Assembly: GCA_017471045.1 (NCBI GenBank)
Contig: JAFUWZ010000018.1
Location: 22,046-86,045 of the forward strand
Direction of reading: 5' to 3'
From: Bacteroidales bacterium
GTDB taxonomy: Bacteria; Bacteroidota; Bacteroidia; Bacteroidales; UBA932
DNA length: 64,000 nt
Shown one piece after another: positions 1-64,000 of the stretch (within the stretch, counting starts at the first letter, position 1; the number at the start of each line of letters is the position of its first letter). A program made the translations under genes and the position numbers. The notes beneath the pieces were generated by a model, which was not told the origin of the DNA, searched no databases, and saw only the letters and a list, made by a program, of their open reading frames with translations.

Positions 1-741
1 CTCGATCCACACCGCCTCCGAATGGGAGCGCAAGGAGGAGATCCGCACACACATCGCCGAGCAGCGCACGTCCGAGTGGAGGATCTTGCGCGCCTCATTG
101 AACATCTTCATCTCTTCCTTGGTATAGCCGTTGTCCGTGAAAACGTCGATCTGCGGGATGATGTTGTAGGCCAGCTGGTAAGCGAATTTTTCGGCCTTGA
201 CCGGACGGCCTTCGACCAGGTCCTTGTACTGCTGCCGGAGCTCGGCCATCGCCTGCGCGCCGGCACCCGAGGCCGACTGATAGCTGGCCACGTGGATGCG
301 CGTGATGTGGGAGAGGGCTTCGATGGGCTTGAGGACGACGACCATCAGGATGGTCGTGCAGTTGGGGTTTGCAATAATGCCGCGCGGGCGCACCAGGGCA
401 TCCTCCGGATTGCATTCCGGTACGACGAGGGGCACATCGGCCTCCATCCGGAAGGCGCTGGAGTTGTCGATCATCACGGCGCCGTGCTTCGTGATCGTCT
501 CCGCAAATTCGCGGGAGGTCCCAGCACCGGCGGAAGTGAACGCGATATCCACGTCCTTGAAATCGTCGTTGTGCTGCAGGAGCTTGACTTCCAGCTCCCG
601 GCCGCACCAGTTGTATTTGCGCCCCGCGCTGCGCGGGGAACCGAAAAGGACCAACTCATCCACCGGGAAATGCCGCTCCTCGAGGATCTTCAAGAATTCC
701 TGGCCGACGGCCCCGCTGGCACCGACGATCGCTACTTTCAT
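1..741 (-). CDS. asd: Aspartate-semialdehyde dehydrogenase (3' end outside window)
   Basis: Reduces aspartyl phosphate to aspartate semialdehyde with NADPH, the branch point to lysine/diaminopimelate, threonine and methionine. The protein starts [14 protein letters not shown], a Rossmann GxxGxxG nucleotide-binding motif. It contains NPNCTT with the catalytic cysteine and SYQSASGAG. 247 codons are visible of the usual 330-340, so the C-terminal quarter lies beyond the left edge. It is read leftwards, divergent from the aminotransferase at 819, with 77 bases between them. The start at 741 is the family-conserved Met just before the Rossmann strand. Confidence 0.95.
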
Positions 742-818
742 AGGGTTTGCTATTTATGGATACACTACTCAACTAAAGTGACTCCAAGGTATGAAAAAAT
801 TTTAAAAATGGCAAAATA

Positions 819-2036
819 ATGACTACTTTTGGTCCTATGAAGATCTCCCAACGTGCCCGGAACATGCCCAGTTCCCCCATCCGGAAACTGGCGAAGTATG
901 CCGAATCCGCCAAACGGAACGGCATCCACGTGTACCACCTCAACATCGGCCAGCCGGACATCCCCACGCCGGAATGCGCCATCGAGGCCGCCCGGCACCT
1001 GGACCGGAAGGTTCTGGAGTACAGCCCTTCGCAGGGTTACAAGAGCTTGCGCACCAAGCTCGTAAGCTACTATGCCGAGTATGGGATCGACCTCAGTCCG
1101 GATGAAATCATCATCACGTCCGGCGGATCGGAAGCCGTGCAGTTCGCCTATATGGCCTGTCTGGACCCGGGAGACGAAATCATCGTGACGGACCCCTCCT
1201 ACGCCAACTACATGGCATTCGCCATCAGCTGCGGGGCTGTGATCAAATCCATCAAGACCTCGATCGATGACGGTTTCCGCCTCCCCCCGATTGAGAAGTT
1301 CGAGGAGCAGATCACCCCCAAGACCCGTGCGATCTTGATCTGCAACCCCAACAACCCGACCGGCTACCTCTACACCAAGCAGGAGATGCGCAAGATCCGT
1401 GACCTGGTCAAGAAATACAATCTTTATCTCTTCTCGGACGAAGTTTACCGGGAATTCATCTACACCAAAGCCCCCTACATCTCCGCCTTCCACCTGGAAG
1501 GGATCGAGGACAACGTCGTCCTGCTGGACTCGGTGTCGAAACGCTATTCCGAGTGCGGCATCCGCATCGGCGCGCTGATCACGAAGAACAAAGCGGTCCG
1601 GGAGGCCGTGATGAAGTTCTGCCAGGCTCGCCTGAGTCCGCCGCTGGTCGGGCAGGTTATCGCCGAAGCGTCCCTGAGTACGCCGCAGGAATACATGGAG
1701 GAAGTGTATGACGAATATCTGAGCCGGCGCAACTTCCTGGTGGACGGACTGAACCGCATCCCGGGCGTCTTCTCCCCCACCCCGATGGGCACTTTCTACA
1801 CAATGGCGCGCCTGCCCGTGGAGGACGCCGAAGCTTTCTGCAAATGGTGCCTGACGGACTTCTCTTACGAGGGGCAGACGGTGATGATGGCTCCGGGCAG
1901 CGGCTTCTATTCCGACCCGTCCGTCGGCCGGGATGAAGTGCGGCTTGCCTATGTCCTCAACAAAGAAGATCTGGCCAAGGCGCTGGTCGTCCTGCAGAAA
2001 GCCCTGGAAACTTATAACGAACTGAAACAATCATAA
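819..2036 (+). CDS. PLP-dependent class I/II aminotransferase (first of tandem pair)
   Basis: A fold-type I aminotransferase of 405 residues. It shows the class I landmarks: the PLP-phosphate region with NPNNPTGYL, the cofactor-contacting Asp in SDEVYREF, the Schiff-base Lys in SVSKRYSECGIRIG, and a C-terminal Arg region near DEVRLAYVL. The substrate cannot be told from sequence; aspartate or aromatic/branched amino acids are the usual choices. An internal ATG at 837 is an equally plausible start. A single base separates its stop from the next gene, a close paralogue (see 2038-3312), so the two are almost certainly co-transcribed. Confidence 0.9.
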   Translation: MTTFGPMKISQRARNMPSSPIRKLAKYAESAKRNGIHVYHLNIGQPDIPTPECAIEAARHLDRKVLEYSPSQGYKSLRTKLVSYYAEYGIDLSPDEIIITSGGSEAVQFAYMACLDPGDEIIVTDPSYANYMAFAISCGAVIKSIKTSIDDGFRLPPIEKFEEQITPKTRAILICNPNNPTGYLYTKQEMRKIRDLVKKYNLYLFSDEVYREFIYTKAPYISAFHLEGIEDNVVLLDSVSKRYSECGIRIGALITKNKAVREAVMKFCQARLSPPLVGQVIAEASLSTPQEYMEEVYDEYLSRRNFLVDGLNRIPGVFSPTPMGTFYTMARLPVEDAEAFCKWCLTDFSYEGQTVMMAPGSGFYSDPSVGRDEVRLAYVLNKEDLAKALVVLQKALETYNELKQS

Positions 2037-2037
2037 T

Positions 2038-3312
2038 ATGGAAACGCTCGCCATCTCCCGGAAATCCTCCGAGATGCCAGCTTCGGCCATCCGTAAGCTG
2101 GTGCCCTTGTCCGACGCCGCCGAGAGCGCCGGAACGAAAGTCTATCACCTCAACGTGGGTGCGCCGGACATCAAGTCGCCGGACTGCGCCATCGAAGGCA
2201 TCGTCGGACGCTGTAAGGACCTGCATCACCTTTCCTACACCCACTCCGCGGGCCTGATGCAACTCCGCAAGGATTTCATCGAGAAGTATTACAAGAAGGT
2301 CGGCATTGACATCGAGGTCAGCGAGCTGCTGGTCGACGTGGCGGGCAGCGAGGCTTTTTCCGTCGCGATGCAGATCGTGGCGGACCGGGGCGACGAAATC
2401 ATCGTCGTGGAGCCCTTCTACACCAATTACCAGACCTTCGCCTTCCTGAACGGCATCACGCTGAAGGCCGTCCATACCGACATCCGCCAAGGCTTCGCCA
2501 TCCCGTCCATGGACGAGTTCGAGAGACTCGTGACCCCCCGGACCAAGGCGGTGCTGCTGTGCAACCCCTGCAACCCTTCGGGCAAACTGTTCAGCAAGGC
2601 GGAAATGCTCGCGATCGGGGATTTCTGCATCCGGCACAAGCTGTTCCTGATCTCGGACGAAGTGTACCGGGAGTTTTGCTATTCGCAGGAACCGCATTTT
2701 TCGGCGATGCAGATCCCGGGTGCGGAGCAGAATGTGATCCTGGCCGATTCGATCTCCAAACGCTATAACCTCTGCGGCGCGCGCATCGGCTGCCTGGTCT
2801 CCCGCAACCAGGAAGTGATGGCGGCGGCACTGAAGTTCGCGCAGTCACGCCTCTGCCCGCCCGTACTGGGTCAATACGCAGCCCTGGGGGCACTGGATAC
2901 GCCTTTCTCCTATTTCGACGAGGTCCGGGCCGAGTATATCCGCCGGCGGGATTTCACGCTCGCGGCGCTCAATGCGATGCCGGGCGTCTTCGCCCCGACC
3001 CCCTACGGCGCCTTCTACACGGTCGCCGAACTGCCGGTGGACAGTGCCGAGGCATTCATCCGCTGGATGCTGACGGAGTTCCGGATGGAGGGTGAGACCG
3101 TCATGCTGACGCCAGCCGCCTCCTTCTACAAAACGACCGGCGAAGGGCTTCGCCAGGCGCGTATTGCTTATGTGCTGGAAGTCCCGGAACTGGAGAAGGC
3201 GATGAAGATCCTCGCCGCGGCGTTGCTGGCCTATCCGGGACGGCTGCGCCACCGTGTAGAACCGCTTGATTTGTATTTGAATGATGAAGCAGCCCTCCCG
3301 AAGAGACCATAA
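2038..3312 (+). CDS. PLP-dependent class I/II aminotransferase (second of tandem pair)
   Basis: Paralogue of the upstream gene, 424 residues, with the same motif order: NPCNPSGKLF, SDEVYREF, SISKRYNLCGARIG (PLP lysine) and a C-terminal RIAYVLEVPELEKAM. The N-termini also align (PASAIRKL against PSSPIRKL). It has about 20 extra C-terminal residues that are basic and not conserved. Retention of all catalytic residues in both copies suggests two active enzymes or a heterodimer rather than a decaying duplicate. Substrate unknown. Confidence 0.9.
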   Translation: METLAISRKSSEMPASAIRKLVPLSDAAESAGTKVYHLNVGAPDIKSPDCAIEGIVGRCKDLHHLSYTHSAGLMQLRKDFIEKYYKKVGIDIEVSELLVDVAGSEAFSVAMQIVADRGDEIIVVEPFYTNYQTFAFLNGITLKAVHTDIRQGFAIPSMDEFERLVTPRTKAVLLCNPCNPSGKLFSKAEMLAIGDFCIRHKLFLISDEVYREFCYSQEPHFSAMQIPGAEQNVILADSISKRYNLCGARIGCLVSRNQEVMAAALKFAQSRLCPPVLGQYAALGALDTPFSYFDEVRAEYIRRRDFTLAALNAMPGVFAPTPYGAFYTVAELPVDSAEAFIRWMLTEFRMEGETVMLTPAASFYKTTGEGLRQARIAYVLEVPELEKAMKILAAALLAYPGRLRHRVEPLDLYLNDEAALPKRP

Positions 3313-3775
3313 AAAGAAAATGGAGCCCCTTGAATCTGTTCCGGCAAGAATTTGATCAAAGCTCCATTCGGGTACCAACCGGAGACTGGCATGACGCAGG
3401 GATTTGTCGCCCCTGCCGTGTCGTTGGCGTCAGCAAAAGTAGGGACGTTTTCCGGAAGCTGAAAGTCGTTCAGTCCCTTTTCTTCCTTTCGCCATTGTTT
3501 CCTTCCTTCACGCGTTTCTTTGCCGGGACTGCGTATCCTTCCCTTGCCGCCGCCGGGGCAAAACCAGGCTGTATTGCCCCGCACCAAAACATAACAAGTA
3601 GAAACATCGGTAGTGTTTCATCGAGTGTGTCTGGAAAAGAGAACCTTCGATGGGGAGCCATCTGGGGGTACAGACTCCAGCTACCGGCGGAGGGCCGTTG
3701 AGCCCGACATCCGTCCGCCCGGATGACCGGGCGTGGAGGGGTGTGCAGCACCTTTACCGAGGATCCAGCGTGCGC
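3313..3775. other. 463-bp non-coding convergent gap rich in hairpins
   Basis: It lies between the stop of the second aminotransferase (+) and the stop of guaA (-). No open frame here has credible protein character. It holds several exact short inverted repeats: ATGGAGC/GCTCCAT (3320/3361 area), GCAGGG/CCCTGC (3396-3416), AGGGAC/GTCCCT followed by TTTTCTTCC (3441-3486, terminator-like on +), CATCGA/TCGATG (3619-3652), CGGC/GCCG (3685-3697) and CGCCCGG-ATGA-CCGGGCG (3716-3733). I could not match it to tmRNA, RNase P, SRP or 6S RNA. Confidence 0.5.
3441..3486 (+). terminator. Putative terminator after the aminotransferase pair
   Basis: AGGGAC at 3441-3446 pairs with GTCCCT at 3473-3478, with an inner CTGAA/TTCAG helix, and is followed by TTTTCTTCCTTT. 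The distance from the gene end (about 130 bases) is long for a simple terminator, so it may end a separate transcript. Confidence 0.4.
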
Positions 3776-4735
3776 CTACTCCCACTCGATCGTTGCCGGC
3801 GGTTTGGGCGAGATATCGTACACGACGCGGTTGACGCCCTCCACCTGGGCAATGATGTCGGTCGCGACCTTCTGCAGGAAATCGAACGGCAGGTTCACGA
3901 CCTCCGCGGTCACGGCATCGACCGAATTGACCGCCCGCAGTGCCACGACGTTGTCGTAGGTCCGACGTCCGTCCTTGATGCCCGTGCTCCTCACCGGCAG
4001 CAGCACCACCGCCGCCTGCCAGATCTCATCGTACAGGCCTGCCTCGCGCAAATCGTTGATAAACACCGCATCCGCTTCCTGCAGGATGTGGATGCGCTCC
4101 GGCGTCAATTCCTCCAGGCAACGCACGCCCAGACCCGGTCCCGGGAAAGGATGGCGGCCCAGGAAATGTTTGTCCAGGCCCAGGGCCTCCCCCACCTCAC
4201 GCACCTCGAACTTGTACAGGTACTTCAGCGGCTCGACCAGGCCGAAATGAAGATCCTCCGGCAGACCGCCGACATTGTGGTGGCTCTTGATCACGCCCTT
4301 GTCGGACTTGGACTCCGCGATGTCGGGCCAGATCGTGCCCTGCGCCAGCCACTTCGCATCCTGGACCTTGCGCGCCTCATCAGCAAATACGTCGATAAAG
4401 GTCTTGCCGATGGCCTTGCGTTTCAGCTCAGGATCCGTAATCCCCTTGCAAGCCGCAAAGAAACGGTCTGCGGCCCGCACGCCGATGACGTTGAGCCCCA
4501 TGCCTTCGTAGTGCTTGAGCACGTCTTCAAACTCGTTCTTGCGCAGCAGGCCGTGGTCCACGAAGATGCACACCAGTTTCCTGCCGATGGCCTTGTCCAC
4601 CAGCAAGGCGGTGACCGTCGAATCCACGCCGCCCGAAAGACCGAGCACGACGACATCCTGGCCCACCTGGGCCTTGATCTCGGCAACAGCATCCGAGATG
4701 AACTGCTGCACGTTGAGTTTCTCTCCGTTGTACAT
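3776..4735 (-). CDS. guaA: GMP synthase, ATP-pyrophosphatase subunit only (no glutaminase domain)
   Basis: Converts XMP to GMP using ATP and ammonia. The 319-residue protein has the PP-loop [10 protein letters not shown] (residues 31-40) and the GuaA dimerisation domain with [13 protein letters not shown], ending KPPATIEWE, the family-typical C-terminus. The usual bacterial GuaA is about 510-525 residues with an N-terminal class I glutamine amidotransferase domain; here the protein begins right before the PP-loop domain, as in archaeal two-subunit enzymes. The region upstream is guaB, so no glutaminase is encoded next door. It is 12 bases downstream of guaB, in the same operon. Confidence 0.95.
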
Positions 4736-4747
4736 ATCCTGTGTGTT

Positions 4748-6293
<1,546 letters not shown>

Positions 6294-6320
6294 CAACATT
6301 TTTTCCAACAAACCCGAAAC

Positions 6321-7631
6321 CTAGTCGCAGTCCGCATCCGCGAGAGCCTGCAGATAAGGCCTCAGGTCGGCCCACTTGTAATAGGGTCCTTTCCACGGCT
6401 GCAGGCGCGTGATCGTGGTCTCCCGCTCATTGTGAAGAAACTTCACGAGCACATCGTCTTTCCGGTTCTTGTAAAAGATCATCTGGACATTGGTACACAT
6501 CGGGATCTGCTGGAAAGCATACCAGCCATGTTCCCATTCCTCGCCGAGGCGCCAGGTATGGTCGTTGCCTTCCAGGCCCAGGTAAAAGATCAGGGGCAGG
6601 ACGCCTCCGTCGTGGCTGAAACGCAGGTCAGCCGCCTTCGTACTGCCGTCCGAGAGCGCTTCATCGGCCTTCTCCAGGATGTCGGTCACGATCAGCTTGC
6701 CGACACGCCGCAGCACCTCGCCGTTCTCATAGCTGAAGCCGTGCGCATTCAGGGTGGCCGCATTGCGGTACACCCAGTAGTTGAACAACTCGTCCTCCGT
6801 GAAATAAGGGTAGATCGGCTCCACCTTCTCATCCAGGCACTGGCCGATCACTCCGTGGGAGATCAGCGTACCCATGAAGGACTGCATGTTGCCGTTTTTA
6901 ATGCAGGCAGCCGCCGCAGCCGAATCCGTAAACATCCGGTGTGCAAACAGGGTGGGGTCGATCCGCGAGCGCCGGATGGAATCCACCTTCTCCATGCTGT
7001 CGTCCTTGGGCGGGTAAATCGGATTGCGGCCGCCATGACGGACGCGCGTCAACGCCTCGTCGGTACGTCCGTTGGTATAGTAATGGAAATCCAGCGCGGG
7101 CGCCTTGCCCTTCAAGGCCGTGCAGAAGTTCATCATGCTCTGGTTGCAGCGCACGACCGTGCTGGAGACGGCCAGCACGTCCCGGCGGCCACGCTGGCGG
7201 AATACGCGCGGGCAACGCTCGTAGAGACGCTCCGCCACCCCCTGATGTTCCAGGCTCCCCACCTGCGTCAGGTAGCCGCTCATGTCATCATGGAGCGTCT
7301 GGAGGGTATCGATGATCCGCATCACGATACGACCCGTGTCGGTCAGCAAACCCTTCTGATCGAGTTCGCGGAACGTGGTCACCGTCGGCACAAAAGCCTT
7401 GGCCGAGGTATGGTAACGGCTCCCATGGCGACCGAAATGACTGACATAGAAGGGTTTGTACCCGGCAGGAGCCGGCGTATCGTGAAAAGCCGGGACCTCA
7501 TAACAGTGCAACTGGCAGGCAATGCGGGAGGGATCCTCCCCGATCAGTTCACGGGCGGTCTGTGCCTGCAAGGGAAGCAGGCACAAGGCGAAGGAAAAGG
7601 CGGCAAGAAAGTGCCGAGAAAAACTATTCAT
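6321..7631 (-). CDS. Secreted histidine phosphatase (branch 2, MINPP/acid phosphatase-like)
   Basis: 436 residues with a signal peptide (hydrophobic stretch ending LPLQAQ). The phosphohistidine motif SHFGRHGSR (about residue 64-72) and a C-terminal SHDGGVLPL supply the nucleophile and the second conserved His/acid pair of the histidine phosphatase superfamily, branch 2. Close relatives act on inositol polyphosphates or other phosphoesters in the periplasm or outside the cell; the substrate here is not determinable. Its ATG overlaps the end of htpG by 8 bases, so translation is probably coupled, an unexpected pairing of a chaperone with a secreted phosphatase. Confidence 0.85.
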   Translation of the reverse strand: MNSFSRHFLAAFSFALCLLPLQAQTARELIGEDPSRIACQLHCYEVPAFHDTPAPAGYKPFYVSHFGRHGSRYHTSAKAFVPTVTTFRELDQKGLLTDTGRIVMRIIDTLQTLHDDMSGYLTQVGSLEHQGVAERLYERCPRVFRQRGRRDVLAVSSTVVRCNQSMMNFCTALKGKAPALDFHYYTNGRTDEALTRVRHGGRNPIYPPKDDSMEKVDSIRRSRIDPTLFAHRMFTDSAAAAACIKNGNMQSFMGTLISHGVIGQCLDEKVEPIYPYFTEDELFNYWVYRNAATLNAHGFSYENGEVLRRVGKLIVTDILEKADEALSDGSTKAADLRFSHDGGVLPLIFYLGLEGNDHTWRLGEEWEHGWYAFQQIPMCTNVQMIFYKNRKDDVLVKFLHNERETTITRLQPWKGPYYKWADLRPYLQALADADCD

Positions 7632-9513
7632 GATTCAAAAGATGCTGACTGCGAGTGATGAAATCGCTCAGGGCCTTGCCTTTGAGCATGCCGTTGCCGA
7701 GCAGGGCCAGGTCGGTCACCTGCTTGAGCAGGTCGCTGCCCCTGGCGAAATCTTCGGCACTGCCACCGTCGGCTTTGTGCGCCTCCCAGATCTTGTGGAT
7801 CAGCGGATTCTGCATATTGACGATGATATTGTAGGCCTCGGGCATCTGGCCGTAAAAGTTCATGCCGCCGCCAAGGATACTCATCTCGCGGTAACGGCGC
7901 AAAAACTCGCTCTGGGTGATCAGCACGGGAGCTTTGTCTTCGCCGAGGTTCTGCGCTTCGACCTGATAGTCGTTGCCCTCGGGGAGCACCGCCTTGAAGA
8001 TTTCGCTCAGGGCCTTGCTGTCGTCCTCGGACATCTCGGGCTTGACGGCCTCCTCCTTGGGGATGAGGTTCGTCACGCTGTCTGAATCGACGCGCGCGAA
8101 ACGGACGTTCTCCATCTTCTGCTCCAGCAGGTTCACGAAATGGGAATCCAGTTCGCAGTCGAGCAGCAGGACGTCGTAGCCCCTATTCTTGGCCTGCTCA
8201 ATGTAGGCATACTGCTTCTCCAAATCCGTGGCATAGAGCAGGACGATCTTCTTGTCTTTGTCGGTCTGCTGAGGCTCCACGGCCGTCTTGTATTCGTCCA
8301 GGCTGAAGAATTTGCCGTCGGTATTCTTGAGCAGGGCGAACTTGAGCGCACGCTCGCAGAACTTCTCCTCGGTCAGCATGCCGTACTCGATGAAGAGTTT
8401 GATATTGTCCCACTTCTCCTCAAGCTGCTGGCGCGCCGTCTTGAAGATGTCCTCCAGGCGGTCGGCGACCTTCTTGGTGATGTAGGTGCTGATCTTCTTG
8501 ACGTTGGCGTCGCTCTGAAGATAGCTGCGGCTGACGTTGAGCGGGATGTCCGGAGAGTCGATCACGCCGTGCAACAGGGTCAGGAAGTCCGGCACGATAT
8601 TGTCCACGTGGTCCGTGACGAACATCTGGTTGCAGTAGAGCTGGATCTTGTTTTTCTGGATGGCCATCCGCTCCTTGATTTTCGGGAAATACAGGATGCC
8701 CGTCAGCGTGAAGGGATAGTCCACGTTCAAGTGGATGTGGAACATGGGATCCTCCTCGCCGGGATAGAGGGCCCGGTAGAACTTCTCGTAATCCTCATCC
8801 TTGAGTTCGGACGGTGTGCGGGTCCACAGGGGCTCAATGACATTGATGACATTGTCCTCGTCGGTCTCCACGTTCTTGCCGTCTTTCCACTCCTGCTTCT
8901 TGCCGAAGACGATCGGGACGGGCATGAACTTGCAGTATTTGTGCAGCAGCGAGGATATCCGGCCCTTGGCCGCATATTCCTCGGAATCGGCATCCAGATA
9001 CAGGGTGATGACCGTACCGCGATCCTTTTTCTTGCAGGGCTCCATCGTGTATTCGGGAGAGCCGTCGCAGCTCCAGCGGACCGACTTGGCCCCTTCTTTC
9101 CAGGACAGGGTCTCGATCGTAACCTTCCCGGCGACCATGAAGGCCGAATAGAATCCCAGGCCGAAATGGCCGATGATGCTGCCGATCTGGTCCTTGTACT
9201 TCTCCAGGAACTCGCCGGCCGAAGAAAAGGCGATCTGGTTGATATACTTGTCCACTTCCTCTTCGGTCATACCGATACCTTCATCGATGACTTTGAGGAT
9301 TTTTTTCTTCTCGTCCAGTTCGACACGGACTTTCAAGTCCCCCAACTCGCCCTTGAAATCGCCGCTGGAAGCAAGCGCTTTCATCTTCTGGGTGGCATCG
9401 ACCGCATTGGCGACAAGCTCACGCAGGAAGATCTCATGGTCCGAATACAAAAACTGCTTGATGACCGGGAAGATATTCTCGGTGGTTACTCCTATTTTTC
9501 CTTTGTTTTCCAT
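7624..9513 (-). CDS. htpG: Molecular chaperone HtpG (Hsp90)
   Basis: ATP-dependent cytosolic Hsp90. The N-terminal GHKL ATPase domain shows FLRELVANAVDAT (E and N of the N box), DEGIGMTEEEVDKYI, and GHFGLGFYSAFMV. The middle domain includes YFPKIKERMAIQKNKIQLY and NVSRSYLQ with the catalytic Arg. 629 residues, close to the 624 of E. coli. An upstream TTG at 9525 would add four residues, but MENKGKIGV at 9513 is the family-typical start. The downstream histidine phosphatase overlaps its 3' end. Confidence 0.97.
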   Translation of the reverse strand: MENKGKIGVTTENIFPVIKQFLYSDHEIFLRELVANAVDATQKMKALASSGDFKGELGDLKVRVELDEKKKILKVIDEGIGMTEEEVDKYINQIAFSSAGEFLEKYKDQIGSIIGHFGLGFYSAFMVAGKVTIETLSWKEGAKSVRWSCDGSPEYTMEPCKKKDRGTVITLYLDADSEEYAAKGRISSLLHKYCKFMPVPIVFGKKQEWKDGKNVETDEDNVINVIEPLWTRTPSELKDEDYEKFYRALYPGEEDPMFHIHLNVDYPFTLTGILYFPKIKERMAIQKNKIQLYCNQMFVTDHVDNIVPDFLTLLHGVIDSPDIPLNVSRSYLQSDANVKKISTYITKKVADRLEDIFKTARQQLEEKWDNIKLFIEYGMLTEEKFCERALKFALLKNTDGKFFSLDEYKTAVEPQQTDKDKKIVLLYATDLEKQYAYIEQAKNRGYDVLLLDCELDSHFVNLLEQKMENVRFARVDSDSVTNLIPKEEAVKPEMSEDDSKALSEIFKAVLPEGNDYQVEAQNLGEDKAPVLITQSEFLRRYREMSILGGGMNFYGQMPEAYNIIVNMQNPLIHKIWEAHKADGGSAEDFARGSDLLKQVTDLALLGNGMLKGKALSDFITRSQHLLNHE

Positions 9514-9530
9514 AATGCGTGACAATTTAC

Positions 9531-9563
9531 AAAAAAAACGAGGCGCTCACATCCGACGCCTCG
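9531..9563 (-). terminator. Rho-independent terminator of the acyl-CoA synthetase gene
   Basis: On the minus strand CGAGGCG and CGCCTCG form a 7-bp GC-rich stem with an 11-base loop, followed by eight T residues. It lies 52 bases past the stop of the synthetase gene and just upstream of htpG. Confidence 0.85.
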
Positions 9564-9615
9564 ATAAAACTATCAATTTATGTTCCACTGGCAGATTCCC
9601 GCCAATTTGTCAGTC

Positions 9616-11262
9616 TTATTTGTAGAGGAAACGCTTGATGCTCATCTTCGGGGTCTTCTCGAAGGGGACGAGCACGACCTCGACCTTGGCGATCTGGCTG
9701 TAGGCTGGGAGCTTGCGGTTGGCACCGACGCGGACTTTCTCGGGGATATCTGCCACGGCCTCGTCATCGAGTCTGTCGCGTTTGATGGCATCCTTGTCAA
9801 GATAGACCAGGGCGACGATCTTGCCGGCGCGGTCCACAGCCACGGACTCGCCCACATAGGGCTGATTGTTAATGATGGCCTCGAGCTCTTCGGGATAGAC
9901 GTTCTGGCCGTTGGCGGTCAGGATCATGCTCTTGGAGCGGCCCTTGATGAAGATGTTGCCTTCCTTGTCCATCACGCCCAGGTCGCCGGTACGGAGATAG
10001 CCGTCCTCGGTGAAGGCGTTGGCGGACGCCTCGGGGTTCTTGTAGTAACCGATGGTGATGTTCTCACCCTTGGCCTGGATCTCACCGGCGATGTGCTCGG
10101 GATCCTCGGAGTCGATGCGCACGGTCGCGCAGTCCACCGCCTTGCCGCAGGAGCCGGGCACATACTTCGTCCAGTGCTCATAAGCGAGCAGCGGGCAGGC
10201 CTCGGTCATGCCGTAACCGACCAGGTAAGGGAAGTTGATCTTCTTGAAAACGCGCTCCACCTCGGGATTGAGGGCCGCGCCGCCCATGATGAACTCCTGG
10301 ACGTTGCCGCCAAAAGCCTGCACGAGACCGTCCTTGACTTTCTTGTAGATGATCTTGTTGAGTCCGGGCACCTTGAGGGCGAGTTTGACGGCCGGCTTGT
10401 CGAGCGTCGGCTTGATCTTGGACTTGTAGATCTTTTCCATCACGAGCGGGACCGTGATGAGCAGGTAGGGCTTCACGTCCGCGAAGGCTTTCAGCAGGGT
10501 CGCCGGGGTCGGGGCTTTGCCCAGCCAGTAGATGGCCGTGCCGTTACACAGCGGATAGATGAATTCGATCACGAGGCCGTACATGTGGGCCATCGGGAGC
10601 ATGGAGACCATCTTGTCGCCGGCCGGCACGTGGCGCTGGCTGAAGTCGACGTTGGAGCTGAAGTTGCGGTAGGTCAGCATCACGCCCTTCGGGTCGCCGG
10701 TGGAGCCGGAGGTATAGTTGACCGTGGAGAGGTCGTCCCAGTTGTCGGTCGGGAAGACGACATCGTCGGGGCCGTAGCCGTTGGGCCATTTCTCGGCGAA
10801 GAGGGCCTCCATCCGGGCATAGGTCGCGGCCACTTCCTCGCTGGCGGAGTAGAGGGCGCCCCACGTGTCCACATCGATGACCAGCCGGATCTTGGGCATG
10901 CGGGCGATGTCCATTGCTTTCCATTTGTCTTCATTGGTAAAGAGGATGATGCTGTCGGAGTGGTTGGTCAGGAACGCGGCGCTCTCCGGCGTGAAGTCGG
11001 CCAGGATCGGAACGATCACCGCTTCGTAGGTATTGACGGCGAGGTAACTCATACCCCAGCGGGCACCGTTGCGGGCATGGAGAGCGATCTTGTCGCCTTT
11101 CTTCACGCCGAGGGCTTCGAAGACGAGGTGGAACTTTTCGATCTGCGTGGCCATCTGGCCGTATGTAAAACTCTCACCGCCGATGCTGTTGAGGGCGGCC
11201 TTGTCCCAGTACTTGCGGGTTGCGTTCTGGAGACGTTCCAGATAGTGGGGATACTTTTCCAT
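9616..11262 (-). CDS. Long-chain fatty acid-CoA ligase (AMP-forming)
   Basis: Adenylate-forming enzyme of 548 residues that activates fatty acids to acyl-CoA. It shows the ANL superfamily motifs: the P-loop-like YTSGSTGDPKG (A3), YGMTEACPLL (A5), the TGDLG motif (A7), the hinge KGRSKSMIL (A8), and a C-terminal KTPKMSIKR with the adenylation lysine (A10). It resembles the FadD-like proteins widespread in Bacteroidales, which are shorter than E. coli FadD family members with N-terminal extensions. Monocistronic: own promoter (11294-11301) and terminator (9531-9563). Confidence 0.92.
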   Translation of the reverse strand: MEKYPHYLERLQNATRKYWDKAALNSIGGESFTYGQMATQIEKFHLVFEALGVKKGDKIALHARNGARWGMSYLAVNTYEAVIVPILADFTPESAAFLTNHSDSIILFTNEDKWKAMDIARMPKIRLVIDVDTWGALYSASEEVAATYARMEALFAEKWPNGYGPDDVVFPTDNWDDLSTVNYTSGSTGDPKGVMLTYRNFSSNVDFSQRHVPAGDKMVSMLPMAHMYGLVIEFIYPLCNGTAIYWLGKAPTPATLLKAFADVKPYLLITVPLVMEKIYKSKIKPTLDKPAVKLALKVPGLNKIIYKKVKDGLVQAFGGNVQEFIMGGAALNPEVERVFKKINFPYLVGYGMTEACPLLAYEHWTKYVPGSCGKAVDCATVRIDSEDPEHIAGEIQAKGENITIGYYKNPEASANAFTEDGYLRTGDLGVMDKEGNIFIKGRSKSMILTANGQNVYPEELEAIINNQPYVGESVAVDRAGKIVALVYLDKDAIKRDRLDDEAVADIPEKVRVGANRKLPAYSQIAKVEVVLVPFEKTPKMSIKRFLYK

Positions 11263-11293
11263 GAATGGCGTTTTGTTGGTTTTTTGTTGCGGA

Positions 11294-11301
11294 CAAAAAT
11301 A
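11294..11301 (-). promoter_or_regulatory. -7 element ahead of acyl-CoA ligase gene
   Basis: Reads TATTTTTG on the minus strand, matching TAnnTTTG, with about 31 bases to the start codon at 11262. Confidence 0.5.
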
Positions 11302-11337
11302 CAGGGGGCGGCGTTTTTTTCCAAGGCGCGTCGCGCG

Positions 11338-11388
11338 TATGTGGCGAATAATTCCGATATTTGTGGCGTAAAACCTTTATTTGTGGCG
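11338..11388 (+). repeat. Three tandem copies of T(A/T)TGTGGCG upstream of HAD gene
   Basis: TATGTGGCG at 11338-11346 and TTTGTGGCG at 11360-11368 and 11380-11388, spaced 22 and 20 bases. The last copy ends 6 bases before the ATG at 11395. The about-two-helical-turn phasing suggests an operator. Confidence 0.55.
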
Positions 11389-11394
11389 AAAATC

Positions 11395-12234
11395 ATGGCG
11401 CGAAAACCCATCATCGCACTGGTCTATGACTTCGACGGGACCCTGTCGCCCGGTAACATGCAGGAGTTCGGTTTCATCCAAACCATCGGCAAGACGCCGG
11501 AGGAGTTCTGGCAGATGAGCGACAACATCGCCATCGGGCAGGACGCGAGCAACGTGCTGGCCTACATGAAACTCATGTTCGATGAGGCCCACAAGGCCGG
11601 CATCCGGCTCAGCCGCACCGAGTTCCGCCGGTTCGGCAAGCACATCCGCCTGTTCGAAGGCGTCCGGGAGTGGTTCGCACTCGTCAACACATACGGGGAC
11701 TCTAAGGGCGTCAAGATCGAGCATTACATCAACTCCTCGGGGCTGAAAGAGATCATCGAGGGCAGTCCGATCGCCCACGAGTTCAAGCACATCTTCGCCG
11801 GCACCTTCATTTACAACGAGGCCGGTGAGGCAGAGTGGCCGGGCATTGCCGTGGATTTCACCGCCAAGACGCAGTTCCTGTTCAAGATCAGCAAAGGGAT
11901 CTTTTCCTCGCGCGACAACAAACGCGTCAACGAGAGCATCTCGGACGAGCAGAAGCGCATCCCCTTCCCGCACATGATCTATTTCGGCGACGGGCAGACC
12001 GACGTGCCTTGCATGAAGATCGTCAACATGTTCGGAGGCAATTCGGTCGCAGTGTACAACCCCTGCGACGAGATTGGCAAAGGGGTCGCGATGAAACTGA
12101 AGCGCCAGGGACGCGTCAATTTCATCACGCCGGCCGTCTATACCCGGGACAGCCGCACCTTCCAGGTCGTGTGCGCGATCATCGACAAGATCAAGGCCGA
12201 GTGGGATCTCCAGCGGCTCGCGGCCCGAGTGTAG
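11395..12234 (+). CDS. HAD-superfamily haloacid dehalogenase-like phosphatase
   Basis: 279 residues. Motif I is LVYDFDGTLSPGN (DxDGT nucleophile) near the N-terminus; motif II Ser/Thr is probably in HYINSSG; motif IV is MIYFGDGQTDVPCM (GDxxxD), residues about 195-208. The insert between motifs I and II is a large helical cap (C1). Substrate unknown; similar proteins occur across Bacteroidota as single-copy hypothetical phosphatases. Start at 11395 is the first ATG before motif I. It converges on folE with only three bases between stop codons. Confidence 0.85.
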   Translation: MARKPIIALVYDFDGTLSPGNMQEFGFIQTIGKTPEEFWQMSDNIAIGQDASNVLAYMKLMFDEAHKAGIRLSRTEFRRFGKHIRLFEGVREWFALVNTYGDSKGVKIEHYINSSGLKEIIEGSPIAHEFKHIFAGTFIYNEAGEAEWPGIAVDFTAKTQFLFKISKGIFSSRDNKRVNESISDEQKRIPFPHMIYFGDGQTDVPCMKIVNMFGGNSVAVYNPCDEIGKGVAMKLKRQGRVNFITPAVYTRDSRTFQVVCAIIDKIKAEWDLQRLAARV

Positions 12235-12237
12235 GCG

Positions 12238-12825
12238 CTATTTGATCAGATTGAGGAACTCGTTGCGCGTGCGCGGGTCCTTCAGGAATACACCGGAGAA
12301 AGCGGATGTCGTCGTGACGGCATTCGCTTTTTCGACGCCCCGCAGCTGCATGCAGGTGTGGTGCGCCTCGATGACAACAGCTACGCCCAAGGGGTGCAAG
12401 GCCTCCTGGATGCAGTCGCGGATCTGCACCGTCAGGCGCTCCTGGACCTGCAGGCGCCGGGCGTAGGTCTCCACGACGCGCGCGATCTTGCTCAGGCCGG
12501 TGATCTTGCCGTTGGGGATGTAAGCGACGTGGGACTTGCCGATGAAAGGCAGCATGTGATGCTCGCAGGTGCTGTAGAGTTCGATGTCCCGGACCAGCAC
12601 CATCTGCTGGTACTCCTCGTCAAACATGGCGGACTGGATGATGGAGATACCGTCTTCGCCATAACCTTTCGTCAGGTATTGGAGAGACTTGGCGACGCGC
12701 TCCGGGGTCTTCAGCAGGCCTTCACGGTTCTCGTCTTCACCCAGCAGGCGAAGGATCTCTTTGACATGGCCCGCTATTTGCTCTGTGACGGGTCCGTCGT
12801 ACGAGTCGTTCTTTTTGTAAGACAT
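12238..12825 (-). CDS. folE: GTP cyclohydrolase I
   Basis: Converts GTP to dihydroneopterin triphosphate, the first step of folate (and pterin) synthesis. 195 residues, the usual length. The zinc and active-site residues are visible in [11 protein letters not shown] and in the C-terminal [12 protein letters not shown]. The KTPERVAK and TGLSKIAR segments are typical. A -7 element TATTTTTG lies at 12863-12856 on the minus strand, about 30 bases ahead of the start. Confidence 0.97.
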
Positions 12826-12855
12826 CGGTTATAAGGGACTTTTGCGATTGCTCTG

Positions 12856-12863
12856 CAAAAATA
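12856..12863 (-). promoter_or_regulatory. -7 element of folE promoter
   Basis: TATTTTTG on the minus strand, consensus TAnnTTTG, in the divergent region shared with the DUF2795 gene. Confidence 0.45.
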
Positions 12864-12873
12864 AACAAAAAAA

Positions 12874-12903
12874 TTTGTTGTGTTGAATTTTTATATATCT
12901 TTG
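12874..12903 (+). promoter_or_regulatory. Promoter of the DUF2795 gene
   Basis: -33 TTTG at 12874-12877 and -7 TATCTTTG at 12896-12903, separated by 18 bases, a near-ideal Bacteroidota promoter. It leaves a leader of roughly 55-60 bases before the start at 12967. Confidence 0.7.
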
Positions 12904-12966
12904 CTGCCAAAAGGGAGACCCCTTTCATGGCTATATTTTAGTTATTGACTTTTAACTCATTCGACT

Positions 12967-13188
12967 ATGTATTGGACACTCGAACTTGCCAGCAGCCTGG
13001 ACGATGCTCCCTGGCCGGCAACGAAAGACGAATTGATAGACTATGCCAACCGCTCCGGCGCCGCCGAAGAGGTGATTGAAAACTTGCAGGAACTCGAAGA
13101 CGACGGCGAGATCTACGAAAGCATCGAAGACATCTGGCCCGACTACCCCACCAAGGATGATTTCTTTTGGAACGAGGAAGAGTATTAG
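12967..13188 (+). CDS. DUF2795 family small acidic protein
   Basis: 73 residues, strongly acidic, starting MYWTLELASSLDDAPWPATK and ending in DYPTKDDFFWNEEEY. This is the compact DUF2795 protein conserved across Bacteroidales, where the TKDELIDYA and VIENLQELEDDGE segments are nearly invariant. Function unknown. Short length, own strong promoter and no operon partner are typical. It marks the last core gene before the acquired island. Confidence 0.85.
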   Translation: MYWTLELASSLDDAPWPATKDELIDYANRSGAAEEVIENLQELEDDGEIYESIEDIWPDYPTKDDFFWNEEEY

Positions 13189-13224
13189 GGGGGGGGTAAA
13201 CACCTGAAAATAAGCAATTTATGC

Positions 13225-13260
13225 CGATTGGGTACGATTTTCACGGATCGTACCCAATCG
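13225..13260. repeat. 14-bp perfect inverted repeat at island edge
   Basis: CGATTGGGTACGAT (13225-13238) and ATCGTACCCAATCG (13247-13260) around an 8-base loop. There is no T-run, so it is not an obvious terminator. It directly abuts the TCGCATT-type sequence that begins the left boundary repeat. Confidence 0.7.
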
Positions 13261-13322
13261 CATTCTATCGCATACTGTCGAATTAAAAACGTACACAAAA
13301 ACAGACACAACTTTGTAACGGT
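13258..13322 (+). repeat. Left boundary repeat of the island (site L)
   Basis: Two parts. TCGCATTCTATCGCATA at 13258-13274 recurs with two mismatches at 19184-19200. The segment 13288-13322 (AAACGTACACAAAA, then CAGACACAACTTTGTAACGGT) recurs at 23908-23942 with a single mismatch in 35 bases. The copies are in the same orientation, 10,620 bases apart. Confidence 0.8.
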
Positions 13323-13328
13323 GGTGTA

Positions 13329-13676
13329 ATGATGTTTCAGGATTGCATCGCATTGACCACCGCCCCAGAACTTCCTGCTACTATACTGGCAGAGGATTGT
13401 TATCAGTGTATGTTTCAAGGCTGCATAGGCTTGACCGCTGCTCCTGCCCTTCCGGCGACATCTTTGGCAAACGGATGCTATGGAGCTATGTTTTATGGTT
13501 GTAGTAACTTGAATTACATCAAGATGCTTGCTACAAATATATCTGCATCTAATTGCCTTTATAACTGGGTTAATGGTGTTTCAGCCACAGGCACTTTTGT
13601 AAAGAGTTCTTTTGCAACTTGGGATGTTTCTGGCAGTAGTGGTGTTCCTGATGGTTGGACAGTAGAGACAGAATAA
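13329..13676 (+). pseudogene. C-terminal fragment of BspA-like leucine-rich repeat surface protein
   Basis: 115 residues made of about two and a half copies of a repeat with the pattern MFQDCIALTTAPELPAT, followed by a terminal WDVSGSSGVPDGWTVE-type tail typical of BspA/LRR_5 surface proteins. There is no signal peptide or N-terminal domain. The open frame starts only seven bases after the left boundary repeat, so the 5' part of an originally much larger gene was replaced by the repeat. Probably not functional. Confidence 0.75.
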
Positions 13677-13697
13677 CTTTGAGAAATCACACTTTTA

Positions 13698-13728
13698 AGG
13701 GAGCCCCAAACAGGTTCCCTTTTTTTTC
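13698..13728 (+). terminator. Rho-independent terminator after the LRR fragment
   Basis: AGGGAGCC (13698-13705) pairs with GGTTCCCT (13713-13720) with one G-T pair, followed by a run of eight to nine T. It is inherited from the parent surface-protein gene. Confidence 0.8.
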
Positions 13729-13742
13729 TCTTTGAAATTGCA

Positions 13743-13750
13743 TACCTTTG
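13743..13750 (+). promoter_or_regulatory. Putative -7 element before the first antitoxin-like gene
   Basis: TACCTTTG matches TAnnTTTG and lies 27 bases before the start at 13778. A -33 element at proper spacing is not evident. Confidence 0.4.
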
Positions 13751-13777
13751 AAATAGACTAGAAAAAGAGTTAAGTGT

Positions 13778-13969
13778 ATGACACAGATTGTACTTACAGT
13801 TCCCAATGGAGAGGTATCCTTCCTTTCTACTCTTGCAGAGAAGATGGGGTGGAGTTTCCAGACCAGTGAGAACCTTGTCGAGAAGTTCATCGCTTCCTGT
13901 CCAACAGATGTCAGTATTTCAGATGAAGAGATTCAGGCAGAAGTGGATGCTGTCAGATACGGTATTTGA
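13778..13969 (+). CDS. Antitoxin-like small protein (paralogue of next gene)
   Basis: 63 residues. The N-terminal half (QIVLTVPNGEVSFL, then KMGWSF) aligns with the antitoxin encoded next (GVYVNIPKNDMPFF, then RMGWTY), indicating duplication. The C-terminal half differs (acidic, SDEEIQAEVDAVRYG), which is where such antitoxins bind their toxins. No toxin gene of its own follows; it is immediately succeeded by the second antitoxin and a RelE-type toxin. It may be an orphan antitoxin or an anti-addiction module. Confidence 0.65.
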   Translation: MTQIVLTVPNGEVSFLSTLAEKMGWSFQTSENLVEKFIASCPTDVSISDEEIQAEVDAVRYGI

Positions 13970-13995
13970 TTTGTCGATTATCTTTATTAGATTTG
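13965..13995 (+). promoter_or_regulatory. Promoter of the toxin-antitoxin pair
   Basis: -33 TTTG at 13965-13968 and -7 TAGATTTG at 13988-13995, 19 bases apart. It overlaps the stop codon of the first antitoxin-like gene and lies 18 bases before the second antitoxin, so the pair can be expressed separately from the orphan. Confidence 0.65.
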
Positions 13996-14013
13996 CAAAA
14001 ATGGAGGTACGCT

Positions 14014-14229
14014 ATGGCTAATGGAGTATATGTAAATATCCCCAAGAATGATATGCCCTTCTTCCGAAAGCTTTCAAAAAGAATGGGCTGGACATATTCT
14101 GCTCAGACAGAAAAGCAGGAGACCTTGAAGAGCATAGAGCAAAGCTTCAAGGAATTGAAGTCAGCCCAGGAGAAAGGCGAGAATCTGCCTGGGGTGGAGG
14201 AGTTGTTTGCAGCGCTTCAATCGGCATAA
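14014..14229 (+). CDS. Antitoxin of RelE/HigB-type toxin-antitoxin pair
   Basis: 71 residues beginning MANGVYVNIPKNDMPFF. The first part has the short beta-strand/helix pattern (VxxP then FFxxLxxxMGW) seen in many Bacteroidota antitoxins; the rest is a charged helix likely to wrap the toxin. An upstream in-frame ATG at 13966 exists but falls inside the promoter, so 14014 is preferred. The toxin starts three bases after its stop. Confidence 0.75.
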   Translation: MANGVYVNIPKNDMPFFRKLSKRMGWTYSAQTEKQETLKSIEQSFKELKSAQEKGENLPGVEELFAALQSA

Positions 14230-14232
14230 CAT

Positions 14233-14574
14233 ATGGTCAAGATCTCATATTTACCTGAGTTCTTGAAACAGGCAAAACACTTGACAAAGAAGTATCCTTC
14301 TTTTCCGGAGGACTTAAAGGTCTTTATAAATGAGATATCCGGAAATCCCCTTGCCGGTGCTGATTTGGGAGGTGGTGTCAGGAAGGTCAGGATGTCTATA
14401 AAAAGTAAAGGAAAAGGGAAAAGTGGCGGAGCCAGAGTGATTACATTCAACTATATGCTCGACGATGACAACAGGGATATTACCCTGATGACAGTATATG
14501 ACAAGTCAGAGAGAGAAACCATTTCTGACAAAGAAATCATCGAACTTAGAGATGCCATACTGGGGTCAGAATAG
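14233..14574 (+). CDS. RelE/ParE-superfamily toxin
   Basis: 113 residues with the RelE-fold pattern: N-terminal FLKQAKHLTKKYPSF helix, the NPLAGADLGGGVRKVRM turn and strand, a basic KSKGKGKSGG loop with ARVITFNYM, and a C-terminal VYDKSERETIS strand and helix. This matches Bacteroidota HigB/RelE-like ribosome-dependent mRNA interferases. Translated directly after its antitoxin, as in type II systems. It likely stabilises the island by post-segregational killing. Confidence 0.8.
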   Translation: MVKISYLPEFLKQAKHLTKKYPSFPEDLKVFINEISGNPLAGADLGGGVRKVRMSIKSKGKGKSGGARVITFNYMLDDDNRDITLMTVYDKSERETISDKEIIELRDAILGSE

Positions 14575-14763
14575 CTTGGGATAGTGATTTTGGATAGAAT
14601 GCTGTCATTTTGTGGCTTTTGGCCAGTCTCATACTACCCAAGTGACTACCCCCGACCTTCAAAGACGAACATAACTCTCTGATAATAAATACATTTCACC
14701 CACTGAACCATAACTGGAATGAAGAGGAATATTAGATTGATTATCAAATAGTTAGCTATTTTT

Positions 14764-14793
14764 GAGCCCGTTTTTAAGGAAACGGGCTCTTTT
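14764..14793 (+). terminator. Rho-independent terminator of the toxin-antitoxin operon
   Basis: GAGCCCGTTT (14764-14773) and AAACGGGCTC (14780-14789), a perfect 10-bp stem with a 6-base loop, followed by TTTTG. Between the toxin stop and this hairpin (14575-14763) nothing else is recognisable. The hairpin is also shared with the convergent helicase gene. Confidence 0.85.
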
Positions 14794-14811
14794 GTTACAG
14801 CTGCAGTTTTG

Positions 14812-17499
14812 TTATTGACTCTTAGCTAATGCAGATACTAATTTCTCTTTTTCTCTGGATCCGTCAGTTCTGAGTCGAAGCAAAGGTAATCCGATAGCGG
14901 CAAGGACTGAATCTTTAACCCTATCCCTTTTCCCTTGAGCAGAATCTACTTTGTGATACTGCGTTCCATCAACCTCTATGGCCAACTTTGCTTTATGCGA
15001 AACGGTGTCATAGATTAAGAAATCGAGGTGTGTCCAAGAGTGAGACGCATAAGTCCGCAGTTCATCCGTCAATTCAGATTTCGGTGTAATCAAGTACCGG
15101 AGCGGATAATGCATCAAGACACCGAGGTGTTCACAGCCCCTCTCTTTGAACACTTCCTGAATAGTCCAATAAGCCAGGTTTTCTGAATCAAACTCTGATA
15201 CTTTCTTATGGGTTTCATAAAAGCGAAGAAGCTCCTTGTTGTTCTCTTCATAGAGCAAGTCAAAAACAGACGAAATCTGACTTTGCTGTGCTCCACCTTG
15301 ATAATACTCGATGTAATCAATCAGGTTTTGAATATTTGAGTCCGGCTGCTCATCCGATGAAACAACAAGTGTAAACTGCTTTTTTGCCCGCGAAACCGCC
15401 ACATTAATCAGGTGAGGGTCATCAGTGAATTCGCTTACCTGATTATCAACGGTGGAGAGGATAATGGCATCATTCTCTCGGCCTTGAAACTTATGAACGG
15501 TGGCGACGACATAATTGTATCCACGTGCTTCCAATGAATCATTTATTGCTTCCACTTGATCATTATAGGGCGCAATGATTCCGATATCTTTGAATTCTAC
15601 TTCTATCGATGGAATGATTTCCTGAACAATGGCATCAATCTGCCGATTATTAACTGTGCCTCTTGCGTGATTCCCCCGAACTGTCCGAATAACACGAATC
15701 GGAACATAGGAGCACTCATCTTTCTTCATGGGGATTAGTTCCCCGCCATAGAACTGCCTGCTGCAGAATCCAATAATCTGAGGATGGCAGCGGTAATGCT
15801 CTCGGAGTAGCGTTTCTGGGATTTGTGGATAGAGGCTGCAGATGGAGGACAAGAAACTGTTCGTAGAATACCTGTATGATTCACTGATGCCGTACTTGGC
15901 GAAGATGGCACTCACTACCTCTTCTGTCTTGGAGTCAACCACATTTGGAAGTTGCTTGAGGTCGCCAACGATTACTGCGTTATCGGCACAGCTGAGGGCC
16001 AACGCTCCTGCCGCAATATCAACCTGCGATGCCTCGTCCATAATCAGGTAATCGAACTTGCATGCAGGGTTGATGTTAGATGTTGCCGAAAAAGTAGTAC
16101 TCAGTATTACTGGATACTCTTTTAGGAAATCCCTGCTCTTAAAATAGAGTTCATCTGGCTCAAACTTAGCTCTGACTTTATGACGCCCATATGCCTGATA
16201 CAAGTAGTCCTTCAAAACCAGCATGGACAATTCGCGCAAACGGGCATTCTTGGCATCTGCATCCTTTGTTCTTGCCTCAAGGAACTTCCGGTCTGATTCG
16301 AGCAATTCAATCTTTGATTCAACGAGAAGGTATTGAAGTGTATCAACGATATCATCTTCAACGGGGATTCGATGCCAACGTAGTCTTAAGCGAGTCAACC
16401 ATGATAGCCGATGTTTCTTTTCCATATCCCGCTGGCAGAGACGGAAATACTTGTGCAGAATCTTATATGAGTACTTCCTCTCCAAAGAGACCTTCTTAGG
16501 GAATAAATCAATCTGGCGTTTATACGCTTCAAGCTTTTCGAGGTCAATTGCAAGATGCTCTTGACACTCATAGAGCTCTTGCATTTCTCTGGATAACTGA
16601 ACAGCCGCTTTGCGAACTGCCCCTGCATTCTCAAGTTTCCAAGACTCAACGTCAGGATACTCTCCGGTCTGACTCTCAATAAAGGCGTTTTTATTCTTGA
16701 CACGCCCCAGTTGTGCACAAATGAAATCAAGCCCTGCAGATTGGAGCTTTTCCTTAACATTCTCTACAGCCGAATTGTTATTTGAGACGATTTCCGTCGT
16801 CTTGCCCGCAATCAACAGATTGGATAGTATATTGAGAATGGTCTGCGTTTTCCCGGTACCAGGAGGGCCTTGGATGACACTTAGTTTGTGTTCCAAAGCA
16901 TTGCGCACTGCTTTGTATTGACTTCGATTACATCCAAAGGGGAAAATAGGCGCACTTGGAGTACCAGCATCCTCAGGGTATGTATCGATATTGAGATAAG
17001 CTTCTAAAAGTGAGTTCTTTACAACGAACTCCATCTTTTTGTACTTGTCTGCGAGGCTTACGGTCTTCTCCTCTTTATCAGCAACCGGAATGACATTGTA
17101 CTTAGCTACCTCATTGAGATACTCCCAGACATTGATTGAGCGCTTATCATCGATATGCTCTTCTATATATAGATACGATGAGGGATAGTTTTTTGCATTT
17201 CCATTCTCGTATATGATTCTATAAGCACGATTTTCCCTTCCTTGGAATACACGGACACCAAGAATATGATGGAAGACCTCTCCGTCTGATTTCCGCCTTA
17301 TCCTAAACGGCGGCTCCAATTGACGGCTAAACATGGCAACATCAACATTCTCAGGATTATAATGTAAAACCTTCTGACCTTGACGAAATCGTACGTAGAA
17401 TTGCCCCTTTTTATCATCAAATCCAAACTGATCAAGATCGTCCGATAGCTTGAATACCCCGGATCGTTTCAAGAAAACTATTTGCTGGGTTGATGGCAT
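14812..17499 (-). CDS. SF1 (UPF1/DNA2-like) helicase with C-terminal nuclease domain
   Basis: 895 residues. An N-terminal beta-rich region (1-130) precedes an SF1B helicase core: Walker A QGPPGTGKTQT (about 209-219), a long helical insert, Walker B DYLIMDEASQ, motif III GDLKQLPNV, LREHYRCHP (motif IV), HKFQGRENDAI (V) and VAVSRAKKQFTL (VI). The last about 110 residues carry LAIEVDGTQYH and LPLLRLRTDGS, the pattern of a Vsr/DUF2726-like PD-(D/E)XK endonuclease. Start at 17499 follows the stop of the wHTH reading frame by one base, giving strong translational coupling. Helicase-nuclease fusions of this kind are typical of anti-phage systems; the role here is inferred. Confidence 0.88.
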   Translation of the reverse strand: MPSTQQIVFLKRSGVFKLSDDLDQFGFDDKKGQFYVRFRQGQKVLHYNPENVDVAMFSRQLEPPFRIRRKSDGEVFHHILGVRVFQGRENRAYRIIYENGNAKNYPSSYLYIEEHIDDKRSINVWEYLNEVAKYNVIPVADKEEKTVSLADKYKKMEFVVKNSLLEAYLNIDTYPEDAGTPSAPIFPFGCNRSQYKAVRNALEHKLSVIQGPPGTGKTQTILNILSNLLIAGKTTEIVSNNNSAVENVKEKLQSAGLDFICAQLGRVKNKNAFIESQTGEYPDVESWKLENAGAVRKAAVQLSREMQELYECQEHLAIDLEKLEAYKRQIDLFPKKVSLERKYSYKILHKYFRLCQRDMEKKHRLSWLTRLRLRWHRIPVEDDIVDTLQYLLVESKIELLESDRKFLEARTKDADAKNARLRELSMLVLKDYLYQAYGRHKVRAKFEPDELYFKSRDFLKEYPVILSTTFSATSNINPACKFDYLIMDEASQVDIAAGALALSCADNAVIVGDLKQLPNVVDSKTEEVVSAIFAKYGISESYRYSTNSFLSSICSLYPQIPETLLREHYRCHPQIIGFCSRQFYGGELIPMKKDECSYVPIRVIRTVRGNHARGTVNNRQIDAIVQEIIPSIEVEFKDIGIIAPYNDQVEAINDSLEARGYNYVVATVHKFQGRENDAIILSTVDNQVSEFTDDPHLINVAVSRAKKQFTLVVSSDEQPDSNIQNLIDYIEYYQGGAQQSQISSVFDLLYEENNKELLRFYETHKKVSEFDSENLAYWTIQEVFKERGCEHLGVLMHYPLRYLITPKSELTDELRTYASHSWTHLDFLIYDTVSHKAKLAIEVDGTQYHKVDSAQGKRDRVKDSVLAAIGLPLLRLRTDGSREKEKLVSALAKSQ

Positions 17500-17500
17500 A

Positions 17501-17809
17501 TTATTTTTTGAAGAGGACTTTCCAGGAGCTGCCGTAGTCGGGGCCGATGTGTACGATAATCTGTCTCTCTTGCAGGGATGCAAGATGATATTTTATGGTG
17601 TCTTCAGATTTGTCAATTAATTCTGCCAGGCCCTTGCGGGTGATTTTTGGGTCGGCAACAATGGCATCGATGATGGCCTGAGCCGTTTTGCCAATCTTCT
17701 TCCGGCTTGTTTTCGCATCTTTCTCCGGGTGACTTCTCTGGGTGAATTTTCTGGGTGAATTCTCCGTTCTCTGGGTGAATTTTCTGGGTGAGTTTTGCGA
17801 AGTCGGCAT
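17501..17809 (-). CDS. Out-of-frame winged-helix C-terminus of the AlbA_2 regulator
   Basis: This reading frame encodes the segment GKTAQAIIDAIVADPKITRKGLAELIDKSEDTIKYHLASL, a winged-helix domain that in related ATP-binding regulators is the C-terminal domain of the same polypeptide as the upstream AlbA_2 part. It is one base out of frame with the gene at 17613-18968, and the switch point lies in a 13-bp tandem repeat (17721-17792). Removing one repeat unit would fuse the two frames. Its stop is one base from the helicase start. As drawn it starts at an ATG within the repeat-proximal region; independent expression is doubtful. Confidence 0.7.
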   Translation of the reverse strand: MPTSQNSPRKFTQRTENSPRKFTQRSHPEKDAKTSRKKIGKTAQAIIDAIVADPKITRKGLAELIDKSEDTIKYHLASLQERQIIVHIGPDYGSSWKVLFKK

Positions 17810-18968
17810 CCGTCATCCCATAATTGGCGTTGGGAATGGTGGTGTAGAAGAATTCACGGCTGGATTCGAAGACCGGCCTGCGCTCCGGCTTGTAGGTAGG
17901 AAGAAGGGCCGTGGCATCCAGAATCTTACGCAGTCCGCTGCCGCGCTTTTCCATGTAGCGCCGCTGGGAGAATACTTCAGCGATGATGGGGTTGCGACGC
18001 TTGGAGGTAATTTTTTCCGGTTCCAGACGAATGGGGTCAAAGCCGTCCGTTATGCCGCCGGGAGAGGTGGTTTCTATGCGGTCATCATAAATATTGATGG
18101 CAACTTCAGAACCAAGTTCGCTGTAGTCACGGTGGATGAGGTGGTTCACGCACATCTCTTCTATGGCTCTCTTGGCGTATTCCGGAAGGTTGAGCCGATA
18201 GTCCAGGAGTTTGTACCAGCGCACCGCCGTGTTGGCCTTGATGAAGTTTTTTGCCATGTCCAGCAACAGGAGCAGGTTGCCCTGATACTCGGAGTCGTTG
18301 ACAGCATCGGTTTTGATGGTTCCGTTCCACTTGGTGCAGAATACACGGGACTGGGCGATGGGACAGCGGTCTGCAAACAAGAGGCCTGCGTGCGTGAGGT
18401 GCCCGTCGTCGGTGACAAGGCCGAAGGAGTTCAGTAGACCTTCTTCCCATACGGAGCCGGAACGCTGGTTGTATTCGCGCTCAAGGGTGCTGAAAGTGTG
18501 TTTCTCCCGAAGTTCATTGGAGACCAAAGAGTCCCAGCTGCGATTGCTGCCCCGAAGGACAAGTTCGAACAACTCGTGGGGCGTTGCCGGAATGCTTTCA
18601 TTTCCGCGTCGCACATTGGCGATGCGCTTGCCATCCAAATTCAGATAGTAGGGCGTCTGCATCCCGGCAGGAACCTGGAGAACGATGATAATCAGTCCTT
18701 CCGGGGTTGTTATGGGATTCAAAGAATAGACAGGCACCGGGTCAAGATGCGCATTAATCTTCTCACTGATGAATTCAAGGTCCTTCTGGGGATTGGTTAC
18801 GCCGATGACTTTTGCATCATCGTCAACGCCGAAGAAAAGCGTGCCGCCTGCCGTATCGGCAAAAGCGCTCACACTCTTGAGCCAACTGCGAATCTTCCTC
18901 CGCTCAAGTACCCCCTTGAAATCATAGGCCGTACATTCGGCAATGAGTATGTTGTTTTCTATTCTCAT
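17613..18968 (-). CDS. AlbA_2/ATP-binding transcriptional regulator, frame-broken before wHTH
   Basis: The N-terminal AlbA_2 (Schlafen-like) domain (about residues 5-125) has SVSAFADTAGGTLFFGV. It is followed by a GHKL-type HATPase_c_4 region with NHLIHRDYSELGSEVAINIYDDRIE and EKRGSGLRKI. The frame then enters a repetitive linker (TQKIHPE repeated) and runs out in a nonsense tail rich in Cys/His, stopping at 17613. In homologues a winged-helix domain follows the linker; here it continues in the +1 frame (17501-17809). It is the first gene of an operon with the helicase-nuclease at 14812-17499. Confidence 0.85.
   Translation of the reverse strand: MRIENNILIAECTAYDFKGVLERRKIRSWLKSVSAFADTAGGTLFFGVDDDAKVIGVTNPQKDLEFISEKINAHLDPVPVYSLNPITTPEGLIIIVLQVPAGMQTPYYLNLDGKRIANVRRGNESIPATPHELFELVLRGSNRSWDSLVSNELREKHTFSTLEREYNQRSGSVWEEGLLNSFGLVTDDGHLTHAGLLFADRCPIAQSRVFCTKWNGTIKTDAVNDSEYQGNLLLLLDMAKNFIKANTAVRWYKLLDYRLNLPEYAKRAIEEMCVNHLIHRDYSELGSEVAINIYDDRIETTSPGGITDGFDPIRLEPEKITSKRRNPIIAEVFSQRRYMEKRGSGLRKILDATALLPTYKPERRPVFESSREFFYTTIPNANYGMTDADFAKLTQKIHPENGEFTQKIHPEKSPGERCENKPEEDWQNGSGHHRCHCCRPKNHPQGPGRIN
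17721..17792 (-). repeat. 13-bp tandem repeat at the frame break (putative slippage switch)
   Basis: Units on the plus strand end in GGGTGA: 17721-17733, 17734-17746, 17747-17759, a 20-base unit 17760-17779 and 17780-17792. Two units are identical (ATTTTCTGGGTGA); the others differ at a few bases. Because 13 is not a multiple of three, gain or loss of a unit moves the reading frame. Deleting one unit, or adding two, restores a continuous AlbA_2-to-wHTH frame. Confidence 0.85.
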
Positions 18969-19298
18969 AAGTCTTTTGTATCAATTGTGAACGCGCTGCA
19001 TTCACTATCTGTGGGGTTGCTTTGCAAATGTCGCAAATAATTGTGATGCGGACAAGTATGTAAATGCGTATTTTTGTTGGTAGAGGAAGTACCTTGGCGC
19101 ATGAGCGCAGGAACGGACTTAAAAGCACGTCTTACTTCCGGATAAGTTCTTTGAGGTCATTTAAGGAAACATTGTTTTGATTGTCGCATTTTATCGCATT
19201 ATATCACACGATAAACAGACACATATCCGTACACATAAACGTACACAGAATCCAAAAAGAGACAGTAATGGTAGACTCCGCGAAAAACAATCTAACGC
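18969..19298. other. 330-bp intergenic stretch with the central boundary-like site
   Basis: It separates the regulator start from the stop of the TOTE helicase. No gene is seen. The stretch 19184-19252 resembles the island boundary repeats; the remainder should contain the regulator promoter, but no convincing TAnnTTTG element could be assigned. Confidence 0.5.
19184..19252 (+). repeat. Degenerate central copy of the boundary repeat (site M)
   Basis: TCGCATTTTATCGCATT (19184-19200) matches 13258-13274 at 15 of 17 bases, and ATAAACGTACACAGAATC (19235-19252) matches 23905-23922 at 17 of 18. Between them are GATAAACAGACAC and CCGTACACA, scrambled pieces of the same motif. Confidence 0.65.
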
Positions 19299-20723
19299 TC
19301 ATCTTCCCGTCATATACCCCAGCATATCAGATGCAATCACTGGGGCCAGTACGCGCATGACATTATCCTCCTCTTTGTGGTGGCTCCCTGCAAGGTCAAT
19401 GCTGCCAAACCAGAACAAGGAACGGTCTATAATAGCCGCGCGGATAGGTTGCCGCTCAGTTTTAACAAGTTTAATCCCAACTTTGATGAAATCTTCATCT
19501 CGAGAAGATGGCTTCCGGATAGTAATACAGCATTCGACACCACGTATGCCCAAAGCCTGCAGAGCCTTGGCTAAAGTACCTCTCATATACTGAACCGACT
19601 CGCAAGAAAGGACAACCGAGGACTGCGCCGCCTCAATGTCGCCTACTAGAACCGGAAGGAAGGTATCCGGGCCAAGAACGATATCCTGTGGATTCTGTTC
19701 CAAAGCGTCCGTCATCTGCCGGGCATAGCCAATAGGCGCGTAGCATTTCAGTCGCTTGCCGTACATATTGGCAATAACAGGGACGTGGATATCGATATAA
19801 TCGTAAACACGCACCTCGGTTTTGCCTTCATAATCCCGATGGAGACGCCCCGTATATTGCTGGACAATATTCGGATAGGCAACCGGTAGGGCTATGAAGA
19901 GCGTATCCAGCCTGGGATAAGTGAAACCTTCGCCCACATACTTCTCGGTTGCAATGATTATAAGTGGCTCCGTCTCCGGGATACTTTTGAGCCGATCCAT
20001 CGCCTTCCGCTTCTCCTTAGCCGATGCAGTACCAATCAACTGAACCACATTCCGGCAATAGGGAGCCAGCATATCGGCAAGTAGGGAGATGTGGTCTTTC
20101 CGCTTTGTCAGGATAATTGGTGACCGGCCCTCGTTCAATTCAGCCACAACATCTTGCACAATCAAGTCATTCCTGGCACGGTCGTTGGCTAAATCGCCAA
20201 GGTATTGCAAGGAGTTCCCGTTCTCCTCTATCGCCCGAAAAGGAGTAAAACGCGGAATCAAAACTCGGCTAAAAGACTGTCGGGACATCTGCGCCTTCGC
20301 ATCCGACTTATATCGAATCGGACCGCACTGCATGAACACAATGGGTGTCATCCCGTCTTGACGGGTGGGAGTTGCCGAAAGTCCATACACATATCGGGCA
20401 TTAACATACTTCAGCACACGCTCATAGCCAATGGCCCCGGAATGATGGCATTCATCGGCTATCACCATCCCGTAGTTTCGGACAAATGGCTTGACGCCTT
20501 CCTCCGACAACGCGGAATTGAACACGGCAATATCTATGATGTCGTGCAGCGTATTCCGGCTCCCGTCCAGTAGGCCGACAGGAGAGAACGCCCTTTTTCT
20601 TCCCCGTCCTTTCTTCTTTTCTGATTCGGGTTTTGATTCATTGATAATCAAGAACTTTTCAATCTCTTCCTTCCATTGTTCCAGCAGGGCCTTGGAATGA
20701 ACCAATAGTCTTTCGTCTTGCAA
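19299..20723 (-). CDS. TOTE system helicase and PLD-like C-terminal half (frameshifted from 5' half)
   Basis: Continues the primase-helicase gene in a different frame. It begins within SF2 motif Ia (LLVHSKALLEQW), then Walker B VIADECHHSG, motif III SATPTRQ, motif V YVGEGFTYPRLD and motif VI QYTGRLHRDYEG. The last about 150 residues resemble a phospholipase D-fold domain (AAIIDRSLFWFGSIDL), but the HKD catalytic residues are not evident. The nominal start is a TTG and there is no independent initiation signal, so this is best read as the 3' part of one broken gene of about 940 codons. Confidence 0.8.
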   Translation of the reverse strand: MQDERLLVHSKALLEQWKEEIEKFLIINESKPESEKKKGRGRKRAFSPVGLLDGSRNTLHDIIDIAVFNSALSEEGVKPFVRNYGMVIADECHHSGAIGYERVLKYVNARYVYGLSATPTRQDGMTPIVFMQCGPIRYKSDAKAQMSRQSFSRVLIPRFTPFRAIEENGNSLQYLGDLANDRARNDLIVQDVVAELNEGRSPIILTKRKDHISLLADMLAPYCRNVVQLIGTASAKEKRKAMDRLKSIPETEPLIIIATEKYVGEGFTYPRLDTLFIALPVAYPNIVQQYTGRLHRDYEGKTEVRVYDYIDIHVPVIANMYGKRLKCYAPIGYARQMTDALEQNPQDIVLGPDTFLPVLVGDIEAAQSSVVLSCESVQYMRGTLAKALQALGIRGVECCITIRKPSSRDEDFIKVGIKLVKTERQPIRAAIIDRSLFWFGSIDLAGSHHKEEDNVMRVLAPVIASDMLGYMTGR

Positions 20724-22128
20724 TCATTCCAATTACAGCAACCGTTTTTCCGAAAGCGGTGGTCGCTGCGAGCACTCCGTTATTGTATGAGAGCAGTCTT
20801 TGGACGGCCTCCTCCTGCTCCGGGCGAAGTTCTCCGGAAAAAGAAACATCTATTGGCCTTCCCGCGTTGGTCTGGTCATCCTCTTCCCACGCCGAGAAAT
20901 TGCTTTGAAGCAGTTCTATCACGGCGTCCTCGCATCCTCTTGGCAGTTTAAGGTAATCTTCCGTCATCTCATAACAGGTCACGAGGGATGGCGTGTGATA
21001 TAGCGGCTTCCTGGCGTTAAGTAGCTCATAGTATTTGGGATTCTGGAAAGAGGCCAGCCCTTTAAGATGCCTGAGAACCTTTCCAGAAACGCTCTTTATC
21101 AGCACATAAACCCCATTCGCCCGAACAAGTTTGACGGGGCCGAAGAAATCTTCAAATGAAATGCGGTCCGGCTTCGGCGTATCCCATGGTTTGGTCTCCG
21201 ATGACGAGGACAACTCTATCTGATACGCGTGATTTGCCAGAATGGCTTTAAACTCCGCAACAGTGAGTTTCCTTGCCGATGATAAAAGAGACCATTGGTC
21301 CTGATAAGCCTCAAAGTCCTCGTCCACAAAAACACTGTTGCCACTTTTTCGGGCCAAGCCCTGCAATGGGAGCGCAATCAGGTTTCCGAAGCCGCCTTTC
21401 GGCAAGAAATCCTGATTCGGCAGGAATCGGTCGTAGGATTTCATATCCAGACGGACATTGCGTTCCATGGCGGCACCGATGATAGCGAAGCCTAATCTTC
21501 GGGCGTCCGCAGCTAATACCGGATCATCAAAGAAGATCCATACATGTGCCCCTTTTCCAGAACGCGAACGCTCGATGTATGCAGGAACATCCCATTCCTT
21601 GCAGACACGAACATACGAAAGGACATCGTCCTGGTAGCCATACTCGCAGTTCTTGTCATCGAAATCGGCGCAGAGGAAGTAAACCATGTTGTCCTCAAGG
21701 ATAGGATAAATGCCGATGACATCTGTCTCCTTTGCCTCTTTATCCAGATGTCTGCGAATAATCACCTCGTCGAGCGGGATAAACTCCCTGAAAGGGCAAC
21801 CCTCACACTTTCGCTTGTGCTCTACACACCCGTCCGACCACCTGTTCTTGCATACCGGTTGATAACCAGCCTTACCCACTTTGGAAACGAAACGCTGCGC
21901 AAACACATCTTCCCGACCTCGGAACAAACCACGGAAGATGTCTAAACGGCGTTGGATTTCCGCTTCTCTGTTCCGTTCTGCCTGTATTAGTCTGCTGTTA
22001 TATTGGGGCGGCTCCGGCTCATACAACAACGAAGAACCATAACCTTTCAAGCGGGCATTCTCCTGCTCCAACTCGTGGATTCGCGCTCGCAATCGAAGGT
22101 TTTCAGCCAGAAGCTCTTCGTAAGTCAT
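20659..22128 (-). CDS. TOTE conflict-system archaeo-eukaryotic primase with helicase start (5' half)
   Basis: 489 residues. An N-terminal coiled coil (1-28) is followed by a Cys cluster (C93, C101, C108, C111) likely to bind zinc. The archaeo-eukaryotic primase domain has catalytic CADFDDK (D155, D157), SGKGAHVWIFF (His 195) and the family-typical GGFGNLIALPLQG. The SF2 helicase Walker A TTAFGKT follows near residue 468. This matches the AEP-helicase component of TOTE conflict systems. The frame breaks just after the P-loop helix (near 20700), and the last about 13 residues are out of register. The N-terminus is intact; start 22128 is followed by a typical MTYEELLAEN. Confidence 0.85.
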   Translation of the reverse strand: MTYEELLAENLRLRARIHELEQENARLKGYGSSLLYEPEPPQYNSRLIQAERNREAEIQRRLDIFRGLFRGREDVFAQRFVSKVGKAGYQPVCKNRWSDGCVEHKRKCEGCPFREFIPLDEVIIRRHLDKEAKETDVIGIYPILEDNMVYFLCADFDDKNCEYGYQDDVLSYVRVCKEWDVPAYIERSRSGKGAHVWIFFDDPVLAADARRLGFAIIGAAMERNVRLDMKSYDRFLPNQDFLPKGGFGNLIALPLQGLARKSGNSVFVDEDFEAYQDQWSLLSSARKLTVAEFKAILANHAYQIELSSSSETKPWDTPKPDRISFEDFFGPVKLVRANGVYVLIKSVSGKVLRHLKGLASFQNPKYYELLNARKPLYHTPSLVTCYEMTEDYLKLPRGCEDAVIELLQSNFSAWEEDDQTNAGRPIDVSFSGELRPEQEEAVQRLLSYNNGVLAATTAFGKTVAVIGMIARRKTIGSFQGPAGTMEGRD

Positions 22129-22173
22129 GGGGTCATTAACTTGTCTTACATCCTGTTAAACCATTGACACATT

Positions 22174-22220
22174 TCAATTGGGCTAAACCAATGCAAAAAT
22201 CATCGTTTTAGCCCAATTGA
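22174..22220. repeat. 47-bp inverted repeat at the 3' end of the ATPase gene
   Basis: TCAATTGGGCTAAA (22174-22187) and TTTAGCCCAATTGA (22207-22220), perfect 14-bp arms with a 19-base spacer starting CCAA. The right arm touches the stop codon of the ATPase gene (22221-22223). Same arm and spacer lengths as the copy at 23695-23741. Confidence 0.9.
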
Positions 22221-23654
22221 CTATTTGAATAAGTCAAACATTGTGATGGTACGCTTGACCGCTCCGCTATTGATTCCAGACTTTAGTCCATACGTAGTCA
22301 GAAGAGTTGGTACAATTCCATACTTGGTGCCAGTCTCCTTCCTGAACTTGGAAACTCTATTTTGGATTTTGCCTTTATCCTCTGCGGTCAATTCATATTC
22401 ATCTTCAGATGTATATTTTACTTCGCAAAGATTAATGATTCGATCGGCTCGTTCAATGATAATATCCACCTGCACATTCCGCTCTTTTGAATCCGGATCT
22501 TTTTTCCCGCGCCAGGAATAATACTCTGTCCTGACAGAAGGCACACCAAGTGCTGACAAAATCTGCGGCATGTGAGCCTGACACACCCTCTCATAAGCAA
22601 GCCCCCACCATGTGCTTTGCACCTGAGATTCCAGTGTTTTAGTCCAGTATTGCGTGTCGGTCGTTCTGGCTTTTCCAAACTCATGGTAGAAAATAGAATA
22701 AAAGTCCGTCAGGCAATAAATCCCTCCGGTCGCGCTTATTTTTTTGACCTTGATATTATAGAGACGAATAAAATCACAATTCACCAAGTCTTCCAGCATA
22801 TCTGACAAATGGCCATTGTTCTCTATTTTCAGTTTCTCAGCTATCTCAGACCTTGTAAGTCCCTTTCGTGTATCAGCCAGGGCCTTGATTATATCCATAT
22901 ATCTTTCCGGATTGGTAAATAGAGACTTGTACAAGCGATTATATTCTTTCTTCAACTCGGCTTTCCGAGAGAAGAACAGAGCGTCGATATTCTGGGCAAG
23001 GCTAAGCTCCGGATTTAGCAAACTCAGATAATATGGTATTCCGCCAAGAATCATATATGCCTGAACTACGGTAAGAGTATCCCATTCAGCACCCACTGAC
23101 TTGAGGTACACCTCTGTATCGGCAAGAGTAAATGGATAAAGGTGCATTTCGTGCGTTATCCTGTCATGCAGACCTCCTTTGTTGTCAATCAGGTTTCTGA
23201 CTATCCATGATGTGGCACTGCCGCAAACAATGAGGAAAATCTCAGGATGTTTGGAAGCCCAATCATTCCAAAAATGGTCCAACTGCTTAACAAAACCCGA
23301 ATTACGCGTTGCGAAACATGGCAGTTCATCAAGAAAGATTACGCAGCGTGTCCCCTCCGACAATTTACTCAACAATAGAGATTTCAGGGCGCGAAATGCT
23401 TCTCTCCAATTTTTGGGGGCATCTCCCATAAAGCCATAATCAACCAACGCATCTCCAAAAGCCTCTATCTCGTCCTTGAACTTTCCGCCGAGGATACCTG
23501 TTGCCGAGAATGCGAACGAATCATTGAAGTATGTGCTGACGAGAAAGGTCTTTCCAACTCTACGACGACCATATACTGCGATGAATTCGGCTTTATCTGA
23601 TTCCATATACCGCTTTAATTCGGCAACTTCTTCTTTTCTACCTATGATATGCAT
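22221..23654 (-). CDS. AAA ATPase with C-terminal PD-(D/E)XK-like domain
   Basis: 477 residues. Walker A VYGRRRVGKT (about 28-36), Walker B VIFLDELPCF, and sensor-type VCGSATSWI define the archaeal-type ATPase/STAND-like family common in Bacteroidota. A winged-helix segment follows (LTRSEIAEKL...LEDLVNCDFI). The C-terminus has VDIIIERADRIINLCEVKY, the D...ExK pattern of a restriction-like fold (DUF234-type). Start 23654 (MHIIGRKEE) is preferred over an in-frame ATG seven codons upstream. The gene is flanked by two 47-bp inverted repeats. Function unknown; such ATPases are numerous, lineage-expanded and often near mobile DNA. Confidence 0.85.
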   Translation of the reverse strand: MHIIGRKEEVAELKRYMESDKAEFIAVYGRRRVGKTFLVSTYFNDSFAFSATGILGGKFKDEIEAFGDALVDYGFMGDAPKNWREAFRALKSLLLSKLSEGTRCVIFLDELPCFATRNSGFVKQLDHFWNDWASKHPEIFLIVCGSATSWIVRNLIDNKGGLHDRITHEMHLYPFTLADTEVYLKSVGAEWDTLTVVQAYMILGGIPYYLSLLNPELSLAQNIDALFFSRKAELKKEYNRLYKSLFTNPERYMDIIKALADTRKGLTRSEIAEKLKIENNGHLSDMLEDLVNCDFIRLYNIKVKKISATGGIYCLTDFYSIFYHEFGKARTTDTQYWTKTLESQVQSTWWGLAYERVCQAHMPQILSALGVPSVRTEYYSWRGKKDPDSKERNVQVDIIIERADRIINLCEVKYTSEDEYELTAEDKGKIQNRVSKFRKETGTKYGIVPTLLTTYGLKSGINSGAVKRTITMFDLFK

Positions 23655-23694
23655 AACTAATTTAGCTTTTCTCAAAGATAACGATTTTTATGAT

Positions 23695-23741
23695 TCATTT
23701 GGGCTAAACCAAGAAATAATTTATCAATTTAGCCCAAATGA
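23695..23741. repeat. 47-bp inverted repeat upstream of the ATPase gene
   Basis: TCATTTGGGCTAAA (23695-23708) and TTTAGCCCAAATGA (23728-23741) with a 19-base spacer starting CCAA. It differs from the downstream copy by one compensated base pair (A-T swapped to T-A), so both copies keep perfect symmetry. It lies 40 bases ahead of the start codon, where it could serve as an operator. Confidence 0.9.
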
Positions 23742-23804
23742 GTATTCCCGTATTCCTATGAAAGGGGGCGGTATGAACTGCTCCTGCTTCTCACCTTTAG
23801 GTAG

Positions 23805-23835
23805 TTGGAAAACTCGCGCAAAAAGTGTATATTTG
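23805..23835 (+). promoter_or_regulatory. Orphan promoter facing the right boundary repeat
   Basis: -33 TTG at 23805-23807 and -7 TATATTTG at 23828-23835, separated by exactly 20 bases. No gene starts downstream; transcription would run through the boundary repeat. Confidence 0.55.
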
Positions 23836-23904
23836 TAGAAGATCCTCTGTCTTTTGAGGCCTTAGTTCTTTGTCATCGTTTTTTATAGGCCCGCGATGTG
23901 TTGG

Positions 23905-23942
23905 ATAAACGTACACAAAATCAGACACAACTTTGTAACGGT
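23905..23942 (+). repeat. Right boundary repeat of the island (site R)
   Basis: ATAAACGTACACAAAATC followed by AGACACAACTTTGTAACGGT; 34 of 35 bases (23908-23942) identical to 13288-13322, same orientation. Confidence 0.85.
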
Positions 23943-24078
23943 AATAGTTTGTTTTTATACGTTTTTGATTACGACTAAAGTCAAACCAAGAATACCAGTT
24001 TTGTGGAACATTGCAAAAAAGTTAATGACCTCAGATATGGGAATTCTTTCAGGATCGGCAGGAAAGCATCAATGACCT

Positions 24079-24432
24079 GTGGACATAGGTGTCGTTGAGC
24101 GCCGTAAAATGGTCTATGGGAAGTCTGAATACAGGCAGTATGAGGTTGATTTCATTGCTACTGACGGGAACGAGAAATACTATATTCAGTCGGCATACGA
24201 GATCGAAACCGAAGAAAAGCGTGAGCAGGAACTGAATTCGTTCAAACGCATTGATGACTCCTTCCAGAAGATTGTCATTGTCAAGGATGACATTATGCCC
24301 TATAGGGACAATAACGGGGTCCTTTTCGTCGGCCTGTTCGAATTCCGCTCCAGCGACAAACCCGCAGAAGTCCCATCGAATTTTATTGTAAAAGCACAGT
24401 GTTTTTCGACCGCCCCCCGATCCTTGGATTGA
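24079..24432 (+). pseudogene. C-terminal remnant of a DUF4143-type AAA ATPase
   Basis: 117 codons from a GTG. The sequence VGVVERRKMVYGK, YEVDFIAT, KYYIQSAYEI and IVIVKDDIMPY matches the C-terminal DUF4143/PD-(D/E)XK-like part of AAA_14 ATPases, which normally exceed 380 residues. There is no ATPase domain upstream; the frame is closed a few codons before. It is probably a leftover of an earlier insertion at the same spot, just outside the right boundary repeat. Confidence 0.7.
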
Positions 24433-24459
24433 GTATATCACGAAAAATGAGTACTTTTG
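24429..24459 (+). promoter_or_regulatory. Promoter of the ElaA-like gene, nearly leaderless
   Basis: -33 TTG at 24429-24431 and -7 TACTTTTG at 24452-24459 with 20 bases between. The ATG at 24464 is only four bases after the -7 box, so the transcript would start at or within a base or two of the start codon. Confidence 0.6.
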
Positions 24460-24463
24460 TGCG

Positions 24464-24904
24464 ATGGCACTAATCCTTCATAAGAAATGGTTCTCGGAAT
24501 TAACCACACAGGAGCTGTATGAGTTCCTGCGGATTCGCAATGACGTTTTCGTCGTGGAGCAGGACTGTGTGTATCAGGACCTGGATTACGATGACCAGCC
24601 TGCCATCCATCTCTGGCTCACGGAAGATGACAGAATCGTCGCACTATGCCGGGTTTGCCCGGCGGGTACGCACCTGGAGGAAGTTTCCATCGGCCGGGTC
24701 ATCACAACCGTGCGGGGCAAGGGCTATGGCAAGCAAATCATGCTTGCCGGGATTGATGCCGCAAAGGAGCACTTTGGAGCCAAGAGAATCGACCTTGAAG
24801 CGCAGGAGTATGCACGAGGTTTCTACCAGCAGGTGGGATTCCGGCAATCATCCGAGCCGTTTATGCTGGACGGAATCCCCCATATTAAGATGAGCCTAGT
24901 CTAA
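24464..24904 (+). CDS. GNAT family N-acetyltransferase, ElaA-like
   Basis: 146 residues with the ElaA signature near the N-terminus (RNDVFVVEQDCVYQDLD) and the acetyl-CoA-binding loop VRGKGYGKQIM. A small cytosolic acetyltransferase whose physiological substrate is not established. Converges with the ferritin-like gene, overlapping it by nine bases at the 3' ends. Own promoter immediately upstream. Confidence 0.88.
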   Translation: MALILHKKWFSELTTQELYEFLRIRNDVFVVEQDCVYQDLDYDDQPAIHLWLTEDDRIVALCRVCPAGTHLEEVSIGRVITTVRGKGYGKQIMLAGIDAAKEHFGAKRIDLEAQEYARGFYQQVGFRQSSEPFMLDGIPHIKMSLV

Positions 24905-25279
24905 AAGGGCTTTGACAGTATCTCCGTGACGGGTTTCATCGTCGCGGACAGAGGCTACTTCCGGGAAGTCCGGGATGAGGTGCTCATAGCCCCTGGCGGC
25001 ATTGTACTCAAACTTCGCAATGACCGGATAGAGAATCTTCCGGCCAGCTATCTTATAAAGAATCGGCAGCAGACGGGCTTTCAGCATCTTTGGCTGAAGG
25101 ACTTCGCCCGTATAGGCATGAAAGACAGAGGCATGCCGGCCTTCTTCTTTGGCCAGTTGCCGGAAGGTTTCCTTGTCACGTTCATGTTTTGCTACATCGG
25201 CAAGCGCGTTATACATGGGAACGGCATCCAATTCTCCCTGCTGTGCCTTGAGGAGTTCTTTTCTTTGTCTGTTCGTCAT
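24896..25279 (-). CDS. Ferritin-like/rubrerythrin-type diiron protein
   Basis: 127 residues, all helical, with ferritin-like metal ligands: E in QQGELDAVPMY, KEEGRHASVF (ExxH), E in FEYNAARGYE and DDETRHGD (ExxH). This is the four-helix rubrerythrin core without the rubredoxin domain; relatives occur as N-terminal domains of VIT1/CCC1-like transporters or as stand-alone proteins. Likely involved in peroxide or iron handling. A -7 box TATCTTTG lies at 25291-25284, so close to the ATG that the message may be leaderless. Confidence 0.78.
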   Translation of the reverse strand: MTNRQRKELLKAQQGELDAVPMYNALADVAKHERDKETFRQLAKEEGRHASVFHAYTGEVLQPKMLKARLLPILYKIAGRKILYPVIAKFEYNAARGYEHLIPDFPEVASVRDDETRHGDTVKALLD

Positions 25280-25283
25280 GACG

Positions 25284-25291
25284 CAAAGATA
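25284..25291 (-). promoter_or_regulatory. -7 element of the ferritin-like gene
   Basis: TATCTTTG on the minus strand, five bases before the ATG at 25279. This spacing implies a leaderless or nearly leaderless transcript. Confidence 0.45.
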
Positions 25292-25324
25292 ATCATTTTC
25301 AGAGATATAGGAGCCGGGCGGACA

Positions 25325-25440
25325 GAGATGATGCCTGAAGGGCTCATCTCCGGCTGTCTGGCTGTGGGTGCGTGTGCCGACACATAGGTCCCTGGCGCGG
25401 GGAGCTCCAGTGGACTTGACAGCTGCGCTGGCAAGTCGGC
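25325..25440 (+). ncRNA. Candidate structured RNA or 5' leader upstream of pgeF
   Basis: Hairpin A pairs GAGATGA (25325-25331) with TCATCTC (25344-25350). A second unit is closed by GCCGAC (25376-25381) with GTCGGC (25435-25440). Inside it is a 10-bp stem AGGTCCCTGG/CCAG-T-GGACTT (25386-25395 with 25407-25417, one bulge) and a small CAGC/GCTG hairpin (25420-25430), forming a three-way junction. It ends about 50 bases before the pgeF start, with TTTTTT at 25471-25476. It does not match a riboswitch class I can name. Confidence 0.35.
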
Positions 25441-25490
25441 AGAAACGTGCGGGGCTTTGAGAGTCAGGTGTTTTTTGCTATATTCGCGTT

Positions 25491-26195
25491 ATGTTTCCGG
25501 AACTGTTGAAATATGACCTGGGAGATGGTGTGGAGGCTTTTTCCACACGGAGGGACAGTGTGCTTCCGTATCCCGTAATCCAGGGGCATCAGGTGCATGA
25601 CGGGAAGGTGGCGGTGATTGACCGGCCGGACTATACACGGGAGCAGTTGGAGGGCTACGATGCTTTCGTAACAAACCTCCCTGATGTAGCAATTGGGGTA
25701 AGGACTGCGGACTGTGTGCCGATATTGCTCTATGATCCCGTAAAGCGAGTAGTGGCGGCCGTGCATTCCGGGTGGAAAGGGACGGTACTGCATATCGCGC
25801 AGAAGGCCATCCACGTGATGGAACAGCAGTTCCGATGCAAGGTTGAGGACCTTGTGGCTGCCGTTGGCCCTTCCATCGGCCCGGAGAGTTTTCAGGTGGG
25901 CGAAGAGGTGGCCGAGCATTTCAAGAATGCCGGTTTTCCGATGGAGGAGATCTGGTCGTTCCGGGGCCCGGGTGATGGGACGCCGATGTCCGGTGGACAT
26001 CATATCGACCTATGGAAAGCCAATGTCTGGCTGCTGGAGAGTGCTGGGGTGCAGGCCGGGAACATTCAGTGGTGCGGAATTGACACCTTTACCACACCCG
26101 ATTTCTTCTCGGCGAGACGGGAAGGTGTGGCATGCGGAAGGATTATCAATTCTATCAAACTTGATAGTCATAGAAAAAATGGTTCCTCTGTTTGA
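25491..26195 (+). CDS. pgeF: PgeF/YfiH family purine nucleoside phosphorylase/polyphenol oxidase
   Basis: 234 residues of the DUF152/LACC1 family. The zinc and catalytic landmarks are visible: GHQVHDGKV (His), VRTADCVPILLYDP (Cys) and VAAVHSGWKGTV (His). Members cleave purine nucleosides phosphorolytically, and in some bacteria have been tied to peptidoglycan editing or oxidase activity. The ATG at 25491 fits the family start. It overlaps the next GNAT gene by 17 bases. Confidence 0.9.
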   Translation: MFPELLKYDLGDGVEAFSTRRDSVLPYPVIQGHQVHDGKVAVIDRPDYTREQLEGYDAFVTNLPDVAIGVRTADCVPILLYDPVKRVVAAVHSGWKGTVLHIAQKAIHVMEQQFRCKVEDLVAAVGPSIGPESFQVGEEVAEHFKNAGFPMEEIWSFRGPGDGTPMSGGHHIDLWKANVWLLESAGVQAGNIQWCGIDTFTTPDFFSARREGVACGRIINSIKLDSHRKNGSSV

Positions 26196-26712
26196 GACTA
26201 AGCGTCTTCGCTTCCGGCCTTGGATGGAATCTGATGCAGAGGTTCTCTTCAAGTATGCATCGGACCCGGACGTGGGGCCGAGGGCCGGATGGCCGCCGCA
26301 TCAGTCAGTAGAGGAAAGTCGCACTGTAATCCGAGACATCTTCTCCAACGGACACACGTGGGCGCTGGTGCTGAAAGAGACTGGTGAGCCCATAGGCTGT
26401 ATGGGGTATCACAATGCATCGGAGAGCAATATAGAAATCGGCCCGGAAGATGCAGAGCTGGGTTATTGGATAGCCAAGCCGCACTGGAATCAAGGACTTT
26501 GCACCGAAGCTCTTCGCTCCATGATTAATTGGTGCTTCAATACAAAAGGGTTCCAAACTCTTTGGGGTGACTTTTTTGTGGACAATCCGGCATCCGGTCG
26601 GGTGATGGAAAAATGTGGCTTCAGGGATACTGGAGAGACCAATATGCTCAGTAATCTTTATCGTGGAGATGAACGCCCTGTGAAGATAATGAGATTGGAT
26701 TACGCACTATGA
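26179..26712 (+). CDS. GNAT family N-acetyltransferase (RimJ/RimL-like)
   Basis: 177 residues. Begins MVPLFETKRLRFRPWMESDAE, the classical RimJ/RimL N-terminus, and contains AELGYWIAKPHWNQGLCTEA with the acetyl-CoA pocket, and DNPASGRVMEKCGF near the end. Substrate unknown (protein N-terminus, aminoglycoside or small amine are family options). It starts within the end of pgeF and shares ATGA with the next gene, so the three are one transcript. Confidence 0.88.
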   Translation: MVPLFETKRLRFRPWMESDAEVLFKYASDPDVGPRAGWPPHQSVEESRTVIRDIFSNGHTWALVLKETGEPIGCMGYHNASESNIEIGPEDAELGYWIAKPHWNQGLCTEALRSMINWCFNTKGFQTLWGDFFVDNPASGRVMEKCGFRDTGETNMLSNLYRGDERPVKIMRLDYAL

Positions 26713-27107
26713 GATTCAAGCACACGCGTAGGCCCGGATTCTGGCTCGGCTTTATCGATTTCTTTATGGCCGGGCTGTTTTTCATGAGCGTGATGCGCAT
26801 AATCATACCGCTTGGCTTCAAGTACGGTTCCGGCAAGGGCTGGAAGTACGTCTGGCCCCCCGAAGACCCCAAGGAGTATTACCATTTCGAAACGTTGGAT
26901 TGCCTGTACCAGTATGGATTCGGCAAGCGGAACCTGCTGGAACGTTCCGACCCGACGTTCTGCCGCAGTGACATCATCAACTACGGGAACCTCCACAACA
27001 TCGACTTCAAGCGTACCCGAACCCTTGGCCAGGGCGGGCAGATGCGTGACTTCTGCTTCATCCGGCACCGTAAGGGAGAGGTCTGGGAACGCTCGAAATC
27101 GGTCTGA
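26709..27107 (+). CDS. Hypothetical protein with one N-terminal membrane segment
   Basis: 132 residues; not recognised. A basic N-terminus (MRFKHTRRP) precedes a hydrophobic stretch of about 22 residues (FWLGFIDFFMAG and following) and a soluble region rich in aromatic and charged residues with WPPEDPKEYYHFETLDC and FCFIRHRKGEVWE. The start codon overlaps the stop of the upstream acetyltransferase (ATGA), indicating coupling. It converges with the methyltransferase at 27108 with no gap. Confidence 0.6.
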   Translation: MRFKHTRRPGFWLGFIDFFMAGLFFMSVMRIIIPLGFKYGSGKGWKYVWPPEDPKEYYHFETLDCLYQYGFGKRNLLERSDPTFCRSDIINYGNLHNIDFKRTRTLGQGGQMRDFCFIRHRKGEVWERSKSV

Positions 27108-27872
27108 TTATTTCTTCCCGACGAGAATTGCCGACCCCGAAAGGGCCATCCAGGTGGCTTCCCACTTGGTCATGAAGCGGCCGTTGTCCGTGGGGATGAG
27201 TTCCATCTTCTCGTAGCCCATCTCTTTGAGTTTCTGCACGAAGGAGAGCATGTCGCCGTATTTGGCTTTGGAGAAGATGTCGTGCAGGGCAAAAGTGCCG
27301 CCTTTTTTCAGGACGCGGAGCGTTTCCAGAAGGATGGCCTGGCGGTCCCGGCTGGGGATGTTGTGATAGACGTAGTTGGAGGTGACAGCGTCGAATGTCT
27401 CGTCCGGAAAATCCAGCTTCATGGCATTTCCCTGGGCGAATGAAGTGAGCGCTTCCACACCTTCGGCACGGGCATTTTCCTCGCAGAGGCGCTTGCTGAA
27501 GGAGGCGTATTCTACTCCCCAGCGGTCGATGCCGACCATCGAAGCCTCGGGGTTGCGCTTCGCGACCGCAATGGCGAGAGCGCCGCTGCCGCATCCCACA
27601 TCCAGGCCGCGTCCGGCAGAAGGTAGGCGGACGTATTCGGCCACGCCCTCTATAATCTGGCGGGACATCTGCCGGTTGCCGTTGTAGGAAAATGCGCGGT
27701 ACAGCATTGTCATCCAGAGCGTTACAAAAGCCAGGATGACGGCAGCGATAAGGAACAGAATCCGCAGCCAGCCCGGCTGGATAAACAGTGCTATCATAAG
27801 GCAGACGGCGGCGGCCGCCGCAAAGCTCAGAACCATGCCCTTGGGCATCCAATTCTTATAGTTTGGTTTCAT
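27108..27872 (-). CDS. Membrane-anchored class I SAM-dependent methyltransferase
   Basis: 254 residues. Two hydrophobic segments (about residues 13-31 and 36-56) are followed by a Rossmann methyltransferase domain with motif I GLDVGCGSGALAIAVA, acidic loop VGIDRWG, and motif IV FDAVTSNYVYHNI. Substrate unknown. It is the last gene of a three-gene minus-strand operon behind a second methyltransferase and an MptD-like membrane protein. Confidence 0.85.
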   Translation of the reverse strand: MKPNYKNWMPKGMVLSFAAAAAVCLMIALFIQPGWLRILFLIAAVILAFVTLWMTMLYRAFSYNGNRQMSRQIIEGVAEYVRLPSAGRGLDVGCGSGALAIAVAKRNPEASMVGIDRWGVEYASFSKRLCEENARAEGVEALTSFAQGNAMKLDFPDETFDAVTSNYVYHNIPSRDRQAILLETLRVLKKGGTFALHDIFSKAKYGDMLSFVQKLKEMGYEKMELIPTDNGRFMTKWEATWMALSGSAILVGKK

Positions 27873-27877
27873 AGGTG

Positions 27878-28504
27878 CTATTTTACGCCAGTTACGGCGA
27901 GCCAGTGTTTGGGTTCATTGCGATGAATTTTGATATTCTGAAATCCGGCGGCTGCGAGGTGCTTTTTGACTTCGTCCGGCGTGTAAGTGTGCATGCCGTC
28001 GATTATCTTCTCCCACTTTTCGTTGTTTCCGGAAAGGCCGTCTTCTTCGTTGACGATAAGGAACTTACCTCCCGGAACCAACACGCGGCGCACTTCGGCA
28101 AAAGATTTCTCAATGTCTGGCCAAAAATAGATGGTCTCGAAGGCTGTGGCCATTGAGAAGGTATCATCGGAAAAAGGTAACTGAGCGACATTGGCCGAAA
28201 GGACCTGGCAGCGGCCCTCTTTGATGGCGGCGGCGTTTACCTTGGCCGATTTCTGCACGGAGACCGGAGAATAATCCACGCCGGTCATCTTTCCTTTAAG
28301 GCTGCGCTGCATCAGCCGTTTCAAATTGGCACCGCCGCCGCAGCCGATGTCCAGGATTTCCCCTTCGGCGGGAACATTGCCGAAGTCCAGGCCCCAGGAA
28401 GCCATTTCGGCATGGAAGCCGCCATTCATGCCTGCCACCATCATCTTGCCCCAAAAGCCTTCCGGCTTACGGGTGTTGCTGAAGATTTTACTGAGAAGCC
28501 CCAT
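27878..28504 (-). CDS. Class I SAM-dependent methyltransferase
   Basis: 208 residues. Motif I ILDIGCGGGANLKRL, TGVDYSPVSVQ, and the post-motif FSMATAFETIYFWPDIEKS are typical of the UbiE/small-molecule methyltransferase branch. The short N-terminal region has GFWGKMMVAGMN. The start touches the stop of the MptD-like gene, so the two are co-translated. Product unknown. Confidence 0.87.
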   Translation of the reverse strand: MGLLSKIFSNTRKPEGFWGKMMVAGMNGGFHAEMASWGLDFGNVPAEGEILDIGCGGGANLKRLMQRSLKGKMTGVDYSPVSVQKSAKVNAAAIKEGRCQVLSANVAQLPFSDDTFSMATAFETIYFWPDIEKSFAEVRRVLVPGGKFLIVNEEDGLSGNNEKWEKIIDGMHTYTPDEVKKHLAAAGFQNIKIHRNEPKHWLAVTGVK

Positions 28505-29082
28505 TATTTCAAGAGTTTTGCCGATTTCTTGTCAACTTTTCCGCAGAGCCAGATGCCGAGAACTGCAACGGCTGCGGTCAGAATGATGCAGAGACAGAGC
28601 GTAGCGGGATTCTGAAGTTTTATCATGCCGTCGGCATACGCCCGGCCCATTTCTTCCACGGCTCCGTCAAGGTACCACTGAGGACGGGTCCAGAGGTTCA
28701 CAATCCAGCCGATATTGCCGATGGCAAGGAAGGGATAGGCTGCATAGAGACCTTTCTTTGAATCGTTGCCAACGAGCAGTCTTACCACATCGGCAATGAT
28801 GCCCCCGGCAACAATGATGGCTTTGGAAAGAAAGCCGGCGGCTTCACCGGTTGCCAGGCAGAACAGGCATACCAACAATGCGGCAAAAGTTCCCACACCG
28901 AACTTCTGCCATCTGGCTGAGAGCCAGAAGAAAGCACCTGACCCAAGCAGAGCGGCAACAACCGGGAAGAATGCCCAGCAGGCCGGGCCAATAAAACCGA
29001 AGAAACAAGCAGCGAAAACAGTCGCCATGTATAACAGGCCCATTCCTACCGCCGAATACCATTTCAATAAAATCTTTTCCAT
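28504..29082 (-). CDS. MptD-family putative ECF transporter S component
   Basis: 192 residues with about five to six hydrophobic segments, matching the MptD/Trep_Strep family predicted to be substrate-binding S components of energy-coupling factor transporters. No ECF ATPase or T component is nearby, so it would depend on a shared module elsewhere. Its pairing with two methyltransferases suggests uptake and methylation of a small substrate (inference). Start 29082 (MEKILLKWYSAVG) begins the first membrane segment region. Confidence 0.7.
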   Translation of the reverse strand: MEKILLKWYSAVGMGLLYMATVFAACFFGFIGPACWAFFPVVAALLGSGAFFWLSARWQKFGVGTFAALLVCLFCLATGEAAGFLSKAIIVAGGIIADVVRLLVGNDSKKGLYAAYPFLAIGNIGWIVNLWTRPQWYLDGAVEEMGRAYADGMIKLQNPATLCLCIILTAAVAVLGIWLCGKVDKKSAKLLK

Positions 29083-29217
29083 ATTGAGTTACTTTTGTTT
29101 TCTGAATATAAATTTCGCAAGTATCTGATGGTCTATCAATCCCAAAATGTGGCGATTCTTTGGGCAACAATTGACACGGTTTTTGCATCAATAGGTCTGA
29201 AACCAAACTCATTCACA

Positions 29218-29433
29218 ATGAAACCTAAGAAGAAAATGAAGAAGCTGCGGATGACGGAAGCGGACTTTATGCTCGCGAACCGCAGGGCGGCAAGGCTCGA
29301 AGAGATTGCCGGGCACGGAAGGCCGGTTTCGATGAGGTCGGTGCTCCACAAGTCAAAGAAGGTCTATGACCGCAAGCGTCTGATGAAGGCAGGCATCACA
29401 AACGATGACCTGCCTTTGCACGATGGCAAATGA
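29218..29433 (+). CDS. Small basic hypothetical protein
   Basis: 71 residues, Lys/Arg-rich (MKPKKKMKKLRMTEADF) with HKSKKVYDRKRLMKAGI. Not recognised as a named family. An earlier in-frame ATG at 29095 would add 41 residues that look like translated leader. The stop overlaps the start of the UvrA-like gene (ATGA), so the two are translationally coupled. It could be a nucleic-acid-binding partner, but nothing proves that. Confidence 0.6.
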   Translation: MKPKKKMKKLRMTEADFMLANRRAARLEEIAGHGRPVSMRSVLHKSKKVYDRKRLMKAGITNDDLPLHDGK

Positions 29434-31928
29434 AACGAAACTGCCTGCCTGTCATGGACAAATCCGAAAATAATATGGCTGATCATATAGAGGTACGGGG
29501 CGCAAGCGCCAACAATCTCAAACACATTGACGTAGATATCCCGCTCGGGAAAATTGTGGGCATCGCGGGCGTGTCCGGCTCCGGGAAGTCCTCACTGGCC
29601 CTCGGCGTGCTGTATGCCGAAGGCTCGCGCCGCTATCTCGAGTCCCTGTCCACCTATACGCGCCGCCGGATGACGCAGGCCTCGCGGGCGCTGGCTGACG
29701 ATGTACGCTATGTCCCCGCCGCCCTGGCGCTTCACCAGCGGCCTGGCGTTCCGGGCATCCGGAGCACTTTCGGAACCCTGTCGGAGCTGCTGAACAGCCT
29801 GCGCCTGATGTTCTCCCGTCTGGCCAGCCATCGGTGTCCCAACGGTCATTACCTGGAGCCCACCCTGGACGTGGCGGCCGAACAGCCCATTTTCTGCCCC
29901 GTCTGCGGCGAAAGGGTCTATGCCCCCGGAGCCGAGCAACTGGCTTTCAACAGCGAAGGCGCCTGCCGCCGCTGCTCCGGAACCGGCATCGTCCGCACCG
30001 TCGATGAATCCAAGCTCGTGCCCAATGAGAACCTCACCATCGACGAAGGAGCTGTCCTTCCCTGGGGCACGCTGATGTGGTCGCTGATGAAAGATATCGC
30101 CCGCGAAATGGGTGTGCGTACCGATGTGCCTTTCAAGGATTTAACCCCAGAAGAGAAGGAAATCGTCTATCACGGACCGGCCGAAAAGCGGCATTTCCTC
30201 TATAAAAACGAAAAGACCAATAGCTTCGCCGAGATGGATTTCACTTACTACAGCGCTGTCTATAGCGTGGAAAACGCGCTTGCGAAAGTCAAGGACGAGA
30301 GCGGGATGAAACGTGTGGAGAAGTTCCTCCGGGAAGACATCTGCCCGGATTGCAGCGGGACGCGCCTGTCGGAAGCCGCCCGGGCCCCGCTGCTGCGGGG
30401 AATCAACCTCGCGGATGCCTGCAAAATGACGCTCGCCGAGCTGATTGAATGGGTCCGGGGCGTGCCGGCTTCCTTGCCGGAGCCTATGCGCCCCATGGGC
30501 GAGCGGATCTGCGAATCGTTCCACGATACGGCCCGCCGCCTCGTGGATTTAGGACTGTCTTACCTCACGCTGGACCGCGCTGCAGCCACGCTTTCCACCG
30601 GAGAGCGCCAGCGGGTGCAGCTCTCAAGGGCCGTGCGCAACCGGACAACGGGGGTCCTGTACGTCCTGGACGAGCCGTCCATCGGTCTGCATCCCGTGAA
30701 CCTGGAAGGGCTCACGGGCGTGATGGACGACCTTGTCGCCGACGGCAATACGGTCGTACTCGTGGACCATGACACACAAGTGCTCAACCATTCGGACTGG
30801 ATCATCGAACTGGGCCCGGAAGCCGGGACCAAAGGCGGAACCATCATCGCCCAAGGCACAGTCGCACAATTGGAGAAAAACCCCGCCTCCCGCATCGGGC
30901 CCTACCTGCACGGCAGGCTGAAGCCTGCGCCCCGGCAGGATGACCTCTTCGCGCTTGGGAGCATCTGCATGAGCACCGGAGCCATCCACACGGTGCAGCC
31001 CCTTCAGGTCGCTTTCCCGAAAGGACGCTTGTCGGTGGTCACCGGCGTCTCCGGCTCGGGCAAGACCACAATGGTCCTGGAAAGCCTGATCCCCGGACTC
31101 AGAGCCGCTGTCGCCGGAGAGGGGCTTCCTGCGCACGTAATTGACCTAAAGGCGAATGGGATAAGCCAGGTAAAACTCATCGACGCGACCCCCATCGGCA
31201 TCAACGTCCGCTCCACGGTGGCGACCTATGCCAATATCCATGATGAACTGCGAAAGGTCTATGCCCGGGAGCAGGCGGCAAAGGATGGCGGATGGAAAGC
31301 CGGAGATTTTTCCTACAATACCGGACGACTGCGCTGCTCCACCTGCGACGGCACGGGCAGCATCAGCCTGGACGTACAGTTTCTCCCTGACGTGGATATA
31401 CCCTGCCCTGACTGCCACGGTTCGCGCTATGGACGCGAGGCCTTCGGGATCCGGCGAAAAGGAAGACTGTCGCTGCCACAACTGATGGCCCTGTCCGTGG
31501 ATGAGGCGCTGGAAGAGTGCGCCGACCTTTCTATTGTGCGCAACCGCCTGCAAGTGCTTCATGACCTGGGGCTTGGCTATCTCACGCTGGGAGAAGCGAC
31601 ACCCATGCTGTCGGGCGGTGAAGCCCAGCGGCTCAAACTTGCCAGCGAGATGGGACGGGGCCAGGAGGACAGCCTATTTGTCTTCGACGAGCCCACGATC
31701 GGCCTGCATCCGCTTGATGTACGGACGCTGTTGGGCGTCTTCCGTACCCTTATCGGCAGCGGTGCCACGGTCATCGTGATTGAGCACGATCTGGACCTAA
31801 TCCGCAGCGCGGACTATATTGTCGATATGGGTCCGGGCGGCGGTGTGCAGGGTGGCCGCATCGTTGCAACCGGCGCACCCGAAGAGGTCGCGGCCAACAG
31901 CGACAGCATCACCGGAAAGTACCTGTAA
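29430..31928 (+). CDS. Short UvrA paralogue (class II UvrA/ABC excinuclease-like ATPase)
   Basis: 832 residues, about 100 shorter than true UvrA. Two ABC ATPase modules: Walker A GVSGSGKSSLA and GVSGSGKTTMV, signatures LSTGERQRVQLSRA and LSGGEAQRLKLASE, Walker B VLDEPSIGLHP and VFDEPTIGLHP. Zinc-type CxxC modules are present (CRRCSGTG, CPDCSGTR, CSTCDGTG, CPDCHGSR). The reduced size and ATP-binding insertions match drug-resistance or self-immunity UvrA2 proteins. The start could also be 29475 (MADHIEVRG), the family-typical beginning; 29430 would be coupled to the upstream small gene. The genuine uvrB is at 58.9 kb, so this is not the housekeeping excinuclease locus. Confidence 0.9.
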   Translation: MKRNCLPVMDKSENNMADHIEVRGASANNLKHIDVDIPLGKIVGIAGVSGSGKSSLALGVLYAEGSRRYLESLSTYTRRRMTQASRALADDVRYVPAALALHQRPGVPGIRSTFGTLSELLNSLRLMFSRLASHRCPNGHYLEPTLDVAAEQPIFCPVCGERVYAPGAEQLAFNSEGACRRCSGTGIVRTVDESKLVPNENLTIDEGAVLPWGTLMWSLMKDIAREMGVRTDVPFKDLTPEEKEIVYHGPAEKRHFLYKNEKTNSFAEMDFTYYSAVYSVENALAKVKDESGMKRVEKFLREDICPDCSGTRLSEAARAPLLRGINLADACKMTLAELIEWVRGVPASLPEPMRPMGERICESFHDTARRLVDLGLSYLTLDRAAATLSTGERQRVQLSRAVRNRTTGVLYVLDEPSIGLHPVNLEGLTGVMDDLVADGNTVVLVDHDTQVLNHSDWIIELGPEAGTKGGTIIAQGTVAQLEKNPASRIGPYLHGRLKPAPRQDDLFALGSICMSTGAIHTVQPLQVAFPKGRLSVVTGVSGSGKTTMVLESLIPGLRAAVAGEGLPAHVIDLKANGISQVKLIDATPIGINVRSTVATYANIHDELRKVYAREQAAKDGGWKAGDFSYNTGRLRCSTCDGTGSISLDVQFLPDVDIPCPDCHGSRYGREAFGIRRKGRLSLPQLMALSVDEALEECADLSIVRNRLQVLHDLGLGYLTLGEATPMLSGGEAQRLKLASEMGRGQEDSLFVFDEPTIGLHPLDVRTLLGVFRTLIGSGATVIVIEHDLDLIRSADYIVDMGPGGGVQGGRIVATGAPEEVAANSDSITGKYL

Positions 31929-31954
31929 CCGGCGTACAGGCTCCAGCCCCCGCT

Positions 31955-32449
31955 CTATGCATCGGCAAACACTTTGCCATCTTCAAGGACAACTTGGAGT
32001 GTCGTATATTCGCTGTGGAAATCGTGCTCCAGACGGTCGAGGTAGCGACGGCTTTCCCACTGGCACATGGGCAAATCGTGGAGCAGGCAGTTGCCGCAGG
32101 TTTCCGGAGTCGTCGCCGGCACCTCTTCCTGGTCAAGGATCCACTTGAGGCACTCCACGGCCAGGGCCCGCATATCCTCGACGGTATAGGTCCCCGTCAT
32201 AATGATATACATCCCCGTCAGGCATCCCATGGGACCTACATATACGACATCGTCCTTGGCCTGGCTGTTGCGGAACCAGGTCGCCATCAGGTGTTCCAGA
32301 CTGTGCATGGCGGCCGGTGCGACGGCCGGCTCCCGGTTGGGTTCCGTGATCCGCAAGTCAAATGTGGTGAATCCCCGGTCCCGACGTGAGACATAGATAC
32401 CCGGTTTGAGACGGGTGTGGTCTATGGTAAAACTCTGTATAACTTCCAT
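31955..32449 (-). CDS. luxS: S-ribosylhomocysteine lyase
   Basis: Cleaves S-ribosylhomocysteine to homocysteine and DPD, the AI-2 precursor. 164 residues. The iron/zinc ligands HSLEH (H49, H53 with E52) and a C-terminal Cys (CGNC region, about 118-121) are visible, with the catalytic Cys76 in GPMGCLTGM. An in-frame ATG 15 codons upstream at 32494 lies inside the GH3 gene; 32449 fits the family start MEVIQSFTIDH. Immediately downstream of the GH3 gene on the same strand. Confidence 0.97.
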   Translation of the reverse strand: MEVIQSFTIDHTRLKPGIYVSRRDRGFTTFDLRITEPNREPAVAPAAMHSLEHLMATWFRNSQAKDDVVYVGPMGCLTGMYIIMTGTYTVEDMRALAVECLKWILDQEEVPATTPETCGNCLLHDLPMCQWESRRYLDRLEHDFHSEYTTLQVVLEDGKVFADA

Positions 32450-32478
32450 AAGGCAATAATAAAGACGAGATGGGAAGA

Positions 32479-34761
32479 CTAACGGGGCTCGCAAGCCCGT
32501 TCAGCCCCATAGTTCCGGCCCCGGGAGATCGTCAAGGTCCGTTCCGTTTGCGCCCGCCCGGCTTCCGCGCCGAAACAGACGCGATACTGACCTTTGGCCA
32601 CCTCCCAGCGGGACAAGTCCGAACGGAACGAGGCCAAGTCGCGGACCGGGAAAGAGAACGAGAGCGTCTCACATTCGCCCGGAGCAAGCAGGCGTGTCTT
32701 GGCGAAATCCTTCAACTCGCGTTCCGGCTTCTCCGCGAAACTGCCGAGCGGAGCCGAGACATAGACGCCGACGGCCTCCTTGCCGGCAACGCTGCCGGTA
32801 TTGGTGACGGTCACGGACGCCAGGACCCGGTCTCCCTGGACCCGGACCGAAGCGTCTGAATAGGCGAAGGACGTATAACTGAGGCCGAAACCAAAAGGAT
32901 ATGCGACTTCCCGACCGGCGGTCAGGAAATGGCGATACCCCACGAAAATATCCTCCGTATAGTCCGTATAAGCCAGGTTCTTCAAAGGAAGAGCGCGCCG
33001 CTCCGGATGGACGACACTCTCGTTGGCTTTGCCGCTGATGAAATTGTAGGGGAAATCTTCCGCCCCGGCGATGTCGAAATAATCCAGCGGGAAGGTCATC
33101 GGCAGTCGTCCGGAAGGATTGACGGCGCCCGTCAGCACATCCACGATGGAATGGCCTCCTTCTTCACCCGGCAGCCAGGCGCACAAGATGGCATCCGGCA
33201 GATAACTCCAGGACGCGGTCTCGACCGGCCCGCAGATGTTCAGCACGACGACGACCTTCTTGCCCGCAGCGTGGAACACTTCACAGACGTTCTCCACCAG
33301 CAAGACTTCATTCTCCTGCAGGAGGAAATCCCGGTTCAGGATCCGGTCCCGCGCCTCACCGGAAGTACGCCCCAGGGTGATCATAGCCATATCCGAACGC
33401 TTTTCCGCCGACTCGATCAAGCCGCGAGTGATCTCCAGCTCCGGCGTCTGGGCCTTACCGACATGGACATGGACCTTGTGGTTGAGCGCGATGTCAGCAT
33501 CGGCGAAAGCCGCATATCCCGCATACAAGCGGTCCAGATCCGCATCCGTGCCGAATCCCGCCTCCCGCAGCGCATCATCCAACTGGGAAAGACCCCGGCA
33601 GCTGACATAGGCCGCCCCGTTGCCACCGGGAATCAGATCATAGGAATGAACGCCGAACAGCGCCGCCCGGCAAGGAGACAAGGGCAGGGTGGACTGGTTC
33701 TTGAGAAGCACCATTCCCTCCGCTGCCGTAGCACGCACCAGGGCGGCATGTCCCTCCAGATCAGGCTGCAGGGAGGCTTTGTGTCCCCGGAAGGCGGGTG
33801 TCTTGACGATCAGTTTGAGCACCTGGGCCGCCGCCCGGTCCAGATCGGCCATCTCAAGCGTCCCGTCCCCCAGGCTGACCAGGATGTGATCCGTCTGGTT
33901 TCGGGCTCCGCCCATAAAGAGATCAGTGCCGGCATGGAGCTGCTTCGGCGTATTCCGCTTCCCGGTCCAGTCGGTAACGACCAGACCCTGATAGCCGAAG
34001 TCCTTGCGCAGGATCTGCGTCAGGAGACCGTAACTCTCCTGCGTATACTCGCCGTTCAACAGGTTGTACGAGGCCATTACGGTCCAGGGCTCAGACTCCC
34101 GCAGGCAGATCTCAAAGCCACGGGTGTACAACTCGCGAAGCGCGCGTGTACTCATCCGCGAATCCCCGTCCAGGCGGTTGGTCTCCTGACTGTTGGCCGC
34201 GAAATGCTTGGCCGAAGTGCCAACTCCGACGGATTGCAGGCCGTTGATATAAGCCGCGGCAATCCGCCCGCTCAGGACGGGATCCTCGGAGAAATACTCG
34301 AAGTTGCGACCGTTCAGCGGATTACGGAGCAGGTTCATGCCGGGTCCGAGCAGCACGTCCGCTCCCATGTCCAGCGCTTCTTCACCAATCCCCTGCCCCA
34401 CCCGGGCGGCCACGGTCCGGTCCCAGGAAGCCGCCGTCAGCAGGCCGGTCGGAAAACAGGTCGTGAAATGGGACGTCCCATCGTGCCAGTCCGACTCAAG
34501 CCGCACGCCGCTCGGCCCGTCCATCATGACGATCGAAGGGATCCCGTATTCCGGCATCGGAAAAGTCAGTCCGGCCGTCCCGGGCAGACCCGGATCATAT
34601 CCGGCGTAGGCATTGTTGTAGCCCACGACCAGACAGGCCTTTTCCTCCGGAGACATCGCCCGGATGATCTCCGGAATATTATCTTCGCGCAAGCGGGGCT
34701 GCGCAGACAAAACGGCCGCGGCAGCCAGGCCGCCGACCAGCAAAAGAAAACACTTCTTCAT
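32479..34761 (-). CDS. Secreted glycoside hydrolase family 3 (beta-glucosidase-like)
   Basis: 760 residues with a signal peptide (cleavage likely after VLSAQ). The GH3 N-terminal barrel has MMDGPSGVR, SAKHFAANSQETNR (KH catalytic-pocket motif) and GLVVTDWTG with the nucleophilic Asp. The C-terminal alpha/beta sandwich and a fibronectin III-like domain (TVTNTGSVAGKEAV) follow. Such enzymes release terminal beta-linked glucose or xylose in the periplasm. Two hydrophobic residues rather than a lipobox Cys precede cleavage, so it is probably soluble. No neighbouring SusC/D pair. Confidence 0.92.
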   Translation of the reverse strand: MKKCFLLLVGGLAAAAVLSAQPRLREDNIPEIIRAMSPEEKACLVVGYNNAYAGYDPGLPGTAGLTFPMPEYGIPSIVMMDGPSGVRLESDWHDGTSHFTTCFPTGLLTAASWDRTVAARVGQGIGEEALDMGADVLLGPGMNLLRNPLNGRNFEYFSEDPVLSGRIAAAYINGLQSVGVGTSAKHFAANSQETNRLDGDSRMSTRALRELYTRGFEICLRESEPWTVMASYNLLNGEYTQESYGLLTQILRKDFGYQGLVVTDWTGKRNTPKQLHAGTDLFMGGARNQTDHILVSLGDGTLEMADLDRAAAQVLKLIVKTPAFRGHKASLQPDLEGHAALVRATAAEGMVLLKNQSTLPLSPCRAALFGVHSYDLIPGGNGAAYVSCRGLSQLDDALREAGFGTDADLDRLYAGYAAFADADIALNHKVHVHVGKAQTPELEITRGLIESAEKRSDMAMITLGRTSGEARDRILNRDFLLQENEVLLVENVCEVFHAAGKKVVVVLNICGPVETASWSYLPDAILCAWLPGEEGGHSIVDVLTGAVNPSGRLPMTFPLDYFDIAGAEDFPYNFISGKANESVVHPERRALPLKNLAYTDYTEDIFVGYRHFLTAGREVAYPFGFGLSYTSFAYSDASVRVQGDRVLASVTVTNTGSVAGKEAVGVYVSAPLGSFAEKPERELKDFAKTRLLAPGECETLSFSFPVRDLASFRSDLSRWEVAKGQYRVCFGAEAGRAQTERTLTISRGRNYGAERACEPR

Positions 34762-34846
34762 GACCTGTATTAAGATTTAACAGACAAAAATAGGCGTTTC
34801 CGATAAGAAACAAAAAGAATACTTCCCGAGAATGGCTGATAATTGT

Positions 34847-34854
34847 TAATTTTG
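34847..34854 (+). promoter_or_regulatory. -7 element of the CotH gene
   Basis: TAATTTTG, six bases before the ATG at 34861; a very short leader. No clear -33 element. Confidence 0.45.
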
Positions 34855-34860
34855 CAGGCT

Positions 34861-36555
34861 ATGAAAATAATAACCTTCCGCTCCATACTCCCGCTCCTGA
34901 TCTCTTTCTTGATCCTGTCCATCGCTCTCCCGGCCTGCCAGCCCGACATCATCATCGAGGAAGAACCCGATATTCCGGTCAAGGGAATCTCCCTCCGCCC
35001 TTTGGAACTGACGCTGGAACCGGGCCAGACAAGCCAGCTCCAGCTGACCGTCCTCCCGGACAACGCCACCGACCCCACCGTACGTTGGACGACGGACAAC
35101 CGTGCCGTAGCGACCGTCCAAGAAGGGCTGGTCACCGCGCTTGCAAGCGGGAAAGCACAGATCACGGCGATCTCCAACGACGGAGGATTCCGGGCCGTCT
35201 GCTTTCTGACCGTACCTGGTGACGAACCTGCACCGGAGCCGGAACCGCAACCCTCGGACCGCTGGGCGGATACCGGCGCGGATGTACCGGCCTGGCCCGG
35301 CTACAACAAAGTCGGCCGGATCGAGGATTTCCCCGCCATTTACATCACGTCGGACGACGGACAGCGCGTCACTTCCAAGACCAGCTACAAAGGCGGCACG
35401 ATCCGCTTCTGCGACCCGGCCAAGATGTACTCCGACGTGACCGAAGTCCCTGCCGGGAAGATGCAGATCCGCGGCCGCGGCAACACGACCTGGGACGACT
35501 ACAAATGGACCAAACCATCTTACCGCATCAAACTGGATGTCCACTCGAAAGTTTTCGGCATGAAAGGGGACAAAGACTGGATCCTCCTTGCCGACCATGG
35601 AGACCCGACCTTGCTGCGCACGGCGGTCGCCTTGCGGATTTCCCGCCTCGTCTCAATGCCCTGGACGCCCAAATACAGGATGGCGGAAGTCTATTTCAAC
35701 GGTTCCTACCAGGGCCTCTATTACCTGGTCGAGCACAAGGAAGCGGACCGGGACAACAAGATCCCCATCACGCCGGTTGCCGCCGGACAGACGGACGGCG
35801 GCTATCTGCTCGAACTGGACGGGAAGGATGACAACGACCGCTATTTCCGTTCCGGCCATTTCTACAAGAAAATCAAATACAAGGACCCGGACGAACCGGA
35901 TGCAGCCCAGCAGAAGTATATCCAGGACTGTTTCAACCAGGTGGAGCAGAAACTGCAGGAACGCGCCTTCACGGGTGACGACAGCTACCGGGCCTACATC
36001 GAGCTGGACTCCTGGATCCAAAATTACATCGTGCATGAAGTCACGATGAACATCGACGGCAACATGCGCCTGTCCACCTATTTCGCCAAGGACAAGGATA
36101 CCCAGCTCTTCATGCCGATGGTCTGGGACTTCGACCGGGCCTTCGGCGGTGCCGACTACATGCAGTCGGAATTCAACGTACCTCAAACCTGGCCCTACGG
36201 GTGGTTCGTGCGCCTGCGGGGCGGAGAGCCCGGTTATGACAACGGGTATTGGTACGGCTACCGGGCGACCTGGTACCAGTACATGTTTGAGGATCCGGTC
36301 TTCGTCGCCCGCCTGCAGGAACGCTGGGCCCTCTATAAACCCCGCCTGGACAGAATCCCCGAGTTCATTGACAAGATGCTGGAATACAACGCCCTGGCCT
36401 ACAAGCACAACCAGGACCAGTTCCGGCTGAAAGACCAGCCTTCAGCCGCCGCCCGGCTCCGTAGCGACTACATCCTGCGCATTGCCTGGCTCGACCAGAA
36501 CATCCGCGCCCTCCAGCCCCAGCGCTACAACGCAAGCACTGGCCAATATCAATGA
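34861..36555 (+). CDS. Lipoprotein with BIG2 domain and CotH kinase domain
   Basis: 564 residues. A lipoprotein signal ends IALPACQPD. A bacterial Ig-like (BIG2) domain covers about residues 40-115 (VKGISLRPLELTLEPGQT to AQITAIS). The CotH kinase domain begins with MQIRGRGNTTWDDY and includes KPSYRIKLD, YLVEHKEADRDN and the catalytic-like VWDFDRAFGG. CotH-family proteins are atypical protein kinases first described in spore coats; in Bacteroidota they are secreted and of unknown role. The start at 34861 is supported by the signal peptide. Confidence 0.9.
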   Translation: MKIITFRSILPLLISFLILSIALPACQPDIIIEEEPDIPVKGISLRPLELTLEPGQTSQLQLTVLPDNATDPTVRWTTDNRAVATVQEGLVTALASGKAQITAISNDGGFRAVCFLTVPGDEPAPEPEPQPSDRWADTGADVPAWPGYNKVGRIEDFPAIYITSDDGQRVTSKTSYKGGTIRFCDPAKMYSDVTEVPAGKMQIRGRGNTTWDDYKWTKPSYRIKLDVHSKVFGMKGDKDWILLADHGDPTLLRTAVALRISRLVSMPWTPKYRMAEVYFNGSYQGLYYLVEHKEADRDNKIPITPVAAGQTDGGYLLELDGKDDNDRYFRSGHFYKKIKYKDPDEPDAAQQKYIQDCFNQVEQKLQERAFTGDDSYRAYIELDSWIQNYIVHEVTMNIDGNMRLSTYFAKDKDTQLFMPMVWDFDRAFGGADYMQSEFNVPQTWPYGWFVRLRGGEPGYDNGYWYGYRATWYQYMFEDPVFVARLQERWALYKPRLDRIPEFIDKMLEYNALAYKHNQDQFRLKDQPSAAARLRSDYILRIAWLDQNIRALQPQRYNASTGQYQ

Positions 36556-36587
36556 TTTGCGATTCTATTCCAGATTTCATAATTTTG
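36556..36587 (+). promoter_or_regulatory. Promoter of the small-peptide/lipoprotein/M64 operon
   Basis: -33 TTTG at 36556-36559 and -7 TAATTTTG at 36580-36587, spacing 20 bases. The predicted start site is about 40 bases ahead of the peptide gene at 36631. Confidence 0.75.
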
Positions 36588-36630
36588 TATCTTGGTTTTT
36601 GGATTGATTGGAAATTACACTATTTATATC

Positions 36631-36807
36631 ATGAAAATGGCTTACACTAAACAACTTAGCGCCCCCCCCCAGAACGATGGGGCGTATTTTGCGCCAGCCG
36701 TGAGGCTGATCAAAATTGAAGCACACCGGCGCATCTGTGATGTTTCTCCCAATGCCAGCCCTGATCTTGAGTGGGGTGGCGACTATGACCAAGAACCCGA
36801 AGATTAA
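36631..36807 (+). CDS. Small peptide (APAV-type) preceding a lipoprotein gene
   Basis: 58 residues from MKMAYTKQLSAP. The segment AYFAPAVRLIKIEAHRRICD resembles the many short Bacteroidota peptides with a xAPAxxxIE core that sit first in operons of surface lipoproteins. The C-terminus is acidic (GGDYDQEPED). A run of ten C residues (36662-36671 area) inside the gene is a possible slippage tract. No signal peptide. Function unknown; the conserved position suggests a regulatory leader peptide or secreted factor. Confidence 0.6.
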   Translation: MKMAYTKQLSAPPQNDGAYFAPAVRLIKIEAHRRICDVSPNASPDLEWGGDYDQEPED

Positions 36808-36821
36808 AGGAGGACATCACC

Positions 36822-38771
36822 ATGAGACATCATCTTCATTTCGCGCTGGCCATTCTGGCAGCCGCCTTCACTGGATGTTCTATCCACGACATGGCTCCCG
36901 AGTTACAATCCGGGGAAAAAACCATCACTCTCAAAGCTTGTATCGCCGATACTGAACCCTTGACCCGCCTTTCCCTTGAAGAAGGAGAGGAAGGCATCGC
37001 CGTCAATTTTACCACAGATGATTTCATCTATGTTTTCGATGCTGACGGCAATATGACTGAATTCTCGGTCACGGAGGTCGACGAAAACGGTATCGCCACC
37101 TTCTCCGGAGCGCCTGAGAACGAGATCGCCGAAGGTTCTCCGATCACGGCCGTCGTCAAGAACGGCGCCATCACCGTCAAAGGAACGACCCTCACACTCA
37201 ACCTGCAGAACCAGACCGGAACGATGGCCAATGCCGGCGCTCATACACTGCTCTACGCCTCGGGTATTTATTCCGAGACGGGCGTTTCTTTGGTCTTTGA
37301 GCACAAGACCTCCGTCCTGAAGTTGACGCTCTCCCTGCCGGAGGCAGAAACGGCGACGTCTGTCAATGCCTTTTACCTTTTTACCGTTCCCGATCGTGCA
37401 ACGGTGACGGACCAAGGCGGCGATCAGTTTAACTACTATAACTTCGCCAGCATCGATGCCTTGACCGGAGAAACCACGCTTGGAGCGAACGGAAGCGCCT
37501 GGATCAACTGGACCACGGCAGCGCCCGTCACGGACCACAAGGTCACCCTGTACCTCAGCGTACCTGCCGTCGACCTGAAAAACGCTGCCCTCCAATGTAC
37601 TCCCAACAGCGATGCCCAGAAACGCTATTTCTGGAATCTCGCCGGCTCCTCTCCGCTGAAGATCGATGCAGGTAAAGCCTACAAGATCACCCGGACCCAG
37701 ACCCAGTTTGCCCCTTCTGCTGCCGGCAAGACCTTCTTCTACAGCGATGAGGCACAGACGATTGATTTCGGCCTCCCGCAGGGCGCCATCGTAACATACG
37801 AGACATCCACCGGTGACTGGCTCACCAAAGAAACGGACGAAAACGGCAACATGCGGATCCGCATGACGGCCAACACAACCGGTTCTCCTCGCGAATCAAC
37901 CCTCACCTTCAAAGTCTTCGGTGCATTCTGCAAATACAGCGTCACTCAGGCTGACGCTTCTGACTTTGCCGGCGACTGGACTTTGAATGCGAAGGAGTTT
38001 TTGGCTACAACGACGACTAAATCTATAACTGAGGAGAGTTCTCGTTTCTTTGATGGTTCCTGGGCAACCACATCGACCAATGCCAAATCCATCTCCACCT
38101 CTGTTACATATTTAGACAATCAAAGTGCAGTCACAGGACGCGTAAGCAACACAACATTTTCGAATGCCACAAAAGGTGATTATCAAAGGATAAATAACCT
38201 CTCAATTTCTGGCATTTATCGGAATATCGAGCTAAAGTCTTCCGTTGAGATTGATTACGATTCAAATTCAGCTAGCTATGGGCTCTTCCTGGATATGAAC
38301 ACGGTTCAAGCCATTGACGGCGGAACCTACGACGGAGAATATGCCACATTCGCGCCTGAGTTATACTACGCCTCGGGAACTTATGCAAACAAATGGGAGT
38401 TTGGCGCGGGAAGCCTCGGAGCTCCCAACAAGATTTGGTGGATGGGGACGATCTCCGTTTCCGGGAACACCACAACTATCAAGTTTGGATACTTAACTCA
38501 TTATCTTACAACCGGAACATCTTTCTCTCTTAAAATTGGCGGGCTCCAACTTGATCGGTTTAATAGCCCGAAACCCGAGGCTGCAAGTTTAATTCGAACG
38601 AAGAAGGCTTCTTCGGGTAATAATACTTTCGGTTATGGCGCTGCGTATGCACAAATTCTTCAAGCTAACTACAACAATAATACGGCTAATGGCTTGATCC
38701 TTACCAAAACCGCAGCATCAGCCAGCGCCGCCGACATCAACGTTCCTGCCATCGAAAACACAAACTGGTAA
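36822..38771 (+). CDS. Fimbrillin-like/BACON-domain lipoprotein
   Basis: 649 residues. Lipoprotein signal with lipobox AFTGCS. The N-terminal half resembles Mfa-type fimbrillin folds (FTTDDFIYVFDADGNMTEFS and KTSVLKLTLSLPEAE). A BACON-like domain (TVTYETSTGDWLTKET to TLTFKVFGAFCKYSVTQAD) lies at about 320-385, typical of carbohydrate- or mucin-binding. The C-terminal third is a beta-rich, Ser/Thr/Asn-rich region of lower GC than the rest. Coupled to the M64 peptidase by a TAATG overlap. Confidence 0.75.
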   Translation: MRHHLHFALAILAAAFTGCSIHDMAPELQSGEKTITLKACIADTEPLTRLSLEEGEEGIAVNFTTDDFIYVFDADGNMTEFSVTEVDENGIATFSGAPENEIAEGSPITAVVKNGAITVKGTTLTLNLQNQTGTMANAGAHTLLYASGIYSETGVSLVFEHKTSVLKLTLSLPEAETATSVNAFYLFTVPDRATVTDQGGDQFNYYNFASIDALTGETTLGANGSAWINWTTAAPVTDHKVTLYLSVPAVDLKNAALQCTPNSDAQKRYFWNLAGSSPLKIDAGKAYKITRTQTQFAPSAAGKTFFYSDEAQTIDFGLPQGAIVTYETSTGDWLTKETDENGNMRIRMTANTTGSPRESTLTFKVFGAFCKYSVTQADASDFAGDWTLNAKEFLATTTTKSITEESSRFFDGSWATTSTNAKSISTSVTYLDNQSAVTGRVSNTTFSNATKGDYQRINNLSISGIYRNIELKSSVEIDYDSNSASYGLFLDMNTVQAIDGGTYDGEYATFAPELYYASGTYANKWEFGAGSLGAPNKIWWMGTISVSGNTTTIKFGYLTHYLTTGTSFSLKIGGLQLDRFNSPKPEAASLIRTKKASSGNNTFGYGAAYAQILQANYNNNTANGLILTKTAASASAADINVPAIENTNW

Positions 38772-40633
38772 TGCGTTCCGATCTTTATAAACTGTGGCTG
38801 ATCCTGTCGGCCACAGTTGTTTTTTTTGCTTCATGCAGCCGCGACACGGCGGCACCCGAATCTCTGGCCGCCACCGGAGCCTTCTGTCTGTCTGATTACC
38901 AGTTCACGGTTGACGCAAGTCTGCCGGGCGATCCGGCGACACGCCTGACCGCAGAGACCGGGGGTTGGGAAAACGGGGACAAAATTTTCATCAGCGTAGA
39001 TGGCAGCGAGTCCAATATCTATCTGCTCCAATACGACGCCTCCGGCCAGCGATTTGACATCTACAACGTCACCGGTGCCAGCAATGCGGGTTTCCGTGCA
39101 AGCGGCTCCCTGACCGGTCTCTACTGTGAGAACCCTTCGCTGGGCATGAGCGGGGGTAAACTCCAAGGGAAGACTCTGGGCGATCTGGCTTATACGACGG
39201 AAGGAAGCTACAGCAAAAACGGTCAGGACATCCACTTGGTCCTCCCGCTGAGTCACCGTCCTTTCTCGATTGTCAAGGTCGAGGACTGCGGCGGCAGCTG
39301 CTATGTAGAGAATCTGGAAAACCCCTGCACCCAACTCAGTTCCCTGGCGGGAATGACCTGGGACAGCAACGCTGCCGCTCCTTCTTACGTATACCACGCC
39401 GACACGGATATCTCCTACAGCTATGGACTTCTCCCCCAAGGCGGGCGAGTGAATCTGCGTTACACGACCGGAGACAAACGGCTGTTGACCCGAACCTATG
39501 CCGGGAAGAGCCTCGCCAGCGGAACCATGGCCACCCTGCAAGGTCCTGCCGGCACCCAGGCCGACCAATGGGCGGAAGATTTCTCCGAATATTATGAGAC
39601 GGGAGAAGTCATCACCTATCAGAAAATGCGGACGCGGAACCCCTTCACCATCGTTGTCCTGGGCGACGGCTACACGGCCTATGACCTGCGTCATGGAGGC
39701 GCTTTCGAGACAGCTGCCCGCCAGTCAATGGACTATCTCTTCGACATTGAGCCTTACAGCAAGATGAAATCACTGTTCAACATCTATTTCATCGCAGCCC
39801 GAAGCAACGAGCGTGGCGCCACGATCAGCGAGTCCGGACAGACACGGGACAGTTATTTCGGGATCCACTGGACCTCCAGCAAAAGCTATTCGGACATGGA
39901 TGTAAAGAGCGCCTCCAGCATGAAAGCTTTCGTTCGGTCCCACTGTCCGGACATCGTGCAAGGCTTGAGCGACCTGACCCATACGGCCATCCTGATCCTC
40001 GTCAACGAATCCACCTACGCCGGATTGTGCCGAAGCCAGTCTGACGGTCAGGCCTATTGCATGCTGGCTGCCGCCGGCGGCAATCTCGCCTGGTCCAATG
40101 CTGCCGGAGTCACGCCGGTTACGCGCGGAACGTATCTCAATCTGGTCGCGCATGAGTTCGGCGGACATGCCATCGGACGCTTGGGAGACGAGTATTACCA
40201 CGACGGCGACGGCACCTACAGCGTCAGCCTCTTCTTCAATCCCATCAACAACGAGCACAACTGGCCTGTTCCTTCTTCCCGCAATCTCACCTCCGACTCC
40301 TCCAGCTATGAATGGTCCTGGATGGCGCAGGAAGGATACCTGCACGAGGGCTTGTACGAAGGAGGATACGCCAGCTATAAAACCGGCGTTTGGCGGCCTG
40401 AGATCATCAGCTGTATGTTCGATAACCGTCCCTACTACAATGCATGGTCCCGGTACCTGATTATGGAACGGGTTTACAGCGTCTGCGCAGAGACATTCAA
40501 CCGGACAGTCTTTCTCAACACGGACAGCGGCCGAAGCATTTGGAGCGAACCCGAAACCCGTTCCTCGGATGGGATGGCAGAGGGCCCGGTCCAGTTTGTT
40601 CCCATGCTACCGCCGCCTGTATTCTCCGATTAG
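38771..40633 (+). CDS. M64 family (IgA protease-like) metallopeptidase lipoprotein
   Basis: 620 residues. Lipoprotein signal VVFFASCSRD. An N-terminal fimbrillin-like domain (to about 280) is followed by the M64 catalytic domain with VVLGDGYTAYD at its start and the zinc motif HEFGGHAIGRLGDEY around residue 460. The family founder is a Clostridium IgA protease; Bacteroidota members are secreted and of varied specificity. The start overlaps the previous stop (TAATG), so the lipoprotein and peptidase are produced together; their shared N-terminal architecture suggests surface co-localisation. Confidence 0.9.
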   Translation: MRSDLYKLWLILSATVVFFASCSRDTAAPESLAATGAFCLSDYQFTVDASLPGDPATRLTAETGGWENGDKIFISVDGSESNIYLLQYDASGQRFDIYNVTGASNAGFRASGSLTGLYCENPSLGMSGGKLQGKTLGDLAYTTEGSYSKNGQDIHLVLPLSHRPFSIVKVEDCGGSCYVENLENPCTQLSSLAGMTWDSNAAAPSYVYHADTDISYSYGLLPQGGRVNLRYTTGDKRLLTRTYAGKSLASGTMATLQGPAGTQADQWAEDFSEYYETGEVITYQKMRTRNPFTIVVLGDGYTAYDLRHGGAFETAARQSMDYLFDIEPYSKMKSLFNIYFIAARSNERGATISESGQTRDSYFGIHWTSSKSYSDMDVKSASSMKAFVRSHCPDIVQGLSDLTHTAILILVNESTYAGLCRSQSDGQAYCMLAAAGGNLAWSNAAGVTPVTRGTYLNLVAHEFGGHAIGRLGDEYYHDGDGTYSVSLFFNPINNEHNWPVPSSRNLTSDSSSYEWSWMAQEGYLHEGLYEGGYASYKTGVWRPEIISCMFDNRPYYNAWSRYLIMERVYSVCAETFNRTVFLNTDSGRSIWSEPETRSSDGMAEGPVQFVPMLPPPVFSD

Positions 40634-40700
40634 ATCAAGGCACGAATTAACACAGACGAGCGCGGGCCCAGGAAATGATGGCAAAAAGAGCGCTTATTCC

Positions 40701-40745
40701 CTTTCGCTTTTTCATTTTTTAATGACATCCATGAAAAAGCGAAAG
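40701..40745. repeat. 15-bp perfect inverted repeat before the PCMD gene
   Basis: CTTTCGCTTTTTCAT (40701-40715) and ATGAAAAAGCGAAAG (40731-40745) around a 15-base loop. It sits 68 bases after the M64 stop and ends nine bases ahead of the -7 box of the next gene, covering its -33 region. Confidence 0.75.
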
Positions 40746-40753
40746 AGTTTTTG

Positions 40754-40761
40754 TAGTTTTG
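40754..40761 (+). promoter_or_regulatory. -7 element of the PCMD gene
   Basis: TAGTTTTG matches TAnnTTTG, 27 bases before the start at 40788. The expected -33 position lies within the inverted repeat 40701-40745. Confidence 0.5.
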
Positions 40762-40787
40762 TCCCATTCTCATCATCAGACAACACG

Positions 40788-41555
40788 ATGCCTCGCATAT
40801 TTTGTTTTTTAGTTGTGATTCTCTGCCTGCACACCGTTTCCCTGACGGCCCAGGACGGGCCGCAACTCTACAACATGAGCTTCGACACCTGGTCCAAGAC
40901 CTCCGGCGCCTGGAATCTCCATCCTGAGCATCCCGGAGCCGGGCAGAAGATCTGGGATACCGCCAACCACGGCCTGAGCCTGCTCGGCATCAACGGTACG
41001 ATGCCGGAGTGCAAGCATGTCGCCGTCCCCGGCGAAGGCAAGGCCGCAGCCAAGATCGTCAGCAAGAAGGTCATCTGGGCCTTCGTGGCCGGCAACCTGT
41101 ACACCGGCTGGTTCGGCAAGATCGTCAAACTGTCCGGGGCGGAACTCAATTTCGGCATCCCTTTCTCCGCCCGGCCCAAGAGCCTGTCCGGTTATGTGCA
41201 TTATATCCCGGCTGCCGTGGATTATGCCCGGGAGCCCTACCTGGAGATGAAGGGGCAGACAGATGTCGCCCGGATCGAGGTGATCCTCACAGACTGGGAC
41301 AAGCCCTACCACATCATCACCAATTATGAGCAGTTCATCGACGGGGAGACAGACCCGCATGTCATCGGCCGCGCCGTCCTGGACCTGACCGCCGACACGG
41401 GTGGCTACATCCATTTCGACATTCCGTTCCGATACCGGAACGGCAAAACACCCCGCTATGTCGTGATCACAGCCGCCTCCAGCAAGTACGGCGCCTATTT
41501 CACCGGCGGCAGCGGGAGCACCCTCTACGTGGACGAGTTCCGCTTCAACTATTGA
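40788..41555 (+). CDS. Secreted PCMD-domain protein
   Basis: 255 residues with signal peptide (cleavage after VSLTAQ). The body, YNMSFDTWSK, KHVAVPGEGKAAAKI, NLYTGWFGKI and STLYVDEFRF, matches the putative carbohydrate metabolism (PCMD) domain found in Bacteroidota surface and secreted proteins. Earlier in-frame ATGs (40731, 40740) fall in the inverted repeat and are disfavoured by the promoter position. Function unknown, presumably glycan-related. Confidence 0.82.
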   Translation: MPRIFCFLVVILCLHTVSLTAQDGPQLYNMSFDTWSKTSGAWNLHPEHPGAGQKIWDTANHGLSLLGINGTMPECKHVAVPGEGKAAAKIVSKKVIWAFVAGNLYTGWFGKIVKLSGAELNFGIPFSARPKSLSGYVHYIPAAVDYAREPYLEMKGQTDVARIEVILTDWDKPYHIITNYEQFIDGETDPHVIGRAVLDLTADTGGYIHFDIPFRYRNGKTPRYVVITAASSKYGAYFTGGSGSTLYVDEFRFNY

Positions 41556-41571
41556 ACGGCGCCAGGGCCTT

Positions 41572-42603
41572 TCAGCCGATCAGTTTTTTGTCCAGGTCGA
41601 AAGGGCGCAGGTCATCCAGATGCAGGGCATCGGCGGCCGTGCGGAGCAGAACCGCTTCACTGACAGCATCCGTCTCCCCCTGGCAGGCCCGGTAGAACCG
41701 GCCCGCATCCACCAGCGCCCGGCGGGGCACCAGCCCGATGATTTCCGTCCCCGTCACACACGCGCCGCGCTCCCGGGCGGCCCGGCAGACGGTCTCGTAA
41801 GCGACGTGCAGGGGCGTGACGTCCATGTCCGTGATGTTCATGGAGACCTGCGCGATGCCGTATTCCTCGATGTACCAGCCGATCGCCTTGCAGCCCTTGA
41901 GCGGCCCCCGGATCCAGATCGGCCTCCCGGCAGCGTCCAGCACCGGCGAACCGTCCGGATGCAAGGCCTTGCGTCCCTTTTCCCGCACGTCGCAAGCGAT
42001 CTCCTGGGCCAGGGAGGCCGATGTCGTATCCAGGTTGAAGTTGACGGCGATCAGGAAAGGACGCGCGCCGACATGGGTCGCTCCGGTCCGGACCGTCCGC
42101 TGATCAAAACGGCCGCAAAAATCCGGCTTCCGGGCCGGATCAGCCATCCGGGCCGGCAAGCCCTCGTATTCTCCGGCACGGCACCAGGCCAGGTTGCGCC
42201 GCTCCGCGCTGAAGGCCGCCGCTTCGTAGCAGAAACACGGGATCCCCAGTTCCCGGTACAGACGCGCGGCCAGCTCGCGGGCAAGGTCCGCACACTCCTG
42301 CAGGCTGATGCCGGAAAGGGGCACCAGGGGCAGGACATCCGTCGCCCCCGAACGCGGATGCGTACCCTGCTGGACACGCATGTCGATCCGCTCCGCCGCC
42401 TCTGCAGCGCCCCGGAACGCAGCCTCCGCCACGGCTTCCGGCGTCCCGACAAAGGTGACGACCGTCCGGTTGGCCGCCGCCCCCGGATCAACGTCGAGGA
42501 TCTGTACGCCGCCTGCGGAAGCGATGGCGGCCACGATCGCATCGATGGTTTTCCGGTCCCGTCCCTCGCTGAAATTGGGGACACATTCGATCATCCTCTC
42601 CAT
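41572..42603 (-). CDS. ftcD: Glutamate formimidoyltransferase
   Basis: Transfers the formimino group of N-formimino-glutamate (histidine degradation) to tetrahydrofolate. 343 residues. Typical segments: MIECVPNFSEGRD, THPRSGATDVLPLVP, VGARPFLIAVNFNLDT and SMNITDMDVTP. Single-domain form (no cyclodeaminase fused), as in most Bacteroidota. The start may also be the second Met at 42594. No other hut genes are in the window, so its histidine-pathway partners lie elsewhere. Confidence 0.95.
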   Translation of the reverse strand: MERMIECVPNFSEGRDRKTIDAIVAAIASAGGVQILDVDPGAAANRTVVTFVGTPEAVAEAAFRGAAEAAERIDMRVQQGTHPRSGATDVLPLVPLSGISLQECADLARELAARLYRELGIPCFCYEAAAFSAERRNLAWCRAGEYEGLPARMADPARKPDFCGRFDQRTVRTGATHVGARPFLIAVNFNLDTTSASLAQEIACDVREKGRKALHPDGSPVLDAAGRPIWIRGPLKGCKAIGWYIEEYGIAQVSMNITDMDVTPLHVAYETVCRAARERGACVTGTEIIGLVPRRALVDAGRFYRACQGETDAVSEAVLLRTAADALHLDDLRPFDLDKKLIG

Positions 42604-42706
42604 ATTGCCATTGATATTAGGGTATAAAGATACGGAAATTATCGGCAGCCACTTTTGTTTTTAGCGGGACTTTGACTAACTTGCAGCCGTTTTAAATGCC
42701 AGGAAC

Positions 42707-43279
42707 ATGAAAAAGACGCTTTTTGTTACCGCCCTCCTGCTCGCCGCCACGCTCGGCCTGCGCGCCCAGAATACGACTTCCACGACGACCGAGATCGTCA
42801 ACAGCGTCGTGCAGCAGAGCCAGGATGCCGCTGAACAGGCCAAGCAAGCCTACCAGGACCAGGCCCGGTCCGGCAACCGTGAGATCAGCCGGCTGGAAAG
42901 GAGGATCAGCTCCTCCAAGAAGGAAGTGGACCGCCTGAAAGTCGAAGCAGACCAGCTCAAGGCGGACATCAAGGCCCTCGACAAATCCAAGAAGATCCAG
43001 AAAGAGACCCTGAAACTCCAGAAAGCCAGCAAGGCCGAGAAAGAGCTGATCTCCATGACCAAGGCTTCCATCAAGGACATCGATCGCCAGCTTTCCCGGT
43101 CCAAGAGCGAGCTGAAGAAAGTCAACCGCTCCCTCAAGGAGACCAAAAAGGACATTTCCGAGTCCAAGAAAGCCCTCTCCTCGACCAAGAAAGACATCCG
43201 GGATGCCAAGAAAGAGATGAAGGCGCAGCAGAAAAACCTCAAGCAGACCCTGAAACTGCAAGAAGACGCCGGCCGCTAA
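42707..43279 (+). CDS. Secreted coiled-coil protein
   Basis: 190 residues: signal peptide (ending GLRAQ) then an almost uninterrupted heptad-repeat coiled coil rich in Lys, Glu, Ser and Leu (EISRLERRISSSKKEVDRLK and onward). No enzymatic motif. Likely periplasmic and oligomeric. Comparable proteins are annotated as hypothetical in Bacteroidales. Confidence 0.7.
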   Translation: MKKTLFVTALLLAATLGLRAQNTTSTTTEIVNSVVQQSQDAAEQAKQAYQDQARSGNREISRLERRISSSKKEVDRLKVEADQLKADIKALDKSKKIQKETLKLQKASKAEKELISMTKASIKDIDRQLSRSKSELKKVNRSLKETKKDISESKKALSSTKKDIRDAKKEMKAQQKNLKQTLKLQEDAGR

Positions 43280-43304
43280 GCGTTGTTCTATCCAGAATAT
43301 TCGT

Positions 43305-43342
43305 ACGCAGAGAAAACGTATTTCCCGTTTCTCTGCGTTTCT
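43305..43342 (+). terminator. Terminator after the coiled-coil gene
   Basis: ACGCAGAGAAAACG and CGTTTCTCTGCGT pair with one bulged A (43305-43338), followed by a weak TTCTT tract. Confidence 0.6.
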
Positions 43343-43360
43343 TGTATCAGAACTGGTCCC

Positions 43361-43861
43361 ATGAACATGAAATCTCACATACTCCTGCTGCTGGCGCTCC
43401 CGCTGCTGTGGGCTTGCAGCAAGGACTTCGTGCCGGCCGACGGCGGATACTTTTTCCCTGGGGAATGGGCTCCCGTACATGTCGTCATCTCGGTTACGGA
43501 CCGGGAAGGGACGGACCTGCTCGACCCGGAACGGGAGGACAACTTCTTCAAGAACGCCAGCATCCGGTATAAGGGCGAAACCTATCCGGCCCGGATGGAC
43601 GGGGCCCGGTCCGGCACCAAATCCTACCATGCGGACATCTACGGCTATTTCCTGATCCAGCAGGACGGATGGAAACTGATCTTCGGGGAGATCGACGGAG
43701 CGTTGGAGATGGAGGAAGACCTGATCCTGAACTGGCCGGACGGGACATCCGACACCCTCCACTACCACTGCGGGAGCCACAACCTGAAAGACATGACCTG
43801 CGACCGCTCCTGGACCCTCAACGGGGAGCATACCAGCCTTCCGGTCACCTTGGTCAAATAA
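43361..43861 (+). CDS. Hypothetical lipoprotein
   Basis: 166 residues. Lipoprotein signal (LPLLWACSKD). The mature part, VHVVISVTDREGTDLLDPE, ASIRYKGETYPAR and WTLNGEHTSLPVTLVK, looks like a small beta-sandwich, but I do not recognise a family. Start can be 43361 or 43367 (both ATG). It precedes the sigma factor on the same strand, 28 bases before the possible CTG start there. Confidence 0.65.
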   Translation: MNMKSHILLLLALPLLWACSKDFVPADGGYFFPGEWAPVHVVISVTDREGTDLLDPEREDNFFKNASIRYKGETYPARMDGARSGTKSYHADIYGYFLIQQDGWKLIFGEIDGALEMEEDLILNWPDGTSDTLHYHCGSHNLKDMTCDRSWTLNGEHTSLPVTLVK

Positions 43862-43889
43862 GTATGGAGTGAACGAAACGGAGCGATAA

Positions 43890-44420
43890 CTGGCAACCCT
43901 GTGCGCACAGGGGGACCCCTCGGCAGAAAAGGAGCTGTACCTCAGGTATGCAGCCCGGATCCATGCGGTCTGCCGCCGTTATGCGGAAGAAGACGAGGAG
44001 GCCCTGGATCTGATGCACGACGCTTTCATCAAGGCTTTCGACCGGATCTCCACCTTCCGTTACAACGGAGAAGGTTCCCTGTATGCCTGGCTGCGCAGGC
44101 TGGCCGTCAATCTCTCGCTGGACCGGATCCGGCGCCGGCACTGGAAACGGATCGGCTGGGACGACACGATCCCGGACCGCGCTCCGGATGCCCCGGACGA
44201 AGCAGTGGAAACGATCCCGCTGGAAATAATGATGGAGATGATCGCCTCCCTGCCCCCAGAGCGGCGGATCGTCTTCAACCTGTACTGCCTTGATGACTGG
44301 CCGCACCGCGATATCGCCGCCCGACTGGGCATCACGGAGAAAGGATCCGCCGCGATCCTCGCCCAGGCCCGGCGGCAACTGAAAGGAAAAATCAACCAAT
44401 ATTTAGCCGAACATACATAG
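43890..44420 (+). CDS. ECF-type RNA polymerase sigma factor (start problematic)
   Basis: About 176 residues in frame: LATLCAQGDPSAEKELYLRYAARI (helices of region 2.1), DLMHDAFIKAFDRIS (2.2), WLRRLAVNLSLDRIRRRH (2.4), then the region 4 helix-turn-helix SLPPERRIVFNLYCLDDW...DIAARLGITEKG. No ATG/GTG/TTG opens this frame before an in-frame TAA at 43887-43889; a GTG lies six codons before that stop. The first codon after the TAA is CTG, preceded by GGAG at a plausible spacing. So either a CTG start or a recent nonsense mutation (CAA to TAA). The ATG at 44013 would delete region 2.1. The neighbour downstream is probably its anti-sigma partner. Confidence 0.75.
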   Translation: MATLCAQGDPSAEKELYLRYAARIHAVCRRYAEEDEEALDLMHDAFIKAFDRISTFRYNGEGSLYAWLRRLAVNLSLDRIRRRHWKRIGWDDTIPDRAPDAPDEAVETIPLEIMMEMIASLPPERRIVFNLYCLDDWPHRDIAARLGITEKGSAAILAQARRQLKGKINQYLAEHT

Positions 44421-44422
44421 CC

Positions 44423-45631
44423 ATGAGCAACTGGGAGAATCGCTTCAAAAACCGTCTGGAAAGCAGCGGATGGGAAGTGCCGGAAGGCGACTGGGAAGTC
44501 CTCCAGACGAGGCGTGCCGCCTGGGCCCGCAAGCGGACCTGGCGGAAAGCGGCGCTCTGGACGGCACCGGCCGCTGCGGCGGCGCTGGCACTGCTGCTGG
44601 TCCTGCCTCCCTGGGGTGCAGCCCCTGCCGCAGCCCCCCAGGATGAAGAGGCCGTCTTCCAAAACGGGCCTGTCGCGGAAGCGGCCGGACAAGGGATGGG
44701 ACTGGAGCAGGACGAGGCAGGAGCGGGAGCAGGAGTCGTCGGTTTGACAGCTCTCAAGTGTATCCCGGTCCTCAGCCGAGAGGACTCGCCGGAGCCTCCG
44801 CCAGCCTCTCAGGACGAGGAAGACACCCCCCGGGACGAGGGGACCGTACGGGACACCGCTCAGATAGGGATCCCGGACGGGAAGAAAGTGACCCGGGCCA
44901 AAGCCCCGCTCGGCAAAGCGGGCGGCATCGAGGGGGCCCTGCGTACAGAAGGCCGCTTTGCCAGCACCCGCCCGGACCGGAAAGTCAGCATCGAGGCCGG
45001 AGGCCTGCTGGCAGCCCTCTACAAGGACACACCCCGCGGCATGCCGATGATGGATGCCCTCTCCGCGCCGTACTCATCCAGCCTGACAGGCAGCCAGACA
45101 GGGACCGGACGCGTCCCGGACTTGCGCAGGATCGCTGCGATTGCGGTCGCGCCCGACCAGCTGATCGGCACGCGGCACCTGCGTCCCCTCGAATTCGGCC
45201 TGACGGCAGGTTTCCCCCTGGGAGAGCGCTGGACCCTCGTTAGCGGGCTGGAATACGCCTTGTACCGTTCCCAGTTCAGCTACACCCTCTCCGGAAGCCA
45301 GAACCAGCGCGCACACTACCTGGGCGTGCCGCTGCTAATTCATTTCAACGTGATCAACCAGAAAGACATCCGCCTATACCTGGGAGCCGGAGCCAAGGCT
45401 GACTGGGGGATTGCAACCCGTCGGGGCGGAGAAAGACTCCACCCCGATGGATTCGGTTTCACCCTGCAGGCCGTCAGCGGATTCCAGTGGAACATGACGC
45501 CCTCTCTGGGCCTGTATCTGGAGCCCCGCTACGGCTGGTTCCTCTCCGGCACCGACGGCCGGGTCCAGACATTCCGCACGGAAAGCCCGCGTCTCTTCTC
45601 CCTTTCCGCCGGTCTCCAGCTGCACCTGTAG
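44423..45631 (+). CDS. Membrane protein with C-terminal beta-barrel domain, probable anti-sigma partner
   Basis: 402 residues. The N-terminal cytosolic segment (1-40: WENRFKNRLESSGWEVPEGDWE) is of the type found in Bacteroidota anti-sigma proteins. One transmembrane helix follows (about 43-62), then a low-complexity, Pro/Glu-rich linker and a C-terminal region (LEFGLTAGFPLGERWTL to LFSLSAGLQLHL) with the alternating pattern and terminal aromatic/hydrophobic end of an OmpA/PorT-like barrel. Two bases after the sigma factor stop. No enzymatic motif. Confidence 0.7.
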   Translation: MSNWENRFKNRLESSGWEVPEGDWEVLQTRRAAWARKRTWRKAALWTAPAAAAALALLLVLPPWGAAPAAAPQDEEAVFQNGPVAEAAGQGMGLEQDEAGAGAGVVGLTALKCIPVLSREDSPEPPPASQDEEDTPRDEGTVRDTAQIGIPDGKKVTRAKAPLGKAGGIEGALRTEGRFASTRPDRKVSIEAGGLLAALYKDTPRGMPMMDALSAPYSSSLTGSQTGTGRVPDLRRIAAIAVAPDQLIGTRHLRPLEFGLTAGFPLGERWTLVSGLEYALYRSQFSYTLSGSQNQRAHYLGVPLLIHFNVINQKDIRLYLGAGAKADWGIATRRGGERLHPDGFGFTLQAVSGFQWNMTPSLGLYLEPRYGWFLSGTDGRVQTFRTESPRLFSLSAGLQLHL

Positions 45632-45637
45632 GCTTAA

Positions 45638-47362
45638 TCAGATCGCGTTGATGAACTCCACAACGGCATCCCGGTCCTCCTTCGGAAGATTGTAGAACTT
45701 CTCCGTCGATTCATAAGCGTCACTCTTCTTGCTGTACCCGTGCCACATGATCGCTTCGATCACGTTGCGGGCCCGGCAATCATGCAGACGCTCCTCCGCA
45801 CCGCTATTGGCCCGGGACAATCCGCGGCCCCAGAGCGGCGTAGTACGGCACCAGCTGCCGTGTATGCCGTTCTTCATATAGAGCCGGTGCTGGATCATAT
45901 CGGTATAGGGATAAATCTTCTGGTTGCGGTAGCGCGGCAGTTCCTTCCCTTTCAGGATGGCCGGCGCCCAATAATTGTCCTCCTTGGTCTCCCAGGAAGC
46001 GCGGTGACAGGTCGCGCAGCCCATCTTGTTGAAAAGTTCTTTCCCACGCTGGACTTCCTTCCGGTTGAGATTGCGCGCACGCGGGATGGAGAGGCCGCGG
46101 TGCCAGACCATGAAATTGTAATACTGATCGTCGCTCATCTCGGGCGTGAAGTTGTGCCACTTGTTGTCAAACTGGTCGGTCGTCGGATCCAGCAGGTTCA
46201 GCACCGCCTCGGCAATCCCCTCATCCGTTCCGTCCGCATAGTAAGGTGAAGCAGGATCCGCCTTGATCGCGGCGATCACGGACGCATCCTCGGACATTGC
46301 CTTTGCCCAGGCCTTGGTCGTATAGAGGAAGTGACGGTCGGAACGGCTCACATTGGTGATATTCCAAATGGCATTCGCCCCCGCACCGTCCTGCAACGAG
46401 GCGCGCGTCATCGCATAGGTAAAGCGCTTGACCAGTTTCGTACCGGCCGGCGCAGGCGTCCCGTCCGCGAACTGACCCTCGGCCAGGGTGTACCAGGCAG
46501 TCGGAGCGAAATCATTGGCCTCCTTGTCCCAAAAGGCGGGATTCAGCTCTGAGAAAGGCGCCTCGGCACGATATTGCTCCCGGATGGCATCCTGCGGGAT
46601 GGCATCCAGCAGCCCCGTACCGATGATACCGATCGTCGATTCGAGCCGGAACGCTACCGCACCGGTTTCGTAGGGAGTGGGAGAGGTATGGAACGCCTCC
46701 GCCGGGATGGAGAGTTCAGGATAGATCAGGCTGTACTTTTCCCCGTCCGGGAAAGCCATCGGCAGACCGCTCTCCATCTGTGCGACCTCGTGCCAGTCGA
46801 GCCGGATCTTGTCCTCCTCGATCGGAGGGAGGAAGGGATAAGCCGCCCTGGTCTGCGGCATACCGGTCACCTCGGCCACATACGGACCGTCGTCACTGTT
46901 GGCCCCGTCGGCGGGATGATAGATCACCAGCAGGTACCCGTTGCCGAACTCAGACTTGTACTGGTACTGGCGCTTGCCGTGTCCGTAACCCGGATGGCAG
47001 TCCAGGCAGGACGAGCGCAGATAAGCGGGTCCCAGGCCCCTGAACGGCTCGCTATTGATCGTAAACTTCCGTTCGAACGCGGCCTCACCCAGGTTGAAGG
47101 CCTGTTCCAGGCCCTGCTGGATGACGGCGGGGGTCTCATCCTCATAGCAGCCTTCAGTCACATTGTCCGTCGTGCCCAGCACGCCGGCAGGATACCACTC
47201 TTCGGGGAGGAAATTGCCGACCTGCTGCCCGACGTATCTGGCATCGGGCTCACGCCTGTCGCCCTGTGCCGACGACCCGCCGCCAAAGACGGTCAGGTCG
47301 CAGGAAATCACGGTCAGGGACAGGGCTAGCGCCAGGATAAATGATTCCGCAATTCGCTTCAT
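45638..47362 (-). CDS. Di-haem oxidoreductase (cytochrome c peroxidase-like) lipoprotein
   Basis: 574 residues. Lipoprotein signal (LTVISCDL). Two CxxCH haem-binding motifs: SSCLDCHPG (about residue 119) and GCATCHRAS (about 440). The DHOR family shows TPLWGRGL and IMWHGYSKKS near the C-terminus, as here. Such proteins partner imelysins and porins in iron/haem acquisition operons. Last gene of the porin-imelysin-DHOR operon, three bases after the imelysin gene. Confidence 0.9.
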   Translation of the reverse strand: MKRIAESFILALALSLTVISCDLTVFGGGSSAQGDRREPDARYVGQQVGNFLPEEWYPAGVLGTTDNVTEGCYEDETPAVIQQGLEQAFNLGEAAFERKFTINSEPFRGLGPAYLRSSCLDCHPGYGHGKRQYQYKSEFGNGYLLVIYHPADGANSDDGPYVAEVTGMPQTRAAYPFLPPIEEDKIRLDWHEVAQMESGLPMAFPDGEKYSLIYPELSIPAEAFHTSPTPYETGAVAFRLESTIGIIGTGLLDAIPQDAIREQYRAEAPFSELNPAFWDKEANDFAPTAWYTLAEGQFADGTPAPAGTKLVKRFTYAMTRASLQDGAGANAIWNITNVSRSDRHFLYTTKAWAKAMSEDASVIAAIKADPASPYYADGTDEGIAEAVLNLLDPTTDQFDNKWHNFTPEMSDDQYYNFMVWHRGLSIPRARNLNRKEVQRGKELFNKMGCATCHRASWETKEDNYWAPAILKGKELPRYRNQKIYPYTDMIQHRLYMKNGIHGSWCRTTPLWGRGLSRANSGAEERLHDCRARNVIEAIMWHGYSKKSDAYESTEKFYNLPKEDRDAVVEFINAI

Positions 47363-47365
47363 TTC

Positions 47366-48589
47366 TTACTGTTTAACAACCCAGGCGGCCGCCTTGTTGA
47401 GTTCCACATCCAGGTCATTGACCGCATCCATGGCGGCCTGGACGGAAGCATCGGTATAGATGTCTACGAAGGCACCTTTCGCCTGACAGGCCCGGAGGGC
47501 TTTCAAGGACGCATCCAGATCGCTCTGCAGGTCATTGACGCCGCTGTATTTGTGATTCTTGAGCAGGGTTATCAAGGACTTGTCGGAAGCCGTCGTGGCT
47601 CCGGCCTTTCCATAGAGCGTGTATTGGATGCTCAGGATGTTGTCGATGAAGTCCTGGAAGGATTTCTTGCTGTAAGGAGACTCGATGTAGTTGATGTCCT
47701 CGCCGCTGTGGGCATTGCCCATCTTGACATTGGCCACTTCGTTGCAGATATTGGAGCAGCCGGCTATCAGGATGGAAGACAGCGTCTCCTGCCAGGTCGC
47801 ATACGTACTGCCCTTGACGGCGGCACCCAGCATATTCTCGCCATAGGTGCGGTCCGAGCCCGTGAGTGTCACGGCGACTCCCAGTTCCTCGCAGCGCTCC
47901 TTGTAAGAGGCGGGGGCATCGGGGTTCCAAGCCACGCAGAGCCGGTAGCAGTTGTCCCGGAGATCACCGGCGACGGCGGTCGCATAGACCAGTTCCTGGG
48001 CGCCCGTTACTGTCTTGCCGGCGAAGGCCTCATGGGTCTCATTGGCGCGCAGGGCCGACACCGTCCGGTTCTTTCCGTCCCGGAAAAGGACGAATTCGAT
48101 CCCGTGGAAGCCCAGCAGTTCCTGCCCGAGTTTGGCCGCCGCATAGGCGATACCGTCTTCGCCTTCCAGCTGGGCGACCTGCTCGGCATTGGAAAGGGAG
48201 GTCGCCAGGGCCTCGACATCCAGCGGCCAGGTGTCGATGTGCGGATCGATGCCGAAATCCGTAGCCGCTCCATACAGGAAGGCTTCGGACTCCTCCCAGG
48301 ACTGGCGTGCCTGGAGGAATTTGGCGCAGATCGCATCGAGTTCACCCTGGCTCAGGGCTCCCACGCCTTTCTTGGAAGCGGCGGAAAGCAGCTCATACAG
48401 CTCGCCGGACTCCTTCGCCAGATCGCCGTAGGTAGCATACACGACGCCGGGAACATATTGTTCGACAATCGCTTTCATTTCTGTTTCGACGGCCGTCAGG
48501 CCGTCTTTCCCTGTCCGGTCCTCACAAGCGGCCAGACACATCCCGGCACAGGCCAGGAGAAGAGTGCTTTTGACAATCTTTTTCATCAC
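47366..48589 (-). CDS. Imelysin-family lipoprotein (M75-like, IrpA type)
   Basis: 407 residues. Lipoprotein signal CLAACEDR. The imelysin signature GFHGIEFVLF (GxHxxE, residue about 158) is present. Two duplicated helical bundles are expected; the C-terminal half carries WQETLSSILIAGCSNICNEVANVKM. Imelysins bind iron or copper rather than acting as peptidases. The start is ATG 48589 or 48586. Middle gene of the operon. Confidence 0.92.
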   Translation of the reverse strand: MMKKIVKSTLLLACAGMCLAACEDRTGKDGLTAVETEMKAIVEQYVPGVVYATYGDLAKESGELYELLSAASKKGVGALSQGELDAICAKFLQARQSWEESEAFLYGAATDFGIDPHIDTWPLDVEALATSLSNAEQVAQLEGEDGIAYAAAKLGQELLGFHGIEFVLFRDGKNRTVSALRANETHEAFAGKTVTGAQELVYATAVAGDLRDNCYRLCVAWNPDAPASYKERCEELGVAVTLTGSDRTYGENMLGAAVKGSTYATWQETLSSILIAGCSNICNEVANVKMGNAHSGEDINYIESPYSKKSFQDFIDNILSIQYTLYGKAGATTASDKSLITLLKNHKYSGVNDLQSDLDASLKALRACQAKGAFVDIYTDASVQAAMDAVNDLDVELNKAAAWVVKQ

Positions 48590-48597
48590 TTATGCGT

Positions 48598-49872
48598 TTA
48601 TTTGTTGAAAAAACCTTGATAGGCAACTCCGACCGACACCGACGGTTCCGGGTTGAACTGGCTCGGCAGGAAACGATGTGAGTATTCCGCCTTGACGGCG
48701 ATCTGGGGCATCGGGAACCAGTTGATACCCACGGCTATCCGATGGCGTCCGGTATAGTCGTAACCCTGCTGGTCCGCCGCCGGGATATATGAATTGTAGT
48801 ACTCGTACCGGCCGAAGAGGAAGAGACGTTCCTCCCGGGCTCCGAAGAGATGGAGGAGGTCGTAGCCCGCCTCCGCTCCGGCGGCGAAAGCATTGCGTCC
48901 GACCGGAGTCTTGCGGTATGGGGCATTGTTGGATGTCAGGTTGCGCTTGACCGTGCTGACGGTCGCCGCGTCCCCGACAAAACCATAGTCGGCATTGCCG
49001 CGGGCGATGAGATGCCGCCCCGTATAGGCGAAATCGAAAGCGCCGATCAGCGTCGTCCCTTTTACGTCAGCGTAACGTGTCCCCTGCATGTCATTGGGAT
49101 AGGAGTTGTGCATGCTGTTGCCGGCATAAGCGCTCAGGCTCAGGCGCAGATTCCGTACGGAGCGGTTGTCGATGCGCGCGGCAAAGCCATAATTGTTGGC
49201 GACCTTGAACTCATAGGGCGAGCCGGCGCCGTACTTGACAAAATGGTCCCGGTCGAACAGGAACGCATCCAGCCCGGCGACAAACAAGGCCTCATAGCGC
49301 CAGGCTCCCGCCTGCCCCCATAGGCTGACACCCGTGTCGTGCCAGGTGCTGGGCAGGATCGTGTCCTCTCCTTCCGGCCGGTAAACCGTGAAAAAATTGA
49401 GCGGCTCGTGGGCGTTGTTCAGTGCGCCGACCGGCACGACCAGATGGCCCATCCGGACATTGAATGCGGGATCGAAAGACTTCTGGATCCAGAATTGCTC
49501 CAGTTCCACTTCACCGCCCTTTTCGATCTCAGACTCCCATTCGCCGGCTTCGGTATACTCTTTCTCGACCGCCGTGCCGGTCCCAGTATGTTCGAACTCG
49601 ATTTCGGACTGCATCGTCCAGCCCCGCCCGAAATCATAGCCCAGATAGATCACGGCATGGGGAATATCGAAACGGCCGTGTCCTTTGTCATCCTTGTAAT
49701 CTCCCGGATGCGAGTAGCGGTACACATTGTCACTGTAAAAGTTGCGGGTCAGGGCGACCTCGCCGTAACCACCGACGGTCAGGCGCCCTCCGGGATTCCG
49801 GACCTGCGCCGAAAGGAGCGTGGACCCCAGGACAAGGGACACAAGCACGCCAAAGACCTTTTTTACCATCAT
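48598..49872 (-). CDS. Outer-membrane porin
   Basis: 424 residues: signal peptide ending STLLSAQ, then an all-beta barrel pattern (GYGEVALTRNFY, WTMQSEIEFEH, VVPVGALNN, SVSVGVAYQGFF with terminal Phe). This is of the phosphate-selective porin O/P-like or anion porin type. As the first gene ahead of imelysin and DHOR it probably imports the ligand for that system, likely a metal or haem compound (inference). Confidence 0.85.
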   Translation of the reverse strand: MMVKKVFGVLVSLVLGSTLLSAQVRNPGGRLTVGGYGEVALTRNFYSDNVYRYSHPGDYKDDKGHGRFDIPHAVIYLGYDFGRGWTMQSEIEFEHTGTGTAVEKEYTEAGEWESEIEKGGEVELEQFWIQKSFDPAFNVRMGHLVVPVGALNNAHEPLNFFTVYRPEGEDTILPSTWHDTGVSLWGQAGAWRYEALFVAGLDAFLFDRDHFVKYGAGSPYEFKVANNYGFAARIDNRSVRNLRLSLSAYAGNSMHNSYPNDMQGTRYADVKGTTLIGAFDFAYTGRHLIARGNADYGFVGDAATVSTVKRNLTSNNAPYRKTPVGRNAFAAGAEAGYDLLHLFGAREERLFLFGRYEYYNSYIPAADQQGYDYTGRHRIAVGINWFPMPQIAVKAEYSHRFLPSQFNPEPSVSVGVAYQGFFNK

Positions 49873-49893
49873 TTCCGTTTAAGTTTTGCGGGG

Positions 49894-49901
49894 CAAATTT
49901 A
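49894..49901 (-). promoter_or_regulatory. -7 element of the porin operon
   Basis: TAAATTTG on the minus strand, 22 bases before the start at 49872. Confidence 0.55.
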
Positions 49902-49921
49902 AGACGGATACCGATGCGGGA

Positions 49922-49978
49922 CAATCCCCAAAAAGGGTCATTTTCAAAAAAAGCCACCATCCCCTTTAATGGGGATTG
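49922..49978. promoter_or_regulatory. Paired CAATCCCC/GGGGATTG dyads between divergent genes
   Basis: CAATCCCC (49922-49929) is the exact reverse complement of GGGGATTG (49971-49978), and the latter also pairs with ATCCCC (49959-49964) across a TTTAAT loop. The element lies between the porin promoter and the -33 of the DUF4491 promoter, so a shared regulator could act on both. Confidence 0.45.
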
Positions 49979-50006
49979 CATCCTATGGAAAGGATTGCTA
50001 AATTTG
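49976..50006 (+). promoter_or_regulatory. Promoter of the DUF4491 gene
   Basis: -33 TTG at 49976-49978 and -7 TAAATTTG at 49999-50006, 20 bases apart. It lies inside the upstream extension of the reading frame and so favours the downstream start at 50030. Confidence 0.65.
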
Positions 50007-50029
50007 CCCGGAAATCATTGGGACTGGAT

Positions 50030-50398
50030 ATGAATTTTGGAGGCATCATCGTCGGGGCGGCCGTTTTCCTGATCATCGGGATCTGCCACCCCATCGTCAT
50101 CAAGATGGAATACTATTGGGGGAAACAAAGCTGGTGGGTCCTCGCCTTGGCCGGCTGTCTCTTTGCCGCCGCTTCCCTGTTCGTCCCGGATATGATCGGC
50201 GCCACGATTCTCGGTGCCGCCGCCTTTTCCTGTTTCTGGGGGATCCATGAGATCCTGTCACAGGAAATGCGCGTCCTGCGGGGCTGGTTCCCCGAAAACC
50301 CCAGGCGCCATGCGTATTACGAGCGGCGCCGGCAGGAGTTGAAGGATCTGGGAAAATACCCGTCCCACCAAAACCTCAAGGAAAAACTGAAAGGCTGA
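50030..50398 (+). CDS. DUF4491 family membrane protein
   Basis: 122 residues starting MNFGGIIVGAAVFLIIG. Three to four hydrophobic segments and the family-typical GICHPIVIKMEYYWG, SLFVPDMI and RGWFPENPRRHAYY. Function unknown; widespread in Bacteroidales and Firmicutes. A longer frame with ATG at 49976 exists, but the promoter and family alignment both support 50030. Confidence 0.85.
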   Translation: MNFGGIIVGAAVFLIIGICHPIVIKMEYYWGKQSWWVLALAGCLFAAASLFVPDMIGATILGAAAFSCFWGIHEILSQEMRVLRGWFPENPRRHAYYERRRQELKDLGKYPSHQNLKEKLKG

Positions 50399-50401
50399 GC
50401 C

Positions 50402-52729
50402 CTATAGACTGACCGTTTCCTGCAGCGGGGTCCGGTCCGAAGAGGGTCCGGCCTGGATGATGAATTCGCCGGGCTCGACGACTTCTTTCATCTCCCGGTT
50501 GCGCAGGCTGAAAGCCTCCGGACCGAGTTCAAACTCCAGGGTCCGGCTTTCCCCGGCTTTCAGGAAGGCACGCCTGAAGGCTCGCAGTTGCTTGCGTGGC
50601 CGCACCGTAGAGGCCACCGGATCGCTCACATAGACCTGCACGACCTCGTCGCCGTCCCGTTTCCCGGTATTGGTCACGCCGACCGTCACCCGGACCCGGT
50701 TGCCGCCAAGAGGCTCGCAATCCAGCCGGTCGTAGGAGAAGGTCGTATAGCTAAGGCCGTAGCCAAACGCGTACAGCGGCGTAGATGGCAGATCAACATA
50801 GTCGCTTGGGACCGGCAGAGGCTGGTTGTACCAGACCGGCAGCTGGCCGGCCGTGCGCGGCACGGAGACCGGGAGCCGGCCGGCCGGATTGTAATCTCCG
50901 TACAGCACGTCCGCGATGGCCTCACCGCCGGCCTGCCCCGGATAGAATTGCGTCAGGACCGCATCGGCATTCGCCTGCGCCCAGCGCTTGTCCAGCGGAC
51001 GTCCTTCAATATAGACGACTACCATCGGCGTGCCGGTGGCCTTGATCGCCTTGAGCAGGTCCAGCTGCAGGCCCATCAGCTCCAGCGAGGCACGGTCATA
51101 CCCTTCGCCGCACTCCATGTCGCTGAGCGTCTGGCTGTCAACCGTTGCGGCGCCGGTCTCCTTGAAGAGCGTCTTGAAATCGCGGGCGCTCGAACCACCC
51201 ACGAACACGACGGCCACGTTGGAGATCTTGGCGGCCAGCACCGCTTCGGAGAAGTTCTGATGCTTCGTATCCCGGATGGAGCAGCCTTTGGCATAATGCA
51301 CCTTCCCCGCACCGATCTTGGCGACGATGCCCTCCAGGGGGGTGGTGATGTACTCGTCTTTCTGCGGGGCGGTGTAGTCGCCCAGCTGGTTGTAGATCTC
51401 GTCGGCATTGGGGCCGATCACGGCCACATGGTCGGCTTTCGACAGCGGCAGGATGCCGTTGTTCTCCAGCAGGACAATCCCCTCCCGGGCAGCCTGCAGG
51501 GCCGTTTCCGTATGGGCTTCACTGCGCACGACGGACGCATCTTGGGGATCGGCATACGGGTTTTCGAAGAGTCCGAGCCGGAACTTCAACTCCAGCACGC
51601 GGCGCACGGCCGCGTCCAGCACCTTGCGGCTGACCCGGCCGGCTTCCACCTCTTCCACGAGGCGGGCATAGCACTTGGCACCCAGGTCCACATCCACGCC
51701 GGCTTCCAGGGCCTGTTTCGCAGCTTCTTCCGGACCGGCGGCCACGTGGTGGGTCTGAAAGAGTCCGTCGATGCTGAAGAGATCCGAGACGATGAAGCCG
51801 TCAAAGCCCCATTCGCCTCGCAGCACCCCGTCCAGCAACGTACCGTTGGCCGTACTCGGGACCCCGTCGATCGAGTTGTAGGAAGTCATCACCGACAGGG
51901 CGCCCGCATCGATGCCCGCCTTGAAGGTCGGCAGGACATTCTCATACAGGTCCCGGGGACCGATGACCGAAGGGCTGCCATTGTGTCCGCCCGCCGGGAC
52001 GCCGTAGGCCACGAAATGCTTCAGCGTCGAGACCACGCCCTTGTCCCAGCCATTGTGGAGCGGGGACATCCCCCGCACCAGGCCGGAAGCCATCGCCGAC
52101 GTCAGGCAAGGGTCCTCGCCGTAGGTTTCCTCTACACGGGACCAGCGCGGCTCCCGGGCCAGGTCGATGACCGGTCCGTAGGCGATATAAGCCCCGACCG
52201 CCCGCAACTCTTCGGCCACCGAACGGCCGACCTGCTCCATCAGGTCCGGGTCCCAGGTCGCAGCCATCGCGATCCCGGTCGGAAACACCGTCGTACCGAG
52301 GGCCATGTGCCCATGCGGCGCTTCCTCGGCCAGCAGGATGGGGATGCCCAGACGCGTGGAATCGACGGCATAGCGCTGCAGCGCATTGATTGCCGAGATC
52401 GCCGCCGGCGTGTCCAGGCCGTTTTCGAAGGTCTTGCGCGTCCACGGATCCGCGCGGAAGAAGCCCCAGAGCATGCCGCCGTGCTGGTTGCGGACAAAAT
52501 CGACGTAAGCCTCGCTGTAGGTCGCCTCCGTGCCGGAAGTCTTCTCGAACATCGGCCATCCGTAGGGGCAGAGCAGCTGACCGACCTTTTCTTCCGTCGT
52601 CATCTTCGACAGCAGGTCAGCCGCCCGTTTCTCGGGCGAAAGGGCGGGGTTCCGGTAGTCGGAACGCTCCGAACAGGCGGCGGCCAGCAAGACCGCCAGC
52701 AGCACAGGCAAATATCTCAGACGCTTCAT
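50402..52729 (-). CDS. Glycoside hydrolase family 3 lipoprotein (beta-glucosidase, BglX-like)
   Basis: 775 residues. Lipoprotein signal AVLLAAACSE. The catalytic barrel has STLKHFVAYG, the nucleophile in GFIVSDLFSIDGL, and the C-terminal sandwich with VLTQFYPGQAGGEAIADVL, followed by a fibronectin-like domain. The architecture equals periplasmic beta-glucosidases acting on oligosaccharides. Its start overlaps the stop of the GNAT gene upstream (ATGA), an unusual operon with upp. Confidence 0.93.
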   Translation of the reverse strand: MKRLRYLPVLLAVLLAAACSERSDYRNPALSPEKRAADLLSKMTTEEKVGQLLCPYGWPMFEKTSGTEATYSEAYVDFVRNQHGGMLWGFFRADPWTRKTFENGLDTPAAISAINALQRYAVDSTRLGIPILLAEEAPHGHMALGTTVFPTGIAMAATWDPDLMEQVGRSVAEELRAVGAYIAYGPVIDLAREPRWSRVEETYGEDPCLTSAMASGLVRGMSPLHNGWDKGVVSTLKHFVAYGVPAGGHNGSPSVIGPRDLYENVLPTFKAGIDAGALSVMTSYNSIDGVPSTANGTLLDGVLRGEWGFDGFIVSDLFSIDGLFQTHHVAAGPEEAAKQALEAGVDVDLGAKCYARLVEEVEAGRVSRKVLDAAVRRVLELKFRLGLFENPYADPQDASVVRSEAHTETALQAAREGIVLLENNGILPLSKADHVAVIGPNADEIYNQLGDYTAPQKDEYITTPLEGIVAKIGAGKVHYAKGCSIRDTKHQNFSEAVLAAKISNVAVVFVGGSSARDFKTLFKETGAATVDSQTLSDMECGEGYDRASLELMGLQLDLLKAIKATGTPMVVVYIEGRPLDKRWAQANADAVLTQFYPGQAGGEAIADVLYGDYNPAGRLPVSVPRTAGQLPVWYNQPLPVPSDYVDLPSTPLYAFGYGLSYTTFSYDRLDCEPLGGNRVRVTVGVTNTGKRDGDEVVQVYVSDPVASTVRPRKQLRAFRRAFLKAGESRTLEFELGPEAFSLRNREMKEVVEPGEFIIQAGPSSDRTPLQETVSL

Positions 52730-53220
52730 AAGTCGATAGCCATGATGTAATCATTCATATAGTATCCTTTCCCGATCGGGAAATCCCCGCTGCGGTCTTT
52801 ATGCATCCCGAGATGCTCGTAGAAAGGGACCGCCGGGTTGGAGCGGTTGACATTGAGTTCCAGCCTGGGCCGGCCGGAAGAGAGCTCCCGGACATAGTCC
52901 GCGACCGTTTCGAAAAGCCGGCGGCCCAGACCGCTGCCCTGACAGGCCGGCATCACGTAGAGTTTCTCCAGATGAAAGCGCTCCCGCCCGTCTGAGGTCT
53001 GGCCGTCCCGCCGGACGGAGGCATACCCCCGTCCCTCGTCGAGGAAGAAGACATTCCCTTCTTCCAGCATCTGCCGGCGAAGGCTCTCTTCAGCGTACAT
53101 CCAGTCCATCATATAGTCCATCTGCTCCGGACTGAGGATCTCCCGGTAGGTCTGGCGGAAGACGACGCCGGCCATCGCCCGGATGACGGGAATGTCATCT
53201 GTGGTCGCTCTACGGATCAT
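52726..53220 (-). CDS. GNAT family N-acetyltransferase
   Basis: 164 residues. MIRRATTDDIPVIRAMA is a typical GNAT N-terminus; the acetyl-CoA loop is PACQGSGLGRRLFE, and ELNVNRSNPAVPFYEHLGM ends the fold. Substrate unknown. It sits 11 bases after upp and overlaps the GH3 gene by four bases, so the three are one transcription unit. Confidence 0.88.
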   Translation of the reverse strand: MIRRATTDDIPVIRAMAGVVFRQTYREILSPEQMDYMMDWMYAEESLRRQMLEEGNVFFLDEGRGYASVRRDGQTSDGRERFHLEKLYVMPACQGSGLGRRLFETVADYVRELSSGRPRLELNVNRSNPAVPFYEHLGMHKDRSGDFPIGKGYYMNDYIMAIDL

Positions 53221-53231
53221 GATTCGTATAT

Positions 53232-53861
53232 TTACTTGGTACCGAAGATGCGGTCGCCGGCATCTCCCAGTCCGGGGACGATGTAGGCGTTTTCATTGAG
53301 GTGGTCGTCCACCGCCGCGACGAAGATGTCCACATCGGGGTGGGCCTCCTGCACCTTGGCGATGCCTTCCGGCACGGCGACCAGGCACATCAGCTTGATG
53401 TGGGTACAGCCCCGCTTCTTGAGCATCGTAAGGGCGTCGCAGGCGCTGCCGCCAGTGGCCAGCATCGGATCCGTCACGATCACCAGGCGATCCTGGATAT
53501 CCTCCGGCAGTTTGCAGTAATACTCGACCGGCTCATGAGTCTGCTCGTTGCGGTACAGGCCGATATGGCCGACCTTGGCGACGGGGACCAAGGTGAGCAG
53601 GCCATCCACCATGCCGAGACCGGCGCGCAGGATCGGAACGATCGCCAGTTTGCGGCCAGACACTCTCCTGGCAGTCATCTTGCAGATCGGGGTCTCGATC
53701 TCAATCTCGTCGAGCGGCAGGTCGCGGGTGATCTCATAACCCATCAGCAGCGAAATCTCTTTCAGGAGTTCACGGAAGTCTTTGGATCCGGTTTCGATTT
53801 TTCGCATGATACTCAGCTTGTGCTGGACCATCGGGTGATCAATTACGTGGAGTTGACTCAT
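53232..53861 (-). CDS. upp: Uracil phosphoribosyltransferase
   Basis: Salvages uracil to UMP with PRPP. 209 residues. PRPP-binding [17 protein letters not shown], and the uracil-binding C-terminus [16 protein letters not shown]. The N-terminus [16 protein letters not shown] is conserved. A -7 box TAATTTTG lies at 53889-53882 on the minus strand. Confidence 0.97.
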
Positions 53862-53881
53862 AATATCAGAGTTTGATTATA

Positions 53882-53889
53882 CAAAATTA
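53882..53889 (-). promoter_or_regulatory. -7 element of the upp promoter
   Basis: TAATTTTG on the minus strand, 20 bases before the upp start, in the 68-base divergent gap to the RelA/SpoT gene. Confidence 0.5.
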
Positions 53890-53929
53890 GCCAAAAAAAG
53901 ACTAAAAAAGACTATCTTTATGCCTGATT

Positions 53930-55804
53930 ATGGAAAAAACTATTCAAGAGCAGATCGACCGCGCCGCCCGGCACGTATTCGACGTGATGAAGCCGCGGGT
54001 CACAGCGGAAGACCTGCAACGTATCCAGAACGCTTATGCCCTGGCCGCCGAGGCCCACAAAGGACAGAAACGCAATACGGGACAACCCTACATCATCCAC
54101 CCCATCGCCGTGGCGGCCATCACGGCCGAGGAGCTCGAGCTGGACGCCAACACCGTCATCGCCGCCTTCCTCCACGACGTCGTCGAGGACACCCCTTACA
54201 CGGTCGACGACATCCGGGCGCGTTTCGGAGACGACGTAGCCTTCATCGTGGATGCCGTCACCAAGCGCAAAAAGGAGAAATACGAGAACACCAAGCAGGT
54301 GGACAACTACAAGCAGATCCTGGACTCCGTCCACTACGACATCCGGGCCCTGCTCGTCAAGCTCAGCGACCGCCTGCATAACATGCGCACCCTGTATGGG
54401 ATGCGGCCCGACAAGCAGATGAAGATCGCCGGCGAGACGGATTTCTTCTATGCGCCCCTGGCCGGACGCCTGGGCCTGTACCGGGTCAAGTCCGAGCTGG
54501 AGAACCTCTCTTTCCAGTTCCGCTGCCCGCGGGATTATGAGATCATCCGGGAGCAACTCGACCAGGACAAGGAGCACACGGCCGCAGCCGTGAAGGTATT
54601 CGCCGACAAGATCGGCGGGATCCTCGCCGACAAGGGCCTGGACGCGCGCCTGGACATCCGCTATCGCAAGCCCTACAGCATCTGGCGCGACATGAAGGAG
54701 GGCAACTGCGACTTTTCGCACGTCCCCTTCAAGCACTACGTGCGCGTCATCTACCAGCCGATGAGGCAGTGGATCGACAACGACACGGTCGAAAAAGATA
54801 CGGCCCTGTATATCTATTCGGTGCTGGCCAAGCACTTCAAGGAGCGCCCGGGGAGCCTCTACAACTACATCGACAACCCCAAGGACAACGGCTACCAGAG
54901 TTTCCACGTCAAATTCCTCAACCAGGCCGGCGCTTGGGAAGAGTTGCACATCGGCTCTGAGCGCATGCACCGCAATGCCAGGCTGGGCTGCGTGGTGGAG
55001 CGTGGCGAGACCTGGCTGGAGCGCTTCAAGACCGTCCTGCAGAACCTGGCGGACGACAGCGACTCCTTCCTGTTCATGGAGGGCGTCAGCACGTCCCTGT
55101 ACAACGAGGACATCATTGCCTTCACCCCCAAGGGCAAGGGCATCATCCTCCCGAAAGGCGCGACGGCGCTCGACTTCGCCTACGAGGTCCACACCGACAT
55201 CGGCGAACGGGCCCAGTATGCGCGCGTCAACGGCAAACTCTGTCCCCTGCGGACCGAACTGCACCGGGGCGACTGCGTGGAGATCGGCGTCAGCGATGCC
55301 GTTTCGCCCAAGGCGGAATGGCTCGACTTCGCAAAGACCTTCAAGGCGCGCCGACGCCTGCACGAACTGCTCAAGCACCAAGGCGAAGCGGCATTCACGC
55401 GCTGCCCCGTCTGCCATCCCCTGCCCGGCGACGACGTCGTCGGCTTCAAGGGCGAAGACGGCCTGCTGATGCTCCACAACCGCCACTGCCCCGAGGCCAT
55501 CAAACTCGCCTCCGAAAACGGCGACGCTATCGTCTCCGCCTCCTTCCCGGAGCATCCCGACCTGACCTACCCGGTCCGGATCAAGATCACCGCCATCGAC
55601 CGCTACCACCTGCTGCACGACATCATCGACTGCTTCACGGAAGAGCGGCACCTCTCCATGGACAAGATCGGCACCGTCACCCAGGACCAGATCGTCGACT
55701 GCCTCATCGACTTCCAGGTCCACTCCGCCGACGAGTTCTACCAAGTCATCAAAAGCATCTCCTCCATCCCCGGCATCGACGAGGTCCAGCGGATCCTGCT
55801 CTGA
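53930..55804 (+). CDS. RelA/SpoT homologue, hydrolase intact, synthetase eroded (SpoT-like)
   Basis: 624 residues. The HD hydrolase domain is complete: HPIAVAAI (H57), FLHDVVEDTPY (HD 82-83, ED 86-87) and LSDRLHNMRTL. In the synthetase domain the ATP-binding lysines are altered (YRKPYSIWRDMK), the Mg-binding Asp position reads HVPFKHYVRVIY, and the ExQIRT-like motif reads WEELHIGSERMH, so synthesis is unlikely. TGS (LPKGATALDFAYEVHTDIG) and an ACT-like domain (IKITAIDRYHLLHDIID) follow. It would mainly degrade (p)ppGpp. A second homologue begins at 63404. Confidence 0.93.
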   Translation: MEKTIQEQIDRAARHVFDVMKPRVTAEDLQRIQNAYALAAEAHKGQKRNTGQPYIIHPIAVAAITAEELELDANTVIAAFLHDVVEDTPYTVDDIRARFGDDVAFIVDAVTKRKKEKYENTKQVDNYKQILDSVHYDIRALLVKLSDRLHNMRTLYGMRPDKQMKIAGETDFFYAPLAGRLGLYRVKSELENLSFQFRCPRDYEIIREQLDQDKEHTAAAVKVFADKIGGILADKGLDARLDIRYRKPYSIWRDMKEGNCDFSHVPFKHYVRVIYQPMRQWIDNDTVEKDTALYIYSVLAKHFKERPGSLYNYIDNPKDNGYQSFHVKFLNQAGAWEELHIGSERMHRNARLGCVVERGETWLERFKTVLQNLADDSDSFLFMEGVSTSLYNEDIIAFTPKGKGIILPKGATALDFAYEVHTDIGERAQYARVNGKLCPLRTELHRGDCVEIGVSDAVSPKAEWLDFAKTFKARRRLHELLKHQGEAAFTRCPVCHPLPGDDVVGFKGEDGLLMLHNRHCPEAIKLASENGDAIVSASFPEHPDLTYPVRIKITAIDRYHLLHDIIDCFTEERHLSMDKIGTVTQDQIVDCLIDFQVHSADEFYQVIKSISSIPGIDEVQRILL

Positions 55805-55866
55805 GCCGCGTCGCCGGCATCATCTTCCTCCAGTCGTTTTCATCCTTTCAATCAGATCTTCCTCCA

Positions 55867-58221
55867 GTGTTTTCGGGTAAAATACACACCATTCAAGCCC
55901 TGCTCCTGACCGGTCTCCTGACCGCCTGCGCGGCCGGGAGCGAAGGGCATTATGCCGATTTTGTGGACACCTCGGTCGGGGTGATCGACAAGGGGGCGTC
56001 GAACTGCGTGATCGGACCGATGCTTCCCTACGGCAGCATCAATCCTTCGCCGCAGAGCCGGAAGGGCACCAGCGACGGTTACAAGCCGTCCGAACCCATC
56101 CGGGGCTTCGGCCAGCTGCATGTCAGCGGCACCGGCTGGCCCACTTACGGCAATTTCCTGATCTCCCCCATGACGGGACTCGAAACGGACCTGCTCGCGC
56201 ACGAATCGGAGCACAAGGACCTCGTCACCAAGCCCTACCTTTTCTCCACGCAGCTGGAGCGTTACGGCATCCGGGTCGAGGTCTCCCCCGCCCATTACAG
56301 CGCGATGTACCGCCTGACCTTCCCGGCCTCGGAGCAGGCCAGCATCGTATTCGACGCGATCCACTCCATTGCCGGGGATATCTTCCCCAAGGCCGCCAAG
56401 ACCGTGATCAGCGGCGAATCGCAGATCGACCCGGAAACGGGGACCATCCGGATGCGGGTCGAGATGATCGGCGGCTGGCCCGAGCAGCCCCACCAGCTCT
56501 GGTGCATAGCCAAACTCGACCGGCGCGACTGGAGCGAATACGGCACCTGGTCCGCCGAGGAATACGGTTCCAAGGAGCGCAAAGGCATCGCGGCCGCCGG
56601 TCAGGCCGAACTGGACCTGCCGCACCACGACCTCGCCTTCAACTACAGCCGCTACCCCGGCCGGACGCAGATCGAAGCCATCCCCGGTTGCAACGATCAC
56701 GTCGGTTCGTACTGCAGTTTCAACACCCGGGAGGACGGGCAGGTCCTGCTCAAGCTGGCCACCTCCTTCGTCAGCTTCGAACACGCCGAGGCCCTGCTGG
56801 ACGCTGAGATTCCGGACTGGGACTTCGACCGCGTCCGCGAAAACGCCCGCCGTGCCTGGGACCGCAAGCTCGCCACGGTGCGCATCAAGGCCCTCAGCGA
56901 AGAAGACCGGACACTGTTTTACACCAACCTGTACCGCTTCTTCACCTTCGCCCACGACCGGACACTCGACCGGCCCGGCGTCCGGGTGGACCGTCGCCTG
57001 GCGTGCAGGATCCTGGATGGCAAGCCGCTGCGCAAAGACGCAGCCGGACAGCTCCTGAAGCCCTGGTGGGACGACAACTACGCCTACTGGGACACCTTCC
57101 GCACCGTCTATCCCCTGCTCACGCTGCTCGATGAAGACTGCTACCGCACCAATGTCCAGGCCCTGATCGATCGCTTCGAGACCCGCGGCGGCGTCTGGGA
57201 CTCCTTCGTCGCCGGTACGGACCGCAAGTCCGACCAGGGCGGCAACAACGTGGACTGCCTGCTCACAGACGGCTACGTCAAGGGTATTCCCGGCATCGAC
57301 TGGGAGCGGGCCTGGGCCATCGTCCGGCACGACGCCGACTCCCTGCGCCTCGGCCACGAACAGGACGGGGACGACGGCGCCCACCTGCGCTACAAGGAAC
57401 TGGGCTGGATCCCGGCCTGCCTGATGAGCTCGTCGCAGACGCTCGAATTCGCCTACAACGACTGGTGCGCCGCGCAGATGGCCGACGGACTGGGCCACAC
57501 GGAAGACGCGCAGCGCTATCTGGCGCGCAGCCGCGGCTGGGAGCAGCTCTGGAATCCCGAGCTTGAGAGCAAGGAGTACAAGGGCTTCATCGACGCCCGC
57601 AATGCGGACGGGACCTTCCTCTTCCTTGATCCTGCGAAATGGAACGGTTCCTGGGTCTCCCCCTTCTATGAGGGCAAGACCTGGACCTACAGTTATTATG
57701 TGCCCCACGACATGCCGCGCCTGATCGAGTTGATGGGCGGCCCCGAAGCGTTCGTGGAGCGGCTCAACTACGGCTACGCCCACAAACTCACGGAGTACGA
57801 CAACGAGCCCGGCTTCCTCACCCTGCGGGCGTTCACCGAGGCCGGACGGCCCGAACTCTCCTCCTGGTGGGCGCACAAGCTGATGAACGAGAAATTCACC
57901 CTCAAGGGCTACCCCGACAACGAGGATACCGGATCGATGGGCTCCTGGTACGCCTTCTGCGCGCTGGGGCTCTTCCCCAACGCCGGGCAGGACTTCTACT
58001 ACCTCAACGCGCCCAAATACACCCGGGCCGTCATCCGCCTGCCCCACGGACGCAGGCTGGTCATCAAGGCCGACGCCGCCCGCGAGAAAGTCTGCATCCG
58101 TTCCTGCACGTTCCGCGGCCGGCCGGTCACGGACAGCCGGATTCCGCACCGGCAGCTCCTGCGGGGCGGCACGCTCCGCATGCAGCTCGACACCCTTGAC
58201 TTTCATCCCGACGCGAAATGA
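55867..58221 (+). CDS. Glycoside hydrolase family 92 lipoprotein (alpha-1,2-mannosidase)
   Basis: 784 residues from a GTG start, chosen because it gives a lipoprotein signal (LLLTGLLTACAAG) directly upstream of the mature domain. GH92 landmarks: YADFVDTSVGV, GFGQLHVSGTGWPTYG, the catalytic-acid region RYKELGWIPACL, and the metal/base region YPDNEDTGSMGSWYAFCALGLFP. These are Ca-dependent exo-mannosidases acting on N-glycans. No ATG is available before the signal, so GTG is likely real. The stop overlaps the gmhA start (ATGA). Confidence 0.9.
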   Translation: MFSGKIHTIQALLLTGLLTACAAGSEGHYADFVDTSVGVIDKGASNCVIGPMLPYGSINPSPQSRKGTSDGYKPSEPIRGFGQLHVSGTGWPTYGNFLISPMTGLETDLLAHESEHKDLVTKPYLFSTQLERYGIRVEVSPAHYSAMYRLTFPASEQASIVFDAIHSIAGDIFPKAAKTVISGESQIDPETGTIRMRVEMIGGWPEQPHQLWCIAKLDRRDWSEYGTWSAEEYGSKERKGIAAAGQAELDLPHHDLAFNYSRYPGRTQIEAIPGCNDHVGSYCSFNTREDGQVLLKLATSFVSFEHAEALLDAEIPDWDFDRVRENARRAWDRKLATVRIKALSEEDRTLFYTNLYRFFTFAHDRTLDRPGVRVDRRLACRILDGKPLRKDAAGQLLKPWWDDNYAYWDTFRTVYPLLTLLDEDCYRTNVQALIDRFETRGGVWDSFVAGTDRKSDQGGNNVDCLLTDGYVKGIPGIDWERAWAIVRHDADSLRLGHEQDGDDGAHLRYKELGWIPACLMSSSQTLEFAYNDWCAAQMADGLGHTEDAQRYLARSRGWEQLWNPELESKEYKGFIDARNADGTFLFLDPAKWNGSWVSPFYEGKTWTYSYYVPHDMPRLIELMGGPEAFVERLNYGYAHKLTEYDNEPGFLTLRAFTEAGRPELSSWWAHKLMNEKFTLKGYPDNEDTGSMGSWYAFCALGLFPNAGQDFYYLNAPKYTRAVIRLPHGRRLVIKADAAREKVCIRSCTFRGRPVTDSRIPHRQLLRGGTLRMQLDTLDFHPDAK

Positions 58222-58862
58222 TCCCTGAACCCTACCGCCATCTCGACACCCTGATCGGACGCTATCCCGTCCTGGCCCCGAACCGCGATGCGATTGCCCA
58301 AGCTTTCGAACTTATGGCATGCTGCTATGAAACAGGCGGACAACTGCTGATCGCCGGAAACGGCGGATCGGCCGCGGACGCCGGCCACATCGTCGGCGAG
58401 CTGATGAAATCATTCTGCCGCCCCCGGCCGATGCCGGAAGCCTTCCGGCAAGCCGTCCTGGAAGCCGACCCTGTCCTGGGCCGGCGCCTCGGCGAAGGTC
58501 TGCAGCAAGGCTTGCCGGCCCTGGCTCTGGGCGCTCACACCGCCCTCGCAACGGCCTGGACCAACGACTGCGACCCGGACCTGGTCTATGCCCAGCAAGT
58601 CGCCGGCTACGGCCATGAAGGAGATGTCCTGCTCGCCCTGTCCACCTCCGGCAACAGTACCAACATCCTCTGCGCCGCACTCGCCGCCCGGGCCAAGGGC
58701 CTCCGGGTGATCGGCCTGACCGGCGCGCACGGCGGCCGCCTGGCCGAAAAAACCGACTGCTGCATCCGGGTCCCCGAGACGGAGACCTACAAGGTACAGG
58801 AATTGCATCTGCCCGTGTATCATTGCCTCTGCCTGATGTTGGAAGAAGCCTTTTTCGCCTAG
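58218..58862 (+). CDS. gmhA: SIS-domain phosphoheptose isomerase (GmhA-like)
   Basis: 214 residues. The sugar isomerase domain has [33 protein letters not shown] and the C-terminal [13 protein letters not shown]. It would convert sedoheptulose 7-phosphate to D-glycero-D-manno-heptose 7-phosphate for LPS core. Length and zinc-site residues fit GmhA, but SIS proteins of similar size exist with other substrates. Overlaps GH92 upstream and is one base from uvrB downstream. Confidence 0.8.
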
Positions 58863-58863
58863 C

Positions 58864-61047
58864 ATGAAGTTCAAGATCGAGTCCAGTTACCAGCCCTCCG
58901 GCGACCAGCCCGAGGCCATCGAACAGCTCTGCCGCGCCCTCGAACAAGGCGTGGGAGACGTTACGCTGCTCGGCGTCACGGGATCCGGCAAGACCTTCAC
59001 GATGGCCAACGTGATCGAACGGCTCCAGCGTCCCGCCCTGATCCTGAGCCACAACAAGACCCTTGCAGCCCAGCTCTACGGCGAATTCAAGTCTTTCTTC
59101 CCCAACAACGCCGTCGAATATTTCGTCTCCTACTACGATTACTACCAGCCGGAAGCCTACATCCCGGCGAGCGACACCTATATCGAGAAGGACCTAAGCA
59201 TCAACGACCAGGTCGAGAAACTGCGCCTGAGCGCCGCCAGCGCCCTGATGAGCGGCCGGCGGGACGTGATCGTGGTTTCCTCAGTCTCCTGCCTCTACGG
59301 CATCGGCAACCCGGAAGACTTCCACGCCCAGACCACCACGGTCCGGCGCGGCGAGCGGCGCAGCCTCACGGGCCTGCTGTACCAGCTCGTGGACGCCCTC
59401 TATTCCCGGACGGAGACGGAATTTACCCGGGGCACCTTCCGCGTACGCGGCGACACGGTGGACGTGTACCTGAGCGGCGCGGACGATGCGATCCGCATCG
59501 AATTCTTCGGCGACGAGATCGACGGGATCAGCGTGATCGACCCGGTCACGGGCGCCCGCATCGAGTCCGTCGATCAGATCAACATCTACCCCGCCCGCAA
59601 CTTCGTCACCACCAAGGAACGCGGCATCAAGGCCGTGAGCCAGATCCAGGACGATCTCGTCACACAGCTCCGGTATTTCGAGGAGACCGGCAAAACGCTC
59701 GAAGCCAAGCGCCTCAAGCAGCGGGTCGAATACGACCTGGAGATGATCAAGGAGATGGGCTACTGCCCGGGCATCGAAAACTACTCGCGCTACTTCGACG
59801 GGCGCAAGCCGGGACAGCGTCCCTTCTGCCTGATCGACTATTTTCCCAAGGATTTCATTACTTTCATCGACGAGAGCCACGTCACGCTGCCGCAGGTCCA
59901 TGCGATGTACGGCGGCGACCACAGCCGCAAATCGGTGCTGGTCGAATACGGATTCCGCCTTCCGGCGGCCTCCGACAACCGTCCCCTGACCTTCGAGGAA
60001 TTCGAGGCGATCACCGGCCAGAAGGTCTATGTCAGCGCCACGCCTTCCGACTACGAGCTTGAGAAGTCCGAAGGGCTGGTCGTCGAGCAGGTGGTCCGCC
60101 CCACCGGCCTGCTGGACCCGCCCATCGAGGTCCGTCCGATCGAGCATCAGGTGGACGACCTGGTCGAAGAGATCCGCACCCGGGCCGAACGGGACGAGCG
60201 CACCCTGGTCACGACGCTGACCAAGCGCATGGCCGAGGTACTGGCCGATGACCTCCCCAAGATCGGCATCCGCTGCCGATACATCCACTCCGACGTGGAC
60301 ACGTCCGAGCGCGTCGAGATCATTGAGGACTTCAAGAACGGCCTCTTCGACGTACTGATCGGGGTCAACCTCCTGCGCGAGGGCCTGGACATCCCGACCG
60401 TCTCGCTTGTCGCCATCCTGGATGCCGACAAGGACGGATTCCTGCGGACGACCAAGGCCCTGACTCAGACGGCCGGACGCGCCGCGCGCAACGTCAACGG
60501 CCTCGTCATCATGTACGCCGACCAGATCACCCAGTCGATGGAAGCGACCATCCGGGAGACCGACCGACGAAGGACCAAACAAATGGCCTACAACAAGTTG
60601 CATAACATCACGCCGACGCAGGTGGAGGTGCGCAGCAACATCCTGGCCCTTGAGATGGCGGACCCGTCCCGCGGACGGCAGCGCAATCCCGTCCTGGCCA
60701 ACTCGCCCAGCGGTCGTGTCAGCGCGGCCAATTCGGTGGACGCCCCGACCTATGTCCCCAGCCCGAGCGAACTCGGCCGCGGAAGTGTCACCGTCGGCTT
60801 CGGCCACGACGCTCGGAGAGAAGGAAACAGCGCCTATGTGGACGGCTATATCAGTGCCGACCTGGCCGCCGTCCTGCAGGATCCCGTCATCCGTGCGATG
60901 GACCGGTCGCAGGTCGAAAAGATGATCGAGGAATCCAAGCGCAAGATGAAGGCGGCCGCCGCCGAACTGGACTTCACGGCCGCTGCAAAATACCGCGACG
61001 AGATGTGGGCCCTGCAGCAATACCTCAAAGTCTGGAAAGAAGCGTGA
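58864..61047 (+). CDS. uvrB: Excinuclease ABC subunit B
   Basis: DNA-damage recognition helicase of nucleotide excision repair. 727 residues against about 670-680 in most bacteria. [15 protein letters not shown] (Walker A), YYQPEAYIP (beta-hairpin), [11 protein letters not shown] (Walker B), and [25 protein letters not shown] (helicase). A UVR domain for UvrC binding is at the C-terminus ([16 protein letters not shown]). The extra length is a Ser/Gly/Pro-containing linker (about 600-670) between helicase and UVR domains. Downstream of gmhA, probably the same transcript. Confidence 0.97.
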
Positions 61048-61076
61048 TTGTATTCTTTTTTTGTTAAATTCGCAGT

Positions 61077-62279
61077 ATGATGACCCGGACAGCGACCCGT
61101 TGGAAGCCTTTGCTCCTTTTCGCTGCGGCACTGGCTGCCGTGGCACTGCTGCGTGCTGACATCAGTCCGCAGCAGCGTTACGTCAACCGCTTCGCCGCCC
61201 TCGCCGTGACTGAAATGTACCGCAGCGGCGTGCCGGCCAGCATCACCCTCTCCCAGGGCCTGCTCGAATCGCGCTACGGCCTGTCCGCCCTCGCGGCCGA
61301 GGGACACAACCATTTCGGGATCAAATGCCACAATGACTGGAAAGGCAAGTCGATGAAGGTCGACGACGACGCCAAGGGCGAATGTTTCCGCGTTTATGAC
61401 GCCGACATCGATTCGTTTCACGACCACTCCGACTTCCTGCGCTACCGGGACCGCTATAAATTCCTCTTCGACTTCGCCATCACGGACTACAAGGCCTGGG
61501 CGAACGGCCTGAAGAAAGCCGGCTACGCTACCGACCCCGCCTACCCGGCCAAGCTGATCAAGCTGATCGAGGATTACGGCCTGAGCCGTTTCGACACGGC
61601 GAGGCCGTCCGACTTCGAGACCGGCGGCCGCTTTGCCGATCTGGGTGCCGAAGTGCCCTCCGCCGGATCGGGGCATACGGACAAGCCGCTGAACAACAGC
61701 GCCTTGTACCCCAAGACACCCAAGCAGGAATCGACCTCCCAGACAGAGACCCGCGCCGAAAAGAAGGCCCGGATCAAGGAAGAGAAAAAAGCCCTGAAGC
61801 AGCGCCAGAAGGAGGCCCGGCGCCACTCCGTCCTGCCTGTTGCAGAACCGGAGCGCCTGCCCGAATCGCCCCTTACCCTGGAAGAGGACGAACCCGTTGA
61901 AAAGGAACAGCGCGAGGAGTTCCACTTCCAGATGGGCCGGCCGATCTACAAGCAGAACGGCGTTCCGTTCCTCTATGCGATGGAAGACGAGACTTACCGC
62001 ATCATCGCCGAAGAGAACAACATCATGTACAAGCAGCTGCTGCGCTACAACGACCTGACCGCCGACGAGCGTCTGCTCCCCGGCACGCGGGTCTATCTAC
62101 AGGCCAAGAAGAACCAGACCCGGAAGGGCCTGGACAAGTACATCGTCGGGCAGGACGGAGAGTCCCTGCGCGAGATCTGCCAGCGCTTCGGCGTCAAACT
62201 TTCCTCTATCCAGAAAATCAACGGTTTCAATGCCTCCCACAGCCTGCGTGAAGGCGATACCATCTTACTCCGTAAATAA
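61077..62279 (+). CDS. Glucosaminidase (GH73) with C-terminal LysM
   Basis: 400 residues. A signal anchor/peptide (about 10-27) precedes a mannosyl-glycoprotein endo-beta-N-acetylglucosaminidase-like domain (SQGLLESRYGLSALA, NHFGIKCHNDWKG and YATDPAYPAKLIKLIEDYGL), with the catalytic Glu in LLESRYG. A charged linker follows, then two LysM-like repeats (YRIIAEENNIMYKQLLRYN; KYIVGQDGESLREICQRFG). Peptidoglycan remodelling enzyme. Followed within two bases by mltG, a related cell-wall enzyme. Confidence 0.9.
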   Translation: MMTRTATRWKPLLLFAAALAAVALLRADISPQQRYVNRFAALAVTEMYRSGVPASITLSQGLLESRYGLSALAAEGHNHFGIKCHNDWKGKSMKVDDDAKGECFRVYDADIDSFHDHSDFLRYRDRYKFLFDFAITDYKAWANGLKKAGYATDPAYPAKLIKLIEDYGLSRFDTARPSDFETGGRFADLGAEVPSAGSGHTDKPLNNSALYPKTPKQESTSQTETRAEKKARIKEEKKALKQRQKEARRHSVLPVAEPERLPESPLTLEEDEPVEKEQREEFHFQMGRPIYKQNGVPFLYAMEDETYRIIAEENNIMYKQLLRYNDLTADERLLPGTRVYLQAKKNQTRKGLDKYIVGQDGESLREICQRFGVKLSSIQKINGFNASHSLREGDTILLRK

Positions 62280-62281
62280 TA

Positions 62282-63394
62282 ATGGCGACTGACAAACATA
62301 CAGCAAGTACGGCCCCGAAACGCCGAAAAAAGGGGAAACAGGCCCTCGACAGGAAACTGCTGATCGGCGGCATTGTCGCAGCCGTGGTCCTGCTGGCCCT
62401 GTTTGCCAAGGTCTGGACCTGGCTCAGCGACAACCGGCTGCCCAATTTCCGCAAGGAATCCGTCCTCTTCGTCCGGCCCGACACGGGCGCCGACGAGGTC
62501 TATGCCACCCTCATCAACGAGGCGGGGGTCAAGCGTCCCTACAGCCTGGACCGGGCCTTCAAATCCAAAAAGGTGGCTGACAACCTGGAGCCGGGCCGCT
62601 ACCTGATCAAGCCGGGCTATACGAGCGTCTATGTCGCCCGTATGCTCAACAACGGCTGGCAGACTCCGGCCAAACTGACCCTGTCCGGCACCCTGCGCCG
62701 CAAAGCGGAGCTGGCCACCAAGATCAGCCGGCAACTGATGATCGACTCGGCAGATGTCATCAAGGCCCTGAATGACCGGGCGATGCTTTCTGCCTATGGT
62801 TTTACGCCCGACAATGCTTTCTCGCTCTTCATCCCCGACACCTATGAGATGTACTGGACATCCACGATGAAAGACGTGCTGGACAAGCAGAAAGAAGCCT
62901 ATGACGCCTTCTGGACGGCCGACCGCATCGCCAAGGCCAAAGCCCAGGGGCTGACTCCCAAGGAAGCCTCCATCCTGGCCTCCATTGTCAAGGGTGAGAC
63001 CAACTATGAGCCCGAAATGCCCAAGATCGCCGGCGTCTACCTCAACCGCCTGCACAAGGGCATGAAACTCCAGGCCGACCCGACCGTCGCCTACCTGCTG
63101 GACTACAAGGTCAACCGTGTCCTTTTCAAGCACTTGCAGATCGAGTCCCCGTACAACACCTACAAGTACGAGGGCCTGCCTCCCGGACCGATCGCCGTGC
63201 CGACCAAGGCCTGCCTTGAAGCCGTCCTCAATCCCCAAGGGGACTACCTCTTTTTCTGCGCCAGTTCCGAGATGGACGGCACGCACAAGTTCGCTAAGGA
63301 CTTGTCCGGACACATGAAGAACGCCCGCGCCTTTCAGTCCGAGCTCAACAAGCGGGGCGGCGCGCGCAAAGCCGCCGGCAAAAACTCCCAATAA
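62282..63394 (+). CDS. mltG: Endolytic murein transglycosylase
   Basis: 370 residues, inner-membrane anchored (transmembrane segment about 26-44). The YceG/MltG domain has LSGTLRRKAELATKIS, FIPDTYEMYW, the catalytic Glu in SIVKGETNYEPEMPKIAGVYLNRL (about residue 242) and LQADPTVAYLL. It cuts nascent glycan strands and sets their length. Next to the glucosaminidase gene, forming a cell-wall pair, and nine bases ahead of the second RelA/SpoT homologue. Confidence 0.95.
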   Translation: MATDKHTASTAPKRRKKGKQALDRKLLIGGIVAAVVLLALFAKVWTWLSDNRLPNFRKESVLFVRPDTGADEVYATLINEAGVKRPYSLDRAFKSKKVADNLEPGRYLIKPGYTSVYVARMLNNGWQTPAKLTLSGTLRRKAELATKISRQLMIDSADVIKALNDRAMLSAYGFTPDNAFSLFIPDTYEMYWTSTMKDVLDKQKEAYDAFWTADRIAKAKAQGLTPKEASILASIVKGETNYEPEMPKIAGVYLNRLHKGMKLQADPTVAYLLDYKVNRVLFKHLQIESPYNTYKYEGLPPGPIAVPTKACLEAVLNPQGDYLFFCASSEMDGTHKFAKDLSGHMKNARAFQSELNKRGGARKAAGKNSQ

Positions 63395-63403
63395 TCTTCG
63401 ACC

Positions 63404-64000
63404 ATGGCCCTTTTTGACGCAGACATCGTCCAACGCGCACGCGCCATCGCCTACCAGGCGTTGCGCGACGACACGCGCAGCAACGGGCATCCCTTCATCG
63501 AACACGCCGACGGCGTGGCGCGCATCGTCTCCGACGAGATCGGCCTGGGTGACGAGTGTCTCGCCGCCGTCTATCTCCACGAGGCCACCCGCTTCCACTC
63601 AGACGTCGACATCTCCGCCTTCCCGCAGGAGATCCTGAAGATGGTCGAGGGCCTGGGCAACATCGCCACCATCCGGCCCAAAGACACCCGCCTGGAAGCG
63701 GAGAATTACAAGAAACTGATCGTCCAGTACTCCACAGACCCGCGCGTGACTGTGCTCAAGATCGCGGACCGGCTGGAGGTGATGCGCAACCTCTACATGT
63801 TCCCCAAGGCCTCCCGGGACCAGAAGATCCTCGAGACGCTGATGCTCTACATTCCGCTCGCCCACCAGCTGGGCCTGTACAATATCAAGAGCGAGATGGA
63901 GGACATCTATTTCCGCTATGCGGAGCCGGAGCAGTACCGCGCCATCACGCGCAAACTCAAAGCGACCGAAAAGGACCGGACGAGACTGATGGACGAGTTC
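63404..64000 (+). CDS. RelA/SpoT homologue, hydrolase eroded (RelA-like; 3' end outside window)
   Basis: 199 codons visible. The N-terminal domain aligns with the HD hydrolase but has lost the key motif (YLHEATRF in place of FLHDVVEDT), while keeping DRLEVMRNLY and IPLAHQLGLYNIKSEMED. A synthetase domain should follow beyond the right edge. It would thus be the synthetase partner of the hydrolase-competent homologue at 53930. Start MALFDADIV is 9 bases after mltG. Confidence 0.9.
   Translation, partial: MALFDADIVQRARAIAYQALRDDTRSNGHPFIEHADGVARIVSDEIGLGDECLAAVYLHEATRFHSDVDISAFPQEILKMVEGLGNIATIRPKDTRLEAENYKKLIVQYSTDPRVTVLKIADRLEVMRNLYMFPKASRDQKILETLMLYIPLAHQLGLYNIKSEMEDIYFRYAEPEQYRAITRKLKATEKDRTRLMDEF

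Follow-up and report, generated by a model that had tools for sequence, protein, structure and literature searches.

Known systems

Bacterial proteins in which a Schlafen RNase is joined to a minimal histidine kinase and a winged-helix (wHTH) domain have been linked to BREX and related systems, and the Schlafen–kinase–wHTH form near BREX-type loci occurs in at least 1017 taxa (PMC12839542). The family studied here shares the domain order of those proteins (SLFN_AlbA_2, HATPase_c_4 and wHTH), and the likeness to the BREX setting is found in our dataset as well, where the homologue L253 lies between brxC and pglX and carries a 12-bp array in its linker. The main text of that report contains 0 occurrences of 'direct repeat' or 'tandem repeat', so the arrays described below seem not to be covered in it. 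In the open-access literature searched, we found no report of such arrays in the Schlafen–HATPase–wHTH family.

Arrays that lie within or next to the gene of the protein that reads them are known from replication initiators. In RepA_N initiators, such as Rep of pSK41, the sites for the protein are located inside its own gene, in linker-coding DNA, as is proposed for the locus described here; these initiators differ in having an N-terminal DNA-binding domain, a role in plasmid replication and unrelated domains (PMC5703833). The iterons of ori-lambda are likewise intragenic, within the gene of the phage lambda initiator O, but each is a 19-bp inverted repeat to which a dimer binds, an A+T-rich opening region lies next to them, and they serve replication (PMC5043065). 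In SaPI Rep and SCCmec Cch2, gene-adjacent repeats are bound by the C-terminal domain and resemble the arrays that we found beyond stop codons, although both proteins are helicases with a role in replication (PMC7581432). A likeness to the self-repression proposed below is offered by RptR, which represses its own defence locus through short direct repeats; it differs in being a small single-domain protein, with promoter repeats that have a palindromic core (PMC12255303). Intragenic cognate arrays are already known from lambda O and RepA_N, and the arrays reported here may work alike, which does not imply membership of those families.

Organization of the locus

The window analysed is a stretch of 64,000 nucleotides of contig JAFUWZ010000018.1, from a Bacteroidales draft genome (GCA_017471045.1) of 73 contigs, 96% complete and with 2.75% contamination. 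Both domains of its main ORF (Table 1) score far above the Pfam cut-offs, with 65.5 bits for SLFN_AlbA_2 (cut-off 25.3) and 76.7 bits for HATPase_c_4 (cut-off 26). The gene thus has both domains in one protein, as expected of the Schlafen–HATPase_c_4–wHTH family, but not the C-terminal wHTH in the same frame, which is present in the related L160, L161 and L162. The first-pass annotation had described a frame that runs from these domains through five repeat copies, and an intact wHTH lying one base out of frame behind the repeat; our analysis agrees on both points. The recognition-helix stretch of this wHTH, taken from the helix columns, is KSEDTIKYHL, and the ATG of the downstream gene starts one base past the wHTH stop codon.

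Table 1. Features of the Schlafen–HATPase–wHTH locus, with positions in the window
Feature	Positions	Strand	Pfam	E value
Main ORF, 451 aa (SLFN_AlbA_2 and HATPase_c_4, then array, then out-of-frame tail)	17613..18968	-		
SLFN_AlbA_2 domain, residues 13-128 of main ORF	18585..18932	-	PF04326	8e-18
HATPase_c_4 domain, residues 286-377 of main ORF	17838..18113	-	PF13749	1.4e-21
Array, five copies of (T)TCACCC(A/G)GA, 72 bases, spacings 13, 20, 13, 13; candidate sites for the gene's own wHTH	17721..17792	-		
Array unit 1, 13 bp	17780..17792	-		
Array unit 2, 20 bp	17760..17779	-		
Array unit 3, 13 bp	17747..17759	-		
Array unit 4, 13 bp; followed by the 20-bp gap when aligned with L160	17734..17746	-		
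Array unit 5, CCCGG variant	17721..17733	-		
Second ORF, 102 aa, with winged helix, one base out of frame relative to main ORF	17501..17809	-		
wHTH (HTH_24), residues 42-85 of the 102-aa ORF	17555..17686	-	PF13412	3.9e-06
Downstream gene, SF1 helicase (AAA_11/AAA_12) with DUF2726	14812..17499	-		

The array lies in the DNA that codes for the linker between HATPase_c_4 and the wHTH. Its units start at 17792, 17779, 17759, 17746 and 17733, and in the register of the main ORF the copies occupy all three frames. As neither 13 nor 20 is divisible by 3, the number of units alters the reading frame. Tandem Repeats Finder reported the segment 17721-17764 (period 13, score 67) as one of 4 arrays in the window. 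The array exceeds what is expected by chance, with a tandem score of 19 where none of 60 codon shuffles scored above 9, and within the draft genome the exact motif pair is confined to it. In the upstream region of the gene, no copy of the motif was found within one mismatch. The earlier remark that three open frames through the repeat are unusual does not hold, given that 364 of the 1396 72-nt windows of the gene are free of stops in the three sense frames.

Upstream of the main ORF, a TOTE conflict-system gene (AEP-TOTE primase and helicase, 19299-22128) is interrupted by a frameshift near 20700. The ATPase encoded at 22221-23675 matches the PADLOC candidate defence model PDC-S27 almost end to end (E = 1.7e-179), and this part of the window therefore looks like a defence island.

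Arrays across the family

The HATPase_c_4 profile (PF13749) was present in 85 of the 148 genomes sampled from the window's order. Tandem scores were surveyed in the 220 of 228 genes with enough sequence, and a score of at least 12 was reached in 120 of 220 stretches after the HATPase domain (the target), compared with 2 of 219 for gene bodies and 20 of 194 for the stretches that lie beyond the gene. Target periods were 11 (22 genes), 12 (74), 13 (3) and 20-24 (21), that is, one or two helical turns. Periods of 9, 15 and 18 were absent from the target arrays, though they would suit a protein linker as well as 12. A second set was drawn from other orders and classes of the phylum (30 loci returned by the search and 40 picked down the list), with a cut-off of 12 for the tandem score and of 10 for the motif comparison; it yielded 68 genes, 66 after two short ones were dropped. 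There, the score was reached in 36 of 66 targets, 0 of 66 gene bodies and 1 of 57 stretches beyond, and the only periods were 11, 12, 20-22 and 24. No array at the score threshold was found in 100 of the 220 genes and in 30 of the 66.

Confident arrays were called in 173 of 223 genes by a rule that was set after inspection of the data and under which three genes of the gene-body control reached four copies. These 173 arrays comprise 160 within coding sequence, 11 beyond the stop codon and 2 mixed. Copies occur in more than one frame in 85 of the 160 coding arrays, and in all three frames in 18, while the other arrangement, spacings that are exclusively multiples of 3, is found in 75, where the gain or loss of whole units cannot shift the frame. 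Arrays of 11 bp cycle through the frames, and the encoded peptide thus differs with each unit; the same change per unit is seen in 13-bp arrays. In the clade with the helix SQRT[IV]ERD, spacing is exactly 12, 11 in 50 of the 57 members. Synonymous codons under the motif copies are nearly fixed in the 56 sequences compared, with a normalised excess of 0.82 (21 columns) against 0.39 in the 318 other columns (p = 1e-9) and, for 47 columns of the linker and wHTH, 0.41 (p = 9e-7), a comparison that is partly circular because the columns were picked by the presence of the motif. Gene pairs that have a common 8-base core and HATPase identity of at most 75% carried it in the same single frame in 52 cases and otherwise in 40.

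The position of the array also varies. In two other wHTH classes, many members have linkers free of repeats, their 11-bp arrays being located at the stop codon or past it. A related motif in L062 and L132 is, by eye, reversed in orientation relative to L101 and L120. Weak array scores (9-11) were obtained for L249, L250, L258 and L259, and an array was found in L158. Among the 15 loci scanned together, the E. coli IncC homologue (L157) has neither a wHTH tail nor an array, and L257 has no array.

That arrays are a general property of wHTH proteins was rejected on the basis of a control with Fic proteins, not all of which have a C-terminal wHTH. From 30 Fic loci, three were dropped (two with short tails and one without the motif), and 3 of the 27 tested reached a score of at least 12: one genuine 12-bp array, one masked stretch and one A+T run. 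The Fic protein L332 combines a 12-bp array in its linker with a wHTH that, by eye, resembles that of the Schlafen–HATPase family, as if the array–wHTH cassette had been swapped into a Fic protein.

Covariation of repeat motif and recognition helix

Among 86 representatives of 141 genes, motif similarity regressed on recognition-helix identity gave a beta of 0.25 (0 of 2000 permutations), compared with 0.16 (0 of 2000) for the remaining wHTH and 0.04 (121 of 2000) for the HATPase domain. In the 26 genes compared from the second set, the array of the nearest-helix training gene agreed at a mean of 7.09 of 9 motif bases, against 6.24 (sd 0.17) after permutation of the arrays (0 of 5000); shared ancestry is not entirely accounted for in these permutation tests. 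The signal in the second set comes mainly from the 14 genes whose nearest helix is at least 60% identical, with a mean of 7.54, the other 12 having a mean of 6.58.

Three helix–motif pairs recur in both sets: SRNTA with TTGCACAA, TRAIEKQ with AAGTTCGG and QRTIER with ATGTCGGAG. In the window's order, five genes with a helix of the form [ST][DE]RTA.R[DE]L (L067, L093, L098, L111 and L120) have TGGCGGATA or TGTCGGATA past the stop codon. A plasmid-borne homologue from Chlorohelix (Chloroflexota; L249), with the helix SDRTAYRDL, has two copies of TGGCGGATA at 25-45 bp ahead of its start codon, a pair that is weak as a repeat (score 9) and occurs once in the 375-kb record. One member, L311 (TDRTARYDL, with TTTCCGATAAA), deviates from the pattern of its helix group. 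When L029 and L042 were compared in blocks of 60 columns, identity was 78-100% before the array, 45-75% over the array and wHTH, and 93-95% just after, a divergence confined to the two elements that fits a single recombining cassette.

A candidate target array for the encoded wHTH

Given that the copies lie in several frames, that some arrays are located past the stop codon and that motif and recognition helix covary, the repeat is best interpreted as a cis-linked array of sites for the C-terminal wHTH encoded by the same gene, and in the window as such an array one unit short; we consider this reading likely. The wHTH would bind its array head-to-tail, at several sites, and the protein would probably oligomerise along the array at one or two helical turns per step. 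The bound protein would then probably repress or road-block its own transcription, which would hold a Schlafen-type effector or regulator at a low level.

The motif was found in the 250 bp upstream of 34 of 161 genes, with 30.4 expected from a mononucleotide shuffle, and this absence of enrichment leads us to favour repression from inside the transcription unit, whether by road-block or by silencing, rather than at a conventional promoter operator, although the balance of chances is about even. Autorepression through a promoter operator is, on the same count, unsupported for the sample, with single exceptions in L107, L159, L249 and L258. A regulated downstream gene was also considered and set aside; the ORFs that follow the post-stop arrays at 11 loci share, by eye, no common gene.

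If the cognate wHTH binds these arrays, a widespread, defence-linked family would have its own DNA target written beside the gene, many helix–target pairs could be read from sequence alone, and regulation would be directly testable. Many members have linkers with 4-residue repeats, which would then be a by-product of DNA sites and not of protein function, and the window would illustrate how such a site, on losing a unit, can break its own gene. More speculatively, each of these defence-associated genes could be a self-addressed unit, with an array in or beside its own coding DNA that its wHTH reads, and with the array and wHTH moving and recombining together as a cassette. The array would tether the effector to its own gene, and interference with the DNA or the ATPase by an invader would release it. 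We regard this extension as tentative and rather improbable in its full form.

The frame break and its possible origins

The closest relative found, L160 (92% protein and 87% DNA identity), has its wHTH in frame. Its array consists of six copies with spacings of 13, 20, 13, 13 and 20, exactly one 20-bp unit more than in the window. L161, L162, L003, L033 and L165, all in frame, also have 13/20(21) arrays. Between the window and L160, the wHTH shows a dN of 0.042 and a dS of 0.889 (dN/dS about 0.05), indicating strong purifying selection, and the gene body a dN of 0.028 and a dS of 0.564. Given that the out-of-frame wHTH has not decayed, the break is either recent or an assembly or strain variant.

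Across the family, a wHTH was detected in 173 of 228 distinct genes; it was in frame in 167 of the 173, and 6 were flagged. By eye, the flagged L040 has a deletion ahead of the array, L224 lacks the array entirely, L151 shifts frame past the array and L091 is disrupted past it, while the flagged L072 has a doubtful wHTH match (E = 0.012). Only two of the 173 wHTH-positive genes, those of the window and L224, were broken by loss of array sequence, and in the second set 34 of 35 detected wHTHs were in frame and 1 was out. A substantial share of homologues switched off through the repeat was thus not found in either set. The best explanation of the break is that an array one unit shorter throws the wHTH out of frame, as a recent loss or as a minority or assembly variant rather than as the off state of an evolved switch.

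The frame break may itself be spurious, arising from a collapsed repeat or a strain mixture in a 73-contig draft, in which case the array and its proposed role would stand. The draft state and contamination of the genome are compatible with such an error, and so is the neighbouring TOTE gene, which is frameshifted too when the seven matches listed for its relatives all lie in open frames of 708-1043 aa. Against it, the array, at only 72 bp, fits within one read, and the 20-bp difference is a whole unit, as a real repeat mutation would leave. An artefact seems unlikely to us, with some chance remaining.

The first-pass annotation had proposed a contingency locus, where reversible changes in unit number would join the C-terminal DNA-binding domain to the protein or part it from it, with the genome caught in the off state. 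Part of this proposal is borne out: the comparison of unit number in related loci shows that copy number differs among close relatives, a single 20-bp unit separates the window from L160, which is in frame, and the wHTH remains conserved although out of frame. As the function of the array, switching fares poorly. Nearly half of the coding arrays (the 75 with spacings in multiples of 3) are unable to shift frame by whole units, spacing in the SQRT[IV]ERD clade is fixed in most members, some arrays lie outside the reading frame and the wHTHs of both sets are overwhelmingly in frame. The motif also tracks the recognition helix of the wHTH, which slippage alone would not predict and which counts against switching as what the array is for. 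We consider a contingency function improbable.

Replication and linker alternatives

The array could serve replication or recombination instead of own-gene control. In particular, it might belong to an iteron-type replication module, with an initiator-like protein and the array as origin, as in lambda O and RepA_N or in SaPI and SCCmec elements. The placement of the arrays, inside or beside the gene, matches these precedents, the post-stop clusters are paired (see below), and two plasmid copies from Chlorohelix adjoin parA/parB-type genes. However, an A+T-rich element beside the arrays is not clearly apparent, mean GC content over 160 arrays being 0.47 in the array, 0.41 upstream, 0.38 downstream and 0.42 in the gene. 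The domains, a GHKL ATPase and Schlafen, are not those of initiators, and the copy in the window sits in a genome bin, next to defence-type genes, and no replicon gene was seen in its vicinity. A replication module is a doubtful reading, of low probability.

It is very improbable that the repeats are merely a low-complexity protein linker produced by slippage, with DNA that has no role and covariation with the wHTH that reflects linked inheritance only; the commonest period of 12 does keep the frame and yields 4-residue repeats, but each unit of the 11- and 13-bp arrays alters the peptide, the equally suitable periods of 9, 15 and 18 are missing, some arrays lie beyond the stop codon, the helix predicts the motif in other classes of the phylum, and Fic proteins, not all with a wHTH, gave a single genuine array.

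Further repeat arrangements

Several loci show repeats in other configurations. In L085, L107, L109 and L135, members that end in (Y)[IL]P.WA or similar, the post-stop arrays form two clusters separated by 67-99 bp, and by eye L105 also has paired post-stop clusters. L107 has, in addition, a 135-bp direct repeat, with two clusters of an 11-bp motif, that flanks the gene (329-463 before and 1920-2054 after) and may be a decayed tandem duplication that includes the gene's promoter. The Butyrivibrio homologue L159 has several TTGAAGT-like copies right upstream of the start codon (L159:1345-1423, score 20). In the two Chlorohelix plasmids, two-copy repeats are found just upstream of the start (L249:1363-1383 and L258:1334-1353, score 9 each), and both homologues adjoin the parA/parB-type genes mentioned above. 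A different second direct repeat, TGTCACAAGTC, is present past the stop codon in L029, L041 and L042.
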